DNA of 42,566 bases from Patescibacteria group bacterium. GTDB lineage: Bacteria > Patescibacteriota > Microgenomatia > UBA12405. The stretch is taken from NCBI GenBank assembly GCA_013387215.1, contig WARW01000001.1, positions 76,735-119,300 of the forward strand, given 5' to 3'. A program made the position numbers and the translations under genes. Under the pieces are notes generated by a model. That model was not told the origin of the DNA and made no database searches. It saw only the letters and a list, made by a program, of their open reading frames with translations. Shown here piece by piece: positions 1 through 42,566 of the stretch (position 1 is the first letter of the stretch; every line of letters starts with the position of its first letter).

Positions 1-790
1 AAGGGGAATATGAACTTGGTGCTGCTGGTAGGCCGGCCAAAAACGTCGCTTGGGCCATATCTAAGTCCCATACATTTTTGCCAAAATATTTTAAGGATGC
101 TTCTTGGACTCCATACGCCTCACCGCCATATGGCACCTGATTAAAATAACGTTCCAGTATTTCATCTTTACTTAATTTTCTTTCAACAAGCACTGTTAAA
201 ATTGCCTCTCTTATTTTTCTTTTAAATGTTTTATCGCCAGTAAAAAATACATTTTTCACTAATTGTTGGGTGATAGTCGAACCGCCTCTAAGTCTTGTAT
301 CAGCCGAATTTTTAAAATCATAAAAGACGGCATTAATTATTCCTTTTAATGACAAACCATGATGGTTGTAAAAATCTTTATCTTCAATCGCGATTGTAGC
401 CTCTATTAAAGATTTAGGAATCTTATCTAATGGCACCCAGCTTCGATTTTCATCTTCGTAAAACTTAAATAAAAGATTACCGTTTCTATCCACAATTCTT
501 GTCGATAATTTTGGAGGATTATAAATCTGATTAACATTGGGCAAATCTTTTAATATCTGAACATAAAATATCCTTCCAATTAAAGTTATCGAAAATACCA
601 CTAAAAATAAAACTAAGTACTTCCACTTTATTCTGATTGTTGTCTTATATATTTTTCTAAGAGTTTTGAAATATTTTTTTCGAACAATAACTAGCCGCCT
701 GGCAAAAATTTTGAGAATTAAACTAACTAAACCGTAAATCGGCCTGCCTATACCAATTAAAACAGTAACTATAACTTGTAACAAAGACAT
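1..790 (-). CDS. Class A penicillin-binding protein, 3' end cut by window (GT51 part)
   Basis: The frame stays open from an ATG at 790 to the window edge, so only about the first 263 residues are present. They hold a basic N-terminus, a membrane segment near residues 50-70, and a GT51 peptidoglycan glycosyltransferase domain: EDKDFYNHHG (motif 1 with the catalytic Glu), GGSTITQQLVKN (motif 2), the RKIREA helix and a YFNQVPYGG motif. GT51 enzymes polymerise lipid II outside the membrane. The start codon directly abuts the stop codon of the PBP gene at 791-2977, so the two are co-transcribed and probably translationally coupled. A transpeptidase domain is expected beyond the window but is not seen. 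Confidence 0.93.
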   Translation of the reverse strand, partial: MSLLQVIVTVLIGIGRPIYGLVSLILKIFARRLVIVRKKYFKTLRKIYKTTIRIKWKYLVLFLVVFSITLIGRIFYVQILKDLPNVNQIYNPPKLSTRIVDRNGNLLFKFYEDENRSWVPLDKIPKSLIEATIAIEDKDFYNHHGLSLKGIINAVFYDFKNSADTRLRGGSTITQQLVKNVFFTGDKTFKRKIREAILTVLVERKLSKDEILERYFNQVPYGGEAYGVQEASLKYFGKNVWDLDMAQATFLAGLPAAPSSYSP

Positions 791-2977
791 CTATTTAATT
801 GTGACCACTGGCTTTGTGTTTGGTTCTGTACTGCCAGCTGGAACTGCTTGTGCTTGAATTTGTGGACAATCAAGACACACTGTTACTCCGCTAATATCCT
901 TAATAACTGCATGATCCTGCCATTCTGCATTCGGGACATTTTGTCCATCAGCCACTATTTGGCCCGTATCTTTGTTTATTAATACATTTGCTCTTAATGA
1001 AGTTTTTTCAGTTGGCACAAATTCTTTTTTAAAATATTCAAAGTGGGAATCACAACCGCCGTCTGGAACTAATTGTCCAGTCAAGTTGCACACATTCATT
1101 CCAACCAATCCTGCTGGCATAGTTGGTTTTTTCACTTCTTTATCTTTCAAAATATAAGTCATGATTTTATTCCAAATTGGTGCAGCTCCTGTAGTTCCGG
1201 AAACCAATCCTCCCATTTTTGAATTATCATTATTTCCCACCCAAGTTGTCACCACAAAATCTGGAGTGTAACCAATTGTCCAGTTATCTCTCATATCGTT
1301 AGTCGTTCCAGTCTTAACCGCTACTTCTGGATGGTTTTTGATATTCAACATTGAGCCTTTGCCAAAAACCATACTTCTAGCTCCATCATCCGATAAAATT
1401 TGCTGAATGATAAAAGTTGATTCACGGGAGAGCACTCTATTGCCTGCCACATAATTATATTCATCTAAAGTTTTTCCGCTTCGGTCAACTACTTTTAAAA
1501 TTGGATTCAAATCTTGTCTGATTCCCATATTGGCCAATGTTCCATATGCAACAGCCATATCTGTCATTGTTACCTCACCGCCTCCCAATGTTAATGATAA
1601 TCCGTAATTTGCTGGATCCTTAAATGTCGATATTCCCATTGCCGATGCTGAAGCAATAAAATTTTCCACTCCATTAAGTTTTAAAACTTTTACAGCTGCA
1701 ATATTTAAGGAATTAGCCAAAGAATTTCTTATAGTTTGAATTCCAAAATAATGGTTTCCATAGTTAGTTGGACAATATGGTTTTTGATTTTCCACTTCAA
1801 AACAGGTTGGATCATCATCCACCACGGAAGCAGCGGTTATTTTTCCAGTTTCCAATGCGGTAATGTAGTTTAAAGGTTTTATTGACGAACCAGGTTGTCT
1901 TAATGCTGTTGCAATATTATATTTTCCGTCAATTTCGTTAGAGAAATAATCGATTGATCCCACCATAGCTAATATTTGCCCAGTTTTAGGTTCAACCACC
2001 ATTGCTGCTCCATTGCTTACTTTTAGTTTATTTAGTTTAGCTACTTCTGAAGCCACTGTTGTTTGAACATAATCTTGGATATTCATATCCAGTGTAGTTG
2101 TTATTTTTAAACCGCCTTCAGTTAGTTTTTGTGCCCCGTATTTTTCAGCCAATTGTTCTTTCACATAAAAAACAAAATGAGGTGCCAAAATATTAGTCTT
2201 GCTAATGTTGTAATTTAATTTTTCGTTTTTAGCGGCATTAAATTGGTCTTTACTTATCCATCCCAAAGTCAGCATTCTGTTTAACACCAATTCTTGTCTA
2301 TTTTTAGCTGCTTCCGGGTGTGAAAAAGGGTTATATTTTGTCGGTGATCCTGGCAATCCGGCAATTAAAGCAGCTTCTGCTAAGTCCAAATCTTTTGCGT
2401 CCTTATTAAAAATATTTTTTGCAGCTGCTTGTGCTCCCCATAAAGTGCCTCCGTATGGTGTTTGATTAAAATACATTTCTAAAATCTGATCTTTACTATA
2501 TAGTGTTTCAGTTGCCACTGTTAATATGGCTTCTTTTATTTTTCTAGAAATGGTCCTTTCTTGAGTCAGTAATGCATTCTTAACCAATTGTTGGGTTAAA
2601 GTTGAACCACCCTGGAGTCTTTTTTGAAAAACAGATCTAAAAAGACCTCTTAAAATACCTTTAAAATCGAAACCATTATGTTGATAAAAATTTTCATCCT
2701 CAACTGCCAAAGTAGCTTTTTTTAAAGTGTCGGGAATTTGGCTGATAGGGACTGGTACACGGTCTTTATCCGCATAAATTTCATATAAAAGTTTTCCGTT
2801 GCGATCAAAAATCTGCGAAGATTCAGGATATTCCTCTGCCATCATTAGTTTTTTTGGATTAGGAATATTTTTTGAAATATATACTGTCAATAAAATAAAA
2901 ATTACTCCAAAAGCAATTAAACCAATTTTTGCGATTTTTGAATTAAAAATCCAGATTTTTTTGTTGTTTTTCTTCAT
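791..2977 (-). CDS. Bifunctional class A penicillin-binding protein (PBP1A family)
   Basis: A complete peptidoglycan glycosyltransferase/transpeptidase of about 728 residues. It has a single N-terminal membrane anchor (about residues 16-36), then a GT51 domain with EDENFYQHNG near 93-102, GGSTLTQQ near 123 and YFNQTPYGG. The transpeptidase domain has the SxxK motif in RQPGSSIKPL, an SLN motif in NSLNIAAVK and KTGTTNDM. It cross-links and polymerises wall peptidoglycan on the outer face of the membrane. I place the start at ATG 2977; a TTG at 2989 adds four residues and is less likely. It overlaps the upstream membrane-protein gene by about 35 bases and is followed without a gap by a second class A PBP. 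Confidence 0.96.
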   Translation of the reverse strand: MKKNNKKIWIFNSKIAKIGLIAFGVIFILLTVYISKNIPNPKKLMMAEEYPESSQIFDRNGKLLYEIYADKDRVPVPISQIPDTLKKATLAVEDENFYQHNGFDFKGILRGLFRSVFQKRLQGGSTLTQQLVKNALLTQERTISRKIKEAILTVATETLYSKDQILEMYFNQTPYGGTLWGAQAAAKNIFNKDAKDLDLAEAALIAGLPGSPTKYNPFSHPEAAKNRQELVLNRMLTLGWISKDQFNAAKNEKLNYNISKTNILAPHFVFYVKEQLAEKYGAQKLTEGGLKITTTLDMNIQDYVQTTVASEVAKLNKLKVSNGAAMVVEPKTGQILAMVGSIDYFSNEIDGKYNIATALRQPGSSIKPLNYITALETGKITAASVVDDDPTCFEVENQKPYCPTNYGNHYFGIQTIRNSLANSLNIAAVKVLKLNGVENFIASASAMGISTFKDPANYGLSLTLGGGEVTMTDMAVAYGTLANMGIRQDLNPILKVVDRSGKTLDEYNYVAGNRVLSRESTFIIQQILSDDGARSMVFGKGSMLNIKNHPEVAVKTGTTNDMRDNWTIGYTPDFVVTTWVGNNDNSKMGGLVSGTTGAAPIWNKIMTYILKDKEVKKPTMPAGLVGMNVCNLTGQLVPDGGCDSHFEYFKKEFVPTEKTSLRANVLINKDTGQIVADGQNVPNAEWQDHAVIKDISGVTVCLDCPQIQAQAVPAGSTEPNTKPVVTIK

Positions 2978-3557
2978 TCCATTTATCAAGATCTTTAATT
3001 AATTGTTGAAACCTCACTCGATCTATTGAGATAAAAGCTTCTCTATAGGCGTAACCTGCCTTATAAATTTGATCTTTAAGCAGTTTGGCTTCAATATTAT
3101 TCGGTTTTACCTCCGAAATAACCTCATTGGCATATTTTAATTTATTGAAGGCATCTACACCAGTATCTAAAGCTAAATTATATTTATTTTGCTTATAAAG
3201 CATCTGACATTCCGTTATTTTTTTATCGGCAATCAAAAGTATCATTTTGGTTTTGCTTATTGGTTCATGGCTCAAATAAATCCACATATTATCCCTTAAT
3301 TCTTTAACTTCATATATGGGGTTGGCCGGAGTAGTCGTTACTTCTGGAAACTTATATACATAAGTGTCTGGTTTATCATTTTTATATATATTAAAAACAA
3401 TCGGCTTGACTCTCAATATATTCTCATTGTTATCATGAGTCATTATTTCCAGACTGGCTCTGACTAACGATATATATAAAATAGACAAGCTCACCAGTAG
3501 TATCACAGCGCTAAAAACAATTCTCCAAGAAATTCTGCTTTTCAACGGGAAATTCAT
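2943..3557 (-). CDS. Membrane-anchored protein of unknown function, DUF5667-like
   Basis: 204 residues. One membrane segment lies near residues 11-33, followed by an extracytoplasmic part. The central region (about 90-170) is helical and rich in Lys, Ala and Leu, with a pattern like DUF5667 (a short loop, then helices around KMILLIADKKITECQML). That family match is from memory and only moderate. It is the first gene of the unit that carries the two PBP genes and overlaps the first of them, so a role in wall synthesis or envelope structure is possible. The start at 3557 is supported by an extended -10 box only 7 bases upstream. Confidence 0.8.
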   Translation of the reverse strand: MNFPLKSRISWRIVFSAVILLVSLSILYISLVRASLEIMTHDNNENILRVKPIVFNIYKNDKPDTYVYKFPEVTTTPANPIYEVKELRDNMWIYLSHEPISKTKMILLIADKKITECQMLYKQNKYNLALDTGVDAFNKLKYANEVISEVKPNNIEAKLLKDQIYKAGYAYREAFISIDRVRFQQLIKDLDKWNEEKQQKNLDF

Positions 3558-3573
3558 AACTTATATTCTACCA
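3558..3573 (-). promoter_or_regulatory. Extended -10 promoter for a leaderless mRNA (PBP unit)
   Basis: Read on the minus strand, TGGTAGAAT is followed by 7 bases and the ATG at 3557. A transcript from this box would begin at the start codon. No Shine-Dalgarno sequence is present. Confidence 0.7.
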
Positions 3574-3582
3574 GGATTTAAA

Positions 3583-4353
3583 TCAACCGTTAGGATGAAA
3601 AAAAGCCCATTTTAAACCCACAAGTTCACGGCTTATTTTCTTTTTCATAAATAAATATTGGACTTTAAACATCAAAAGGTTAATTAGTTTATCAATAAAG
3701 CTTGCTGACCTAATTTTATTTTCCGTTTTTTTTATGAATTTATTAATTAAATTTTTATATCCATTAGCCACATATTTTTGAGCCCAGTCATTTTTATTAA
3801 TAAATCTTTCATAAATATTCTTTCTATTAATTAAAGGTATCGCCAAAATTAAGTCCATCCCATTTCTTAAATTTTGTTTTTTTCTAGGAATTTCCAAACT
3901 GTCTTCTTCAAGCCACATATTAAAACAAAAGCGGTCCGGTTTTTCTTGATCCCCATAAACCCTATGGGAAATATTATGCACTAATAAATATAATTTAACT
4001 TGTATTCGGCTCAACCACAGTGTATTGCTTTTGCAGATCACCAAAATATCAATATCGTCATCATCTTTAGGATATAAAGTTGCCACAGATCCTGTAATTC
4101 CTAAAAATAATAAGTTTTTAAATATAGTTAATTTGGAAGCCAGATTTTTGGCCAAATTTATTTTTTTTATACATTTTTTATTATCTGAACTATCATTTTT
4201 TTTATAATTCATCAAAACTAAATACTTTAGAATTTCCTCTTTTTTGTAGGCTTTTTTCGAAATCAATCTTTGAACAATTTCTTCATTGCTCCAGACACAA
4301 CCATACTTTGCCGCGTAGCTTATGGTTTTTCTAATTGAGGCATCTAATTTCAT
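3583..4353 (-). CDS. Nucleotidyltransferase-domain protein (Pol beta superfamily)
   Basis: 256 residues. The first 50 or so look like a winged-helix region. At about 84-105 there is a Pol-beta-type nucleotidyltransferase signature: GITGSVA followed by DDDDIDILVI, i.e. GSxA then DxD metal ligands. The rest is helical and basic. Proteins of this build are common in CPR genomes and their substrates are unknown; minimal nucleotidyltransferases can act in toxin-antitoxin pairs, but no partner is seen here. It lies 25 bases upstream of the membrane-protein gene on the same strand and is divergent from the GT2 gene. Confidence 0.82.
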   Translation of the reverse strand: MKLDASIRKTISYAAKYGCVWSNEEIVQRLISKKAYKKEEILKYLVLMNYKKNDSSDNKKCIKKINLAKNLASKLTIFKNLLFLGITGSVATLYPKDDDDIDILVICKSNTLWLSRIQVKLYLLVHNISHRVYGDQEKPDRFCFNMWLEEDSLEIPRKKQNLRNGMDLILAIPLINRKNIYERFINKNDWAQKYVANGYKNLINKFIKKTENKIRSASFIDKLINLLMFKVQYLFMKKKISRELVGLKWAFFHPNG

Positions 4354-4367
4354 CTGTCTTTATTTTA
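4354..4367 (-). promoter_or_regulatory. -10 box for leaderless nucleotidyltransferase mRNA
   Basis: Minus strand TAAAAT, then 8 bases, then the ATG at 4353. It sits in a 54-base divergent gap together with the plus-strand promoter of the next gene. Confidence 0.55.
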
Positions 4368-4387
4368 TCCCAAACTTCCCACACACT

Positions 4388-4396
4388 TGATATAAT
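4388..4396 (+). promoter_or_regulatory. Extended -10 promoter TGATATAAT
   Basis: The extended -10 box ends 11 bases before the ATG at 4408, giving a leader of only about four or five bases and no room for a Shine-Dalgarno sequence. The same CTTGATATAATAAA string occurs at 24832-24845. Confidence 0.7.
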
Positions 4397-4407
4397 AAAT
4401 TGCCTCT

Positions 4408-5913
4408 ATGAATAAGAACACAAAAATATATCGACTTTGGGAGATGATTCCAGGGTTTTTTGCCTGGATGGTTATACTTTTTCCTATTTGGGGTGCTTTT
4501 GTTGTTCCAAAATTTGTAGCCTATTTCGTTATTGCCTTCTTAGTTTACTGGTTGTATCAATCTTTCAAAACTTCATTCTTTTCAATTTTAGGCTATTTCA
4601 AGATAAAAAAAGCTTCTAGTACTAATTGGCTGGAGCAATTCAATAAAAACCATACTAAAGATTGGTTGAATTTAAAAGATGTTCACCATGTCATTGTTAT
4701 TTCCTCCTATAAAGAACCTGTTGAAGTTATAGAAATGGCAGTTGGCAGTATTGCCGCTCAAATAGATATTGATCTTAAAAAGATTCATTTGGTTGTAGCC
4801 CAGGAAGAACGTGCTGGCAAAGAAAATAATCAAACTACTATCGATTATTTTTCCAAAAAATATGGCCATACATTCGGTGATTTAATTTTTACCGAACATC
4901 CAGCTGGAATAGAAGGGGAAACAGCAGGTAAACATAGTAATGAAGCCTATGCTGCTAAATATTTTAAAAAACACTATATCGATACAGGTAAGTATAAATT
5001 GGAAAACTTAACCTTAACTAGTTGTGATGTTGACACTGTTTTTAATCAAAAATATTTTTCTGGCCTCACCTACAATTTTGCTTCTAATCCAAATCGGTAT
5101 TTCCGTTTTTGGCAGTCCCCAATTTTTTGGCACCACAACATTAATCAAGTTCCGGCTTTAATTAGAATTATTGGCATCATGGGAAATATTAACCATATTG
5201 CCAACATTCAGGAGCCAGATGGTCTCTTTTTTAATTACTCTTGTTATTCTTCATCCTACAAACTCATCGATTCAGCCGGTTATTGGGACTTGGATATGAT
5301 TCCGGAAGATTGGCATATTTTCCTTCAAACTTTTTTTGCCAGCGGTGGTAAGTCTATGGTGGAACCAATTTTTCTGCCTACTGTTGTTGATGCCCCAGAT
5401 GGTAAAAATTATTTTTCAGCTCTTAAAAATCGTTACAATCAATGTGTTCGTCATGCCTGGGGTGCCATCGATATTCCTTATGCCATTGAACAATCGCGCA
5501 AACACACAGAAATTCCCTTCACTACTCGCGCTTTAAGAATTCTAAAATTAATTCAAACTCACTTAATTTGGTCTAGCAACTGGTTTATCTTAACCTTAGG
5601 AACATCATTACCAGTCATCCTTAACCCAAAATTCTTCCAAACAACCATTGGATACAATTTGCCAAGAATTTCCAATTTCATTTTGACAATCTGTTTAATT
5701 CCGTTAATTATCTTAATTATTTTAGATTGGAAATTGAGACCAGCAAATCAGAAAAAAGGTTTCTTTAATTTCCTTAAAAATTTACTCCAATGGCCATTCA
5801 TGCCTTTGGCTACCTTAACTATGTCTGTTCTGCCTGGTCTTCATTCACACACTCGACTTTTAATTGGCAAAAGACTTGAATATAAAACAACAGCTAAAAA
5901 AGCAACCAGATAA
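4408..5913 (+). CDS. Membrane glycosyltransferase, family 2-like
   Basis: 501 residues. Two N-terminal membrane segments (about 10-55) are followed by a GT-A domain. Visible features are VIVISSYKEP (nucleotide-sugar binding strand), TSCDVDT as the DxD metal site, PEDWHIF as the acidic base region, and RYNQCVRHAWG, which corresponds to the QxxRW motif of processive GT2 enzymes. Two or three membrane segments close the C-terminus. It probably transfers or polymerises sugars at the cytoplasmic face of the membrane for surface glycans. It is followed after 15 bases by a GT-C glycosyltransferase, so this is the head of an envelope glycan cluster. Confidence 0.85.
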   Translation: MNKNTKIYRLWEMIPGFFAWMVILFPIWGAFVVPKFVAYFVIAFLVYWLYQSFKTSFFSILGYFKIKKASSTNWLEQFNKNHTKDWLNLKDVHHVIVISSYKEPVEVIEMAVGSIAAQIDIDLKKIHLVVAQEERAGKENNQTTIDYFSKKYGHTFGDLIFTEHPAGIEGETAGKHSNEAYAAKYFKKHYIDTGKYKLENLTLTSCDVDTVFNQKYFSGLTYNFASNPNRYFRFWQSPIFWHHNINQVPALIRIIGIMGNINHIANIQEPDGLFFNYSCYSSSYKLIDSAGYWDLDMIPEDWHIFLQTFFASGGKSMVEPIFLPTVVDAPDGKNYFSALKNRYNQCVRHAWGAIDIPYAIEQSRKHTEIPFTTRALRILKLIQTHLIWSSNWFILTLGTSLPVILNPKFFQTTIGYNLPRISNFILTICLIPLIILIILDWKLRPANQKKGFFNFLKNLLQWPFMPLATLTMSVLPGLHSHTRLLIGKRLEYKTTAKKATR

Positions 5914-5922
5914 TGCTATATT
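5914..5922 (+). promoter_or_regulatory. Extended -10 promoter TGCTATATT between two glycosyltransferase genes
   Basis: TGCTATATT begins one base after the stop codon of the GT2 gene and is followed by exactly 6 bases and the ATG at 5929. The same nonamer with the same 6-base spacing precedes rpiB (14020). Confidence 0.6.
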
Positions 5923-5928
5923 TAATTA

Positions 5929-7410
5929 ATGCTTAAAGCACTGGTAAAACATAAGTTTTTAATTATCACTGTCTTTCTCTTTTTAATCCTTCGTATCCCT
6001 TCACTTTTTGAGCCGTATTGGTATGGTGACGAAGGAATATATTTAACCTTAGGTGAGGGAATAAGAAAAGGTTTAACTCTCTACAGTCAAATTCACGACA
6101 ACAAACCTCCAATGCTTTACTATTTGGCTGCAATCGGTCAAACAGTTTTTGGTTTCCGGCTTTTGCTTTTGATTTTTATGGCTCCCACAATTTATTTCTT
6201 TTTTCGCCTAGCCGATAGATTTTTTACTAAAAGAATCGCCCAGCTTTCTACTCTTCTTTTTCTTGTTTTAACTTCCATTCCAGTCTTAGAAGGTAATATT
6301 GCCAATGCTGAAGTTTTTATGCTTTTGCCAACCATTCTTGGTATTTTTATTTTTTTGGAAGCTAAAAAAACTCAGGATTATTTGATATCAGGTTTACTTC
6401 TAGGTTATGCCTTTACCATTAAAGTTCCGGTTGCTTTTGAATTCATGTTCTTAGGTGTATTTATTTTTCTTGAAAAGATAGGATTGTTTGACGGGTTTAA
6501 CATCAAAACTGTTTTCAAAAAAATTATCCAAAATTTACCTATATATATAAATTTGATAATAGGCTTTTTGGCTCCAATAATTTTATGGTCTATTTACTTT
6601 TATTTTCATGATGCTTTCAAACCTTTCCTTAATGCCTCGCTGTTACAAAATTTTGGTTATTTATCATCTTGGGCCACTGGAACACACACTAATTCAGCTT
6701 CAAGTGGGGGTCTAACTACTCGCTTTGCTGTTCTTATCGTTGCGTGGATTATTATCTTCTTTTTATATAATCGAAAAATTATTCACCGTCAGGCCGCCTT
6801 CATTCTAGCCTGGTTTTCAGCTGCAGTTTTCAGTGTTCTTTTATCTGGCCGTCCTTATCCTCATTATTTAATTCAGTTAGTTCCTCCACTTTGTTTAGTC
6901 ATATGTGGTTTTTTCTCGAAAACATTTGAGAGAGTTAAGTGGACACTTTTAGCAGCCCTTCTATTTTTTGTCTTTATCATCATTAAATATAAATTCTATT
7001 TTTATCCAGTAGTTTCTTATTATCGTAACTTTTATAGCTACGCTCTTCATCAAAAAAGCCAGTCCAGTTATTACTCTTACTTTGGTTATGATGTAAACAC
7101 TACTTACGAAATTGCTGCCTATATTAAATCCAATACTACTGAAAAACAAAGCATTTTTATTTGGGGGGATGAACCGTATGTTTATCCTCTAGCTAACAGA
7201 CTTCCGCCCGAAAAATATACCGTCGCCTACCACATCGTCGACTTTAATGCCTACAAAGATACTTTTACTGACATTAAATCTAATCTGCCTCAATTTATTA
7301 TTTATTACCCAATGAGTAATCGTTCTTATCCTCAGCTGGACAATTTAATCAAAAGGTACTATTATGCTAGTCGGGCATTTGGCCCAATCTTAGTTTTTAA
7401 ACTCCGTTAA
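5929..7410 (+). CDS. GT-C membrane glycosyltransferase (PMT/ArnT-like, GT39 type)
   Basis: 493 residues with about ten or more membrane segments. The first external loop carries WYGDEGIYLTLGEGI, the acidic motif of GT-C enzymes that use polyprenyl-phosphate sugars, followed by KPPMLYYLAA as in the PMT/ArnT family. The soluble C-terminal part begins near residue 390. Such enzymes move a sugar from a lipid carrier to protein or glycan on the outer membrane face. It lies in a unit with GT2, WecA-like and DUF1648-like genes, which fits surface glycan synthesis. The acceptor cannot be told from the sequence. Confidence 0.85.
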   Translation: MLKALVKHKFLIITVFLFLILRIPSLFEPYWYGDEGIYLTLGEGIRKGLTLYSQIHDNKPPMLYYLAAIGQTVFGFRLLLLIFMAPTIYFFFRLADRFFTKRIAQLSTLLFLVLTSIPVLEGNIANAEVFMLLPTILGIFIFLEAKKTQDYLISGLLLGYAFTIKVPVAFEFMFLGVFIFLEKIGLFDGFNIKTVFKKIIQNLPIYINLIIGFLAPIILWSIYFYFHDAFKPFLNASLLQNFGYLSSWATGTHTNSASSGGLTTRFAVLIVAWIIIFFLYNRKIIHRQAAFILAWFSAAVFSVLLSGRPYPHYLIQLVPPLCLVICGFFSKTFERVKWTLLAALLFFVFIIIKYKFYFYPVVSYYRNFYSYALHQKSQSSYYSYFGYDVNTTYEIAAYIKSNTTEKQSIFIWGDEPYVYPLANRLPPEKYTVAYHIVDFNAYKDTFTDIKSNLPQFIIYYPMSNRSYPQLDNLIKRYYYASRAFGPILVFKLR

Positions 7411-7412
7411 TT

Positions 7413-7793
7413 ATGTCTTTTTTAAGTTCAATTTCGCTTCAAGTATCGAACCTTGGTAAATTTTGGCAGGAAAAAATAAATAATCAAATCTTAAGATGGA
7501 ATCTTGTCGTTATTGGTTTGGGTTTAGCTTATTTATTCTATCGTTTCAATGATCTTCCTGATCAGGTTCCGCTTTATTACAGTTTGCCTTGGGGAGAAGC
7601 ACAACTAGCCCAAGCCTCCACCTTATTTTTATTACCCACCTTTTCCATTATCATTGGCATTATTAATAATCTGTTGGCTGCTTTTTTCTCCAACAGTATT
7701 CAACTATTATCTCGCTTATTAGTCATTTTTTCTCTAGTTTTTTCCATCTTATCTTTCATTGCCTTATTTCAAATCATTAATTTAATTTCCTAG
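7413..7793 (+). CDS. Small membrane protein, DUF1648-like
   Basis: 126 residues with an N-terminal amphipathic region and three membrane segments. The motif DLPDQVPLYYSLPWG after the first membrane segment resembles the DUF1648 signature (LP..IP.H....G). Its function is unknown. It starts two bases after the GT-C gene and its stop codon abuts the ATG of the next gene, so it is translated as part of the same operon. Confidence 0.75.
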   Translation: MSFLSSISLQVSNLGKFWQEKINNQILRWNLVVIGLGLAYLFYRFNDLPDQVPLYYSLPWGEAQLAQASTLFLLPTFSIIIGIINNLLAAFFSNSIQLLSRLLVIFSLVFSILSFIALFQIINLIS

Positions 7794-8846
7794 ATGTTAA
7801 TTTTTTTATTAGTTATTACATTGTCCGCCGTAATCTCTGGCATCTTAACTCCCTTAACCAGAAATTTTTTTATCAAAATGAAATGGGTGGAAAATCCGGC
7901 TGAAAAAGATAAAAAAACTCACAACTCAACTGCCTTGTCCCCAGTTCCTCGCGGCGGGGGAATACCAATTTTTGTGAGTGTTTTGATTTCTTCGCTCATA
8001 TTTTTAAAAGTCGACAAACATCTTATTGGTATTCTTTTGGCAAGCTTAATTGCCCTAATTGTCGGCCTAATTGATGACGTTAAAGATATAAGTCCTAAGT
8101 TTAGGTTGTTTACCAATATTATTACTGCCCTTATTGTTGTCGCTTTTGGAATTGGTATTGCCTATATTTCCAATCCCTTTGGGGGAATATTCGATCTATC
8201 TGTTTTCAAAATTAATTTTAATTTCTTAGGACCTCATAGTATTTGGATTCTTTCCGATCTTCTGGCTGTTGTCTGGATTGTTTGGTGCATGAATATTGTT
8301 GGTTGGGCAACTGGTGTTGATGGTCAACTTCCTGGTTTTGCTGCAATTTCTGCTATCTTTATTGGCATACTGGCCATGCGCTATTCTCAAGACGTTTCTG
8401 AATGGCCCGTGATAATTCTGGCTGGAGCAGTTGCTGGTGCTTATTTAGGATTTTTGCCTTTTAATTTTTACCCTCAAAGTATCATGCCAGGTTATAGTGG
8501 TAAAAGTTTAGCCGGATTTTTTCTAGCAGTTCTAGCGATTCTTTCTGGAGCCAAACTAGCTACCATTATTTTTCTTCTAGGCATCCCTATGCTTGATGCT
8601 GTTTTTACAATCATTAGAAGAATTATCAAGAAAAAACCTATTTATCTTGGAGACGGTCAACATTTTCACCATCAACTCTTAAAAAGAGGTTGGTCTCGAC
8701 GTTCTATTGCCCTTGTTTATTGGTGTTTTAGTTTTTTACTTGGTTATTTATCTTTATTCTTAAACAGCACTCAAAAATTTTACGCTTTCTTGGGAATAAC
8801 CTTGCTTTTTATTAGTATCTTTATTCGGATACAGAAGCATACTTAG
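7794..8846 (+). CDS. WecA/TagO-type undecaprenyl-phosphate sugar-1-phosphate transferase
   Basis: 350 residues, about ten membrane segments, GT4 MraY/WecA family. Motifs in order: GGGIPIF near residue 52, LIDDVKDISP (the Mg-binding Asp-Asp pair), NIVGWATGVDG (the NxxxxxDG active-site motif) and GDGQHFHHQLL, the His-rich loop typical of WecA/TagO rather than MraY. It would load a HexNAc-1-phosphate onto undecaprenyl phosphate and so begin a surface glycan. Its start directly follows the stop of the previous gene. The last 26 bases overlap the convergent lipoprotein gene. Confidence 0.92.
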   Translation: MLIFLLVITLSAVISGILTPLTRNFFIKMKWVENPAEKDKKTHNSTALSPVPRGGGIPIFVSVLISSLIFLKVDKHLIGILLASLIALIVGLIDDVKDISPKFRLFTNIITALIVVAFGIGIAYISNPFGGIFDLSVFKINFNFLGPHSIWILSDLLAVVWIVWCMNIVGWATGVDGQLPGFAAISAIFIGILAMRYSQDVSEWPVIILAGAVAGAYLGFLPFNFYPQSIMPGYSGKSLAGFFLAVLAILSGAKLATIIFLLGIPMLDAVFTIIRRIIKKKPIYLGDGQHFHHQLLKRGWSRRSIALVYWCFSFLLGYLSLFLNSTQKFYAFLGITLLFISIFIRIQKHT

Positions 8847-9621
8847 ACGATATCCAGCCGCTTTTACTTGTCCCCAAATCAATCTTATACCAATCCTGAA
8901 TTTGTTCTAACAAATTGTATTGTTCTTTTGGTTTAACTTTAGCAATTTCTTTCCCCGAATTATCGGAAGTATCTCTAACTCTCAACCAGCCTGTTTCTGT
9001 CTCTTTGATAGTCACTTTTTTTGTCGTATTAATTGTTGGTGTGCTTTGAACTAAACTAGCCGAATCGGAAGCAGCCACTACTTCTTCTTCTGCCAACGTT
9101 CCATCAATGACTAATTGATATCCATTTATTGCCTTAAGATAGACATTTAAATTTTTCTTACCCGGAGCAGACAGTGTTAATTGCCGATCTCCAGCCACAA
9201 TATTATCAAATCTCAAAGGGGAGTATCCTTTAATTTCATTGTCAATTGATATAGCTGTCTTATCTGGAATTGCGTTCACCATTAATCCAGCATTTTTAGT
9301 GTCTCCGGTTTTTTCTAGATACAAAACATAACCGCCAGAACTCTTATCTTCTTTCCCAAATTCCCAATCTACGACAGTATTTATGTTATTTTGTAATTCC
9401 ACTTTCTTTGACCATTCACTATTGTTTGTTGATAATTTCACCTCCACCACTCCTGGTTTCAAGTTTGTATCTTTATATGGCGTCATTCCTACTTCTTTAT
9501 TATCTACAAACACCTTTGCTGGGGGATAAGAAATTACCTCCAAACCTGATTTTTGAGGGATCAAAGAACATCCGCCCAAAAATAGGGCGCCAAAAATAAT
9601 AAAAAACGATTTCTTATACAT
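8821..9621 (-). CDS. Lipoprotein with two PEGA domains and an SH3b domain
   Basis: 266 residues. The N-terminus is a lipoprotein signal with lipobox LGGC (Cys near residue 18). Two PEGA-type beta domains follow: about 27-70 (YPPAKVFVDNKEVG...TPY) and about 112-165 (IPDKTAISIDNEIKG...SPL). The C-terminal 60 residues form a bacterial SH3 domain (GWLRVRDTSDNSG ... WYKIDL ... GWISSKYA). Such proteins sit on the cell surface and are thought to bind wall or S-layer material. It is convergent with the WecA-like gene. A weak -10 box (TAAACT) lies 9 bases before the ATG. Confidence 0.9.
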   Translation of the reverse strand: MYKKSFFIIFGALFLGGCSLIPQKSGLEVISYPPAKVFVDNKEVGMTPYKDTNLKPGVVEVKLSTNNSEWSKKVELQNNINTVVDWEFGKEDKSSGGYVLYLEKTGDTKNAGLMVNAIPDKTAISIDNEIKGYSPLRFDNIVAGDRQLTLSAPGKKNLNVYLKAINGYQLVIDGTLAEEEVVAASDSASLVQSTPTINTTKKVTIKETETGWLRVRDTSDNSGKEIAKVKPKEQYNLLEQIQDWYKIDLGTSKSGWISSKYASVSE

Positions 9622-9694
9622 CTGTCTACTAGTTTACCTAAATTAATCGAAAAATGTTCACTTTAGATACAAATTGTATTCGTTAATATTACAC

Positions 9695-10321
9695 TTAAAA
9701 CTTTTTAGCTAAACTCCAAATTTTCTCAAACATGCTAATTCTTCTGCTTTGCTTTCCTTTTTTGACAATTTCCAAAACTTCTTCAGGTTTATTTACTAAA
9801 GCCACCACTTTTTGTTCCTTCTTTTCTAAATTTAAATCCCTAGTCATTGTTTCAATTATTTCTTTCCACGATTCTCCCATAAATATTAATGGTTTATGAT
9901 CGCCATAATCAAACTTTGCTAATTCCCAAGTCATCCCCACCTCAGAAACTGTCCCGGTCCCTCCATTAAAAATAACAAATGCATCGGCAATCTCTATTAA
10001 TTTATTTAGTCTAGATGGATAATTTTTGGTCACATATACTTTATCTGCTAAAGCATAATTTTCCTTATCAATTCCCTCGTAATTCTCTGGTTGTTTTTTT
10101 GGATCTAAAACCACTAATTCCACTCTTCCTTGACCTGACTTTGTTCCCAGAGTGCATGCCTGCATTATTCCCGGACCGCCGCCATTTATCATTACAAATC
10201 CATTTTCAGCCAAAATTTTAGCAGTTTCAAATGCTAATTTATAATTTTCATCATTTTTTTTAATGTCTGCATCTCCAAAAAAAGCAATTCGTTTAATAAT
10301 TCTTGTGGTCTTCGTTAACAT
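9695..10321 (-). CDS. LOG family protein (nucleotide phosphoribohydrolase-like)
   Basis: 208 residues with a Rossmann-like LOG fold. The motifs GGGPGIMQA near residue 49 and PSRLNKLIEIADAF...NGGTGTVSE near 100-125 match the PGGxGTxxE active-site signature of lysine-decarboxylase-like LOG proteins, although the first residue of the motif is Asn in place of Pro. The family cleaves nucleoside 5'-monophosphates to base and ribose 5-phosphate. It is the last gene of the rpiB-pgk-gap-rpe-like cluster, where release of ribose 5-phosphate would fit. TATAAA lies 6 bases before the ATG, so it may also have its own leaderless mRNA. Confidence 0.88.
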   Translation of the reverse strand: MLTKTTRIIKRIAFFGDADIKKNDENYKLAFETAKILAENGFVMINGGGPGIMQACTLGTKSGQGRVELVVLDPKKQPENYEGIDKENYALADKVYVTKNYPSRLNKLIEIADAFVIFNGGTGTVSEVGMTWELAKFDYGDHKPLIFMGESWKEIIETMTRDLNLEKKEQKVVALVNKPEEVLEIVKKGKQSRRISMFEKIWSLAKKF

Positions 10322-10337
10322 TTTATATTTATACTTT

Positions 10338-10982
10338 TTAATTATTATTAATTATTTCGTTGAGTTTCAAAATATTATTATTCACATTACCATTAAAAAT
10401 TGTGCTGCCACAATAAGCAATATCAACCCCGATCTTTTTAAGTTCTAAAATATTATTTTCATTTATTCCGCCATCAATTCCAATTCTAAATTTCAAATCT
10501 TTTTCTTTTCTAAATTCTCTAAGTTTTTTTATTTTTTCAAAGATTTTTTCTTCAAATTTTTGATATTCAAAACCAGATTTTCTGGCCATTAATAAGACCA
10601 AATCTGTTTCACTTGGAATATCACCGATTGGAGTGTCAATATCAAAACCAAGGCCGGCTTCTAATCCAGCATCTTTAGTCCTACTTATAAATTCTTCAAT
10701 ATCAGACATCATTTCCACTTGGCCAATAATTCTGGAAGCATATATAAATTCACATTTTTCAATCCATTTAACTGGTTCCTTAACCATCAAATGTATTTCC
10801 CACAAAGTGTTGTCGGTTACTAAGCCGGTCTTGTTTAGAAGCTCTAGTTCAAAAGTTTTTCCGACAGAATATATTCCATCAATAACATCGATTTGAATCC
10901 ATTTAAAATCGTCTTTGCTAAGTCTTATCTTTTCAACTGCTTCGCTAAATTGTTTTTCAATAATTGTTGGAATTATTTGCAT
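10338..10982 (-). CDS. Ribulose-phosphate 3-epimerase-like TIM-barrel protein, altered active site
   Basis: 214 residues, the usual length of ribulose-phosphate 3-epimerase. Recognisable parts are WIQIDVIDG (usual form H-x-D-x-M-D-G), EIHLMVKEP and GIDGGINENN. The metal-binding His of the first motif is Gln here, while both Asp residues and the second His are kept, and the PGFGGQ phosphate loop reads SGFEYQ. It may therefore be a paralogue with another substrate or a divergent epimerase. The neighbours rpiB, pgk and gap support a sugar-phosphate role. The start at 10982 is fixed by a TGTTAGAAT box 6 bases upstream. Confidence 0.8.
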   Translation of the reverse strand: MQIIPTIIEKQFSEAVEKIRLSKDDFKWIQIDVIDGIYSVGKTFELELLNKTGLVTDNTLWEIHLMVKEPVKWIEKCEFIYASRIIGQVEMMSDIEEFISRTKDAGLEAGLGFDIDTPIGDIPSETDLVLLMARKSGFEYQKFEEKIFEKIKKLREFRKEKDLKFRIGIDGGINENNILELKKIGVDIAYCGSTIFNGNVNNNILKLNEIINNN

Positions 10983-10997
10983 CTGCCAATTCTAACA
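10983..10997 (-). promoter_or_regulatory. Extended -10 promoter for the rpe-like gene
   Basis: Minus strand TGTTAGAAT, 6 bases, then ATG at 10982. It lies in the 35-base gap after gap and gives a leaderless mRNA. Confidence 0.7.
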
Positions 10998-11017
10998 TTA
11001 AATTTATATCTAAAATT

Positions 11018-12055
11018 TTATTTAACAATTTCTATTGCATTTTCAATCAATCGGCAGCTGTACCCATACTCATTGTCATACCAAGCACCAATCGACACCA
11101 TGTCGCCGGCAATAACTTTTGTCATTTTTGCATCGATTATACAAGATGCATTATTGCCTATAATATCGGAAGAAACTAATGGTTCATATGTTACTTTTAA
11201 TTTACTTACTAGCTCTGGGCAGATACTTGCTTTTTCAAATATGGAAACTATTTCTTCAACCGTAGTTTTACGGACCATTTTAAAAGTTAAATCAGAATAG
11301 CTGCCGCAGATGACTGGCACTCGGATTGCAGTTCCAGCAAATCTGCCTTTTGCCTCTGGATAAGCTGCAATCACTGCCTCAGCTGCTCCAGTTGAAGTTG
11401 GCACAATATTTATTGCTGCTGCTCTAGCTCGTCGAGGATCTTTGCCATTTCCATCAACAATATTTTGATTGGTCGTATAGGCATGAATGGTTGTCAAAAC
11501 ACCTTCTTGAAACCCAATTTTCTCATCCAAAAGTTTTACAATAGGTGCCACGCAGTTAGTTGTACAAGATCCATTGGAAATTAATTTTTCTCCTTTATAT
11601 TTGTGTTCATTAACGCCCAAAATATAAACTGGAATTTTTGGATCTTTGGCAGGCGCGCTTATAATTACTTTTTTAGCGCCAGCTTTAATGTGAGCCAATG
11701 CTTTGCTGTCAGTAAATGCGCCCGTACATTCTAAAACCACATCAACATCATAAGTTTTCCAAGGAATTTTGCTTGGGTCTTTTTCTCCTAAAACTGGAAT
11801 TTCAATATCGCCAACCACCAGTCTACCTAATTCAGCACTTTTTTTCGGTCCAACCGCTTCAACTTTTAATGGAATTCGGCCATAAACTGAGTCATATTTA
11901 AATTGATTTGCAAAAACTTCTACCTCCAAATCTCCCATTGTATTGATTGCTGCCACTTCCACGTCATATCTTTCTGAAATAATCGCTCTTAAAACTACAC
12001 TTCCAATTCTTCCAAAACCATTAATACCAACTCGAATCTTTTTGTTATTATTCAT
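11018..12055 (-). CDS. gap: Glyceraldehyde-3-phosphate dehydrogenase, type I
   Basis: 345 residues, full length. The N-terminus NGFGRIG binds NAD(P). The catalytic Cys sits in SNGSCTTNCVAP near residue 164, with the partner His in HAYTTNQN, and RRARAAAINIVPTSTGAA follows. The C-terminal SIGAWYDNEYGYSCR is typical. It oxidises glyceraldehyde 3-phosphate to 1,3-bisphosphoglycerate in the cytosol. It sits in a cluster with pgk and rpiB, separated from pgk by a small unknown gene. A TGTAGAAT box 6 bases before the ATG indicates a promoter of its own. Confidence 0.97.
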   Translation of the reverse strand: MNNNKKIRVGINGFGRIGSVVLRAIISERYDVEVAAINTMGDLEVEVFANQFKYDSVYGRIPLKVEAVGPKKSAELGRLVVGDIEIPVLGEKDPSKIPWKTYDVDVVLECTGAFTDSKALAHIKAGAKKVIISAPAKDPKIPVYILGVNEHKYKGEKLISNGSCTTNCVAPIVKLLDEKIGFQEGVLTTIHAYTTNQNIVDGNGKDPRRARAAAINIVPTSTGAAEAVIAAYPEAKGRFAGTAIRVPVICGSYSDLTFKMVRKTTVEEIVSIFEKASICPELVSKLKVTYEPLVSSDIIGNNASCIIDAKMTKVIAGDMVSIGAWYDNEYGYSCRLIENAIEIVK

Positions 12056-12069
12056 AACATCATTCTACA
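12056..12069 (-). promoter_or_regulatory. -10 promoter for leaderless gap mRNA
   Basis: Minus strand TGTAGAAT followed by 6 bases and the gap start codon. It lies just downstream of the terminator-like end of the small gene at 12115-12444. Confidence 0.6.
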
Positions 12070-12114
12070 AAAAGCCAAAAGAAAAAAATAGGATGCGCTT
12101 CCAAAAAAATATGA

Positions 12115-12444
12115 TTAATTAAAATTTATTGAGAAAAATTTTATCTCTCCCATCAATAAATCTTTAAGATCATAATTTTTATTTTTTTCTCTTGTTTCTA
12201 CTCTAATTAATAAAACCTGATCATCTTGATCAATTTTTACGCTATCAGAACAGAAACCAACACACAGACTTATACTCAAATGGGCACACAAAAGTTTCGG
12301 TATTGAATGTTTTGCGGCAACCATATGTTTTTCATTTTTCTTTATCCATTTTTTGACACTTTCCTTGCTCACTTCCACTGGCTTAAATTTTGAAAAATCC
12401 AACTTTGACTCGCCATTGACTTCTTCAAAGATTAAACACTTCAT
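12115..12444 (-). CDS. Small Cys-rich protein of unknown function
   Basis: 109 residues, not recognised. The middle part KLLCAHLSISLCVGFCSD has three of its four Cys residues, so metal binding or disulphide formation is possible. There is no signal peptide or clear membrane segment. It lies between pgk and gap on the same strand. Unlike its neighbours it has a strong Shine-Dalgarno sequence (AAGGAGGG, 6 bases before the ATG) and a leader of about 80 bases. A 12-base inverted repeat brackets it (12087-12098 and 12474-12485), so it reads as an insulated gene inside the sugar cluster. Confidence 0.75.
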   Translation of the reverse strand: MKCLIFEEVNGESKLDFSKFKPVEVSKESVKKWIKKNEKHMVAAKHSIPKLLCAHLSISLCVGFCSDSVKIDQDDQVLLIRVETREKNKNYDLKDLLMGEIKFFSINFN

Positions 12445-12458
12445 ACAAATCCCTCCTT
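12445..12458 (-). promoter_or_regulatory. Strong Shine-Dalgarno sequence of the small gene
   Basis: Minus strand AAGGAGGG (12451-12458), then 6 bases to the ATG at 12444. It is complementary to the 16S 3' end CCTCCTTT seen at 23267-23274. Confidence 0.85.
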
Positions 12459-12531
12459 GCTAAATAAAAAAACGCGCATCCTATTTATTAAAGATCTATC
12501 GGTAATATATGCTATATATATTGCCTGGGCG

Positions 12532-12540
12532 ATTTTACCA
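12532..12540 (-). promoter_or_regulatory. Possible -10 promoter for the small gene
   Basis: Minus strand TGGTAAAAT just after the pgk stop codon. It would give the gene at 12115-12444 a leader of about 80 bases. A second TATATT at 12504-12509 is an alternative. Confidence 0.45.
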
Positions 12541-12546
12541 CACAAC

Positions 12547-13584
12547 TTATTCTTCTGCCCATGCAGGCAAGGTTCCATTGCTTAAAAATTCCAACATTAC
12601 TCCGCCGCCTGAGCAAATAAAATTAATTTTATCTCCTAATTTTAGTTCAACTATTGATGCTGCTGTGTCTCCGCCAGCAATAATTTTATATCCGCTATTT
12701 TTGGAAATTTCTTTTGCTATTTCCTCAGTTCCTTTTCTATTCTCACTAGATTCATAAAATCCCATCGCTCCAGCCCAAATAATAACTTTAGATTTACTTA
12801 TTATTTTCTTGAACTCTAAAATATCTTTATTGCTCAAATCCAAGCCGTCATTTTTTAATTCCGCAATTTTTATTTTTTTATTCTGGCGAAGAGGCGAATT
12901 CTTTTCTATAATTTTTGGCAATTTTCCGCCAATCAAAACATAATCTGCTTTATGTGATAGTTCTTCTAAATACTTTAGTTTATCTTCTTTTGCCCCTCCT
13001 AAAATTATAGTTAATGGTCTTTCTAAATTATCAAAAACTTGGCAAATTTTGTTTGCCTCTTCAATAAAACTTAAGCCGTAAAATGCAAGCATTTCTTTGA
13101 ATAATAAAACCGAGGCGCTTTTTCGGTGAGCCACTGCAAAAGCATCATTGACGAATGCCAAACAATACTTTTTTAAATTATCAAAAAGCTTAGTGTTTCC
13201 TAATTCTTCTTCTTTCCAAAATCTCAAATTTTCTATAAAAATGATTTGATTGTCTTTTAATGCTTTTTCAACTTCATTTTTATTTTTTATATCTTCAACA
13301 AAAATATTTTCTACTAAATTTTCTCCATCTCTTTCTAAAAGTGCCATTAATTCCGCATAAACAATTCTCAAAGATAAACTTTTATCCATCCCTTCTGGTC
13401 GGCCTCTATGGCCTACAACCACAATTTTGTTATTTTTTCTCAAAAGCAATTTAATAGTCGAGATCGATTTTAATAAACGACTGTTATCTAAAACTTTATC
13501 GCCTTCAATCGGCAAGTCTGTGTCTAACCGCAAAATTACTCCAATGTCACTTCCAATTTGTTCAACTGATTTTAGTGGTTTCAT
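12547..13584 (-). CDS. pgk: Phosphoglycerate kinase, short and divergent
   Basis: 345 residues, some 45-55 shorter than the usual length. Recognisable family motifs: GHRGRPEG, ENLRFWKEEE, FVNDAFAVAHRKSAS (hinge), LGGAKEDKL, GGDTAASI and SGGGVMLEFL. The nucleotide-site motif that usually reads W-N-G-P-M-G is WAGAMG here, and the N-terminal R-x-D-x-N-x-P reads RLDTDLP. It transfers phosphate from 1,3-bisphosphoglycerate to ADP. It overlaps the end of rpiB by 23 bases and the two are clearly co-transcribed. Neighbouring gap supports the call; the changes may affect activity. Confidence 0.92.
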   Translation of the reverse strand: MKPLKSVEQIGSDIGVILRLDTDLPIEGDKVLDNSRLLKSISTIKLLLRKNNKIVVVGHRGRPEGMDKSLSLRIVYAELMALLERDGENLVENIFVEDIKNKNEVEKALKDNQIIFIENLRFWKEEELGNTKLFDNLKKYCLAFVNDAFAVAHRKSASVLLFKEMLAFYGLSFIEEANKICQVFDNLERPLTIILGGAKEDKLKYLEELSHKADYVLIGGKLPKIIEKNSPLRQNKKIKIAELKNDGLDLSNKDILEFKKIISKSKVIIWAGAMGFYESSENRKGTEEIAKEISKNSGYKIIAGGDTAASIVELKLGDKINFICSGGGVMLEFLSNGTLPAWAEE

Positions 13585-14020
13585 ATTTATTTATTTTTTG
13601 AATTCTTCTAATATGTTTTTCTGATGATGAAAATATGGTTTCTAAAAATGTTTTGGCAATGTTTATATTGTCGTCTATATTTATTAAATCGGCTGATAAA
13701 CACAGTATATTTGCATCGTCATCTTCTCTTGCTAGTCTAGCTTGTTTTTCTGAAACGCATAAAGCAGCTCTGGCTCCAACTACTTTATTAGCCGCAATGC
13801 AAACACCCACTCCTGAACCGCAGATTAAAATCCCTTTATTTCCATTTGTACTAACAACTTTTTCCGCCAATTCAATTCCAATATCAGCATAATCATCGTC
13901 GGGATCATAACTACTATTACCCAAATCTGTTACATCATAGTTTAAAGCTCTTAAAGCTTCGATCAATGTTTCTTTTGTCTGGTATCCACGATGATCAGAT
14001 CCAACATATATAATACCCAT
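13562..14020 (-). CDS. rpiB: Ribose-5-phosphate isomerase B
   Basis: 152 residues, RpiB/LacAB family. GSDHRGYQTKE at the N-terminus, the catalytic Cys in ICGSGVGVCIAANK near residue 68, then RAALCVSEKQARLAREDDDANILCL. It interconverts ribose 5-phosphate and ribulose 5-phosphate. It is the first gene of the sugar cluster and overlaps pgk by 23 bases. The start at 14020 is supported by TGCTATATT 6 bases upstream and by the usual family N-terminus. Confidence 0.95.
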   Translation of the reverse strand: MGIIYVGSDHRGYQTKETLIEALRALNYDVTDLGNSSYDPDDDYADIGIELAEKVVSTNGNKGILICGSGVGVCIAANKVVGARAALCVSEKQARLAREDDDANILCLSADLINIDDNINIAKTFLETIFSSSEKHIRRIQKINKYETTKIS

Positions 14021-14035
14021 AGCTTAAATATAGCA
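14021..14035 (-). promoter_or_regulatory. Extended -10 promoter for leaderless rpiB mRNA
   Basis: Minus strand TGCTATATT, 6 bases, ATG at 14020. It is identical in box and spacing to the element before 5929. It probably drives rpiB and pgk. Confidence 0.7.
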
Positions 14036-14050
14036 CGCCAAGCCCAAACC

Positions 14051-14743
14051 ATGAACCAGATTGAATTAAATAATATTATTTTTACTTATTCAATTGAAGC
14101 TAAAAAAGTCCGATCCATACGGCTTAAATTAGTTTCACCCACTTCTTTTTCTATTTCCTGTCCTAAATTTACGCCTGAACTAATTATTAAAAAATTTATT
14201 ATTAGCAATGCTGATTGGATCACTAAACATTCGTCAAAAATTCCTAAACCAAAAAATATATTGGATTTAAAATCATTAACTATTTTGGATCGGCAATACC
14301 AATTATTATGTCTTAAAACTCAAAAAGATTCGGTCCTTATTTTTGAATCAGAACAAAAAATTTATGCTAACATTTCAATCTTTTCAGAATCTCATGCTAA
14401 AAAAATTCTAGAAAAAAAACTTCGGATTATGGCCTTAAAATTGATAAAAGGGGAGTTGAGACATTTAAGTAATATGTTCAGTTTTAAATATAACCGGGTG
14501 ACTGTCAGAAATCAAAGTTCTCGTTACGGTTCTTGCTCCAGTCGAGGGAATTTAAATTTTAATTGGCAGATAATCTTTTTCCCAACTGAAAAATTTAGGC
14601 ATATTCTTCTTCACGAGTTAACTCACTTAGAAATAAAAAACCATTCAAAAACTTTTTGGAATCAATTAAGTTTATATGATCCAAATTGCAAACAAAACAA
14701 TCTTTGGCTCAAAAATGAAGGAACTAAACATTTCATTGTTTAA
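14051..14743 (+). CDS. YgjP-type zinc metallohydrolase (M48-related, DUF45)
   Basis: 231 residues from ATG 14051; an upstream GTG/ATG extension would run into the rpiB promoter and is unlikely. The C-terminal half has SSRYGSCSSRGNLNFNW, then the zinc motif HILLHELTHLEIKNHSKTFW with the HExxH-like HELTH and a downstream His. This is the YgjP/WLM-like family, presumed metal-dependent hydrolases or peptidases of unknown substrate. It is divergent from rpiB. An imperfect hairpin (14752-14781) follows it. Confidence 0.87.
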   Translation: MNQIELNNIIFTYSIEAKKVRSIRLKLVSPTSFSISCPKFTPELIIKKFIISNADWITKHSSKIPKPKNILDLKSLTILDRQYQLLCLKTQKDSVLIFESEQKIYANISIFSESHAKKILEKKLRIMALKLIKGELRHLSNMFSFKYNRVTVRNQSSRYGSCSSRGNLNFNWQIIFFPTEKFRHILLHELTHLEIKNHSKTFWNQLSLYDPNCKQNNLWLKNEGTKHFIV

Positions 14744-14751
14744 ACAATAAT

Positions 14752-14781
14752 AAATTAGTAATTATTCTAATTAACTAATTT
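14752..14781 (+). terminator. Imperfect AT-rich hairpin after the YgjP-type gene
   Basis: AAATTAGT pairs with ACTAATTT, with AATTA/TAATT inside. There is no long U-run, so termination is uncertain. The right arm overlaps the presumed -35 box (TTAACT) of the next gene. Confidence 0.35.
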
Positions 14782-14799
14782 GTTCACATTAGATATAAT
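14771..14799 (+). promoter_or_regulatory. Promoter of the HD-GYP gene
   Basis: TTAACT (14771-14776), 17 bases, TATAAT (14794-14799). The TTG at 14800 lies too close to the -10 box to be translated, which supports the ATG at 14836 as start. Confidence 0.6.
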
Positions 14800-14835
14800 T
14801 TGAAATATTTAAGCAATCCCTTTTTTGATAAGCCT

Positions 14836-15549
14836 ATGATCAATCCTGAAAGAATTGATCGTTCCTCTACTTGCGCAGGTGCTGAATTAAAGATGACTGA
14901 GTTATTAAATATGACTAACATTCTAAAAAATTATGATCATTGTCTGATTTCCGCCTTGGAAAAATATGATTTTATTAGCGCTGTTCATTCCGTCAACACT
15001 GGCATCGAAACCACGAATCTCGGCAAAGCACTCCTCAATAGTCCTAATTATCCTTACAAAGACAAAATAGATCTAAATAAACTAAAGATTGCAGGAACAC
15101 TCCATGATATTGGCAAAATCTGTATACCTACAGAAATTTTAACTAGTAAAAACAAATTATCCGAAGCCGAGTTTGCCATTATGCGTCATCATCCTATATA
15201 TTCAGCTAAAATCTTAAAACAATTTTCTCCTGATCCAGATCTTCTTATGGCAGTCCTAGCACATCATGAAAAAATAGATGGTTCTGGTTATCCTAATCAT
15301 TTGAAGAAAAATGAAATCCCTTTAATGGCTCAAATAATTACTATTGCTGATGTTTATGATGCCCTAACTTCTGATAGACCCTATCAAGCTAAAAAGACAC
15401 CTGCGGAATCAATTAGTATCATGAAAAATATGGAAGGTCATTTCAATGATGAAATTTTAAAAATTTTTATTGAATCCAAAAAACCTCTTATATCTCCAGC
15501 TCAATCCCTACTGGACAATGGTCGGACCCAGTCACTTCTGGCATTATAA
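14836..15549 (+). CDS. HD-GYP domain protein (c-di-GMP phosphodiesterase-like)
   Basis: 237 residues from ATG 14836. The HD-GYP domain fills most of the protein: first His in AVHSVNTG, HDIGKICIP, the HHP and HHEKIDGSGYP motifs, and IADVYDALTSDRPYQ. All metal ligands and the GYP motif are present. Family members hydrolyse cyclic di-GMP or other cyclic dinucleotides. No receiver or sensor domain is attached and no GGDEF cyclase is in the window. Its last 62 bases overlap the convergent exonuclease III gene. Confidence 0.9.
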   Translation: MINPERIDRSSTCAGAELKMTELLNMTNILKNYDHCLISALEKYDFISAVHSVNTGIETTNLGKALLNSPNYPYKDKIDLNKLKIAGTLHDIGKICIPTEILTSKNKLSEAEFAIMRHHPIYSAKILKQFSPDPDLLMAVLAHHEKIDGSGYPNHLKKNEIPLMAQIITIADVYDALTSDRPYQAKKTPAESISIMKNMEGHFNDEILKIFIESKKPLISPAQSLLDNGRTQSLLAL

Positions 15550-16258
15550 AAGCCGACTTTACCGAATCCTTTAAATCTTCTGACACAAAAAAGTAGTCAA
15601 TTCTCCAACCCACATTTCTGCTTCTGGAAGCTGTTCTAGCGCTCCACCATGAATAATTATTAGCTTCCTTGTTAAACATTCTAAAAGTATCAATGTATCC
15701 ATTTGAAATTAATTTATCCATCCACTTTCTTTCAATTTCCAAAAAACCAGACACATTTTGGTTTTCTCTAGGGTTTGCTAAATCTATTTCTTTATGAGCC
15801 GTATTAACGTCCCCGCAAAAAATTATTTTTTCTCCGTTTTGGCGTAATTTATTTATATAATCTAAAAAATAATCATAAAATTCCATTTTATAATTGAGTC
15901 TTGCCACGTCTTTTTTTCCGTTAGGAAAATAAACATTTAACAAGGTAAACTCCTTAAATTTAGTCGTAACCACTCGGCCCTCTTTGTCAAAATATTCATT
16001 CCCCATTCCGTTGATAATTTCAATTGGTTTTAGTTTGGTAAATGTGGCCACCCCTGAATATCCAGCTTTTTCAGCTGAGTTCCAATATGAAAAATAATCA
16101 GTTGGTGTTTCCAAACTTGCCGGCACTTGTTCTGCGGTTGCTTTTGTTTCTTGAAAACAATATATCTCCGAATTTTCTTTTTTCATCCAACTCCACAAAC
16201 CTTTTTTTACCACAGCGCGAATTCCGTTTAAGTTCCAGGAAATAATCTTTATCTTCAT
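15488..16258 (-). CDS. xth: Exodeoxyribonuclease III / AP endonuclease
   Basis: 256 residues, full length for the ExoIII/APE1 family. KIISWNLNGIRA at the N-terminus, the metal Glu in FQETKA, GDVNTAHKEIDLANP, and the catalytic end SDHCPVGIELEI. It repairs abasic sites and removes blocked 3' ends. The C-terminal SDHCPVG motif lies within the 62-base overlap with the HD-GYP gene, so this overlap involves conserved sequence of this gene. It is divergent from the SIMPL gene with only 30 bases between start codons. Confidence 0.96.
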   Translation of the reverse strand: MKIKIISWNLNGIRAVVKKGLWSWMKKENSEIYCFQETKATAEQVPASLETPTDYFSYWNSAEKAGYSGVATFTKLKPIEIINGMGNEYFDKEGRVVTTKFKEFTLLNVYFPNGKKDVARLNYKMEFYDYFLDYINKLRQNGEKIIFCGDVNTAHKEIDLANPRENQNVSGFLEIERKWMDKLISNGYIDTFRMFNKEANNYSWWSARTASRSRNVGWRIDYFFVSEDLKDSVKSAFIMPEVTGSDHCPVGIELEI

Positions 16259-16282
16259 AAATTATTTTATCAAGTGTACACT
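16259..16282. promoter_or_regulatory. Paired divergent leaderless promoters, xth and SIMPL gene
   Basis: Minus strand TGATAAAAT (16264-16272) is followed by 5 bases and the xth ATG at 16258. Plus strand TACACT (16277-16282, preceded by TG) is followed by 6 bases and the ATG at 16289. Both fit into a 30-base gap. Confidence 0.6.
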
Positions 16283-16288
16283 TAATTC

Positions 16289-17062
16289 ATGGAAAACAAA
16301 AATAATCTCATTCCCATATTAATAGTATCTTTGGCTGTAGTTATTTCTGCTTTATTTATTTCCCGAACTGGAATCTATATAAAAAACACCGGGGGAGTTG
16401 AGTCCAATGGTAAAGTTTCCAATACTATTTCTGTTAGTGGTGATGGCAAAGTTTCTGCCAAACCTGACATGGTCCAACTTACAGTTGGATTTCAAGAAAT
16501 CGCTCCTACCAGCAAAGCTGCACTCGAAAAAGTCAATTCCAAAATTGATGCTGTTATGAATATTTTGAAAAATAATAATATTCCTGAATCCGATATAACC
16601 ACTAGCAATCTCAATATTTACACCGAATACGATTATTCCAATTCTACTCGTCGTGTCGTTGGTCAAAGAGCTTCTCAATCGCTTGAAATAAAAATTAAAA
16701 AAATTGATGCCAAAGCCACAAAAGCTTCCAAAATCATCGATGAGTTATCATCAGTCGATAATCTTCAAATGAATGGAATTTATTTTGACATTGAAGATAA
16801 AACTCAATTTTTCTCCAAAGCCCGCGAATTAGCATTTAATAAAGCCAAACAAAAAGCTTCTGAATTAGCCAAGCTTTCCGGTGTTAAATTAGTAAAGCCA
16901 ATTTCTATTTCCGATAGTACTTATGATGTCACTCCAATGCCATATCTTTCAAATGTTAATCAATATAAAACTTTAAATTCAGCCGTTGCTAGCGATGCCC
17001 AAATCTCAACAGGGGAAATGAGTATCTCTACTAATCTCTCCATTCTTTGGGGAATTGAATAA
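16289..17062 (+). CDS. SIMPL domain (DUF541) protein, exported or membrane-anchored
   Basis: 257 residues. An N-terminal membrane segment (about 7-24) is followed by a SIMPL/DUF541 domain from about residue 45: ISVSGDGKVSAKPDMVQLTVG, the family hallmark, and later KARELAFNKAKQKASELAKLSGVKL. SIMPL proteins are extracytoplasmic and linked in some species to oxidative stress or outer-surface assembly; the exact role is not known. It is a single gene followed by the tRNA-Tyr gene. Confidence 0.9.
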   Translation: MENKNNLIPILIVSLAVVISALFISRTGIYIKNTGGVESNGKVSNTISVSGDGKVSAKPDMVQLTVGFQEIAPTSKAALEKVNSKIDAVMNILKNNNIPESDITTSNLNIYTEYDYSNSTRRVVGQRASQSLEIKIKKIDAKATKASKIIDELSSVDNLQMNGIYFDIEDKTQFFSKARELAFNKAKQKASELAKLSGVKLVKPISISDSTYDVTPMPYLSNVNQYKTLNSAVASDAQISTGEMSISTNLSILWGIE

Positions 17063-17101
17063 TTTTAATTTAAAATTTAAAGAATATTTTTAAAAGCTTT
17101 C

Positions 17102-17110
17102 TGTTATAAT
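17102..17110 (+). promoter_or_regulatory. Extended -10 promoter of tRNA-Tyr
   Basis: TGTTATAAT ends 11 bases before the first base of the tRNA. The same nonamer precedes the 16S gene (21510-21518) and the 3D-domain gene (31794-31802). Confidence 0.75.
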
Positions 17111-17121
17111 AGACCTTAATT

Positions 17122-17193
17122 CCAGCGGGAGCCGGGCGGTTAGGCAACAGTCTGTAAAACTGTCGTAGGTTGGTTCAACTCCAACCCGCTGGA
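17122..17193 (+). tRNA. tRNA-Tyr (GTA), short variable region, C1-G72
   Basis: 72 bases fold into a cloverleaf: acceptor CCAGCGG/CCGCTGG, D stem GCC/GGC, anticodon stem ACAGT/ACTGT with loop CTGTAAA (anticodon GTA), variable region CGTAG (5 bases), T stem GTTGG/CCAAC with loop TTCAACT, discriminator A. CCA is not encoded. Bacterial tRNA-Tyr normally has a long variable arm and G1-C72; here the variable region is short and the first pair is C1-G72, as in archaea and eukaryotes. Position 8 is G and position 14 is G instead of the usual U8-A14. A run of T (17199-17206) follows. Confidence 0.92.
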
Positions 17194-17220
17194 CACTTTG
17201 TTTTTTCAATCTTTTAAACT

Positions 17221-17226
17221 TATACT
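17221..17226 (+). promoter_or_regulatory. -10 box TATACT before the membrane protein gene
   Basis: TATACT is followed by 5 bases and the ATG at 17232, consistent with a leaderless mRNA. Confidence 0.5.
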
Positions 17227-17231
17227 AGCTT

Positions 17232-18050
17232 ATGCTGAAAAAAAGATTGATTATTTTTGCCTCATCTTTTGCCCTTTGCCTCGGTCTCGATCTTTTCAAA
17301 CATAATCCAATTTTAGTCTCGCTTCTTAATTCATCAGTTTTAATTTTTTCTTTTTTGTTTTTTGAAATTCATACAAAATCAAAAATTGAAATCAATCCTG
17401 TCTTTTGGCTTTTATTTGCTTTCATTCCGCTTTTTAGTTTTAATCCACAATCCCTTATTGTTAATATTCTGCAAATCGCTGTTATTCTTTTTTTAATTAT
17501 TGGCGCTAAATTTCCTCAATTAAAAATTCCATTCTTTGCTTTAAGTGTCGTTTTATTAATCGCAGGCATTTTATTGGTAGGGAAGTTGGTCTATCTCAAT
17601 GGTTCAGTCGATCACGAACGATTAATTTTTAATAATCCCTTATCTCAAATTGTTATTGAGGATCGTCAAAAAAATGCCATCTATTTACCCTTCAAAATCC
17701 GTCCTTTTGTCTATAATTATTCTATTTTTATATACTCAATTTTTAACAATATTTTTCAATTAATTTCCTTCAAAAGCATTTTTGATATTTTATTGATTGC
17801 CAATGTTTATCCCTTAATTAACGGATTTATTGTGACTTTAAAAAACTATAAAAAATATTGTTTGATTTATCTTTTTTTGTTTTTGACTCTATTAATACTT
17901 GGCATTAATCGGGCACCTGATAAATTTAATTCACTTTATTTCGTCAGCCCCATATTTTTATATCTCATTCTTCTTAGCTTTAAAAATATTAATAAAAAAG
18001 TTTATTCAGCCCTTTTATTATTCAGTTTGCTTATGTCTGGCGCTTTATGA
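17232..18050 (+). CDS. Polytopic membrane protein of unknown function
   Basis: 272 residues, about eight membrane segments, no motif I recognise. A loop near residues 120-165 (LNGSVDHERLIF ... FKIRPFVYN) is the only sizeable hydrophilic part. It overlaps the next gene by 4 bases (ATGA), which encodes a GT-C glycosyltransferase, so it probably works with it, for example as a lipid-linked sugar or glycan membrane factor. This is inference from context only. Confidence 0.75.
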   Translation: MLKKRLIIFASSFALCLGLDLFKHNPILVSLLNSSVLIFSFLFFEIHTKSKIEINPVFWLLFAFIPLFSFNPQSLIVNILQIAVILFLIIGAKFPQLKIPFFALSVVLLIAGILLVGKLVYLNGSVDHERLIFNNPLSQIVIEDRQKNAIYLPFKIRPFVYNYSIFIYSIFNNIFQLISFKSIFDILLIANVYPLINGFIVTLKNYKKYCLIYLFLFLTLLILGINRAPDKFNSLYFVSPIFLYLILLSFKNINKKVYSALLLFSLLMSGAL

Positions 18051-19651
18051 AGAAACTTACGCTTAAATATAAATTATTTATAATTGTTATTTTATTGATA
18101 ACGCTTATTACTCGATTCGTTCGACTCGATTTTTCGCCGCCCAGTCTTTCTAATGATGAAATTTCTATCGCTTATGATGCCTATTCTGTGGCCCACACCC
18201 TTCATGACGAACACAACCATTTTCTACCCTTATCTTTTCAGTCCCACAATACCTACAAAGCTCCATTAACAATTTACGCCGCTATTCCTACAACTTTGCT
18301 TTTGGGAAATAATGAATACAGTGTCCGGCTGCCCTCAGCTATTTTGGGAACTTTGACAGTTTTATTTTTGGCTTTGTTGGTTTTTGAACTGACTCAAAAT
18401 CTAAATTTGTCCCTAATTTCAGGTTTTATTTTAAGTATTACTCCCTGGCACATTTACACATCCCGAATGGCCCTCGAGTCGAATTTGGCTTTATTTTTTG
18501 TAGTGTTGGGAATTTATTGTTTCTACAAAGGATTAAATCTTAATAATAAAATAATTATTGTTTTAAGTTTTATTTCCTTCGCTTTATCGATTTATGCTTA
18601 TCACACCGAGTGGGGATTCACTCCTTTAATTATTATCACTCTTTTGTTTCTTAATCTTAAAAAAATAATCAAGAAACCTATTTTTTATGTTGGATTAATT
18701 ATCTTTTTTATATCCATAAGTCCGATCGTCTTTGACTCCATAAAAAATATTCACACCAATGCTCGGGCCAACACTGAAATTCTTTTTAAGGATCCAATGC
18801 TTGAAAGTGAACTTAAAAATCCCTCCTTTAATCTTTTTCAAAAAAGCCAAATTGTTGCCAATGCTGTAATTGGTAGCTATTCAAGTTATGTTAATCTTTC
18901 CAATTTATTTTTTAACGGACTCAATCTTTTGCCAGCTAAAGATCCCTATCAAGTTGGCTTATTTTTAGCTCCGTTTTTACCCATGTTTTTAATAGGTCTT
19001 TTTAATATTAAAAAATATTTTAAAAATCATACTAAATTTATATACATTTGGCTTATCATTTCTCCCTTAATTCCTGCCTTAACTCAGGGCGGAACTAATT
19101 TTGTTAGAAATTTGGTCTCGGTTATTCCATATACAATTGCTATTTCAATTGGTTTTCTCATCCTCTTAGAATTTTTCATAAAAAGAAAAATATTAGGAGT
19201 GGTAGCTGTTGCCGTTTTGTCAGCTTCTTTATTTTATTTCGGCGCTGTTTACTATTATTACTTTCCTAAATCTGCTGGTGAAGGTTTTCAGTATGGCTAC
19301 AAAAATATTGCTCAGTTTATAAATAAACATTACGCTGATTATCAAAAAATCGTGGTCGACCCTCGTTTTGGCGATTACCATCTTTTCGATGGCGTGCCTC
19401 ATTTATATCTTTCCTACTTTACCAATCTAGATCCAAAATTAATGCTTCAACGCCAGGAAACCAAAACCGGTCTTTACTTTGATAAATATGAAATCCGTTC
19501 AATTAATTGGAATGCTGAACAAGTAAATTCCTCTTATCTATATATAGTTCCGGTTTCTAATTCTCCTCAAGATTCAAAGAATTTAAAAATGCTCGAGGAA
19601 ATTAAACTTCCTAACGATAAACCGGCATTTAAAATATTGGGGCAAAATTAA
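18047..19651 (+). CDS. GT-C membrane glycosyltransferase (PMT/ArnT-like)
   Basis: 534 residues with about eleven membrane segments. The first external loop has SLSNDEISIAYDAY, the catalytic acidic motif of GT39/ArnT-like enzymes, followed by TYKAPLTIYAAIP. LPSAILGTLTV and TPWHIYTSRMALESN are typical of the family. The last 110 residues are soluble and extracytoplasmic. It probably transfers sugars from a polyprenyl carrier to a surface acceptor. Translation is coupled to the preceding membrane protein by an ATGA overlap. It is one of three GT-C enzymes in the window. Confidence 0.87.
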   Translation: MKKLTLKYKLFIIVILLITLITRFVRLDFSPPSLSNDEISIAYDAYSVAHTLHDEHNHFLPLSFQSHNTYKAPLTIYAAIPTTLLLGNNEYSVRLPSAILGTLTVLFLALLVFELTQNLNLSLISGFILSITPWHIYTSRMALESNLALFFVVLGIYCFYKGLNLNNKIIIVLSFISFALSIYAYHTEWGFTPLIIITLLFLNLKKIIKKPIFYVGLIIFFISISPIVFDSIKNIHTNARANTEILFKDPMLESELKNPSFNLFQKSQIVANAVIGSYSSYVNLSNLFFNGLNLLPAKDPYQVGLFLAPFLPMFLIGLFNIKKYFKNHTKFIYIWLIISPLIPALTQGGTNFVRNLVSVIPYTIAISIGFLILLEFFIKRKILGVVAVAVLSASLFYFGAVYYYYFPKSAGEGFQYGYKNIAQFINKHYADYQKIVVDPRFGDYHLFDGVPHLYLSYFTNLDPKLMLQRQETKTGLYFDKYEIRSINWNAEQVNSSYLYIVPVSNSPQDSKNLKMLEEIKLPNDKPAFKILGQN

Positions 19652-19686
19652 TTATTTTTATCCTAAAAACCTGTCATTCCAAACTT

Positions 19687-19695
19687 TGGTAAAAT
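19687..19695 (+). promoter_or_regulatory. Extended -10 promoter for leaderless recF mRNA
   Basis: TGGTAAAAT is followed by 5 bases and GTG at 19701. A TTG at 19686 would place the promoter inside the coding region, so the GTG is preferred. Confidence 0.7.
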
Positions 19696-19700
19696 ATATT

Positions 19701-20771
19701 GTGCATCTTTCCAAAATACTTTTACAAAACTTTCGTTCCTATAACCAGCAGCTTTTCGAGTTCGACCCTCAGATTAATTTGATTTTAGGGCCTAATGGCT
19801 CTGGTAAAACCAATATTTTAGAGTCAGTTTTCTTATTAGCTTCAGGCAAAAGTTTTCGTTCCAGTTCTCAAGCCAAAATGATTAATTGGGATACTTATTT
19901 TTGTTCCGTCAGAGCCAAGCTTATTAATAACAAAAATGAAGAACTTGAGATTGAGATTAAATTAATAAAAAATCTCCAGAGCAATCTCAGCACTGTCACT
20001 CGAAAATTTTTAGTTCAAAAAGTCGAAAAAACCCGTAAAAAGTACTTAGGAACTCTTAAAACCGTAATCTTTCATCCGGAAGATATCCGTTTAATCACTG
20101 GTTCGCCAAGTCGTCGTCGGGAACTTTTAGATACTATTTTTTGTCAAACTGAGTGGCGTTATGCTTCAGCCTTATCTCAATACAACAAAGCTCTAAAACA
20201 TCGAAATGAGCTTCTTAATCAAATAAAGTGTGGTCAATCTTCTAAAACAGAATTATTTTATTGGGATCAATCATTGATCAAAAATGATAATTTAATTCAC
20301 AATTTCCGAACATCTTTTGTCAGGTCTTGCAATAACTATTTTGCCACTCATTCAAATCCTCAAATTCGGACCATTTCTATTAAATACCATGCTTCCATTC
20401 TAAATGAAGAGAAAATCGAGAAAAATTTCCAATTGGATTTATCTCGTGGTCATACTCAAGCTGGTAATCATCGTGATGATTTTAGTTTTGAAAACTCCAT
20501 TTTTTCCACCGCCGATAAAAATCTGGCTTTTTGGGGCAGTCGGGGACAGCAGCGTTTGGCTGTTTTAGCCTTAAGATTGGCTCAAATTAACTATCTTGAA
20601 GAAGCCTATGATGACACTCCTATTTTACTTTTAGATGATATTTTTTCTGAATTAGATCCGGAACATCAGGAATTAGTTACCACTGTTTGCCGTAATTACC
20701 AAACAATTTTCACTTCCTCTGAACCCGATTCGGAAAAAATAATGCCTCATGCCAAGATAATCCAATTATAG
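19701..20771 (+). CDS. recF: DNA replication and repair protein RecF
   Basis: 356 residues from GTG 19701, which gives the usual RecF N-terminus (MHLSKILLQNFRSY). Walker A is GPNGSGKT near residues 30-37. The ABC signature region is SRGQQRLAVLALRLAQ near 280 and Walker B is ILLLDDIFSELD. RecF is an SMC-like ATPase that with RecO and RecR loads RecA at gapped DNA. It stands apart from dnaA, dnaN and gyrB, its usual neighbours in other bacteria, at least within this window. A long hairpin follows and separates it from the convergent gene. Confidence 0.95.
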   Translation: MHLSKILLQNFRSYNQQLFEFDPQINLILGPNGSGKTNILESVFLLASGKSFRSSSQAKMINWDTYFCSVRAKLINNKNEELEIEIKLIKNLQSNLSTVTRKFLVQKVEKTRKKYLGTLKTVIFHPEDIRLITGSPSRRRELLDTIFCQTEWRYASALSQYNKALKHRNELLNQIKCGQSSKTELFYWDQSLIKNDNLIHNFRTSFVRSCNNYFATHSNPQIRTISIKYHASILNEEKIEKNFQLDLSRGHTQAGNHRDDFSFENSIFSTADKNLAFWGSRGQQRLAVLALRLAQINYLEEAYDDTPILLLDDIFSELDPEHQELVTTVCRNYQTIFTSSEPDSEKIMPHAKIIQL

Positions 20772-20773
20772 GC

Positions 20774-20821
20774 AAAAAAAAAGACCGTAAAAGCTTTAAT
20801 TAAATTAAAGTTTCTACAGTC
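20774..20821 (-). terminator. Strong intrinsic terminator between recF and the convergent gene
   Basis: A hairpin of about 18 pairs (20783-20821, arms GAC...AATTAAAG and its near complement) is followed on the minus strand by nine U (20782-20774). It ends the transcript of the gene at 20834-21373 and may also serve recF. Confidence 0.85.
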
Positions 20822-20833
20822 CTATTAAAAATA

Positions 20834-21373
20834 TCATTCCTTTTTGACTTTATTTACAGCTTCCGTAATTTTTCGGGTTTTTAACTGCTGTTGACTTAAT
20901 ACTCGGTTTGCCTCATCTGCAGCGCTTGCAGCTGATAAAAGAGCGTTTAGAGCAGTTTGGTTGATCCTATCAATAAAAAAAGTCTCCCAGTCTTCAACTG
21001 TCCAATCTTCTACAACTTCCAGATTTTCTTTTTCTGGCCATTCTAATATAAAATAAAACGGATGATTATCTTCTTTTGAATAATGGGAGAATCCTGTCAC
21101 AACTTCGTTATCCAAATATATTCTTCCCCAACATCTTTTGATTGAATACATGTATCTTTTTTCCACATTAACTCCAATAGACATTTCACAGTCAAACACT
21201 CCAAGATTCGAAAAAGCCTTCATAACATTTCTATAAATACTCTCTAACTTGAATGTTTCATTGCTCTCTAAATCGGAGTAAATTGGCCAAGTAAACATCT
21301 CTTCTGTTAACTCAATTCTTTTTTCCACATTTCCAAAATCGTGATGGTCTGGAATCAAAAATACCTTTGACAT
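20834..21373 (-). CDS. Protein of unknown function with structured mRNA leader
   Basis: 179 residues, soluble, acidic, not recognised. The first 140 residues look like a mixed alpha/beta domain rich in Trp, Tyr and Phe (MFTWPIYSDLES, CWGRIYLDNEVVTGF, EDWTVEDWETFF); the end is helical (ALNALLSAASAADEANRVL) and basic. The start is fixed by AAGGAAGGG 6 bases upstream. It has its own promoter, a leader of about 75 bases with two hairpins, and a strong terminator, so it is a single-gene unit divergent from the 16S rRNA gene. Confidence 0.8.
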   Translation of the reverse strand: MSKVFLIPDHHDFGNVEKRIELTEEMFTWPIYSDLESNETFKLESIYRNVMKAFSNLGVFDCEMSIGVNVEKRYMYSIKRCWGRIYLDNEVVTGFSHYSKEDNHPFYFILEWPEKENLEVVEDWTVEDWETFFIDRINQTALNALLSAASAADEANRVLSQQQLKTRKITEAVNKVKKE

Positions 21374-21448
21374 AATTAACCCTTCCTTTCTTTATATTTA
21401 AAGTGCGTTTTAGCGCTTTCGCTAAAAATTGAGTTGAAATTTCTCAAT
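21374..21448 (-). promoter_or_regulatory. Structured 5' leader with two hairpins and strong Shine-Dalgarno
   Basis: Two adjacent perfect stems lie in the leader: CTCAAT/ATTGAG (21428-21448) and TTTTAGCG/CGCTAAAA with a 4-base loop (21408-21427). AAGGAAGGG (21380-21388) lies 6 bases before the ATG. It could be a regulatory leader or a stability element; no known riboswitch is recognised. Confidence 0.6.
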
Positions 21449-21454
21449 GGCCCT

Positions 21455-21482
21455 ATCATACATCAAAACTAACTATTATCAA
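21455..21482 (-). promoter_or_regulatory. Promoter of the gene at 20834-21373
   Basis: Minus strand TTGATA (21477-21482), 16 bases, TATGAT (21455-21460). Transcription would begin near 21448, right at the first hairpin. Confidence 0.55.
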
Positions 21483-21509
21483 TAATTAATCCAACATTAG
21501 CCAAATTTG

Positions 21510-21518
21510 TGTTATAAT
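21510..21518 (+). promoter_or_regulatory. 16S rRNA promoter, upstream (extended -10)
   Basis: TGTTATAAT, about 255 bases before the mature 16S. No good -35 box is visible at the usual distance. Confidence 0.65.
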
Positions 21519-21616
21519 GCATAGGCAATTACACAATAATATAGTCTTTAAAATTCAAAGATTCTTAAGCCAAAAGCAAATTAAATTTGCTTGATGCAAA
21601 TTATTTTTCTGTGTAA

Positions 21617-21622
21617 TATAAT
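21617..21622 (+). promoter_or_regulatory. Possible second 16S rRNA promoter
   Basis: TATAAT with TTGATG at 21591-21596, a 20-base spacing that is longer than ideal. The hairpin GCAAAT/ATTTGC (21576-21590) lies just upstream. Confidence 0.4.
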
Positions 21623-21629
21623 AACCTCA

Positions 21630-21662
21630 CTGTTCATGTTGAACAGGGAATGATCTTTAAAA
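21630..21662 (+). promoter_or_regulatory. boxB/boxA-like antitermination site in the 16S leader
   Basis: Hairpin CTGTTC/GAACAG (21630-21646) is followed by TGATCTTTAAAA (21651-21662), which matches the E. coli rrn boxA TGCTCTTTAACA at 10 of 12 bases. The order hairpin then boxA is that of rrn leaders. The function is inferred. Confidence 0.6.
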
Positions 21663-21668
21663 AATTAA

Positions 21669-23385
21669 TCAGAGTTTATTTCTAGGGCCACTACTGTTAG
21701 TACCAGAAAGATTTTCAACAAAATTTTTTTTAGTCGATTTTGAATCGACTCTCTCGATTTTATCGAGTGTTAGTACTAAGAGTTTGATCGTGGCTCAGGG
21801 TGAACGCTGGCGATGTGCCTAAGACATGCAAGTCGAGCGGGATTTGTTGTTTACACAGAGAACCTCCACAGTGAGGATATCTGTGTAAATAATAAGTTTA
21901 GCGGCGAACGGGTGAGTAATAAGTACGAACATACCCCTTTGTGGGACATAGTCCGCCGAAAGGCGGGGTAATTTCCCATAGTATCCTTCGGGATTAAAGA
22001 CGTAAGTCGCGAAGGGAGTGGCGTACTCGCTACCAGCTAGTTGGTGAGGTAATGGCTCACCAAGGCTATGACGGCTACCGGCTCTTAGCGGAGGGCCCGG
22101 CACAATGGGACTGAGACACGGCCCATACTTCTACGGAAGGCAGCAGTTAGGAATTTTGCGCAATGGACGAAAGTCTGACGCAGCGACATCGCGTGTGGGA
22201 TGAAGGCCTTCGGGTCGTAAACCACTTTTGTATTGGCATGAAGCCTTTACGAATAAGCAACTACTAACTACGTGCCAGCAGTCGCGGTAATACGTAGGTT
22301 GCAAGCGTTACCCGGTTTTATTGGGCGTAAAGCGTCTGTAGGTGGTCTCTCAAGTCTTATTTCAAAGACTCCAGCTTAACTGGAGACAGGGGTAGGATAC
22401 TGAAAGACTAGAGTTATATCGGGGTTACTGGAATTTGTAGTGTAGGGGTAAAATCCGTGGATACTACAAAGAACACCAAGCGCGAAGGCGGGTAACCAGG
22501 TATATACTGACACTCAGAGACGAAAGCTAGGGTAGCCAATCAGATTAGAGACCTGAGTAGTCCTAGCTGTAAACATTGTCTGTTAATTCTTCCGGCATTT
22601 ATGTCGGGGGGATGCAAGCTAACGCGTTAAACAGACCGCCTGGGGAGTATAGCCGCAAGGCCGAAACTCAAACGAATTGGCGGGGAGGCGCACAACCAGT
22701 GGAGCATGTGGTTCAATTCGAAACGAAGCGATGAACCTTACCTGGGCTTGAAATGTATCTGCACATCCACAGAAACGTGGATTCCTTCGAGGGTGATACA
22801 CAGCTGTTGCATGGCTGTCGTCAGCTCGTGACGTGAGTTGTTCTCTTAAGTGAGGTAACGAGCGCAACCCCTATCGTATGTTACTGTGTCATACGAGACT
22901 GCCTAGCATTATTTTGTTAGGAGGAAGGAGGGGACGACGTCAAGTCATCATGATGCTTATGTCCAGGGCTACACACATCCTACAATGGATTGTACAGAGG
23001 GTTGCAAGACCGCAAGGTGGAGCTAATCCCTAAAACAATCCTCAGTTGGGATTGCAGGCTGAAACTCGCCTGCATGAACCCGGAATTGGTAGTAATCGCA
23101 AATCAGCAGATTGCGGTGAATACGTTCTCGCCTCTTGCACACACTGCCCGTCAAATCAGCAAAGTTGAGGGTACCTGAAGTCTTACGTTTCGTAGGACCA
23201 AGGTAAATTCAGCGATGAGGGTTAAGTCGTAACAAGGTATCCGTACTGGAAGGTGCGGATGGATCACCTCCTTTGAGGAATTGATGTTCCGAATTTACTT
23301 CGGAACCAAGACTCACCATTCCTTAGTCGAAAGACGAAGGGTGGCTTTCTGGTACTAACAGTTTTAGCTCTAGAAAAAACTCTGA
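21669..23385 (+). repeat. 16S processing stem: long inverted repeat flanking the rRNA
   Basis: TCAGAGTT (21669-21676) and ACTGTTAGTACCAGAAAG (21693-21710) in the leader are exactly complementary to AACTCTGA (23378-23385) and CTTTCTGGTACTAACAGT (23345-23362) in the trailer. The CTAG segments between them also pair. This is the usual form of an RNase III processing stem around 16S rRNA. Confidence 0.9.
21773..23274 (+). rRNA. rrs: 16S ribosomal RNA, not linked to 23S
   Basis: Begins near AGAGTTTGATCGTGGCTCAG (21779 onward) and ends at GGATCACCTCCTTT (23274), about 1.5 kb, so no large insertion or intron. The anti-Shine-Dalgarno CCTCC is intact. The 530 loop reads GTGCCAGCAGTCGCGGTAA and the decoding region GCACACACTGCCCGTC. 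Helix 24 differs from E. coli at positions 783-785 and 797-799 with compensating changes, which shows a functional rRNA. Tandem hairpins (21732-21750 and 21753-21767) lie between the processing stem and the mature 5' end. A terminator follows at 23401 and no 23S, 5S or spacer tRNA is present. Confidence 0.98.
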
Positions 23386-23400
23386 TAATTTTTAATATTA

Positions 23401-23424
23401 CCCCACGCTTGTGGGGTTTTATTT
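23401..23424 (+). terminator. Intrinsic terminator of the solitary 16S gene
   Basis: CCCCAC GCTT GTGGGG followed by TTTTATTTT, 16 bases after the outer arm of the processing stem. The next gene is convergent, so the transcript carries only 16S. Confidence 0.9.
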
Positions 23425-23429
23425 TGCCC

Positions 23430-24782
23430 TTATCTTCTGATTACTCCGATTCGATTAGATTTATACACTACTTTTTCATCTTCACCGCTTGGTAATAATA
23501 CGATGGTATACAAATGACCTTGATTCGTATTTACAGGTTGATGTTTGTAAAAATTAAAAAGATAATCATACCCAGTTTCCATTCCCACTGGTAAATCATA
23601 TGAGACGTTAAAAATAGGATCTTCTTTTTGTTGGGCAATATATTTGACCACATTCTTTTTATCGCTTAAATTTATCATTGGCCTGTCTTGCCATATTCGA
23701 TAAAATCGGATACTGACAAATATGATTACTAGTATTAATCCGATTTTCCAATTTAATCTTTTAATAAAACTAGCCAACAGAATAGGCAAAATACTTAAAC
23801 TTAATCCGTAATAATATTCAGGAATATTTCCTTTATAAAATCCTAATGCTAAAAGTGGAGTCATCATCCATACCACTGTCAATAATTTTAATTTATTATT
23901 TTTAATTTTAATTATTTCGAAGATTAATATTGAAAGAACCAATGCATTTCCTAAAATAATTAATAATTGATTCTTATTGATATCGAAAGCAAAAGTACTC
24001 AAATTTACTCCTCTCCAAAAACTTCGTAAAAACAACCACCAAGGATGGTCACCAACATGATTATCAATCGAAACAAAGGCAATAATTTTTTTTAAATTTA
24101 AAAAATCATGTCTCAAATCAAAAATTAAATTTGGTACAAAAGAAATTAAAAAGAGTCCGATTCCTAAAAATATTTGTTTAAAAGTTGGTTTTTTTGCTGA
24201 TATGATTAAAGCCACCAGAATACTTAATCCCATTGAAGCTGGCACTAAATGACTTGTGGCTGCCATTCCATAAACAAACATTAATAAAGGGAAATATTTA
24301 GTCTTTGAATTAATTATTTTCCAGCACAAAAAATATCCTAAAATTCCAAAAAAAGATGTATACATTACATTCCATGATTGAATTGAGGTCATTGAAGCAA
24401 AAATTAGACCTGTAAAAAGTCCTAATCTTTTATTAAACATCTTTGAAGCCAACAAATATCCTGAAATACTGGTTATTAATGCAACTACAATTGCTGCAAT
24501 TCCTTCAGCAATCGGGTCTCCGTTAAACAAAACAAAAAAAGGCGCCAAAAAATAATAGTGAAATGGTCCCACAAAAAATCCGCTTTCATTAGCCACTCTT
24601 GGTCCAATCAATAATGGTTTTTTTAAGCTAATCATTTCCGCAACTTTATTCGCATCATCAGACTGATCCCAGTTAAAGGCAAATCTTTGGTTAAATCGGT
24701 AAAATCCAAATAATAAAACCACGAGAGTAATTGTCAATATCGCCAAAATCCTTCCGTTAAACATCTTTTTCAGTTTTTCCAT
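23430..24782 (-). CDS. GT-C type membrane glycosyltransferase (PMT-like)
   Basis: 450 residues with about ten membrane segments. The first loop has FNWDQSDDANKVAEM, an acidic motif in the position of the GT-C catalytic Asp, and ESGFFVGPFHYYFLAPF follows as in PMT-like proteins of CPR bacteria. The C-terminal 80 residues are outside the membrane. It probably transfers sugars from a lipid carrier on the outer face. It is a single-gene unit between the 16S terminator and uppS, and reads toward the 16S gene. It is shorter and less typical than the two other GT-C proteins in the window. Confidence 0.8.
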   Translation of the reverse strand: MEKLKKMFNGRILAILTITLVVLLFGFYRFNQRFAFNWDQSDDANKVAEMISLKKPLLIGPRVANESGFFVGPFHYYFLAPFFVLFNGDPIAEGIAAIVVALITSISGYLLASKMFNKRLGLFTGLIFASMTSIQSWNVMYTSFFGILGYFLCWKIINSKTKYFPLLMFVYGMAATSHLVPASMGLSILVALIISAKKPTFKQIFLGIGLFLISFVPNLIFDLRHDFLNLKKIIAFVSIDNHVGDHPWWLFLRSFWRGVNLSTFAFDINKNQLLIILGNALVLSILIFEIIKIKNNKLKLLTVVWMMTPLLALGFYKGNIPEYYYGLSLSILPILLASFIKRLNWKIGLILVIIFVSIRFYRIWQDRPMINLSDKKNVVKYIAQQKEDPIFNVSYDLPVGMETGYDYLFNFYKHQPVNTNQGHLYTIVLLPSGEDEKVVYKSNRIGVIRR

Positions 24783-24792
24783 CCCTTGAATT

Positions 24793-24801
24793 AATATATC
24801 A
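24793..24801 (-). promoter_or_regulatory. Extended -10 promoter TGATATATT
   Basis: It ends 10 bases before the ATG at 24782 on the minus strand and leaves a leader of only a few bases. Confidence 0.55.
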
Positions 24802-24833
24802 GGAACCCTTTAAAGAAAAAAGGCCTATTTTCT

Positions 24834-24842
24834 TGATATAAT
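24834..24842 (+). promoter_or_regulatory. Extended -10 promoter upstream of uppS
   Basis: TGATATAAT, 45 bases before the uppS ATG. No clear Shine-Dalgarno is seen in the leader. TATTAA at 24878-24883 is a closer alternative that would make the mRNA leaderless. Confidence 0.5.
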
Positions 24843-24887
24843 AAAGCTCGCAGAATGAATTTCAAAGTTTAGTCGACTATTAATATA

Positions 24888-25637
24888 ATGACCACAAAAA
24901 CAACTACTTCGGTTAATTCTCCTTTTGTAACCGACCTTCAAATAGATAAAAATGCCCTACCTAAACATATTGCTATTATCATGGATGGAAATCGCCGTTG
25001 GGCTAAAGCTCGCGGCTTAAAACCTGGTGATGGCCATCGGGCTGGTGCAGAAAATCTTCAAAATATCGTCAATTATTGCCGTGATATCGGCATAAAAAAC
25101 ATCACTGTTTACGCCCTGTCCACTGAAAACTGGCGCAAAAGATCTTTAGAGGAAGTAAAGGGTATTTTTGGTCTTCTTTTGGAAATTGTTCGTGATAAAC
25201 GCGAAGAATATACTCGTTCTGGCATCAGATTTTTTGTTTTGGGAAATTTTCAAGCTTTTCCTTTTAAAGTAAAACGAGCCATAAAAAAAATGTTGGATAT
25301 TGTATTGGATAAAGAAAGAATCAAGTTTAATGTCGCTTTAAACTATGGCGGCCGCGATGAAATTGTTCACGCTGTCCAAAATATTATCAAAGATAAGGTT
25401 CCGGCCAATAAAGTTGATGAAGAATTAATCTCAAGATATCTCTACACCAGTGGCCAGCCTGATCCAGATTTAATTATCAGACCTGGCGGTGAATTCCGTT
25501 TATCAAATTTTTTGCTTTGGCAAATGTCTTATGCTGAATTATTCTTCACCGATATCCTCTGGCCGGACTTCACTCCTAAAGAACTAGAAAAAGCCATTTT
25601 TTGGTATCAGCAGCGCGATCGCCGTCTGGGTAAATAA
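24888..25637 (+). CDS. uppS: Isoprenyl transferase (undecaprenyl diphosphate synthase family)
   Basis: 249 residues, full length. Catalytic motifs: HIAIIMDGNRRWAKARG with the Mg-binding Asp, GHRAG, TVYALSTENWRKR, and DLIIRPGGEFRLSNFLLWQ near the C-terminus followed by YAELFFTDILWPDF. It makes the C55 lipid carrier used by the MraY/WecA-type and GT-C enzymes seen elsewhere in the window. The usual R-T-S-G-E of the fifth region is R-P-G-G-E here; the Arg and Glu are kept. No partner such as cdsA is adjacent. Confidence 0.96.
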   Translation: MTTKTTTSVNSPFVTDLQIDKNALPKHIAIIMDGNRRWAKARGLKPGDGHRAGAENLQNIVNYCRDIGIKNITVYALSTENWRKRSLEEVKGIFGLLLEIVRDKREEYTRSGIRFFVLGNFQAFPFKVKRAIKKMLDIVLDKERIKFNVALNYGGRDEIVHAVQNIIKDKVPANKVDEELISRYLYTSGQPDPDLIIRPGGEFRLSNFLLWQMSYAELFFTDILWPDFTPKELEKAIFWYQQRDRRLGK

Positions 25638-25703
25638 CTCCTTATCTGATTATTACCTAATCTTCAATCAACTCTTATTAGCAAATTTTAACTTATAGTT
25701 AAT

Positions 25704-25991
25704 ATGTCGCCGCTAAAAGTCGAAAAAGAATCAGCTGCTTTTGGACGCCAAGTATTTGTTATTCCGGATGGAGAAAGATATTTTCTTAAAGTATCTGGTG
25801 GCAGAAGATTGAATCTTTATGGCACCTTGATTGGCGGTGGCATAATCGATGTTCCCAATATGCGTGATCCATATAATAATCGTGTTATTAGTCTGAGTGT
25901 TTTTAACGAACCGATAACTATGGAACTAAAAGAGGCTGGTGATAAAGACGATTCTCGCTTTACTTTTTCAGGAATACTTTTATCTTTATAA
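25704..25991 (+). CDS. Small protein of unknown function
   Basis: 95 residues, soluble, no signal peptide, probably all-beta with many Gly (VFVIPDGERYFLKVSGGRRL, YGTLIGGGIIDVP). I do not recognise a family. It is 66 bases after uppS and overlaps the convergent pilin-like gene by 6 bases. A possible -10 box TATAGT lies 4 bases before the ATG, which is very close. Confidence 0.6.
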   Translation: MSPLKVEKESAAFGRQVFVIPDGERYFLKVSGGRRLNLYGTLIGGGIIDVPNMRDPYNNRVISLSVFNEPITMELKEAGDKDDSRFTFSGILLSL

Positions 25992-26288
25992 GATATTTAC
26001 TCCAAACATTTTTTGGACTATTTGGACAATAAAGTAAGAGATAAATATAATCAAAAATCCAATCAAAGCGGCAGTTATTCTTCCATATCCAGCCTTGGCT
26101 TTATCTGGACTGCCAGCCGAGGTCATTAAAGTTATTCCTCCAAAAATCAGCATCACTAAAAGACTTAAACCAGCAAAAACATAAACATAAGGCAAAGCTG
26201 CGGTAATAATATCGCCAAGTGTTGGGTCAGCACTTCCATTGACTGCAAACCCTGTTCCTGCGTAACCTGGTAATGTGACTCCTGCCAT
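25986..26288 (-). CDS. Small two-helix membrane protein, T4SS-pilin/VirB2-like
   Basis: 100 residues with two membrane segments (about 33-55 and 72-94). Between them is the motif LMTSAGSPDKAKAGYGRI, which fits the small TrbC/VirB2-like or T4SS-pilin families frequent in CPR genomes. The family call is from memory of such sequences. It follows a paralogous gene after 2 bases, and together they may form a surface or secretion-related structure. No ATPase or other secretion component is in the window, so a role in transfer cannot be claimed. Confidence 0.75.
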   Translation of the reverse strand: MAGVTLPGYAGTGFAVNGSADPTLGDIITAALPYVYVFAGLSLLVMLIFGGITLMTSAGSPDKAKAGYGRITAALIGFLIIFISYFIVQIVQKMFGVNIL

Positions 26289-26290
26289 AA

Positions 26291-26692
26291 TTAGTTTATT
26301 CCTGGAATATGTAAAATATTAACTGCGATTAATCTTAAAATAAAAAGTGAAAATATGGACACTAATAATCCAGTTATTGCCGAAGTTACGGTTTCCTTGC
26401 CACCTTGAACTTTTTTAGGATCTCCGGCGGAAGTAGCTATAATAATAAAACCATAAACCATCAATAAAAATGAAATGCCGCCAACAATGCCAAACATTTT
26501 TGGTAGAAGCCAGCCAATGAAATCTCCCATTTCCACTGGCACACAACCCAAAGCTGTATTTACTTGTGGTCCACCAGAAGGAGCGCTGGCACATCCTGAA
26601 AAAGGATCGGTAGCTAAAGCAATACCCATTTTTCCCGACACTAAAAACATCGTAAATGCCACGAAAAATGCCATAATTTTACGTCTCAACAT
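26291..26692 (-). CDS. T4SS-pilin/VirB2-like membrane protein with signal peptide
   Basis: 133 residues. The N-terminal signal peptide (about 6-27) is followed by a short Cys-containing region and two membrane segments. The loop ATSAGDPKKVQGGKETV has the same T-S-A-G-x-P-x-K pattern as the downstream paralogue. This suggests an exported pilin-like subunit that is processed. Its promoter overlaps that of the divergent SpoIID gene. An internal ATG at residue 7 is an alternative start, but the -10 box 5 bases before ATG 26692 supports the longer form. Confidence 0.78.
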   Translation of the reverse strand: MLRRKIMAFFVAFTMFLVSGKMGIALATDPFSGCASAPSGGPQVNTALGCVPVEMGDFIGWLLPKMFGIVGGISFLLMVYGFIIIATSAGDPKKVQGGKETVTSAITGLLVSIFSLFILRLIAVNILHIPGIN

Positions 26693-26697
26693 ACCCT

Positions 26698-26717
26698 AGT
26701 ATATCAGATGTTAAAAT
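26698..26717. promoter_or_regulatory. Back-to-back extended -10 promoters, pilin-like and SpoIID genes
   Basis: Minus strand TGATATACT (26698-26706) lies 5 bases from the ATG at 26692. Plus strand TGTTAAAAT (26709-26717) lies 6 bases from the GTG at 26724. The two boxes are 2 bases apart within a 31-base gap, so polymerase could hardly bind both at once. Confidence 0.7.
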
Positions 26718-26723
26718 GAATCT

Positions 26724-28394
26724 GTGCATCGAAATATTTTTAAAAGTATTATATTTATTTTGTCTTTTTTACTTGCTTTAGTGTTGGTAAATCCCAGAAT
26801 TTTGGCCGATTCTATTGATGATCAAATTGCTCAAATCAGCAAACAAATTGAAGAAATAAATAATGCCACCGGTCCTTTGAAAAAAGAGTCGACTAATTTG
26901 CAATCAAAAATTACCCAAGCTAAAGGCCAAATCGCTCAAATGGAAAATCAAATTTCGAGTCTAACCAAGCAATTGGTAAGTCAGGAAACAAATTTGGAAG
27001 TTCAAAAAGTTTTATTATCGGAAAGAATTAAAACTTATTATATTAATTCTCAAAAATATAACACCTTGGTTATGTTTTTATCTTCAAGTGAAAGCTCTTC
27101 GCTTTTGCATGAATATACCTGGTTTCAAGCCATAATTAATCAGGATAAAAACACTATTACTCAATATGTCAGCGATATTAATAACTTAAATAATAATAAA
27201 TCTAAACTTGAAGCAGAGGCAACAAAAGTCGCTGCTTTAAAAAAGAGTTTGGAAAGCCGTTTTGGTTTTTTGGCTGGAGAAATTCAAAAAGCTGAAAAAT
27301 ATAAAGCTGAATTAAGTCAAAAACAGAAAAATCTTGAAGCTCAAAAGTTAGCCAGTTTAAACCTTCCTACCACTGTCGGTGCTGGCACCATGATGTGTAG
27401 TGATGACCGCAAAATTGATCCTGGATTTGGTTCCGGATTTGCCTTCTTTACCTTCGGTATTCCTCATCATGTTGGTTTAAATCAATATGGTGCTTATGGT
27501 CGGGCTAAAGCTGGCCAAAATTATAAAGATATCTTGAATGCCTATTTTAATAACGTTTCTATCGAAAAACGTCCTAGTGTCACCATTAAGGTTGATGGTT
27601 TTGGTTCTATGAGTCTTGAACAGTATCTTTTGGGTATTTATGAAGTGCCAAACGACTGGCCTTTAGAAGCTCTTAAAGCGCAGGTAGTTGCTGCCCGCTC
27701 TTATGCCTTGTCTTACACCAATAACGGCGCTAATTCGATTTGTACCACTCAATCTTGTCAAGTTTATAAAGGTGGCAACAAAGGTGGTGCTTGGGAACAG
27801 GCTGTTAAAGCCACTGAAGGTGAAACTTTAGTACAAAATGGCCAGGTGGTTACTGCTTGGTTTGCCTCCACTGCTGGTGGATATACTTTTTCTTCATCGG
27901 ATGTTGGTTGGAGATCGACAGGTTGGACCAAAAGAACCCGCGATACTTCGGGTGATATTAATTCTTTTGATGATTTATTTTCCAAAGCCTACGATAAAGA
28001 TTCTCCTTGTTTTTATGCTGCTCAAGGCTACCGCAAGGAATTCAACAAATCTGCCTGGTTAAAACCATCAGAAGTTGCCGACATTGTTAATTCTATTCTT
28101 TTATCTCAAAAAGATAGTTCGGTAAACAATAATCTTTTGCCTCCCGATCAGGGTGGTTGGAGTATGGATCAAATAAAAAATGAACTAAAGAATCGTGGTG
28201 GCACTCCTTATGACAATATTAGTTCGGTTTCTATTTCTTGGGATAAAGGTTCAGGTCAAACCACTCAAATTTCTCTTTCTGGAGATGCTGGTTCAGTCAG
28301 TTTTGACGGTTCCACATTTAAAAGCTATTTCAACAGTCGAGCTCCTGGCAACATTTCTATCGTAGGTCCGCTTTTTAATGTTGAAAAACGATGA
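26724..28394 (+). CDS. SpoIID/LytB-domain wall protein with N-terminal coiled coil
   Basis: 556 residues from GTG 26724. A signal peptide (about 5-28) is followed by a long coiled coil (about 30-215) like that of PcsB/NlpC-associated proteins, then a SpoIID domain from about 235: HHVGLNQYGAYGRAKAGQ, LEQYLLGIYEVPNDWPLEA, AQVVAARSYAL, VYKGG and AWFASTAGG. SpoIID proteins are peptidoglycan lytic transglycosylases that act on stem-free glycan. The Glu in GIYEVP corresponds to the catalytic Glu. It heads a cluster with a C15-like peptidase, a PH protein and a PP2C-like protein. Confidence 0.92.
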   Translation: MHRNIFKSIIFILSFLLALVLVNPRILADSIDDQIAQISKQIEEINNATGPLKKESTNLQSKITQAKGQIAQMENQISSLTKQLVSQETNLEVQKVLLSERIKTYYINSQKYNTLVMFLSSSESSSLLHEYTWFQAIINQDKNTITQYVSDINNLNNNKSKLEAEATKVAALKKSLESRFGFLAGEIQKAEKYKAELSQKQKNLEAQKLASLNLPTTVGAGTMMCSDDRKIDPGFGSGFAFFTFGIPHHVGLNQYGAYGRAKAGQNYKDILNAYFNNVSIEKRPSVTIKVDGFGSMSLEQYLLGIYEVPNDWPLEALKAQVVAARSYALSYTNNGANSICTTQSCQVYKGGNKGGAWEQAVKATEGETLVQNGQVVTAWFASTAGGYTFSSSDVGWRSTGWTKRTRDTSGDINSFDDLFSKAYDKDSPCFYAAQGYRKEFNKSAWLKPSEVADIVNSILLSQKDSSVNNNLLPPDQGGWSMDQIKNELKNRGGTPYDNISSVSISWDKGSGQTTQISLSGDAGSVSFDGSTFKSYFNSRAPGNISIVGPLFNVEKR

Positions 28395-28909
28395 TCTTAA
28401 TTTATGCGTTTAGCAATCAATGGGGAACTAATATTTCCCGTCGGACTCTTTCAGACCTTCAAAAGAATCTTAAAAACGACAATATCTTGTTTCAGGTAAT
28501 TTATTTTCACCCTCGTCAATTATTTCAAAAATATATTAGTCATAATCCTTATGAATTGATAATTGGACTGGGGGATTTATATGGTAATTTCAACAAAATT
28601 AGAATCGAAACTCAAGCCAAAAACACCTACAATAATCAATCAATTTATCCTTTTTCTCCAATCTATATTGATTTAAGCCTTCCTAATATCGACAATTACG
28701 ATTCTGAGTTTTTTGCCATTAGTTCTCAGATGGGAACCTATAATTGCAATTGGCTTGCCTATTCAACTCAACTTTATTTAGACCAGCACCATCTTTCCAC
28801 TAAACATCTTTTTCTTCATCTGCCTAAAAAAGCCAATGCATCCGTCTTAGCTGATCAAATCCAGGCTTTGTTTGAACAAAATCAGATGTTACAATCAAAT
28901 AATGAATAG
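28391..28909 (+). CDS. Pyroglutamyl-peptidase I-like protein (peptidase C15)
   Basis: 172 residues, a little shorter than typical C15 peptidases (about 200). The catalytic triad can be placed: Glu in RIETQAKN (usual E-R-x-A-x-N), Cys in GTYNCNWLAY (usual G-x-Y-x-C-N) and His in LFLHLPK. ELIIGLGDL also fits. It would remove N-terminal pyroglutamate or act on a related peptide. It overlaps the SpoIID gene by ATGA, so a link to wall turnover is possible. Similarity is limited to these motifs. Confidence 0.72.
   Translation: MILIYAFSNQWGTNISRRTLSDLQKNLKNDNILFQVIYFHPRQLFQKYISHNPYELIIGLGDLYGNFNKIRIETQAKNTYNNQSIYPFSPIYIDLSLPNIDNYDSEFFAISSQMGTYNCNWLAYSTQLYLDQHHLSTKHLFLHLPKKANASVLADQIQALFEQNQMLQSNNE
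28887..28895 (+). promoter_or_regulatory. Internal extended -10 promoter TGTTACAAT
   Basis: It lies inside the end of the C15-like gene, 6 bases before the ATG at 28902. It would give the PH-domain gene a leaderless mRNA of its own. Confidence 0.6.
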
Positions 28910-29630
28910 ATCAAGAGATTTAGATACAATCGCACCAGACGATCCTATTGAAAATGGATCCACTTCTGAATCAACCCCAACATCTTCTCCTGAAGCCAAG
29001 ACTCCATCATCCGCCAAAGCTAATACTCATTTTTCTCCTCCTACTGAAGAAGTTTATACAATTTTAGGTCATACCAGTAGTCCATTTTCTTCATTTTTAG
29101 TCAGACCCAAGGTATTTGATTTTTCCGAAAGAGATAATGATGAAGAAATCTTATTAGCTCTTCGTCCTCATTGGTTTACTAATGTTTCCTGGATTCTTAC
29201 CGCTATTGCTATGCTTTTTGTGCCTCTTCTTTTTAGTATTTTTGATTTCTTGGGTTTTCTTCCTATCCGATACCAAATGGTCTCTATGCTTTTTTGGTAT
29301 TTAGTTACTTTTATCTTCGCTTTTGAAAAATTTTTAAGCTGGTATTTTGATGTTTATATGATTACTAACGAAAGAGTTGTTGATATCGATTTCAATAACA
29401 TGCTTAACAAAAAATTCGCTGAAGCCGATCTTGATGTAATTCAAGATGTCTCTTCTTCGGTCAAAGGTCTAGCTGGCACAATGTTTAATTATGGCAATGT
29501 TTTAATTCAGACTGCCGCTGAACAAAACGAACTCACTTTTGAAAAGGTTCCTAATCCAGAAAGAATTATAAAATTGTTAGCCCAACTACGGGAAGAAAAA
29601 GAGCACCATGCTCTTGGAGGTAAACAATGA
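28902..29630 (+). CDS. PH-domain (bPH2-like) membrane protein
   Basis: 242 residues from ATG 28902, which overlaps the preceding stop codon region. The first 60 residues are Ser/Pro/Thr-rich and disordered. Two membrane segments (about 95-115 and 125-150) are followed by a bacterial PH-like domain: YMITNERVVDIDFNN, DLDVIQDVSSSVKGL and GNVLIQTAAEQNELTF. This layout is common in CPR bacteria and in YdbT-like proteins of unknown function. A longer form starting at 28872 is possible but less likely given the promoter 6 bases before 28902. Confidence 0.85.
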   Translation: MNRSRDLDTIAPDDPIENGSTSESTPTSSPEAKTPSSAKANTHFSPPTEEVYTILGHTSSPFSSFLVRPKVFDFSERDNDEEILLALRPHWFTNVSWILTAIAMLFVPLLFSIFDFLGFLPIRYQMVSMLFWYLVTFIFAFEKFLSWYFDVYMITNERVVDIDFNNMLNKKFAEADLDVIQDVSSSVKGLAGTMFNYGNVLIQTAAEQNELTFEKVPNPERIIKLLAQLREEKEHHALGGKQ

Positions 29631-29857
29631 ATCCACTAGATTTGGCTCAAGTTATGCCTTATTTATTGATTGCTCAAAAAACATTTTTTGTTTTATGTGC
29701 CGTTTTGTACTTCGTTTTTTCTGTCGTGGTCGTTAAACAAGTGACGACTATGTCTAAAAACATCAGGGATAAATTTAATTCGATATTAATCGGCTTTTCT
29801 TATCTTCATCTGGTTTTTGCCGCTGGCTTAATTCTCCTGACTTACTTCGGATTGTAG
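29627..29857 (+). CDS. Small two-helix membrane protein, DUF5657-like
   Basis: 76 residues. Two membrane segments (about 15-36 and 53-73) are joined by a basic loop with VVKQVTTMSKNIRDKF. The pattern resembles the DUF5657 family described from CPR genomes; I am only moderately sure. It overlaps the PH-domain gene by 4 bases (ATGA), so it is translated with it. The function is unknown. Confidence 0.75.
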   Translation: MNPLDLAQVMPYLLIAQKTFFVLCAVLYFVFSVVVVKQVTTMSKNIRDKFNSILIGFSYLHLVFAAGLILLTYFGL

Positions 29858-29863
29858 TATTAT
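29858..29863 (+). promoter_or_regulatory. -10 box TATTAT before the PP2C-like gene
   Basis: TATTAT is followed by 7 bases and the ATG at 29871. Its first base overlaps the region just after the preceding stop codon. Confidence 0.45.
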
Positions 29864-29870
29864 AAAATTA

Positions 29871-31760
29871 ATGCATTTTACTTGTCGTTCGTTTATTGGC
29901 AAATCAGCTCAAGGCAGTTGGTCTCAATATTGGGAAAATGAACCTGATGACTCTAGTTTAATTCAGACCAGAGGTCATCTTTTCGGTCTTATTAATTTAA
30001 GGTCAGATTCGGACGTCAGTGACATTAGCCCTGTTGGTCACGACATTATTTTTGAAATTAATCAAAATTATTTTTCTTCAGAAAATAACGATTCTATTGA
30101 TGATTGTTTAAAAAATGCCATTCTTTCTGTTGTTAATAATCCTTTATACAAATCCAAAGAACTCGAATTATTAATCGCAATCGTTTCTCAGAATAACATC
30201 CATTTCGCTTCTTATGGCCCAACTGATGTTGTTTTTTGTCGGGGCGATCGAATCAGTTTACTTTTGGAAAACGATTCTTCAAACATCAAAAACATTTCCG
30301 GTCCGCTTTTACCTGAAGATAAAATTTTTATCACCACCTCTTCCTTCTTTGAAAAAATCACTTGGGAAAAAATAAAATCGGTTCTTGCTGGGGAGAAAAT
30401 TCAAAATATTGAAGAAAACTTTTTAAGTCTCTTGTACTCGTTTGATGATCAAACAAATCTAGCAGCCGCCCTTATTCAATCTCATGCTGACGAAGAAACC
30501 GTTGATCAAATCTCTGCAGACACCGCTTTGGAAGCGGAGTCCGAACCTTTCACTCCGCCTTCCGATAATCCTTTAATTTCAAACAAGTTTACACCCGTCA
30601 ATATATTTTCATTTTTTGAAAAATTAACAAATCGAAAACCAGTTTATGTATCTCATCATGATATTAAACAAGTCAATCGCCGAAAAAAAATAAATTTTGT
30701 TATTGCTATTCTTTTGATTGCTGGAATAACTATTAGCTCCTATTTTGGTTACCAGAAAAACAAAAGTAGTAAAGCCGAAAAAGAATATTTGAGCCTTAAA
30801 ACCCAGCTGGACGATAAGTTTGCCAACATTGCTGCTATCAAAAATGTTGATATTAATTCCGCTAAACAAATCGCTGAGGATTCAGAAAAAATAGTTCAAA
30901 AAATGGTTAAACTTAATATTCATTCCGATGATGTTACTCGCTATCAATCGCAAATTCAGCAAGTGCTAAACCAGACGGGCGCTAGCAATCATTATTCGCC
31001 TGATCTTTTCTACGATACTTCTATCTCTATTAAAAATGCCCAATATTCCAAAATATTGATAAGTAACAATCAATTATTTTTATTAGATAATATTAATGGC
31101 CGTATTGATACTATCGATCTTCTCAAAAAATCAACTAAAAATTTTTCATCTTCTGATAAATTAAAAAACATCACAATAATAACCGATAATAAGGATGATA
31201 TCTATGCTGCTGGAAATGATGCCATATACTTAATAAAATCTAATTCTTTAGAGTCAAAAGTATCACTTTCCACTCAATCGAAACCAATTACTGCTTCCGA
31301 TTTCCATTTTTGGAATGGTGCCATTTATATTCTGGATGCCAAAAATCTTACTATCTGGAAAACTGCACCCAACGCCACTGGTTTTGGCGCTCCTCAAAAC
31401 TGGATTAAAAACGATCAAAAACTTAGTTCAGATGTGAATTCATTTGCTATAAATGGCAAAATCTGGGTACTATCTCAAAATGGGGTTGTCGCCCCTTATA
31501 GTAGTGGTATAAAAGACAGCTTCACTTTGGCTCAGCAAGAACAAATAACTAACGCCAAAAACATGAAAGTTACCATTGATCTTGATTATATTGCTTTTAC
31601 TAATAATGATAATTTAATTTATATCTATAAAAAGAGTGGGGAACTAAAGTCAAAATATAATCTCGATCAATTAAAAATCAACGACATTGCTTTTGATGAG
31701 AAGAATGGTTTTATTTATATTCTCGGTGCCGATCAAAAAATTTATCGTCAAAGTTTCTGA
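29871..31760 (+). CDS. PP2C-like domain, membrane segment and beta-propeller-like domain
   Basis: 629 residues. The N-terminal 210 or so look like a divergent PP2C/serine phosphatase fold (GHLFGLINLRSD, LLIAIVSQNNIHFASYGPTDVVFCRGD, KIFITTSSFFEKI), but the Asp metal ligands are not clearly kept. A membrane segment lies near 273-293. The rest is a helix-rich stalk and then repeated beta units (SNNQLFLLDNINGRIDTIDL, NKDDIYAAGNDAIYLI, NSFAINGKIWVLSQNG, NGFIYILGADQKIY) that suggest a propeller outside the cell. It could sense an external ligand and signal inward. It ends the SpoIID cluster. Confidence 0.75.
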   Translation: MHFTCRSFIGKSAQGSWSQYWENEPDDSSLIQTRGHLFGLINLRSDSDVSDISPVGHDIIFEINQNYFSSENNDSIDDCLKNAILSVVNNPLYKSKELELLIAIVSQNNIHFASYGPTDVVFCRGDRISLLLENDSSNIKNISGPLLPEDKIFITTSSFFEKITWEKIKSVLAGEKIQNIEENFLSLLYSFDDQTNLAAALIQSHADEETVDQISADTALEAESEPFTPPSDNPLISNKFTPVNIFSFFEKLTNRKPVYVSHHDIKQVNRRKKINFVIAILLIAGITISSYFGYQKNKSSKAEKEYLSLKTQLDDKFANIAAIKNVDINSAKQIAEDSEKIVQKMVKLNIHSDDVTRYQSQIQQVLNQTGASNHYSPDLFYDTSISIKNAQYSKILISNNQLFLLDNINGRIDTIDLLKKSTKNFSSSDKLKNITIITDNKDDIYAAGNDAIYLIKSNSLESKVSLSTQSKPITASDFHFWNGAIYILDAKNLTIWKTAPNATGFGAPQNWIKNDQKLSSDVNSFAINGKIWVLSQNGVVAPYSSGIKDSFTLAQQEQITNAKNMKVTIDLDYIAFTNNDNLIYIYKKSGELKSKYNLDQLKINDIAFDEKNGFIYILGADQKIYRQSF

Positions 31761-31793
31761 AACCTTAGGCAATTTTGATATATTTGATTCATT

Positions 31794-31802
31794 TGTTATA
31801 AT
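31794..31802 (+). promoter_or_regulatory. Extended -10 promoter TGTTATAAT
   Basis: About 94 bases before the TTG start at 31896. The long leader and the Shine-Dalgarno sequence contrast with the leaderless genes nearby. Confidence 0.65.
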
Positions 31803-31895
31803 ACAAAGATTTTTTTATGAAAATAGTTTATAGCAAATTATTTTCTATTGTTCTTTAACGGTATAAAGATATAAAAATGATTAGGGGTGTTAATA

Positions 31896-32675
31896 TTGGT
31901 AAAACAGACAAAAAGCGTATGCGCAGTGGCAATTGCTGTCGTATTAGTTTTAAGTTTTGGAATTCTTTATCGTGAAATCAATTCATTAAAGAATCTCAAT
32001 TCTGAAAAAGAAGCAAGGATTATTAAATTAAAACAGCAAAATGTTGATCTGCAAAAAGGCTTGAGTAAGTTGGAAGAATTAACCGCCATTAATTCTGAGT
32101 TGGAAAAGAAGTTTACTCAAATTAACAAGGCCAATAAAGAATTGCAAAAAACAGTGGATAATTTGGTTATAGACAATAATAGTCTGAGAGACACTGTCAA
32201 AAAAGCAGCTGAATCTGGAATTTCAAAACCACCGAAAGTTGGTATTACTCCCAGATTCACTGTATCCAGTCGTGGCACAAATAATTTTAGACAAAGTCTT
32301 CGTAGCTTATCTCAAGGTTCATATCAACATCGCCAGGAAAATATTAGTTTCAATATCAATGACAGAACTAAATGGACTAAAGCAGGCACATGGTATGTCA
32401 CCAGATACACCGCTACAGTTGGTGAGTGTGACACTAATCCATCGATTACTGCCGATAACAAATTGGTAACCCCAGGTTTTACTGTAGCTGTCGATCCGGC
32501 TTATTGGAAATATGGAACAATCTTTTATTTCGATGGTTTAGGCTTTGGAGTTGCAGCAGACTGCGGTGGGGCAGTAAAAGGCAAAAAAAGAGCAGATTAC
32601 TTGGTAGCATCCAAGAAGTTTTCAAATATTCTTGATAACTACCGCCAGGTATGGGTCGTTTACGTACCCAAATAA
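31896..32675 (+). CDS. 3D-domain wall protein with membrane anchor and coiled coil
   Basis: 259 residues from TTG 31896; GTG 31887 lies too close to the Shine-Dalgarno AGGGGTG to be the start. A membrane anchor (about 7-24) is followed by a coiled coil (about 27-105), a Ser/Arg-rich linker and a C-terminal 3D domain (about 165-255). The three conserved Asp are in VAVDPAYWKYG, AADCGGAVKG and RADYLV. 3D domains are the catalytic double-psi barrels of lytic transglycosylases such as MltA and the Rpf/EPR type, so a role in wall cleavage is likely. A strong terminator follows. Confidence 0.87.
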   Translation: MVKQTKSVCAVAIAVVLVLSFGILYREINSLKNLNSEKEARIIKLKQQNVDLQKGLSKLEELTAINSELEKKFTQINKANKELQKTVDNLVIDNNSLRDTVKKAAESGISKPPKVGITPRFTVSSRGTNNFRQSLRSLSQGSYQHRQENISFNINDRTKWTKAGTWYVTRYTATVGECDTNPSITADNKLVTPGFTVAVDPAYWKYGTIFYFDGLGFGVAADCGGAVKGKKRADYLVASKKFSNILDNYRQVWVVYVPK

Positions 32676-32697
32676 ATAATAATCTTTGTACCGTTTC

Positions 32698-32742
32698 GGG
32701 GTTTTGTTAATTTTTTAAATTAATAAGACCCCAATTTTTTTT
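32698..32742 (+). terminator. Intrinsic terminator after the 3D-domain gene
   Basis: A 13-base stem, GGGGTTTTGTTAA with TTAATAAGACCCC (two G-U pairs), followed by eight T. It ends 13 bases before the smpB -10 box. Confidence 0.9.
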
Positions 32743-32754
32743 ATTTATTTAGGT

Positions 32755-32760
32755 TAAAAT
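32755..32760 (+). promoter_or_regulatory. -10 box for leaderless smpB mRNA
   Basis: TAAAAT is followed by 7 bases and the GTG at 32768. Confidence 0.55.
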
Positions 32761-32767
32761 ATCCTGA

Positions 32768-33181
32768 GTGAAACATTTTAATAAGGAATCCCTGGATTAC
32801 CAATTTATTGATAAATTTGAAGCTGGAATTGCGCTGACTGGATCAGACGTTAAATCACTGCGGACTCAAACACCTCAATTTGCCAATTCTAAAATCGAAA
32901 TTAAAAATGGCCAGCCTATTCTTTTTAATTTAAACATCCCTCTCTATAAATACTCTCAAGGCCAAATCACCGACACCACTCACGAAAGAAATCTTTTATT
33001 AAGCGAAAAGGAAATCGCCAAACTCCTAAGTTTCCGAAATCAAAAATACATGATTATTCCTATTTCAATTTTTACTAAAGGCCATTGGTTTAAAGTTGAA
33101 CTTGGTGTTGGTCGAAAAATGAGAAAGTATGAAAAACGCGAAAAAATCAAAGATAGAGAACTTAAACGGAACTTAAGGTAA
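32768..33181 (+). CDS. smpB: SsrA-binding protein SmpB
   Basis: 137 residues from GTG 32768, slightly shorter than the usual 150-160. FEAGIALTGSDVKSLR matches the family core (AGIxLxGxEVKSLR, with Glu changed to Asp). HERNLLLSEKEIAKLL and the basic C-terminal tail GRKMRKYEKREKIKDRE follow. SmpB binds tmRNA and its tail acts in the empty mRNA channel during trans-translation. The tmRNA gene lies 720 bases downstream on the other strand. Only one unknown gene is in between. Confidence 0.93.
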   Translation: MKHFNKESLDYQFIDKFEAGIALTGSDVKSLRTQTPQFANSKIEIKNGQPILFNLNIPLYKYSQGQITDTTHERNLLLSEKEIAKLLSFRNQKYMIIPISIFTKGHWFKVELGVGRKMRKYEKREKIKDRELKRNLR

Positions 33182-33191
33182 AAACATTTTG

Positions 33192-33200
33192 TGCTATACT
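33192..33200 (+). promoter_or_regulatory. Extended -10 promoter TGCTATACT
   Basis: 73 bases before the GTG at 33274. The leader can form an ACTGC/GCAGT hairpin (33211-33224) followed by TTTTT, a possible weak attenuator. Confidence 0.55.
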
Positions 33201-33257
33201 ACACTGCTTAACTGCTAATGCAGTAGTTTTTAGCACTTTTAAATCGGAATATATAAG

Positions 33258-33267
33258 AAAGGAGAGG
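33258..33267 (+). promoter_or_regulatory. Strong Shine-Dalgarno sequence
   Basis: AAAGGAGAGG lies 6 bases before the GTG at 33274 and decides that start. Confidence 0.85.
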
Positions 33268-33273
33268 ATTTTT

Positions 33274-33810
33274 GTGTTTGTAAAAAGATTTTTCAAGACT
33301 GTTCTTAAAGTTTTAGTTTATATGGGAGGCCTTCTTTGCTTAGCCGCACTCGCATTTGGCAGCTATATTATGTTGAACGTTTCTTTTCATCCCAGTAATA
33401 CTGAAACAATTTCCAGCACCACCTATTATCAGACCAGTATAGATTATGCCGAGATTATCAGTAAAAGTACTCCTATAACCCTGAAAGTTACCGCTTTAAA
33501 TGATTATTCCCTAAAGATTAAAACAGACAAAAACACCAAAGAGCTTGCTGCCATTCAAAATGGTGATGTTTTTGAGCTAACAACAACTTGTGAAACTGGA
33601 GTCAAATATTATTTTTCATCCACTGTTAAGTACACTCTAAGTTCAGCTGAACCGTTTAAGATCAAAACTAGGCCTGAAATTTCCATAATAATTATTCTGT
33701 GGGTTTTAACTTTAGTTATCTGCGGCCTTTTTACTTGGCTTTTCTTTATTTGGATTAAACAATTAATCAAAGACATCAAATCTTTATCTAAAAAAAATTC
33801 CGCCGCGTAA
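33274..33810 (+). CDS. Membrane protein of unknown function between smpB and ssrA
   Basis: 178 residues. Two membrane segments (about 14-34 and 134-158) enclose an extracytoplasmic domain of about 95 residues that is probably beta-rich (ITLKVTALNDYSLKIKTDKN, DVFELTTTCETGVKYYF). The C-terminus is cytoplasmic and basic. I do not recognise a family. It has its own promoter, leader, Shine-Dalgarno sequence and terminator and so is a separate unit, not part of an smpB operon. Confidence 0.78.
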   Translation: MFVKRFFKTVLKVLVYMGGLLCLAALAFGSYIMLNVSFHPSNTETISSTTYYQTSIDYAEIISKSTPITLKVTALNDYSLKIKTDKNTKELAAIQNGDVFELTTTCETGVKYYFSSTVKYTLSSAEPFKIKTRPEISIIIILWVLTLVICGLFTWLFFIWIKQLIKDIKSLSKKNSAA

Positions 33811-33827
33811 GTATTACGTAACTCATA

Positions 33828-33866
33828 AACCCTCACAAGGAAAAATTTTTCCAGCGAGGGTTTTTT
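33828..33866 (+). terminator. Intrinsic terminator, possibly acting both ways
   Basis: AACCCTC pairs with GAGGGTT around an inner GGAAAAATTTTTCC palindrome; six T follow on the plus strand. A small CGGAC/GTCCG hairpin at 33872-33884 lies between it and the tmRNA 3' end and may help end the minus-strand tmRNA transcript. Confidence 0.8.
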
Positions 33867-33901
33867 AATATCGGACAATGTCCGGCTAAGTTTAATGATA
33901 G

Positions 33902-34324
33902 CGGAGATGCCAGGTAATGAACCCGGGTCCGAAAGCGGATTTTAAAAAACGTCTACAAGCTTATTTTGCTTTAAGCTTAATCTTTGAACCCAAAGCAAAT
34001 AAAAGTGTTCAAAGTGCCAATTATTTTCCGGAATTACCCGGATCTTTAATTTAATGAAAACTGGAACCCATTAAATTGCATTCTAGTTTGGTTAACACCC
34101 TCAGGTTTCCTCTAGAATGGGAAACTAGACGATGGTTGAGCTCAACTTAAGCAAAAGCTAAAGCTGGAGCAGCTGCTTTTTGAAAACCGAAGCCTTCGAA
34201 AGCAGTTAAATCAACACCAAAAGATTTTTTGGCATATATTATTTGACCCTGTTTAACGGCTCAATGGATCAAAGCCGGCTTGCAGTTTTTTAAAGTACTC
34301 ACTCCGTCGATGCAATACATCTCC
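33902..34324 (-). ncRNA. ssrA: Transfer-messenger RNA (tmRNA)
   Basis: Read on the minus strand, the 5' GGAGATG (34324-34318) pairs with the 3' CATCTCC (33909-33903) to form the tRNA-like acceptor. GCATCGACGG near the 5' end is the tmRNA signature and CCGGG TTCATTA CCTGG is the T arm. CCA is not encoded. An in-frame tag of about 28 residues runs from GCC at 34233 to TAA at 34147: AKKSFGVDLTAF then EGFGFQKAAAPALAFA. tmRNA with SmpB rescues stalled ribosomes and tags the product for proteolysis. The T loop has T where A58 is expected. The exact resume codon is inferred. Confidence 0.9.
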
Positions 34325-34333
34325 AGGGCTGTA

Positions 34334-34362
34334 ATTATACCATATTTAGGCCGTAATTTCAA
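34334..34362 (-). promoter_or_regulatory. Strong sigma70-type promoter of tmRNA
   Basis: Minus strand TTGAAA (34362-34357), 17 bases, TATAAT (34339-34334), about 9 bases before the mature tmRNA 5' end. It is the only near-consensus -35/-10 pair in the window. Confidence 0.88.
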
Positions 34363-34370
34363 AAATTTAG

Positions 34371-35426
34371 CTACGATAAAAACTCTTTTCTCATCTTAGA
34401 AATCACCCAAACTAGGGTAATACTGGTAGCTAAAACAAACACCTCGCTAAACTGTTCAAAATAGAAATTAAAGACAGATGACAAAAAGATGCTGACGATT
34501 AAACCTAATTGAAAAAACTTTAATCCTTTAAATTTTTTCTTAATCGAAATATTAAAAATTCCAATAATAAATAGTAATGCCACCAAAGAATCGGATATGA
34601 TTTTTAAAACAATCATGTGCGTATCCGCTTTATTGGTAAAACTATAATCATCATAAAATTTTTGAATCAGTTGCATTCTCTGAGGATTGGTTATAATTCT
34701 GATCGTTTCTTGAATTTTATTGACTGCCCATGCTCCTGCATAAACTGTCAAAGCATACATGACCACTTTGGTTTTAAAGAATTTATTGTATGAATAATAG
34801 CCGGTTTTAGCAATTATTTGTTGAATAAAACCGCTTCTATCCACTTCTTTAGCTTTTTGTTTTACTACAAAAGATTTCAAACCCACAGCAAACTCTCTTT
34901 TGTTTTCGTCACCTTCTGTTTTTATGATTTTATTTAGCTTTCTTATTAATTCCTTTTTCTCTCGAACATCCAAATCTCCTTCAGCAATATCTTCAAGTTT
35001 ACTGATAACAGAATAGAGAAGAGTCTTTGGGTCTTGAGGTTTATTTTTTTCGAAATATCGGTAAACCAAATAAAGAATAATAAATGAAATATAAATAAAA
35101 ATTATAGCTGGTTGAAACCAATAATTATTATTTTTTGTTATATATTTACCCACCTCATCAATAAAAAGACCCCAACCAACGCCCGAAATTATAGCTGCGG
35201 TTCTTCGGACTCTTTCGCCGTGAAGTGCCAGCATTAAAATAATGCCGATAATCATCAAAGCTCCGCCCCAATTCACATGAGCAATGTGCCAGACCCCAAA
35301 ACTAATCGTTGGCCAACCAAAAAGATTCAAAAAAAATCTGGTCACCAGCAAGCTTACTAATGCCGAAATCATTAGCAATAAAATTAAATCTGATGCGTTT
35401 TCTCTCTTAATTAAATTTTTATCCAT
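34371..35426 (-). CDS. Conserved polytopic membrane protein, function unknown
   Basis: 351 residues. Four N-terminal membrane segments (about 14-130) carry HIAHVNWGGALMIIG and GVGWGLFIDEVGKYITKNNN, a conserved pattern of an uncharacterised membrane family found in several phyla. A cytoplasmic helical part (about 140-220) and three or four C-terminal membrane segments follow. The conserved His, Asp, Glu and Lys within the membrane part suggest an active site or ion binding, but this is inference. It is a single gene downstream of the comF divergent gap. Confidence 0.78.
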   Translation of the reverse strand: MDKNLIKRENASDLILLLMISALVSLLVTRFFLNLFGWPTISFGVWHIAHVNWGGALMIIGIILMLALHGERVRRTAAIISGVGWGLFIDEVGKYITKNNNYWFQPAIIFIYISFIILYLVYRYFEKNKPQDPKTLLYSVISKLEDIAEGDLDVREKKELIRKLNKIIKTEGDENKREFAVGLKSFVVKQKAKEVDRSGFIQQIIAKTGYYSYNKFFKTKVVMYALTVYAGAWAVNKIQETIRIITNPQRMQLIQKFYDDYSFTNKADTHMIVLKIISDSLVALLFIIGIFNISIKKKFKGLKFFQLGLIVSIFLSSVFNFYFEQFSEVFVLATSITLVWVISKMRKEFLS

Positions 35427-35478
35427 ATTTTTTATAAGTACTCTATTTTACCTAATTGCCGATCATATGTTTCAAACT

Positions 35479-35487
35479 TGATAAACT
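35479..35487 (+). promoter_or_regulatory. Extended -10 promoter for leaderless comF mRNA
   Basis: TGATAAACT is followed by 6 bases and the GTG at 35494. The overlapping ATG at 35492 is out of frame and meets a stop after three codons. Confidence 0.65.
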
Positions 35488-35493
35488 TTATAT

Positions 35494-36141
35494 GTGTCGT
35501 TAATTTTAGATTTAGTCTTTCCCATAAATTGTTTTGGCTGCGGCAGGAACGGCTCTTACTTTTGCGCTGAATGTTTTAAAAATATTCCCATTTCTTCCTG
35601 TAAATTTCATGATGATATTGTTTGTGAAGGCAGCTTGAGTATTTTTAAATATCAGTCGATTCTTAAAAAAGCGCTTAAGGAATTTAAGTATAATTTTGTT
35701 TCCGATCTGGCTTCAGAAATTTCCAAATATTGTGCCGATTGCTTGCAAACAAACTTTCCTAATTTAGTCTCTTATTGGCAAAAAAATGATTTTATTTTAA
35801 TTCCCATTCCTTTGCATGATTCTCGCCTAAATTGGCGGGGTTTTAATCAAACCAGTTTGATAGGGAAAACTATTGCCCAAGGTTTGAATCTAAAATTTAA
35901 TGATCAGATTCTGAAAAGAAGTAAAAACACCCAATCCCAGGCCAAATTCAAATATAAATCCAGTCGGTTGAAAAACACTGAAAATGCTTTTTGTTTAGAT
36001 ATAAATAAACAAGAAAAATCTCTTCAAAATATAATTCTTTTCGATGATGTCCTAACCACCGGCTCGACTTTAAATTCTGCTTTTAAGGCCTTTAAAACCT
36101 ACGGTCTAAATCATTGCTGGAATTTGACTGTGGCTGGTTAG
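35494..36141 (+). CDS. comF: ComF family phosphoribosyltransferase-like protein
   Basis: 215 residues from GTG 35494. An N-terminal zinc-finger-like region (CFGCGRNGSYFCAECF) is followed by a phosphoribosyltransferase fold: LIPIPLHDSRLNWRGFNQ, RSKNTQSQAKFKYKSSRLKN and the PRPP loop IILFDDVLTTGST. ComF proteins act in DNA uptake in competent bacteria. No other competence gene is in the window, but CPR bacteria often keep comEC and type IV pili. The last 50 bases overlap the convergent SPFH gene. Confidence 0.93.
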   Translation: MSLILDLVFPINCFGCGRNGSYFCAECFKNIPISSCKFHDDIVCEGSLSIFKYQSILKKALKEFKYNFVSDLASEISKYCADCLQTNFPNLVSYWQKNDFILIPIPLHDSRLNWRGFNQTSLIGKTIAQGLNLKFNDQILKRSKNTQSQAKFKYKSSRLKNTENAFCLDINKQEKSLQNIILFDDVLTTGSTLNSAFKAFKTYGLNHCWNLTVAG

Positions 36142-36820
36142 AAAAATCATTTATCATTGCTGATCCGCTAATTAAGCGATGATTTTTGATTTCTTCAGCG
36201 CTCTTAGGAGTTATAGTGTCGCTCTTATAGGTATCGTCTTCTAAAATTTGCCAGCCTTCAATTGGAGTTAATGAGCTTAAATAAAAATTATCGACATTCA
36301 AACCGTGCGGTGTCAAAGAATCTCTTAATTCTTGTTTAATTTCATCTTCAATAACACTTCTGTCAGTCGACAATGCTTTAACTAAAGTATGATTGGTTAA
36401 TACTTTTCTAATTCGGCTTCGAGTCACAGGTCGGACTACTTTTGATACGAAGTTCTCTCCAATATTTTGCCATATTTCAGGTAATCTTTGAGTATCAAGC
36501 TTAATCAATGCAGTTGCTTCAACTGCTACAAATTTGTTGTCAGCGGTCACTGCGTTAATTACTTCGTCACCCATTATTTCTTTATTATCTTTAAGAGCAA
36601 TATCCTTAGAAATTGTATATTCGATTAATTGAGCATTAAAAAGTTTTACTCTGTGCATGATCGGCACTTTAAAATGCATTCCTGGATGCCAGACATTTTT
36701 TAAAACGCCTCGAAATATACTGTAAATACAGCCAACGTGACCCGGTGGAATAGTTACGATAAACCCGCCGACTACTTCGTCAACGAGCAGAGAAACTAAA
36801 AGATTATCAATAGACGCCAT
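36092..36820 (-). CDS. SPFH/Band 7 domain protein
   Basis: 242 residues. A short hydrophobic N-terminus (about 5-25) leads into a Band 7 domain: TIPPGHVGCIYSIFRGVLKNVWHPGMHFKVP, which matches the prohibitin/stomatin pattern here quoted only as PPGHVGCIY and HPGMHFKVP, then NAVTADNKFVAVEATALIKL. The C-terminus is polar. SPFH proteins form ring or cage oligomers at membranes and work with proteases or in microdomains. It is upstream-coupled to nothing visible; the TIM gene lies 11 bases upstream on the same strand. Confidence 0.85.
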   Translation of the reverse strand: MASIDNLLVSLLVDEVVGGFIVTIPPGHVGCIYSIFRGVLKNVWHPGMHFKVPIMHRVKLFNAQLIEYTISKDIALKDNKEIMGDEVINAVTADNKFVAVEATALIKLDTQRLPEIWQNIGENFVSKVVRPVTRSRIRKVLTNHTLVKALSTDRSVIEDEIKQELRDSLTPHGLNVDNFYLSSLTPIEGWQILEDDTYKSDTITPKSAEEIKNHRLISGSAMINDFSNQPQSNSSNDLDRRF

Positions 36821-36830
36821 ATATGGAAGA

Positions 36831-36838
36831 ATTATACA
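36831..36838 (-). promoter_or_regulatory. -10 box TATAAT before the SPFH gene
   Basis: Minus strand TGTATAAT, then 10 bases to the ATG at 36820. It overlaps the last codons of the TIM gene. Confidence 0.5.
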
Positions 36839-37485
36839 CTAAAAGCAGTGGCTAGTTTAATCAATTCTTTTTCCGGATCAGAAGAAGTCATAACAGCAGA
36901 AGATATTAATATTCCTTTTGCTCCTAATTTCAAACTAACTTTCACATCTTCTTCACTTCTTATTCCAGCTCCAACAAGTATTGGAATTGGGGCATACTTT
37001 TTTACTATTTTTTCAATAACTTCTGGTTTTTCAGTAGCTACCGATTTTTCTTTATTGCCGATTAAGTAGCTTGGTTCATAGGCAATCATGCTTGGTTTAA
37101 TGTTTTTTGCCCATTTTTCAGCTTGACCAAAAGATTTAATACAAACTATCGATTCAAAATTTTTTGGTGAATTTTTCAAAATACTTTTTACTGTTCCTGG
37201 TTTAATTTGGTGCTCAGAGTGGTTTATTAAAGATCCGCTGACACCAGCTTCTTGAGCTTGAATCGGAGAAATAAATCCAGTTGTAGTTCTTTCTGTACAA
37301 TCATCCACATGTTGAATATAAACTTTCATACTTAACTCTTTTATAATTTGAACAGCATCTAAAGCCGATACAACGGGAACTATTTCTACTTTTGTTTTTT
37401 CTGAAACTCTTTTGCAGATTTTTGCTAAATTCAAAGCTCCCTGTCCAAAACTTTGTTTATAATTTTTGAAATTTACTAGAATCAT
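36832..37485 (-). CDS. tpiA: Triosephosphate isomerase, archaeal type
   Basis: 217 residues, the short length of archaeal TIM rather than the usual bacterial 250. Active-site residues: Lys in VNFKNY, His in LINHSEHQI, Glu in AYEPSYLIGN, and the phosphate site GAGIRSEEDV and ILISSAVM. YIQHVDDCTERTTTGF and INHSEH are close to the archaeal pattern. It interconverts dihydroxyacetone phosphate and glyceraldehyde 3-phosphate and so supplies gap. It follows the solute-binding protein gene after 1 base and is co-transcribed with it. It lies far from the pgk-gap cluster. Confidence 0.92.
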   Translation of the reverse strand: MILVNFKNYKQSFGQGALNLAKICKRVSEKTKVEIVPVVSALDAVQIIKELSMKVYIQHVDDCTERTTTGFISPIQAQEAGVSGSLINHSEHQIKPGTVKSILKNSPKNFESIVCIKSFGQAEKWAKNIKPSMIAYEPSYLIGNKEKSVATEKPEVIEKIVKKYAPIPILVGAGIRSEEDVKVSLKLGAKGILISSAVMTSSDPEKELIKLATAFSV

Positions 37486-37486
37486 T

Positions 37487-38998
37487 TTATTTCAATTGAT
37501 ATTGAATCTTAAGTTGATTAATTCCTTGAGTCAAACTTGGCATTACTACTTCCATGCCTTGGCTTTTCAAAACAATACTATTTATGGCATCTCCGAAATA
37601 CTTCGCCATATTATCGTTGAGTCCGCTGTCATGGGTTTCTGAGGATAAATACCAGCTGCTGGCATCATTAGCTACACTTACGTATGGTTTAATTTTAGTG
37701 TTAGTAATTATTTTGGCAGCCATACTTTTTCTTGGGTAGATCTCGCCAAATGCCCTCGTTTGCGATGCTGTGGCATACATTTTCTCCAATCCTTCGGCTG
37801 AAGCTAAATATTGCAAAAACTTCCAAGCTTCGGCTTGGTGTTTGCTTTTGTTGTTAACACCCTCCACCCAATATGATGCCCAATTAATATTGGTTAGTTT
37901 AGCGTCAGGGTTAGCTTGATCAATCGGAGCATTATCTAATGTTGGTAGCTGAGGTACAGTTGTAATGTCATATCTTAAATCTTTATTCAAATCATTTATA
38001 TTAAATACACGCCATGATGGTCCAAAATAAAAAGCTAGTTTTCCGTTGGCAAACATTTGGGTTGATGAAGGTAAACTCTCATCCCAAACATGGTCTTGAG
38101 TCCTAAACATTGTATAAAATGTCAAAACATCCTGCATTTTCTTTACGTTGGCTGGATCTTGGCTCAATGGATCAACGCCATTTTGTTTCATCATTAGCCC
38201 TAAAATGTCACTCCAATGGTCAACATTATCAACAAGTCCCATTGCCACCCCGGCCACTTTTATTTTTTCTTCAGCGTCTTTAACGGTTAATTTATCAGCT
38301 GCACTTTTCAAATCCCACCAGCTTTTGGGTAAATTCACTTGACCTGACTCGATTAAATCTTTGTTGTAATACAAAGCTAACCCATCATACATTAATGGCA
38401 CTGCCAAATATTGCCCGCCGCTTTTTAAGCTTGTTTTATAAGTATCATAAAAATCTGCATCTAATCCTATAGCTGTGGAAATTGTGCTTGGGACTGGAGC
38501 CAAATTATCTTTAAACATGGGAATCCAGGTATTGTGAAATCTAAAAACGTCTGGAACATCTTGATCGTCGCCAGTTTTAGCCAATCTTCCGGCTAATCTC
38601 GTTCTATAATCAGTTTTTTGACTCATGGAATAATTGACTTTAATTCCAGGGTTTTTTGCTTCAAAATCAGCAATAATACTGTTCATAACCGGGCTATCTT
38701 CCCATAAACCCCAATAATTAATTGTTACTGGTTCATTTTTGGAACCGCTCAAAATGGGCAATAAAACTTTATATCCGACCAGAAGAAGTAAAATTAATAC
38801 TATTCCTGCAATTCCCGCAATTAAAAACTTTTTTGGAAATTCTTTTTTTGCTGGTGTTAGAACATTATTTGCTGGCGGTTCTGGAGTTATGGGAGGTAAT
38901 ACTGAATCAAGCGCTTTAACCCTATCTACTGGTTCATCTGAACTAGCGATAGTCATTTTTCTTGGTGGCAAAGGCGATTTTATTTCATTGTCAGTCAC
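37487..38998 (-). CDS. Membrane-anchored extracellular solute-binding protein (family 1)
   Basis: 503 residues from GTG 38998. Instead of a lipoprotein signal there is a Pro-rich cytoplasmic tail of about 50 residues and a single membrane segment (about 56-80), then a periplasmic-binding-protein fold: VTINYWGLWEDSPVMNSII, DVPDVFRFHNTWIP, AVPLMYDGLALYYNKDL, FANGKLAFYFGPSW and WVEGVNNKSKHQAEAWKFL. Such proteins bind sugars or oligosaccharides for ABC import. No permease or ATPase gene is adjacent; the neighbour is TIM. A TTG six codons upstream is a less likely start because it overlaps the promoter. Confidence 0.88.
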   Translation of the reverse strand: MTDNEIKSPLPPRKMTIASSDEPVDRVKALDSVLPPITPEPPANNVLTPAKKEFPKKFLIAGIAGIVLILLLLVGYKVLLPILSGSKNEPVTINYWGLWEDSPVMNSIIADFEAKNPGIKVNYSMSQKTDYRTRLAGRLAKTGDDQDVPDVFRFHNTWIPMFKDNLAPVPSTISTAIGLDADFYDTYKTSLKSGGQYLAVPLMYDGLALYYNKDLIESGQVNLPKSWWDLKSAADKLTVKDAEEKIKVAGVAMGLVDNVDHWSDILGLMMKQNGVDPLSQDPANVKKMQDVLTFYTMFRTQDHVWDESLPSSTQMFANGKLAFYFGPSWRVFNINDLNKDLRYDITTVPQLPTLDNAPIDQANPDAKLTNINWASYWVEGVNNKSKHQAEAWKFLQYLASAEGLEKMYATASQTRAFGEIYPRKSMAAKIITNTKIKPYVSVANDASSWYLSSETHDSGLNDNMAKYFGDAINSIVLKSQGMEVVMPSLTQGINQLKIQYQLK

Positions 38999-39004
38999 TC
39001 TTAT

Positions 39005-39010
39005 ATGATA
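39005..39010 (-). promoter_or_regulatory. -10 box for leaderless solute-binding protein mRNA
   Basis: Minus strand TATCAT is followed by 6 bases and the GTG at 38998. Confidence 0.5.
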
Positions 39011-39069
39011 ACCCAAAACTATCAGTTGTTCTAGCGATATTTATCAGTCTATATTTGCTCAAAATCGGG

Positions 39070-39075
39070 TATCAT
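39070..39075 (+). promoter_or_regulatory. -10 box for leaderless RNase H mRNA
   Basis: TATCAT is followed by 8 bases and the ATG at 39084. The divergent gene uses the same hexamer. Confidence 0.5.
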
Positions 39076-39083
39076 ACTCATAT

Positions 39084-39500
39084 ATGGAGATAAATGTATA
39101 TACAGATGGGGGAGCCCGCGGCAATCCGGGAATTGCTGGTTATGGTTTAGTTATTTATGGCGAAAATTCAGACATTATTTACAAACAAGCCAAATATTTG
39201 GGCATTAAAACTAATAACGAGGCCGAATATATGGCATTAATTGGTGCCTTGGATTGGATCGTTAACAACAAAGATATTCATAATATCACTAAAATAAATT
39301 TTTATTCTGATTCTCAGCTTTTGGTTCGACAAATTCAAGGTATTTATCGGGTAAAAGCTCAAAATTTGATCCCATTGTTTACTCAGGTTCGTCGCTATTT
39401 ATCTGATTCAAAATTACCTTATCAGTTCAAAGATGTCAGGCGCGAATTTAATAAATTTGCCGATGAATTGGCAAATCAAGCCATGGATCAAAAATGCTGA
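39084..39500 (+). CDS. rnhA: Ribonuclease HI family protein
   Basis: 138 residues, RNase H fold. The four acidic active-site residues can be seen: Asp in VYTDGGARGNPG, Glu in TNNEAEYMAL, Asp in FYSDSQLLV, and Asp in FADELANQA near the C-terminus. It cuts the RNA strand of RNA-DNA hybrids and removes primers and R-loops. It is the first gene of a unit followed after one base by the VanW gene. Confidence 0.93.
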   Translation: MEINVYTDGGARGNPGIAGYGLVIYGENSDIIYKQAKYLGIKTNNEAEYMALIGALDWIVNNKDIHNITKINFYSDSQLLVRQIQGIYRVKAQNLIPLFTQVRRYLSDSKLPYQFKDVRREFNKFADELANQAMDQKC

Positions 39501-39501
39501 T

Positions 39502-41220
39502 ATGAAACACAAACTGCTCATTTTATTAGCTTTACTCATTATCCTAATACCGCCAGCAGTTTTGTTTATCCCGATTATTCGCAATTATGATAAAAGTGCT
39601 ACTAACACCTCTATTCTTGGCAAAGACTACTCCAATCTTTCCCGCGACCAAATAATTAGCAAACTAAATAATGATTTTGATTTGCCCCAATCAGTAACCT
39701 TAAAAACAGCCACGAAAGATTACGCTTTGAATTTGGCAACTTTTTCCGCTCAAATCGACAAAGAAAAGATAGCCAGCACTATTCTTTATCGTCGTTTAAA
39801 TGAAGGAATTATTTCCTATGTTAAGTATTTTTTTGCTCCTAAAAGATTTGACTTAAATATTACTTTTGATAACAACGCCCTTGATAAATATTTAACTGAT
39901 CTTTCCAGCCAAGTTAATAAATCAAACATCCCCACAGAACTTGAGGTCAAAAATGGAACTATTACTGTTTCTAAAGGAGAACTAGGTCAGGAAATGGAAA
40001 CAGAGAAACTTAAAGATACTTTAATATCTAGTTTGGTTATTGGTCAGGCAGCCAAACCAATAGATATTCCTTTTAAAGTAACCGGCTCTATTCCTACTGA
40101 TCAAGAAATAAACGACACAAAAATTAAGGCTCAAAAATTAATCGGTAAAAGTTTAATTCTAACCGCTGATACCAGCAAAATAACTTTGGATGATAAGACT
40201 TTAATTTCTTGGTTGGATTTTAAAAATAATTATCAAACAGCCAAGATCGATGAATATGTCAAAAACACTTCTCAAAGTTTAAGACGTGATCCTGTTAATG
40301 CTATTTTTAAATTTGAAAATAATAAGGTTTTGGAATTCCAACCGGCTCAAAATGGTATTAAACCCAAAGATTCAGAATTATCAGATCTCATTAAAAATTC
40401 TATTGATAAATTAGTTAATCAGCAGGAAGCTCTCATAACTGAAAGTATTCCAGTCGAAACCATCGCTCCTTTAGTTAAAAATGATGATGCCAACAATCTT
40501 GGTATTAAAGAATTATTAGGCCGGGGAGTATCTACCTTTCATCATTCCGATTCAACCAGAAACATGAATATCGAAAAAGGTTCGGCTATTGTCAATCGAA
40601 TTCTAGTTGCCCCGGGTGAAACTTTTTCATTTATTAAAAATCTAGGTGATGTTTCTTTGGAGGCTGGATTCAAAAAAGCCTACATTATTCGTCAGGGAAA
40701 AACTGAACTTGATGTTGGAGGTGGAATTTGCCAAGTTTCTACCACTCTTTTCCGGGCGATGCTCAATGCTGGTCTAGATATTACTTCCCGTCAAAATCAT
40801 GCTTATCGTGTTAGTTATTATGAAGAAGATTCTAAACCTGGTTTTGATGCCACTGTTTTTGTCCCCAGTCCAGATTTGAAGTTTATAAATGATACTGGCC
40901 ATTATGTATTAGTTCAAAATACCTTTGATCTTCCTAACCGAACTTTAACTTATGAAATTTATGGTACTTCTGATGGCCGCAAATCTACTATAAGTAATTA
41001 TCGTCAGTGGGATGCTCAACCAGCTCCACCTGATCAATACATTGATGATCCTACTTTACCTATGGGTAAAGTTGTTCAAGATGAACATCGGGTTCCTGGT
41101 CTTAAAACTGCTTTTGATTGGACAGTAACCGATAGTAGTGGCAAAACTCTTCATCAAAAAACATTTCAATCTGTTTACACTCCTTGGGCAGCAGTTTATC
41201 GTCGGGGAACTGGTCAATGA
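39502..41220 (+). CDS. VanW family protein with peptidoglycan-binding-like region
   Basis: 572 residues from ATG 39502. An N-terminal membrane anchor (about 4-26) is followed by two repeats of a peptidoglycan-binding-like domain (about 35-330), then the VanW domain (about 360-500): GVSTFHHSDSTRNMNIEKG, LVAPGETFSFIKNLGD and DVGGGICQVSTTLFRAML. A C-terminal beta region follows. The family is named for a vancomycin-resistance cluster gene, but its activity is unknown. It probably acts on or in the cell wall. It overlaps the deaminase gene by ATGA. Confidence 0.92.
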   Translation: MKHKLLILLALLIILIPPAVLFIPIIRNYDKSATNTSILGKDYSNLSRDQIISKLNNDFDLPQSVTLKTATKDYALNLATFSAQIDKEKIASTILYRRLNEGIISYVKYFFAPKRFDLNITFDNNALDKYLTDLSSQVNKSNIPTELEVKNGTITVSKGELGQEMETEKLKDTLISSLVIGQAAKPIDIPFKVTGSIPTDQEINDTKIKAQKLIGKSLILTADTSKITLDDKTLISWLDFKNNYQTAKIDEYVKNTSQSLRRDPVNAIFKFENNKVLEFQPAQNGIKPKDSELSDLIKNSIDKLVNQQEALITESIPVETIAPLVKNDDANNLGIKELLGRGVSTFHHSDSTRNMNIEKGSAIVNRILVAPGETFSFIKNLGDVSLEAGFKKAYIIRQGKTELDVGGGICQVSTTLFRAMLNAGLDITSRQNHAYRVSYYEEDSKPGFDATVFVPSPDLKFINDTGHYVLVQNTFDLPNRTLTYEIYGTSDGRKSTISNYRQWDAQPAPPDQYIDDPTLPMGKVVQDEHRVPGLKTAFDWTVTDSSGKTLHQKTFQSVYTPWAAVYRRGTGQ

Positions 41221-41696
41221 AATTTCTAAGCGGTGAAGAAAAACAAACAGCTCTAAATTATATTGAAAAGTGTGCTCAAATAGCCAAACTTTCACCTTGT
41301 TTTCGATCAAAATGCGGCTCAATTATTGTTAAAAATGATATTATCATTGGTACTGGTTTTAATTCACCGCCTCTTAACCAAAAGCTTGATCATTGCCTCA
41401 AAGACGAACTACCGTCAAATTTCAAATCCGACAAAACTTGTTGTGTGCATGCTGAGCAAAGAGCCATTCTTGATGCCTTAAAAAATAATCAGGATCTTTC
41501 CGGTTCAAGAATTTATTTTATTCGGCTGGATTCGAACAATCAAATTCTTAAAGCTGGCAAGCCCTATTGCACCATTTGCAGCAAAATGTGCCTTGATTCA
41601 GGTATTTCTGAATTTGTTTTATGGCATGAAGAAGGTGTTTGTGTCTATAATACCGATGAATACAACACCCTTTCTTTTCAATATCGGGAAGATTAA
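41217..41696 (+). CDS. Cytidine/deoxycytidylate deaminase-like protein
   Basis: 159 residues. Zinc-dependent deaminase motifs: CCVHAEQRAILDAL with the His ligand and catalytic Glu, and PYCTICSKMCLDSG with the two Cys ligands. FRSKCGSIIVKNDIIIGTGFN is typical of the dCMP deaminase/ComEB branch. The substrate cannot be decided from sequence. The start overlaps the VanW stop (ATGA). The stop overlaps that of convergent tsaD by a few bases. Confidence 0.87.
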   Translation: MKFLSGEEKQTALNYIEKCAQIAKLSPCFRSKCGSIIVKNDIIIGTGFNSPPLNQKLDHCLKDELPSNFKSDKTCCVHAEQRAILDALKNNQDLSGSRIYFIRLDSNNQILKAGKPYCTICSKMCLDSGISEFVLWHEEGVCVYNTDEYNTLSFQYRED

Positions 41697-42566
41697 AGTT
41701 GGGCTCTTGGGTCTCGATCCAGACTATCAATATCTTCCACAAATTCATTTCTCAAGGCTTTGTAATATCCGGCAGTTCCAATCATCGCCGCATTATCAGT
41801 ATTTAATTCTTTTTTAACTGGCATAAAAATTGGAATATTCATTTCTTTTGATACTTTTCTCAATTCTTTTCTTAATTCTTGGTTTGCTAAAACTCCGCCG
41901 CTTGCCAATAAACTTGTTGGCATATAAAAATTGATCGCTCTTTTGAATTTTACTATTAAACTGTCAAAAACAGCTTTCTGGTAACTAGCAGCTAAATCAG
42001 ACATTTTTTCGGCAATTTTTTCCTTTGGCCAATCTTTTATTTGATAATAAAAAGATGTTTTTAGTCCGGAAAACGAATAATCAAAATTCTTTTGATTTGC
42101 TAATGGGCGGGGAAGTTTTAACCAATCAGAATTGCCGTTTAATGCCAGTCTTTCGATAATTGGACCGCCAGGATATCCAAGTCCCATCATTTTCGCCGCT
42201 TTATCTAGTGCCTCACCAGCCGCATCATCCAATGTTTCCCCAATAAGTGTATATTTTCCGATTTCCTCCATCATAAATAATTTTGTGTGTCCGCCGGAAA
42301 CTGTCATTGCCAAAGCTGGAAACTTAATCTCTCGGTGTGGCTTTCCAAATTTATTTTTAGTGAAATTTGCCAAAATATGACCCTCAACATGATTAACGGC
42401 AATTAATTTTTTATTGTATTTCTTGGCCAATTCTTTAGCTTTATTTACGCCTATTCCCAAGGCAATTGCCAATCCAGGTCCCAAAGTCACTGCAATCGCA
42501 TCAATGCTTTTCATTCCCTCATCAATATAGTCCGTTACATTTTCTTTTTTGGAAATATTAAAAGCT
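41693..42566 (-). CDS. tsaD: tRNA threonylcarbamoyladenosine transferase TsaD, 5' end cut by window
   Basis: The frame stays open through the ATG at 42514 to the window edge, so the true start lies outside. The visible 290 residues include DAIAVTLGPGLA, HVEGHILANF (a metal-binding His pair H-x-x-x-H), SGGHTKLF, TLDDAAGEALDKAAKMMGLGYPGG, FSGLKTS, LLASGGVLANQELR and DNAAMIGTAGYY. TsaD with TsaB, TsaE and TsaC makes t6A37 in tRNAs that read ANN codons. The first metal His motif is only partly visible. No other tsa gene is in the window. Confidence 0.95.
   Translation of the reverse strand, partial: AFNISKKENVTDYIDEGMKSIDAIAVTLGPGLAIALGIGVNKAKELAKKYNKKLIAVNHVEGHILANFTKNKFGKPHREIKFPALAMTVSGGHTKLFMMEEIGKYTLIGETLDDAAGEALDKAAKMMGLGYPGGPIIERLALNGNSDWLKLPRPLANQKNFDYSFSGLKTSFYYQIKDWPKEKIAEKMSDLAASYQKAVFDSLIVKFKRAINFYMPTSLLASGGVLANQELRKELRKVSKEMNIPIFMPVKKELNTDNAAMIGTAGYYKALRNEFVEDIDSLDRDPRAQL

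Follow-up and report, generated by a model that had tools for sequence, protein, structure and literature searches.

A class I tRNA-Tyr with the archaeal C1-G72 pair and an archaeal-type TyrRS in a Shapirobacteria-related genome

The window, which is the whole stretch of 42,566 nucleotides analysed here (G000:C1:76735-119300), carries a class I tRNA-Tyr gene that has no V-arm and displays C1-G72, and the only TyrRS of the same genome is of the archaeal type. The overall explanation, in which we have good confidence, is that this sole tRNA-Tyr of a member of the Shapirobacteria would be charged by the archaeal-type TyrRS and, with less confidence, would have a body derived from tRNA-Cys. The nearest named relatives of the TyrRS are Ca. 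Shapirobacteria, and the contig with the tRNA carries a bacterial 16S rRNA gene.

The main result adds one more case to a phenomenon already in the literature. The occurrence of a C1-G72 tRNA-Tyr together with an archaeal/eukaryal-type TyrRS in CPR was described by Mukai, Reynolds, Crnkovic and Soll in 2017 (PMC5370408). The groups named in that paper include Parcubacteria, Microgenomates, Dojkabacteria and Katanobacteria, with several acquisitions, and V-armed as well as V-armless tRNA-Tyr are described, the latter in Roizmanbacteria GW2011_GWC2_34_23. Because Shapirobacteria, the lineage of the window, appear among the TyrRS groups of its Figure 2 tree, the phenomenon is not new, and the novelty implied by the initial annotation does not stand; known occurrence in bacteria was one of the refuting conditions that the annotation itself had set. 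What looks new is the apparent rebuilding of the tRNA body from tRNA-Cys. The text and legends of that paper mention no G8-G14, purine-purine 15-48, tRNA-Cys-like body or combination of C1-G72 with a bacterial TyrRS, and among the papers searched none dealt with G8-G14 or with Cys-to-Tyr remolding in CPR. The C1-G72/bacterial-TyrRS intermediates were likewise not met in the literature consulted.

The tRNA-Tyr gene of the window

The gene was read by eye and with a script in addition to ARAGORN and Rfam (Table 1). Its layout is CCAGCGG-G8-A9-GCC...GGC-A-ACAGT-CTGTAAA-ACTGT-CGTAG-GTTGG-TTCAACT-CCAAC-CCGCTGG-A, with CCAGCGG/CCGCTGG as the acceptor stem. The initial annotation had claimed a 5-base variable region, C1-G72 with discriminator A, and the absence of U8-A14, and the reading bears out all of these. 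The variable region is too short for the V-arm of a canonical class II tRNA-Tyr, C1-G72 stands in place of the canonical bacterial G1-C72, and G8 is accompanied by G14 at position 17135. The 15-48 pair is G-G.

Table 1. Coordinates of the tRNA-Tyr gene and its parts in the window, and loci of the C1-G72 tRNA-Tyr found with a bacterial-type TyrRS
Feature	Position or locus	Strand	Remark
tRNA-Tyr(GUA) gene, class I, no V-arm	17122..17193	+	ARAGORN, Rfam; covariation
C1, pairs with G72; archaeal/eukaryotic Tyr identity pair	17122	+	invariant in 30 family homologues
G8, replacing the near-universal U8	17129	+	coupled to G14 across the window family
D arm, 3 bp, G13-A22 mismatch, G14, G15	17131..17145	+	like the family tRNA-Cys D arm
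Anticodon GUA	17154..17156	+	
Variable region CGTAG, 5 nt	17164..17168	+	last base G48 (G15-G48 pair)
G72, partner of C1	17192	+	
Discriminator A73	17193	+	
C74	17194	+	encoded; rest of CCA not
Bacterial-type TyrRS with C1-G72 V-armed tRNA-Tyr, G035/G138	L281, L303 (G035:C2); L310, L316 (G138)		

The gene is real and maintained, because its cloverleaf has 99.8% paired cells across 30 window-family homologues and shows strong compensatory change, with 69 two-sided compensatory cells observed vs 16.4 in shuffles. C1-G72 and A73 did not vary in these homologues. C74 directly follows the discriminator in all 45 tRNA genes checked in the genome (45/45), and the full CCA is encoded in only 10. The window also contains a 16S rRNA gene (21772-23274) and a tmRNA gene (33899-34324).

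One tRNA-Tyr and one TyrRS in the genome

The genome is a metagenome bin, 98.6% complete. There are 46 tRNA genes above the Rfam cut-off, and those of class II are all Leu or Ser. A second tRNA-Tyr, for which the initial annotation had advised a search, was not found among these 46 genes; the window gene has the sole GTA anticodon. A PF00579 search of the genome returned two proteins, a bacterial TrpRS (L031) and a 381-aa TyrRS (L032:1402-2547) whose gene lies at C15:96654-97799, on a different contig from the tRNA-Tyr. The TyrRS scored 378 bits against NF006330 (cut-off 220), a PRK08560-type TyrRS model above whose cut-off 4 of 14 well-known control genomes fell, and it stayed under the cut-off of the bacterial model TIGR00234. 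An S4 domain was sought in this protein and is absent. Its best PDB match was 2CYC, the P. horikoshii TyrRS (50% identity, E 4.5e-115); the Thermus TyrRS 1H3E matched with an E of 1.5e-4. In other words, the sole TyrRS of the genome is of the archaeal type, as the initial annotation had predicted, and it lacks S4. The genome almost certainly holds an archaeal-identity pair of tRNA-Tyr and TyrRS.

The annotation had also proposed to ask whether tyrS groups with archaeal TyrRS and keeps the residues that read C1-G72, and both hold, the second to judge from the alignment. In an ML tree the main TyrRS clade of the window family (support 100) joins P. horikoshii 2CYC/7FG6 at 93. The residues aligned with M. 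jannaschii R132, R174, K175, D286 and K288 are kept in 30/30 window-family TyrRS, and the enzyme of the window genome keeps those aligned with R132, R174, K175 and D286. These M. jannaschii residues are presumably the ones that touch the anticodon and the 1-72 pair in the 1J1U complex. The TyrRS of f14, f16, f36/f10/f63 and f54/f60/f74 were placed elsewhere in the tree than those of the window family, and a second TyrRS type occurs in three window-family genomes (G003, G004 and G031). The tree agrees with repeated acquisition.

Several other unusual synthetases were encountered. The second TyrRS type of the window family, in G003, G004:C3 and G031 (L109, L087, L088), is also archaeal/eukaryal and only 36-38% identical; G004 has both types. 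G020 has a bacterial-type TyrRS (L333, on the 10-kb contig C37) and no class I tRNA-Tyr, reflecting contamination or real variation. A YbaK-type editing domain (PF04073) is fused N-terminally to the TyrRS of G025 (L304:985-2547) and to a TrpRS of G014 (L306:3574-5055), with a probable further fusion of this type in G002 (L098). A second, archaeal-like TrpRS is present beside the bacterial TrpRS in G014 (L306:415-1581), and possibly in G011:C30 and G002:C8; that of G014 resembles the TrpRS-A genes described by Mukai et al. (PMC5370408). G179 has a second, truncated copy of the N-terminal part of TyrRS (L334:813-1025), ~1.6 kb upstream of the complete gene.

Distribution in the window family and in Patescibacteria

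Class I tRNA-Tyr was found in 31/35 window-family genomes, an archaeal TyrRS above the cut-off in 29/35, and both in 27/35; the six genomes without a TyrRS above the cut-off are mostly fragmented assemblies. A survey of tRNA-Tyr across CPR, also suggested by the initial annotation, was made on an even draw of 145 Patescibacteria, counting genomes with a readable tRNA-Tyr. Archaeal TyrRS goes with G72 (19/19 genomes, one with a fragmented tyrS), and bacterial TyrRS goes with C72 (82/83). G72 thus occurred in 19/19 archaeal-TyrRS vs 1/83 bacterial-TyrRS genomes (Fisher p 1e-19). V-armless tRNA-Tyr was present in 12 archaeal-TyrRS genomes and in 0/83 bacterial-TyrRS genomes.

The exception is G035, which combines a TIGR00234-type TyrRS with S4 and a class II tRNA-Tyr with C1-G72. 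G138, of the same genus, is the same by its tRNA and has a near-identical TyrRS, and G179, of the same family, has an archaeal TyrRS with a near-identical tRNA-Tyr. Because G035 and G138 combine them, C1-G72 appears compatible with a bacterial TyrRS if the V-arm is kept. As to the orthogonality to usual bacterial TyrRS that the initial annotation expected, these two genomes show, to judge from their sequences, that C1-G72 alone need not rule out a bacterial TyrRS. This genus is a possible intermediate in the identity swap. Its state may precede the swap or may reflect a reversion to a bacterial TyrRS, and it offers a plausible path for the swap.

The G8·G14 core

Of the 32 family tRNA-Tyr, 22 have G·G and 10 have U-A at positions 8 and 14, and none has a mixture. 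U8 was present in all tRNA-Cys compared and in the other 43 tRNAs of the window genome compared. So strict a coupling speaks for continued contact between G8 and G14. With its G8·G14 core, this tRNA offers a test made by nature of which parts of the 'universal' tertiary core a tRNA can do without. In G025, a further tRNA-Tyr-like gene close to tyrS (G025:C8:410908-410972, minus strand; L304) has A1-U72, G8 and G14.

Likeness of the tRNA body to tRNA-Cys

Where does the body of this tRNA come from? Similarity was computed over positions 8-65 without the anticodon and the variable region. Family tRNA-Cys was the best match for 32/32 window-family tRNA-Tyr (0.72-0.92), with class II Tyr reaching at most 0.78, and it was also ahead of all other tRNAs of the genome. 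Within the window genome, the Tyr-Cys similarity of 0.755 ranked only 11 of 946 pairs; the median of unrelated pairs was 0.549. G004 Tyr has the same D arm as G022 Cys (TAGCAAAGCGGTTATGCA), and between G009 Tyr and G001 Cys the D arm differs at 1/18 positions. Only 6 nt separate the Cys gene from the Tyr gene in G003.

Family tRNA-Tyr and family tRNA-Cys also have structural features in common, among them a 13·22 mismatch. A purine-purine 15·48 was found in 30/32 family Tyr (G·G 10, A·A 20) and 29/29 family Cys (G·G 28, A·A 1), and elsewhere in 2/25 other-family Cys, 0/17 class II Tyr and 1/43 other tRNAs of the window genome. G15·G48 is a known feature of tRNA-Cys in E. coli (PMC9976931). Among other-family tRNA-Cys, G15-C48 was present in 22/25. 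In an ML tree of tRNAs, family Tyr nests within family Cys. The class I Tyr of f16 also falls inside family Cys, which is surprising in view of the separate clade that the TyrRS of f16 forms.

Alternative origins of the tRNA

The V-armless tRNA-Tyr might instead be the family's own class II tRNA-Tyr after deletion of the V-arm and drift of the core, its likeness to Cys being convergent. Such a loss in place clearly happened in f14, where G082 and G099 have a class II body with a 6-nt variable region, 0.88 similar to class II G042/G113; as expected of a positive control for this other route, the ML tree places the V-armless Tyr of f14 inside class II Tyr. Moreover, the D arms of class II Tyr and Cys are somewhat alike anyway, and a loose Tyr-vs-Cys split is not rejected by the AU test. 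However, that test did reject trees in which the family Tyr descends from, or is sister to, class II Tyr of the same class (p 0.013-0.034, dlnL 42.6), G15-C48 is seen in 17/17 class II Tyr and never in family Tyr, and the D loop of family Tyr is two bases shorter than in class II Tyr, as in tRNA-Cys. We regard this reading as unlikely.

Still less probable is a transfer of the tRNA-Tyr from an archaeon along with the TyrRS gene. In its favour, the tRNA has archaeal identity elements, Mukai et al. (PMC5370408) suggest an archaeal origin for some CPR tRNA-Tyr, and a tRNA-Tyr-like gene lies near tyrS in f16, f36, G016 and G025. But the archaeal-type references, tRNA-Tyr of M. jannaschii and of the archaeal virus HGTV-1, were only ~0.55 similar in core to family tRNA-Tyr, which does not exceed the median for unrelated pairs in the genome (two references; DPANN left out). 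They also depart from the family in the D arm and the 15-48 pair, and in the window genome the tRNA-Tyr and tyrS are on different contigs. A BLAST search of phages and plasmids with the M. jannaschii tRNA-Tyr matched only bacterial-type tRNAs. As for contamination, in which the tRNA or TyrRS contig would come from another organism, the bin has 2.8% contamination, but the tRNA-Tyr is on a 246-kb contig with a 16S rRNA gene and the TyrRS on a 322-kb contig. This possibility is rejected as negligible because the pair recurs in 27/35 independent family genomes.

An origin of the window-family body from tRNA-Cys, by recruitment or gene conversion, is the reading towards which we lean, because of the best matches, the shared 15·48 and 13·22 features, the nesting in the tree and the rejection of class II descent. 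The tree tests back it only in part: with ~53 usable sites, the AU test did not reject a plain Tyr-vs-Cys split (p 0.43) and gave p 0.096 for monophyly of family Tyr. A single recruitment would therefore fit no better than two recruitments or than conversion between the Cys and Tyr genes. The label 'archaeal type' given by the initial annotation therefore holds for identity and probably fails for ancestry, the core resembling the family's bacterial tRNA-Cys.

A possible path of the identity change

How could such a replacement occur? Archaeal TyrRS requires C1-G72, A73 and the anticodon (PMC9976931), and the body of tRNA-Pyl is charged by an archaeal TyrRS when given C1-G72/A73, and not if these are changed (PMC6337575). 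The archaeal-type TyrRS of the window genome would charge the window tRNA-Tyr by reading C1-G72, A73 and the GUA anticodon. The three tRNA-Pro of the genome also have C1-G72, so the anticodon must keep tRNA-Pro out of tyrosine charging.

According to the phylogeny, the family ancestor acquired an archaeal TyrRS. C1-G72 would then have made the bacterial TyrRS dispensable. The bacterial V-arm would not be needed because the archaeal-type TyrRS lacks S4, and since this enzyme type reads the acceptor end and the anticodon, the tRNA body would have been free to change. A duplicated tRNA-Cys gene most likely took over by a one-base change of GCA to GUA together with acceptor changes. In most of the family U8-A14 would then have become G8-G14, which are strictly coupled in the alignment and presumably pair. 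We see an even chance that the lineage dropped its class II tRNA-Tyr after TyrRS capture, recruited a tRNA-Cys duplicate as its only tRNA-Tyr and rewired the core, with living relatives retaining other steps of the swap: a V-armed C1-G72 tRNA beside a bacterial TyrRS, the same beside an archaeal TyrRS, and a V-arm lost in situ.

It was long believed that tRNA-Tyr identity does not change within a domain of life. A lineage already known to break this rule shows how a change of Tyr identity could go stepwise. It suggests that where a synthetase reads only the acceptor end and the anticodon, the body of a tRNA for a different amino acid can take the place of the original one. TyrRS/tRNA-Tyr pairs of this kind, which have diverged in nature, are also leads in the search for orthogonal pairs for genetic code expansion.

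Comparison with known systems

The window system has the anticodon, A73 and the class Ic catalytic domain in common with the canonical bacterial tRNA-Tyr/TyrRS, whereas the canonical system has a V-arm, G1-C72 and S4, and the window system has no V-arm, C1-G72 and no S4. With M. jannaschii/P. horikoshii it shares C1-G72, A73, the enzyme type and the equivalents of M. jannaschii R132, R174, K175 and D286, but the U8-A14, G15-C48 and 4-bp D stem of M. jannaschii tRNA-Tyr are missing from the window tRNA. Its likeness to a tRNA-Cys of the E. coli type (G15-G48) lies in the purine-purine 15-48, the 13-22 mismatch, the D-loop length and, in the family, some identical D arms. It differs from tRNA-Cys in having GUA, C1-G72, A73 (U73 in Cys) and a variable region of 5 nt (4 in Cys), and most window-family tRNA-Tyr differ in having G8-G14. 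The closest parallel is the CPR system described by Mukai et al. (PMC5370408), with which the window genome shares a C1-G72 tRNA-Tyr, an archaeal/eukaryal TyrRS without S4, and a CPR host.
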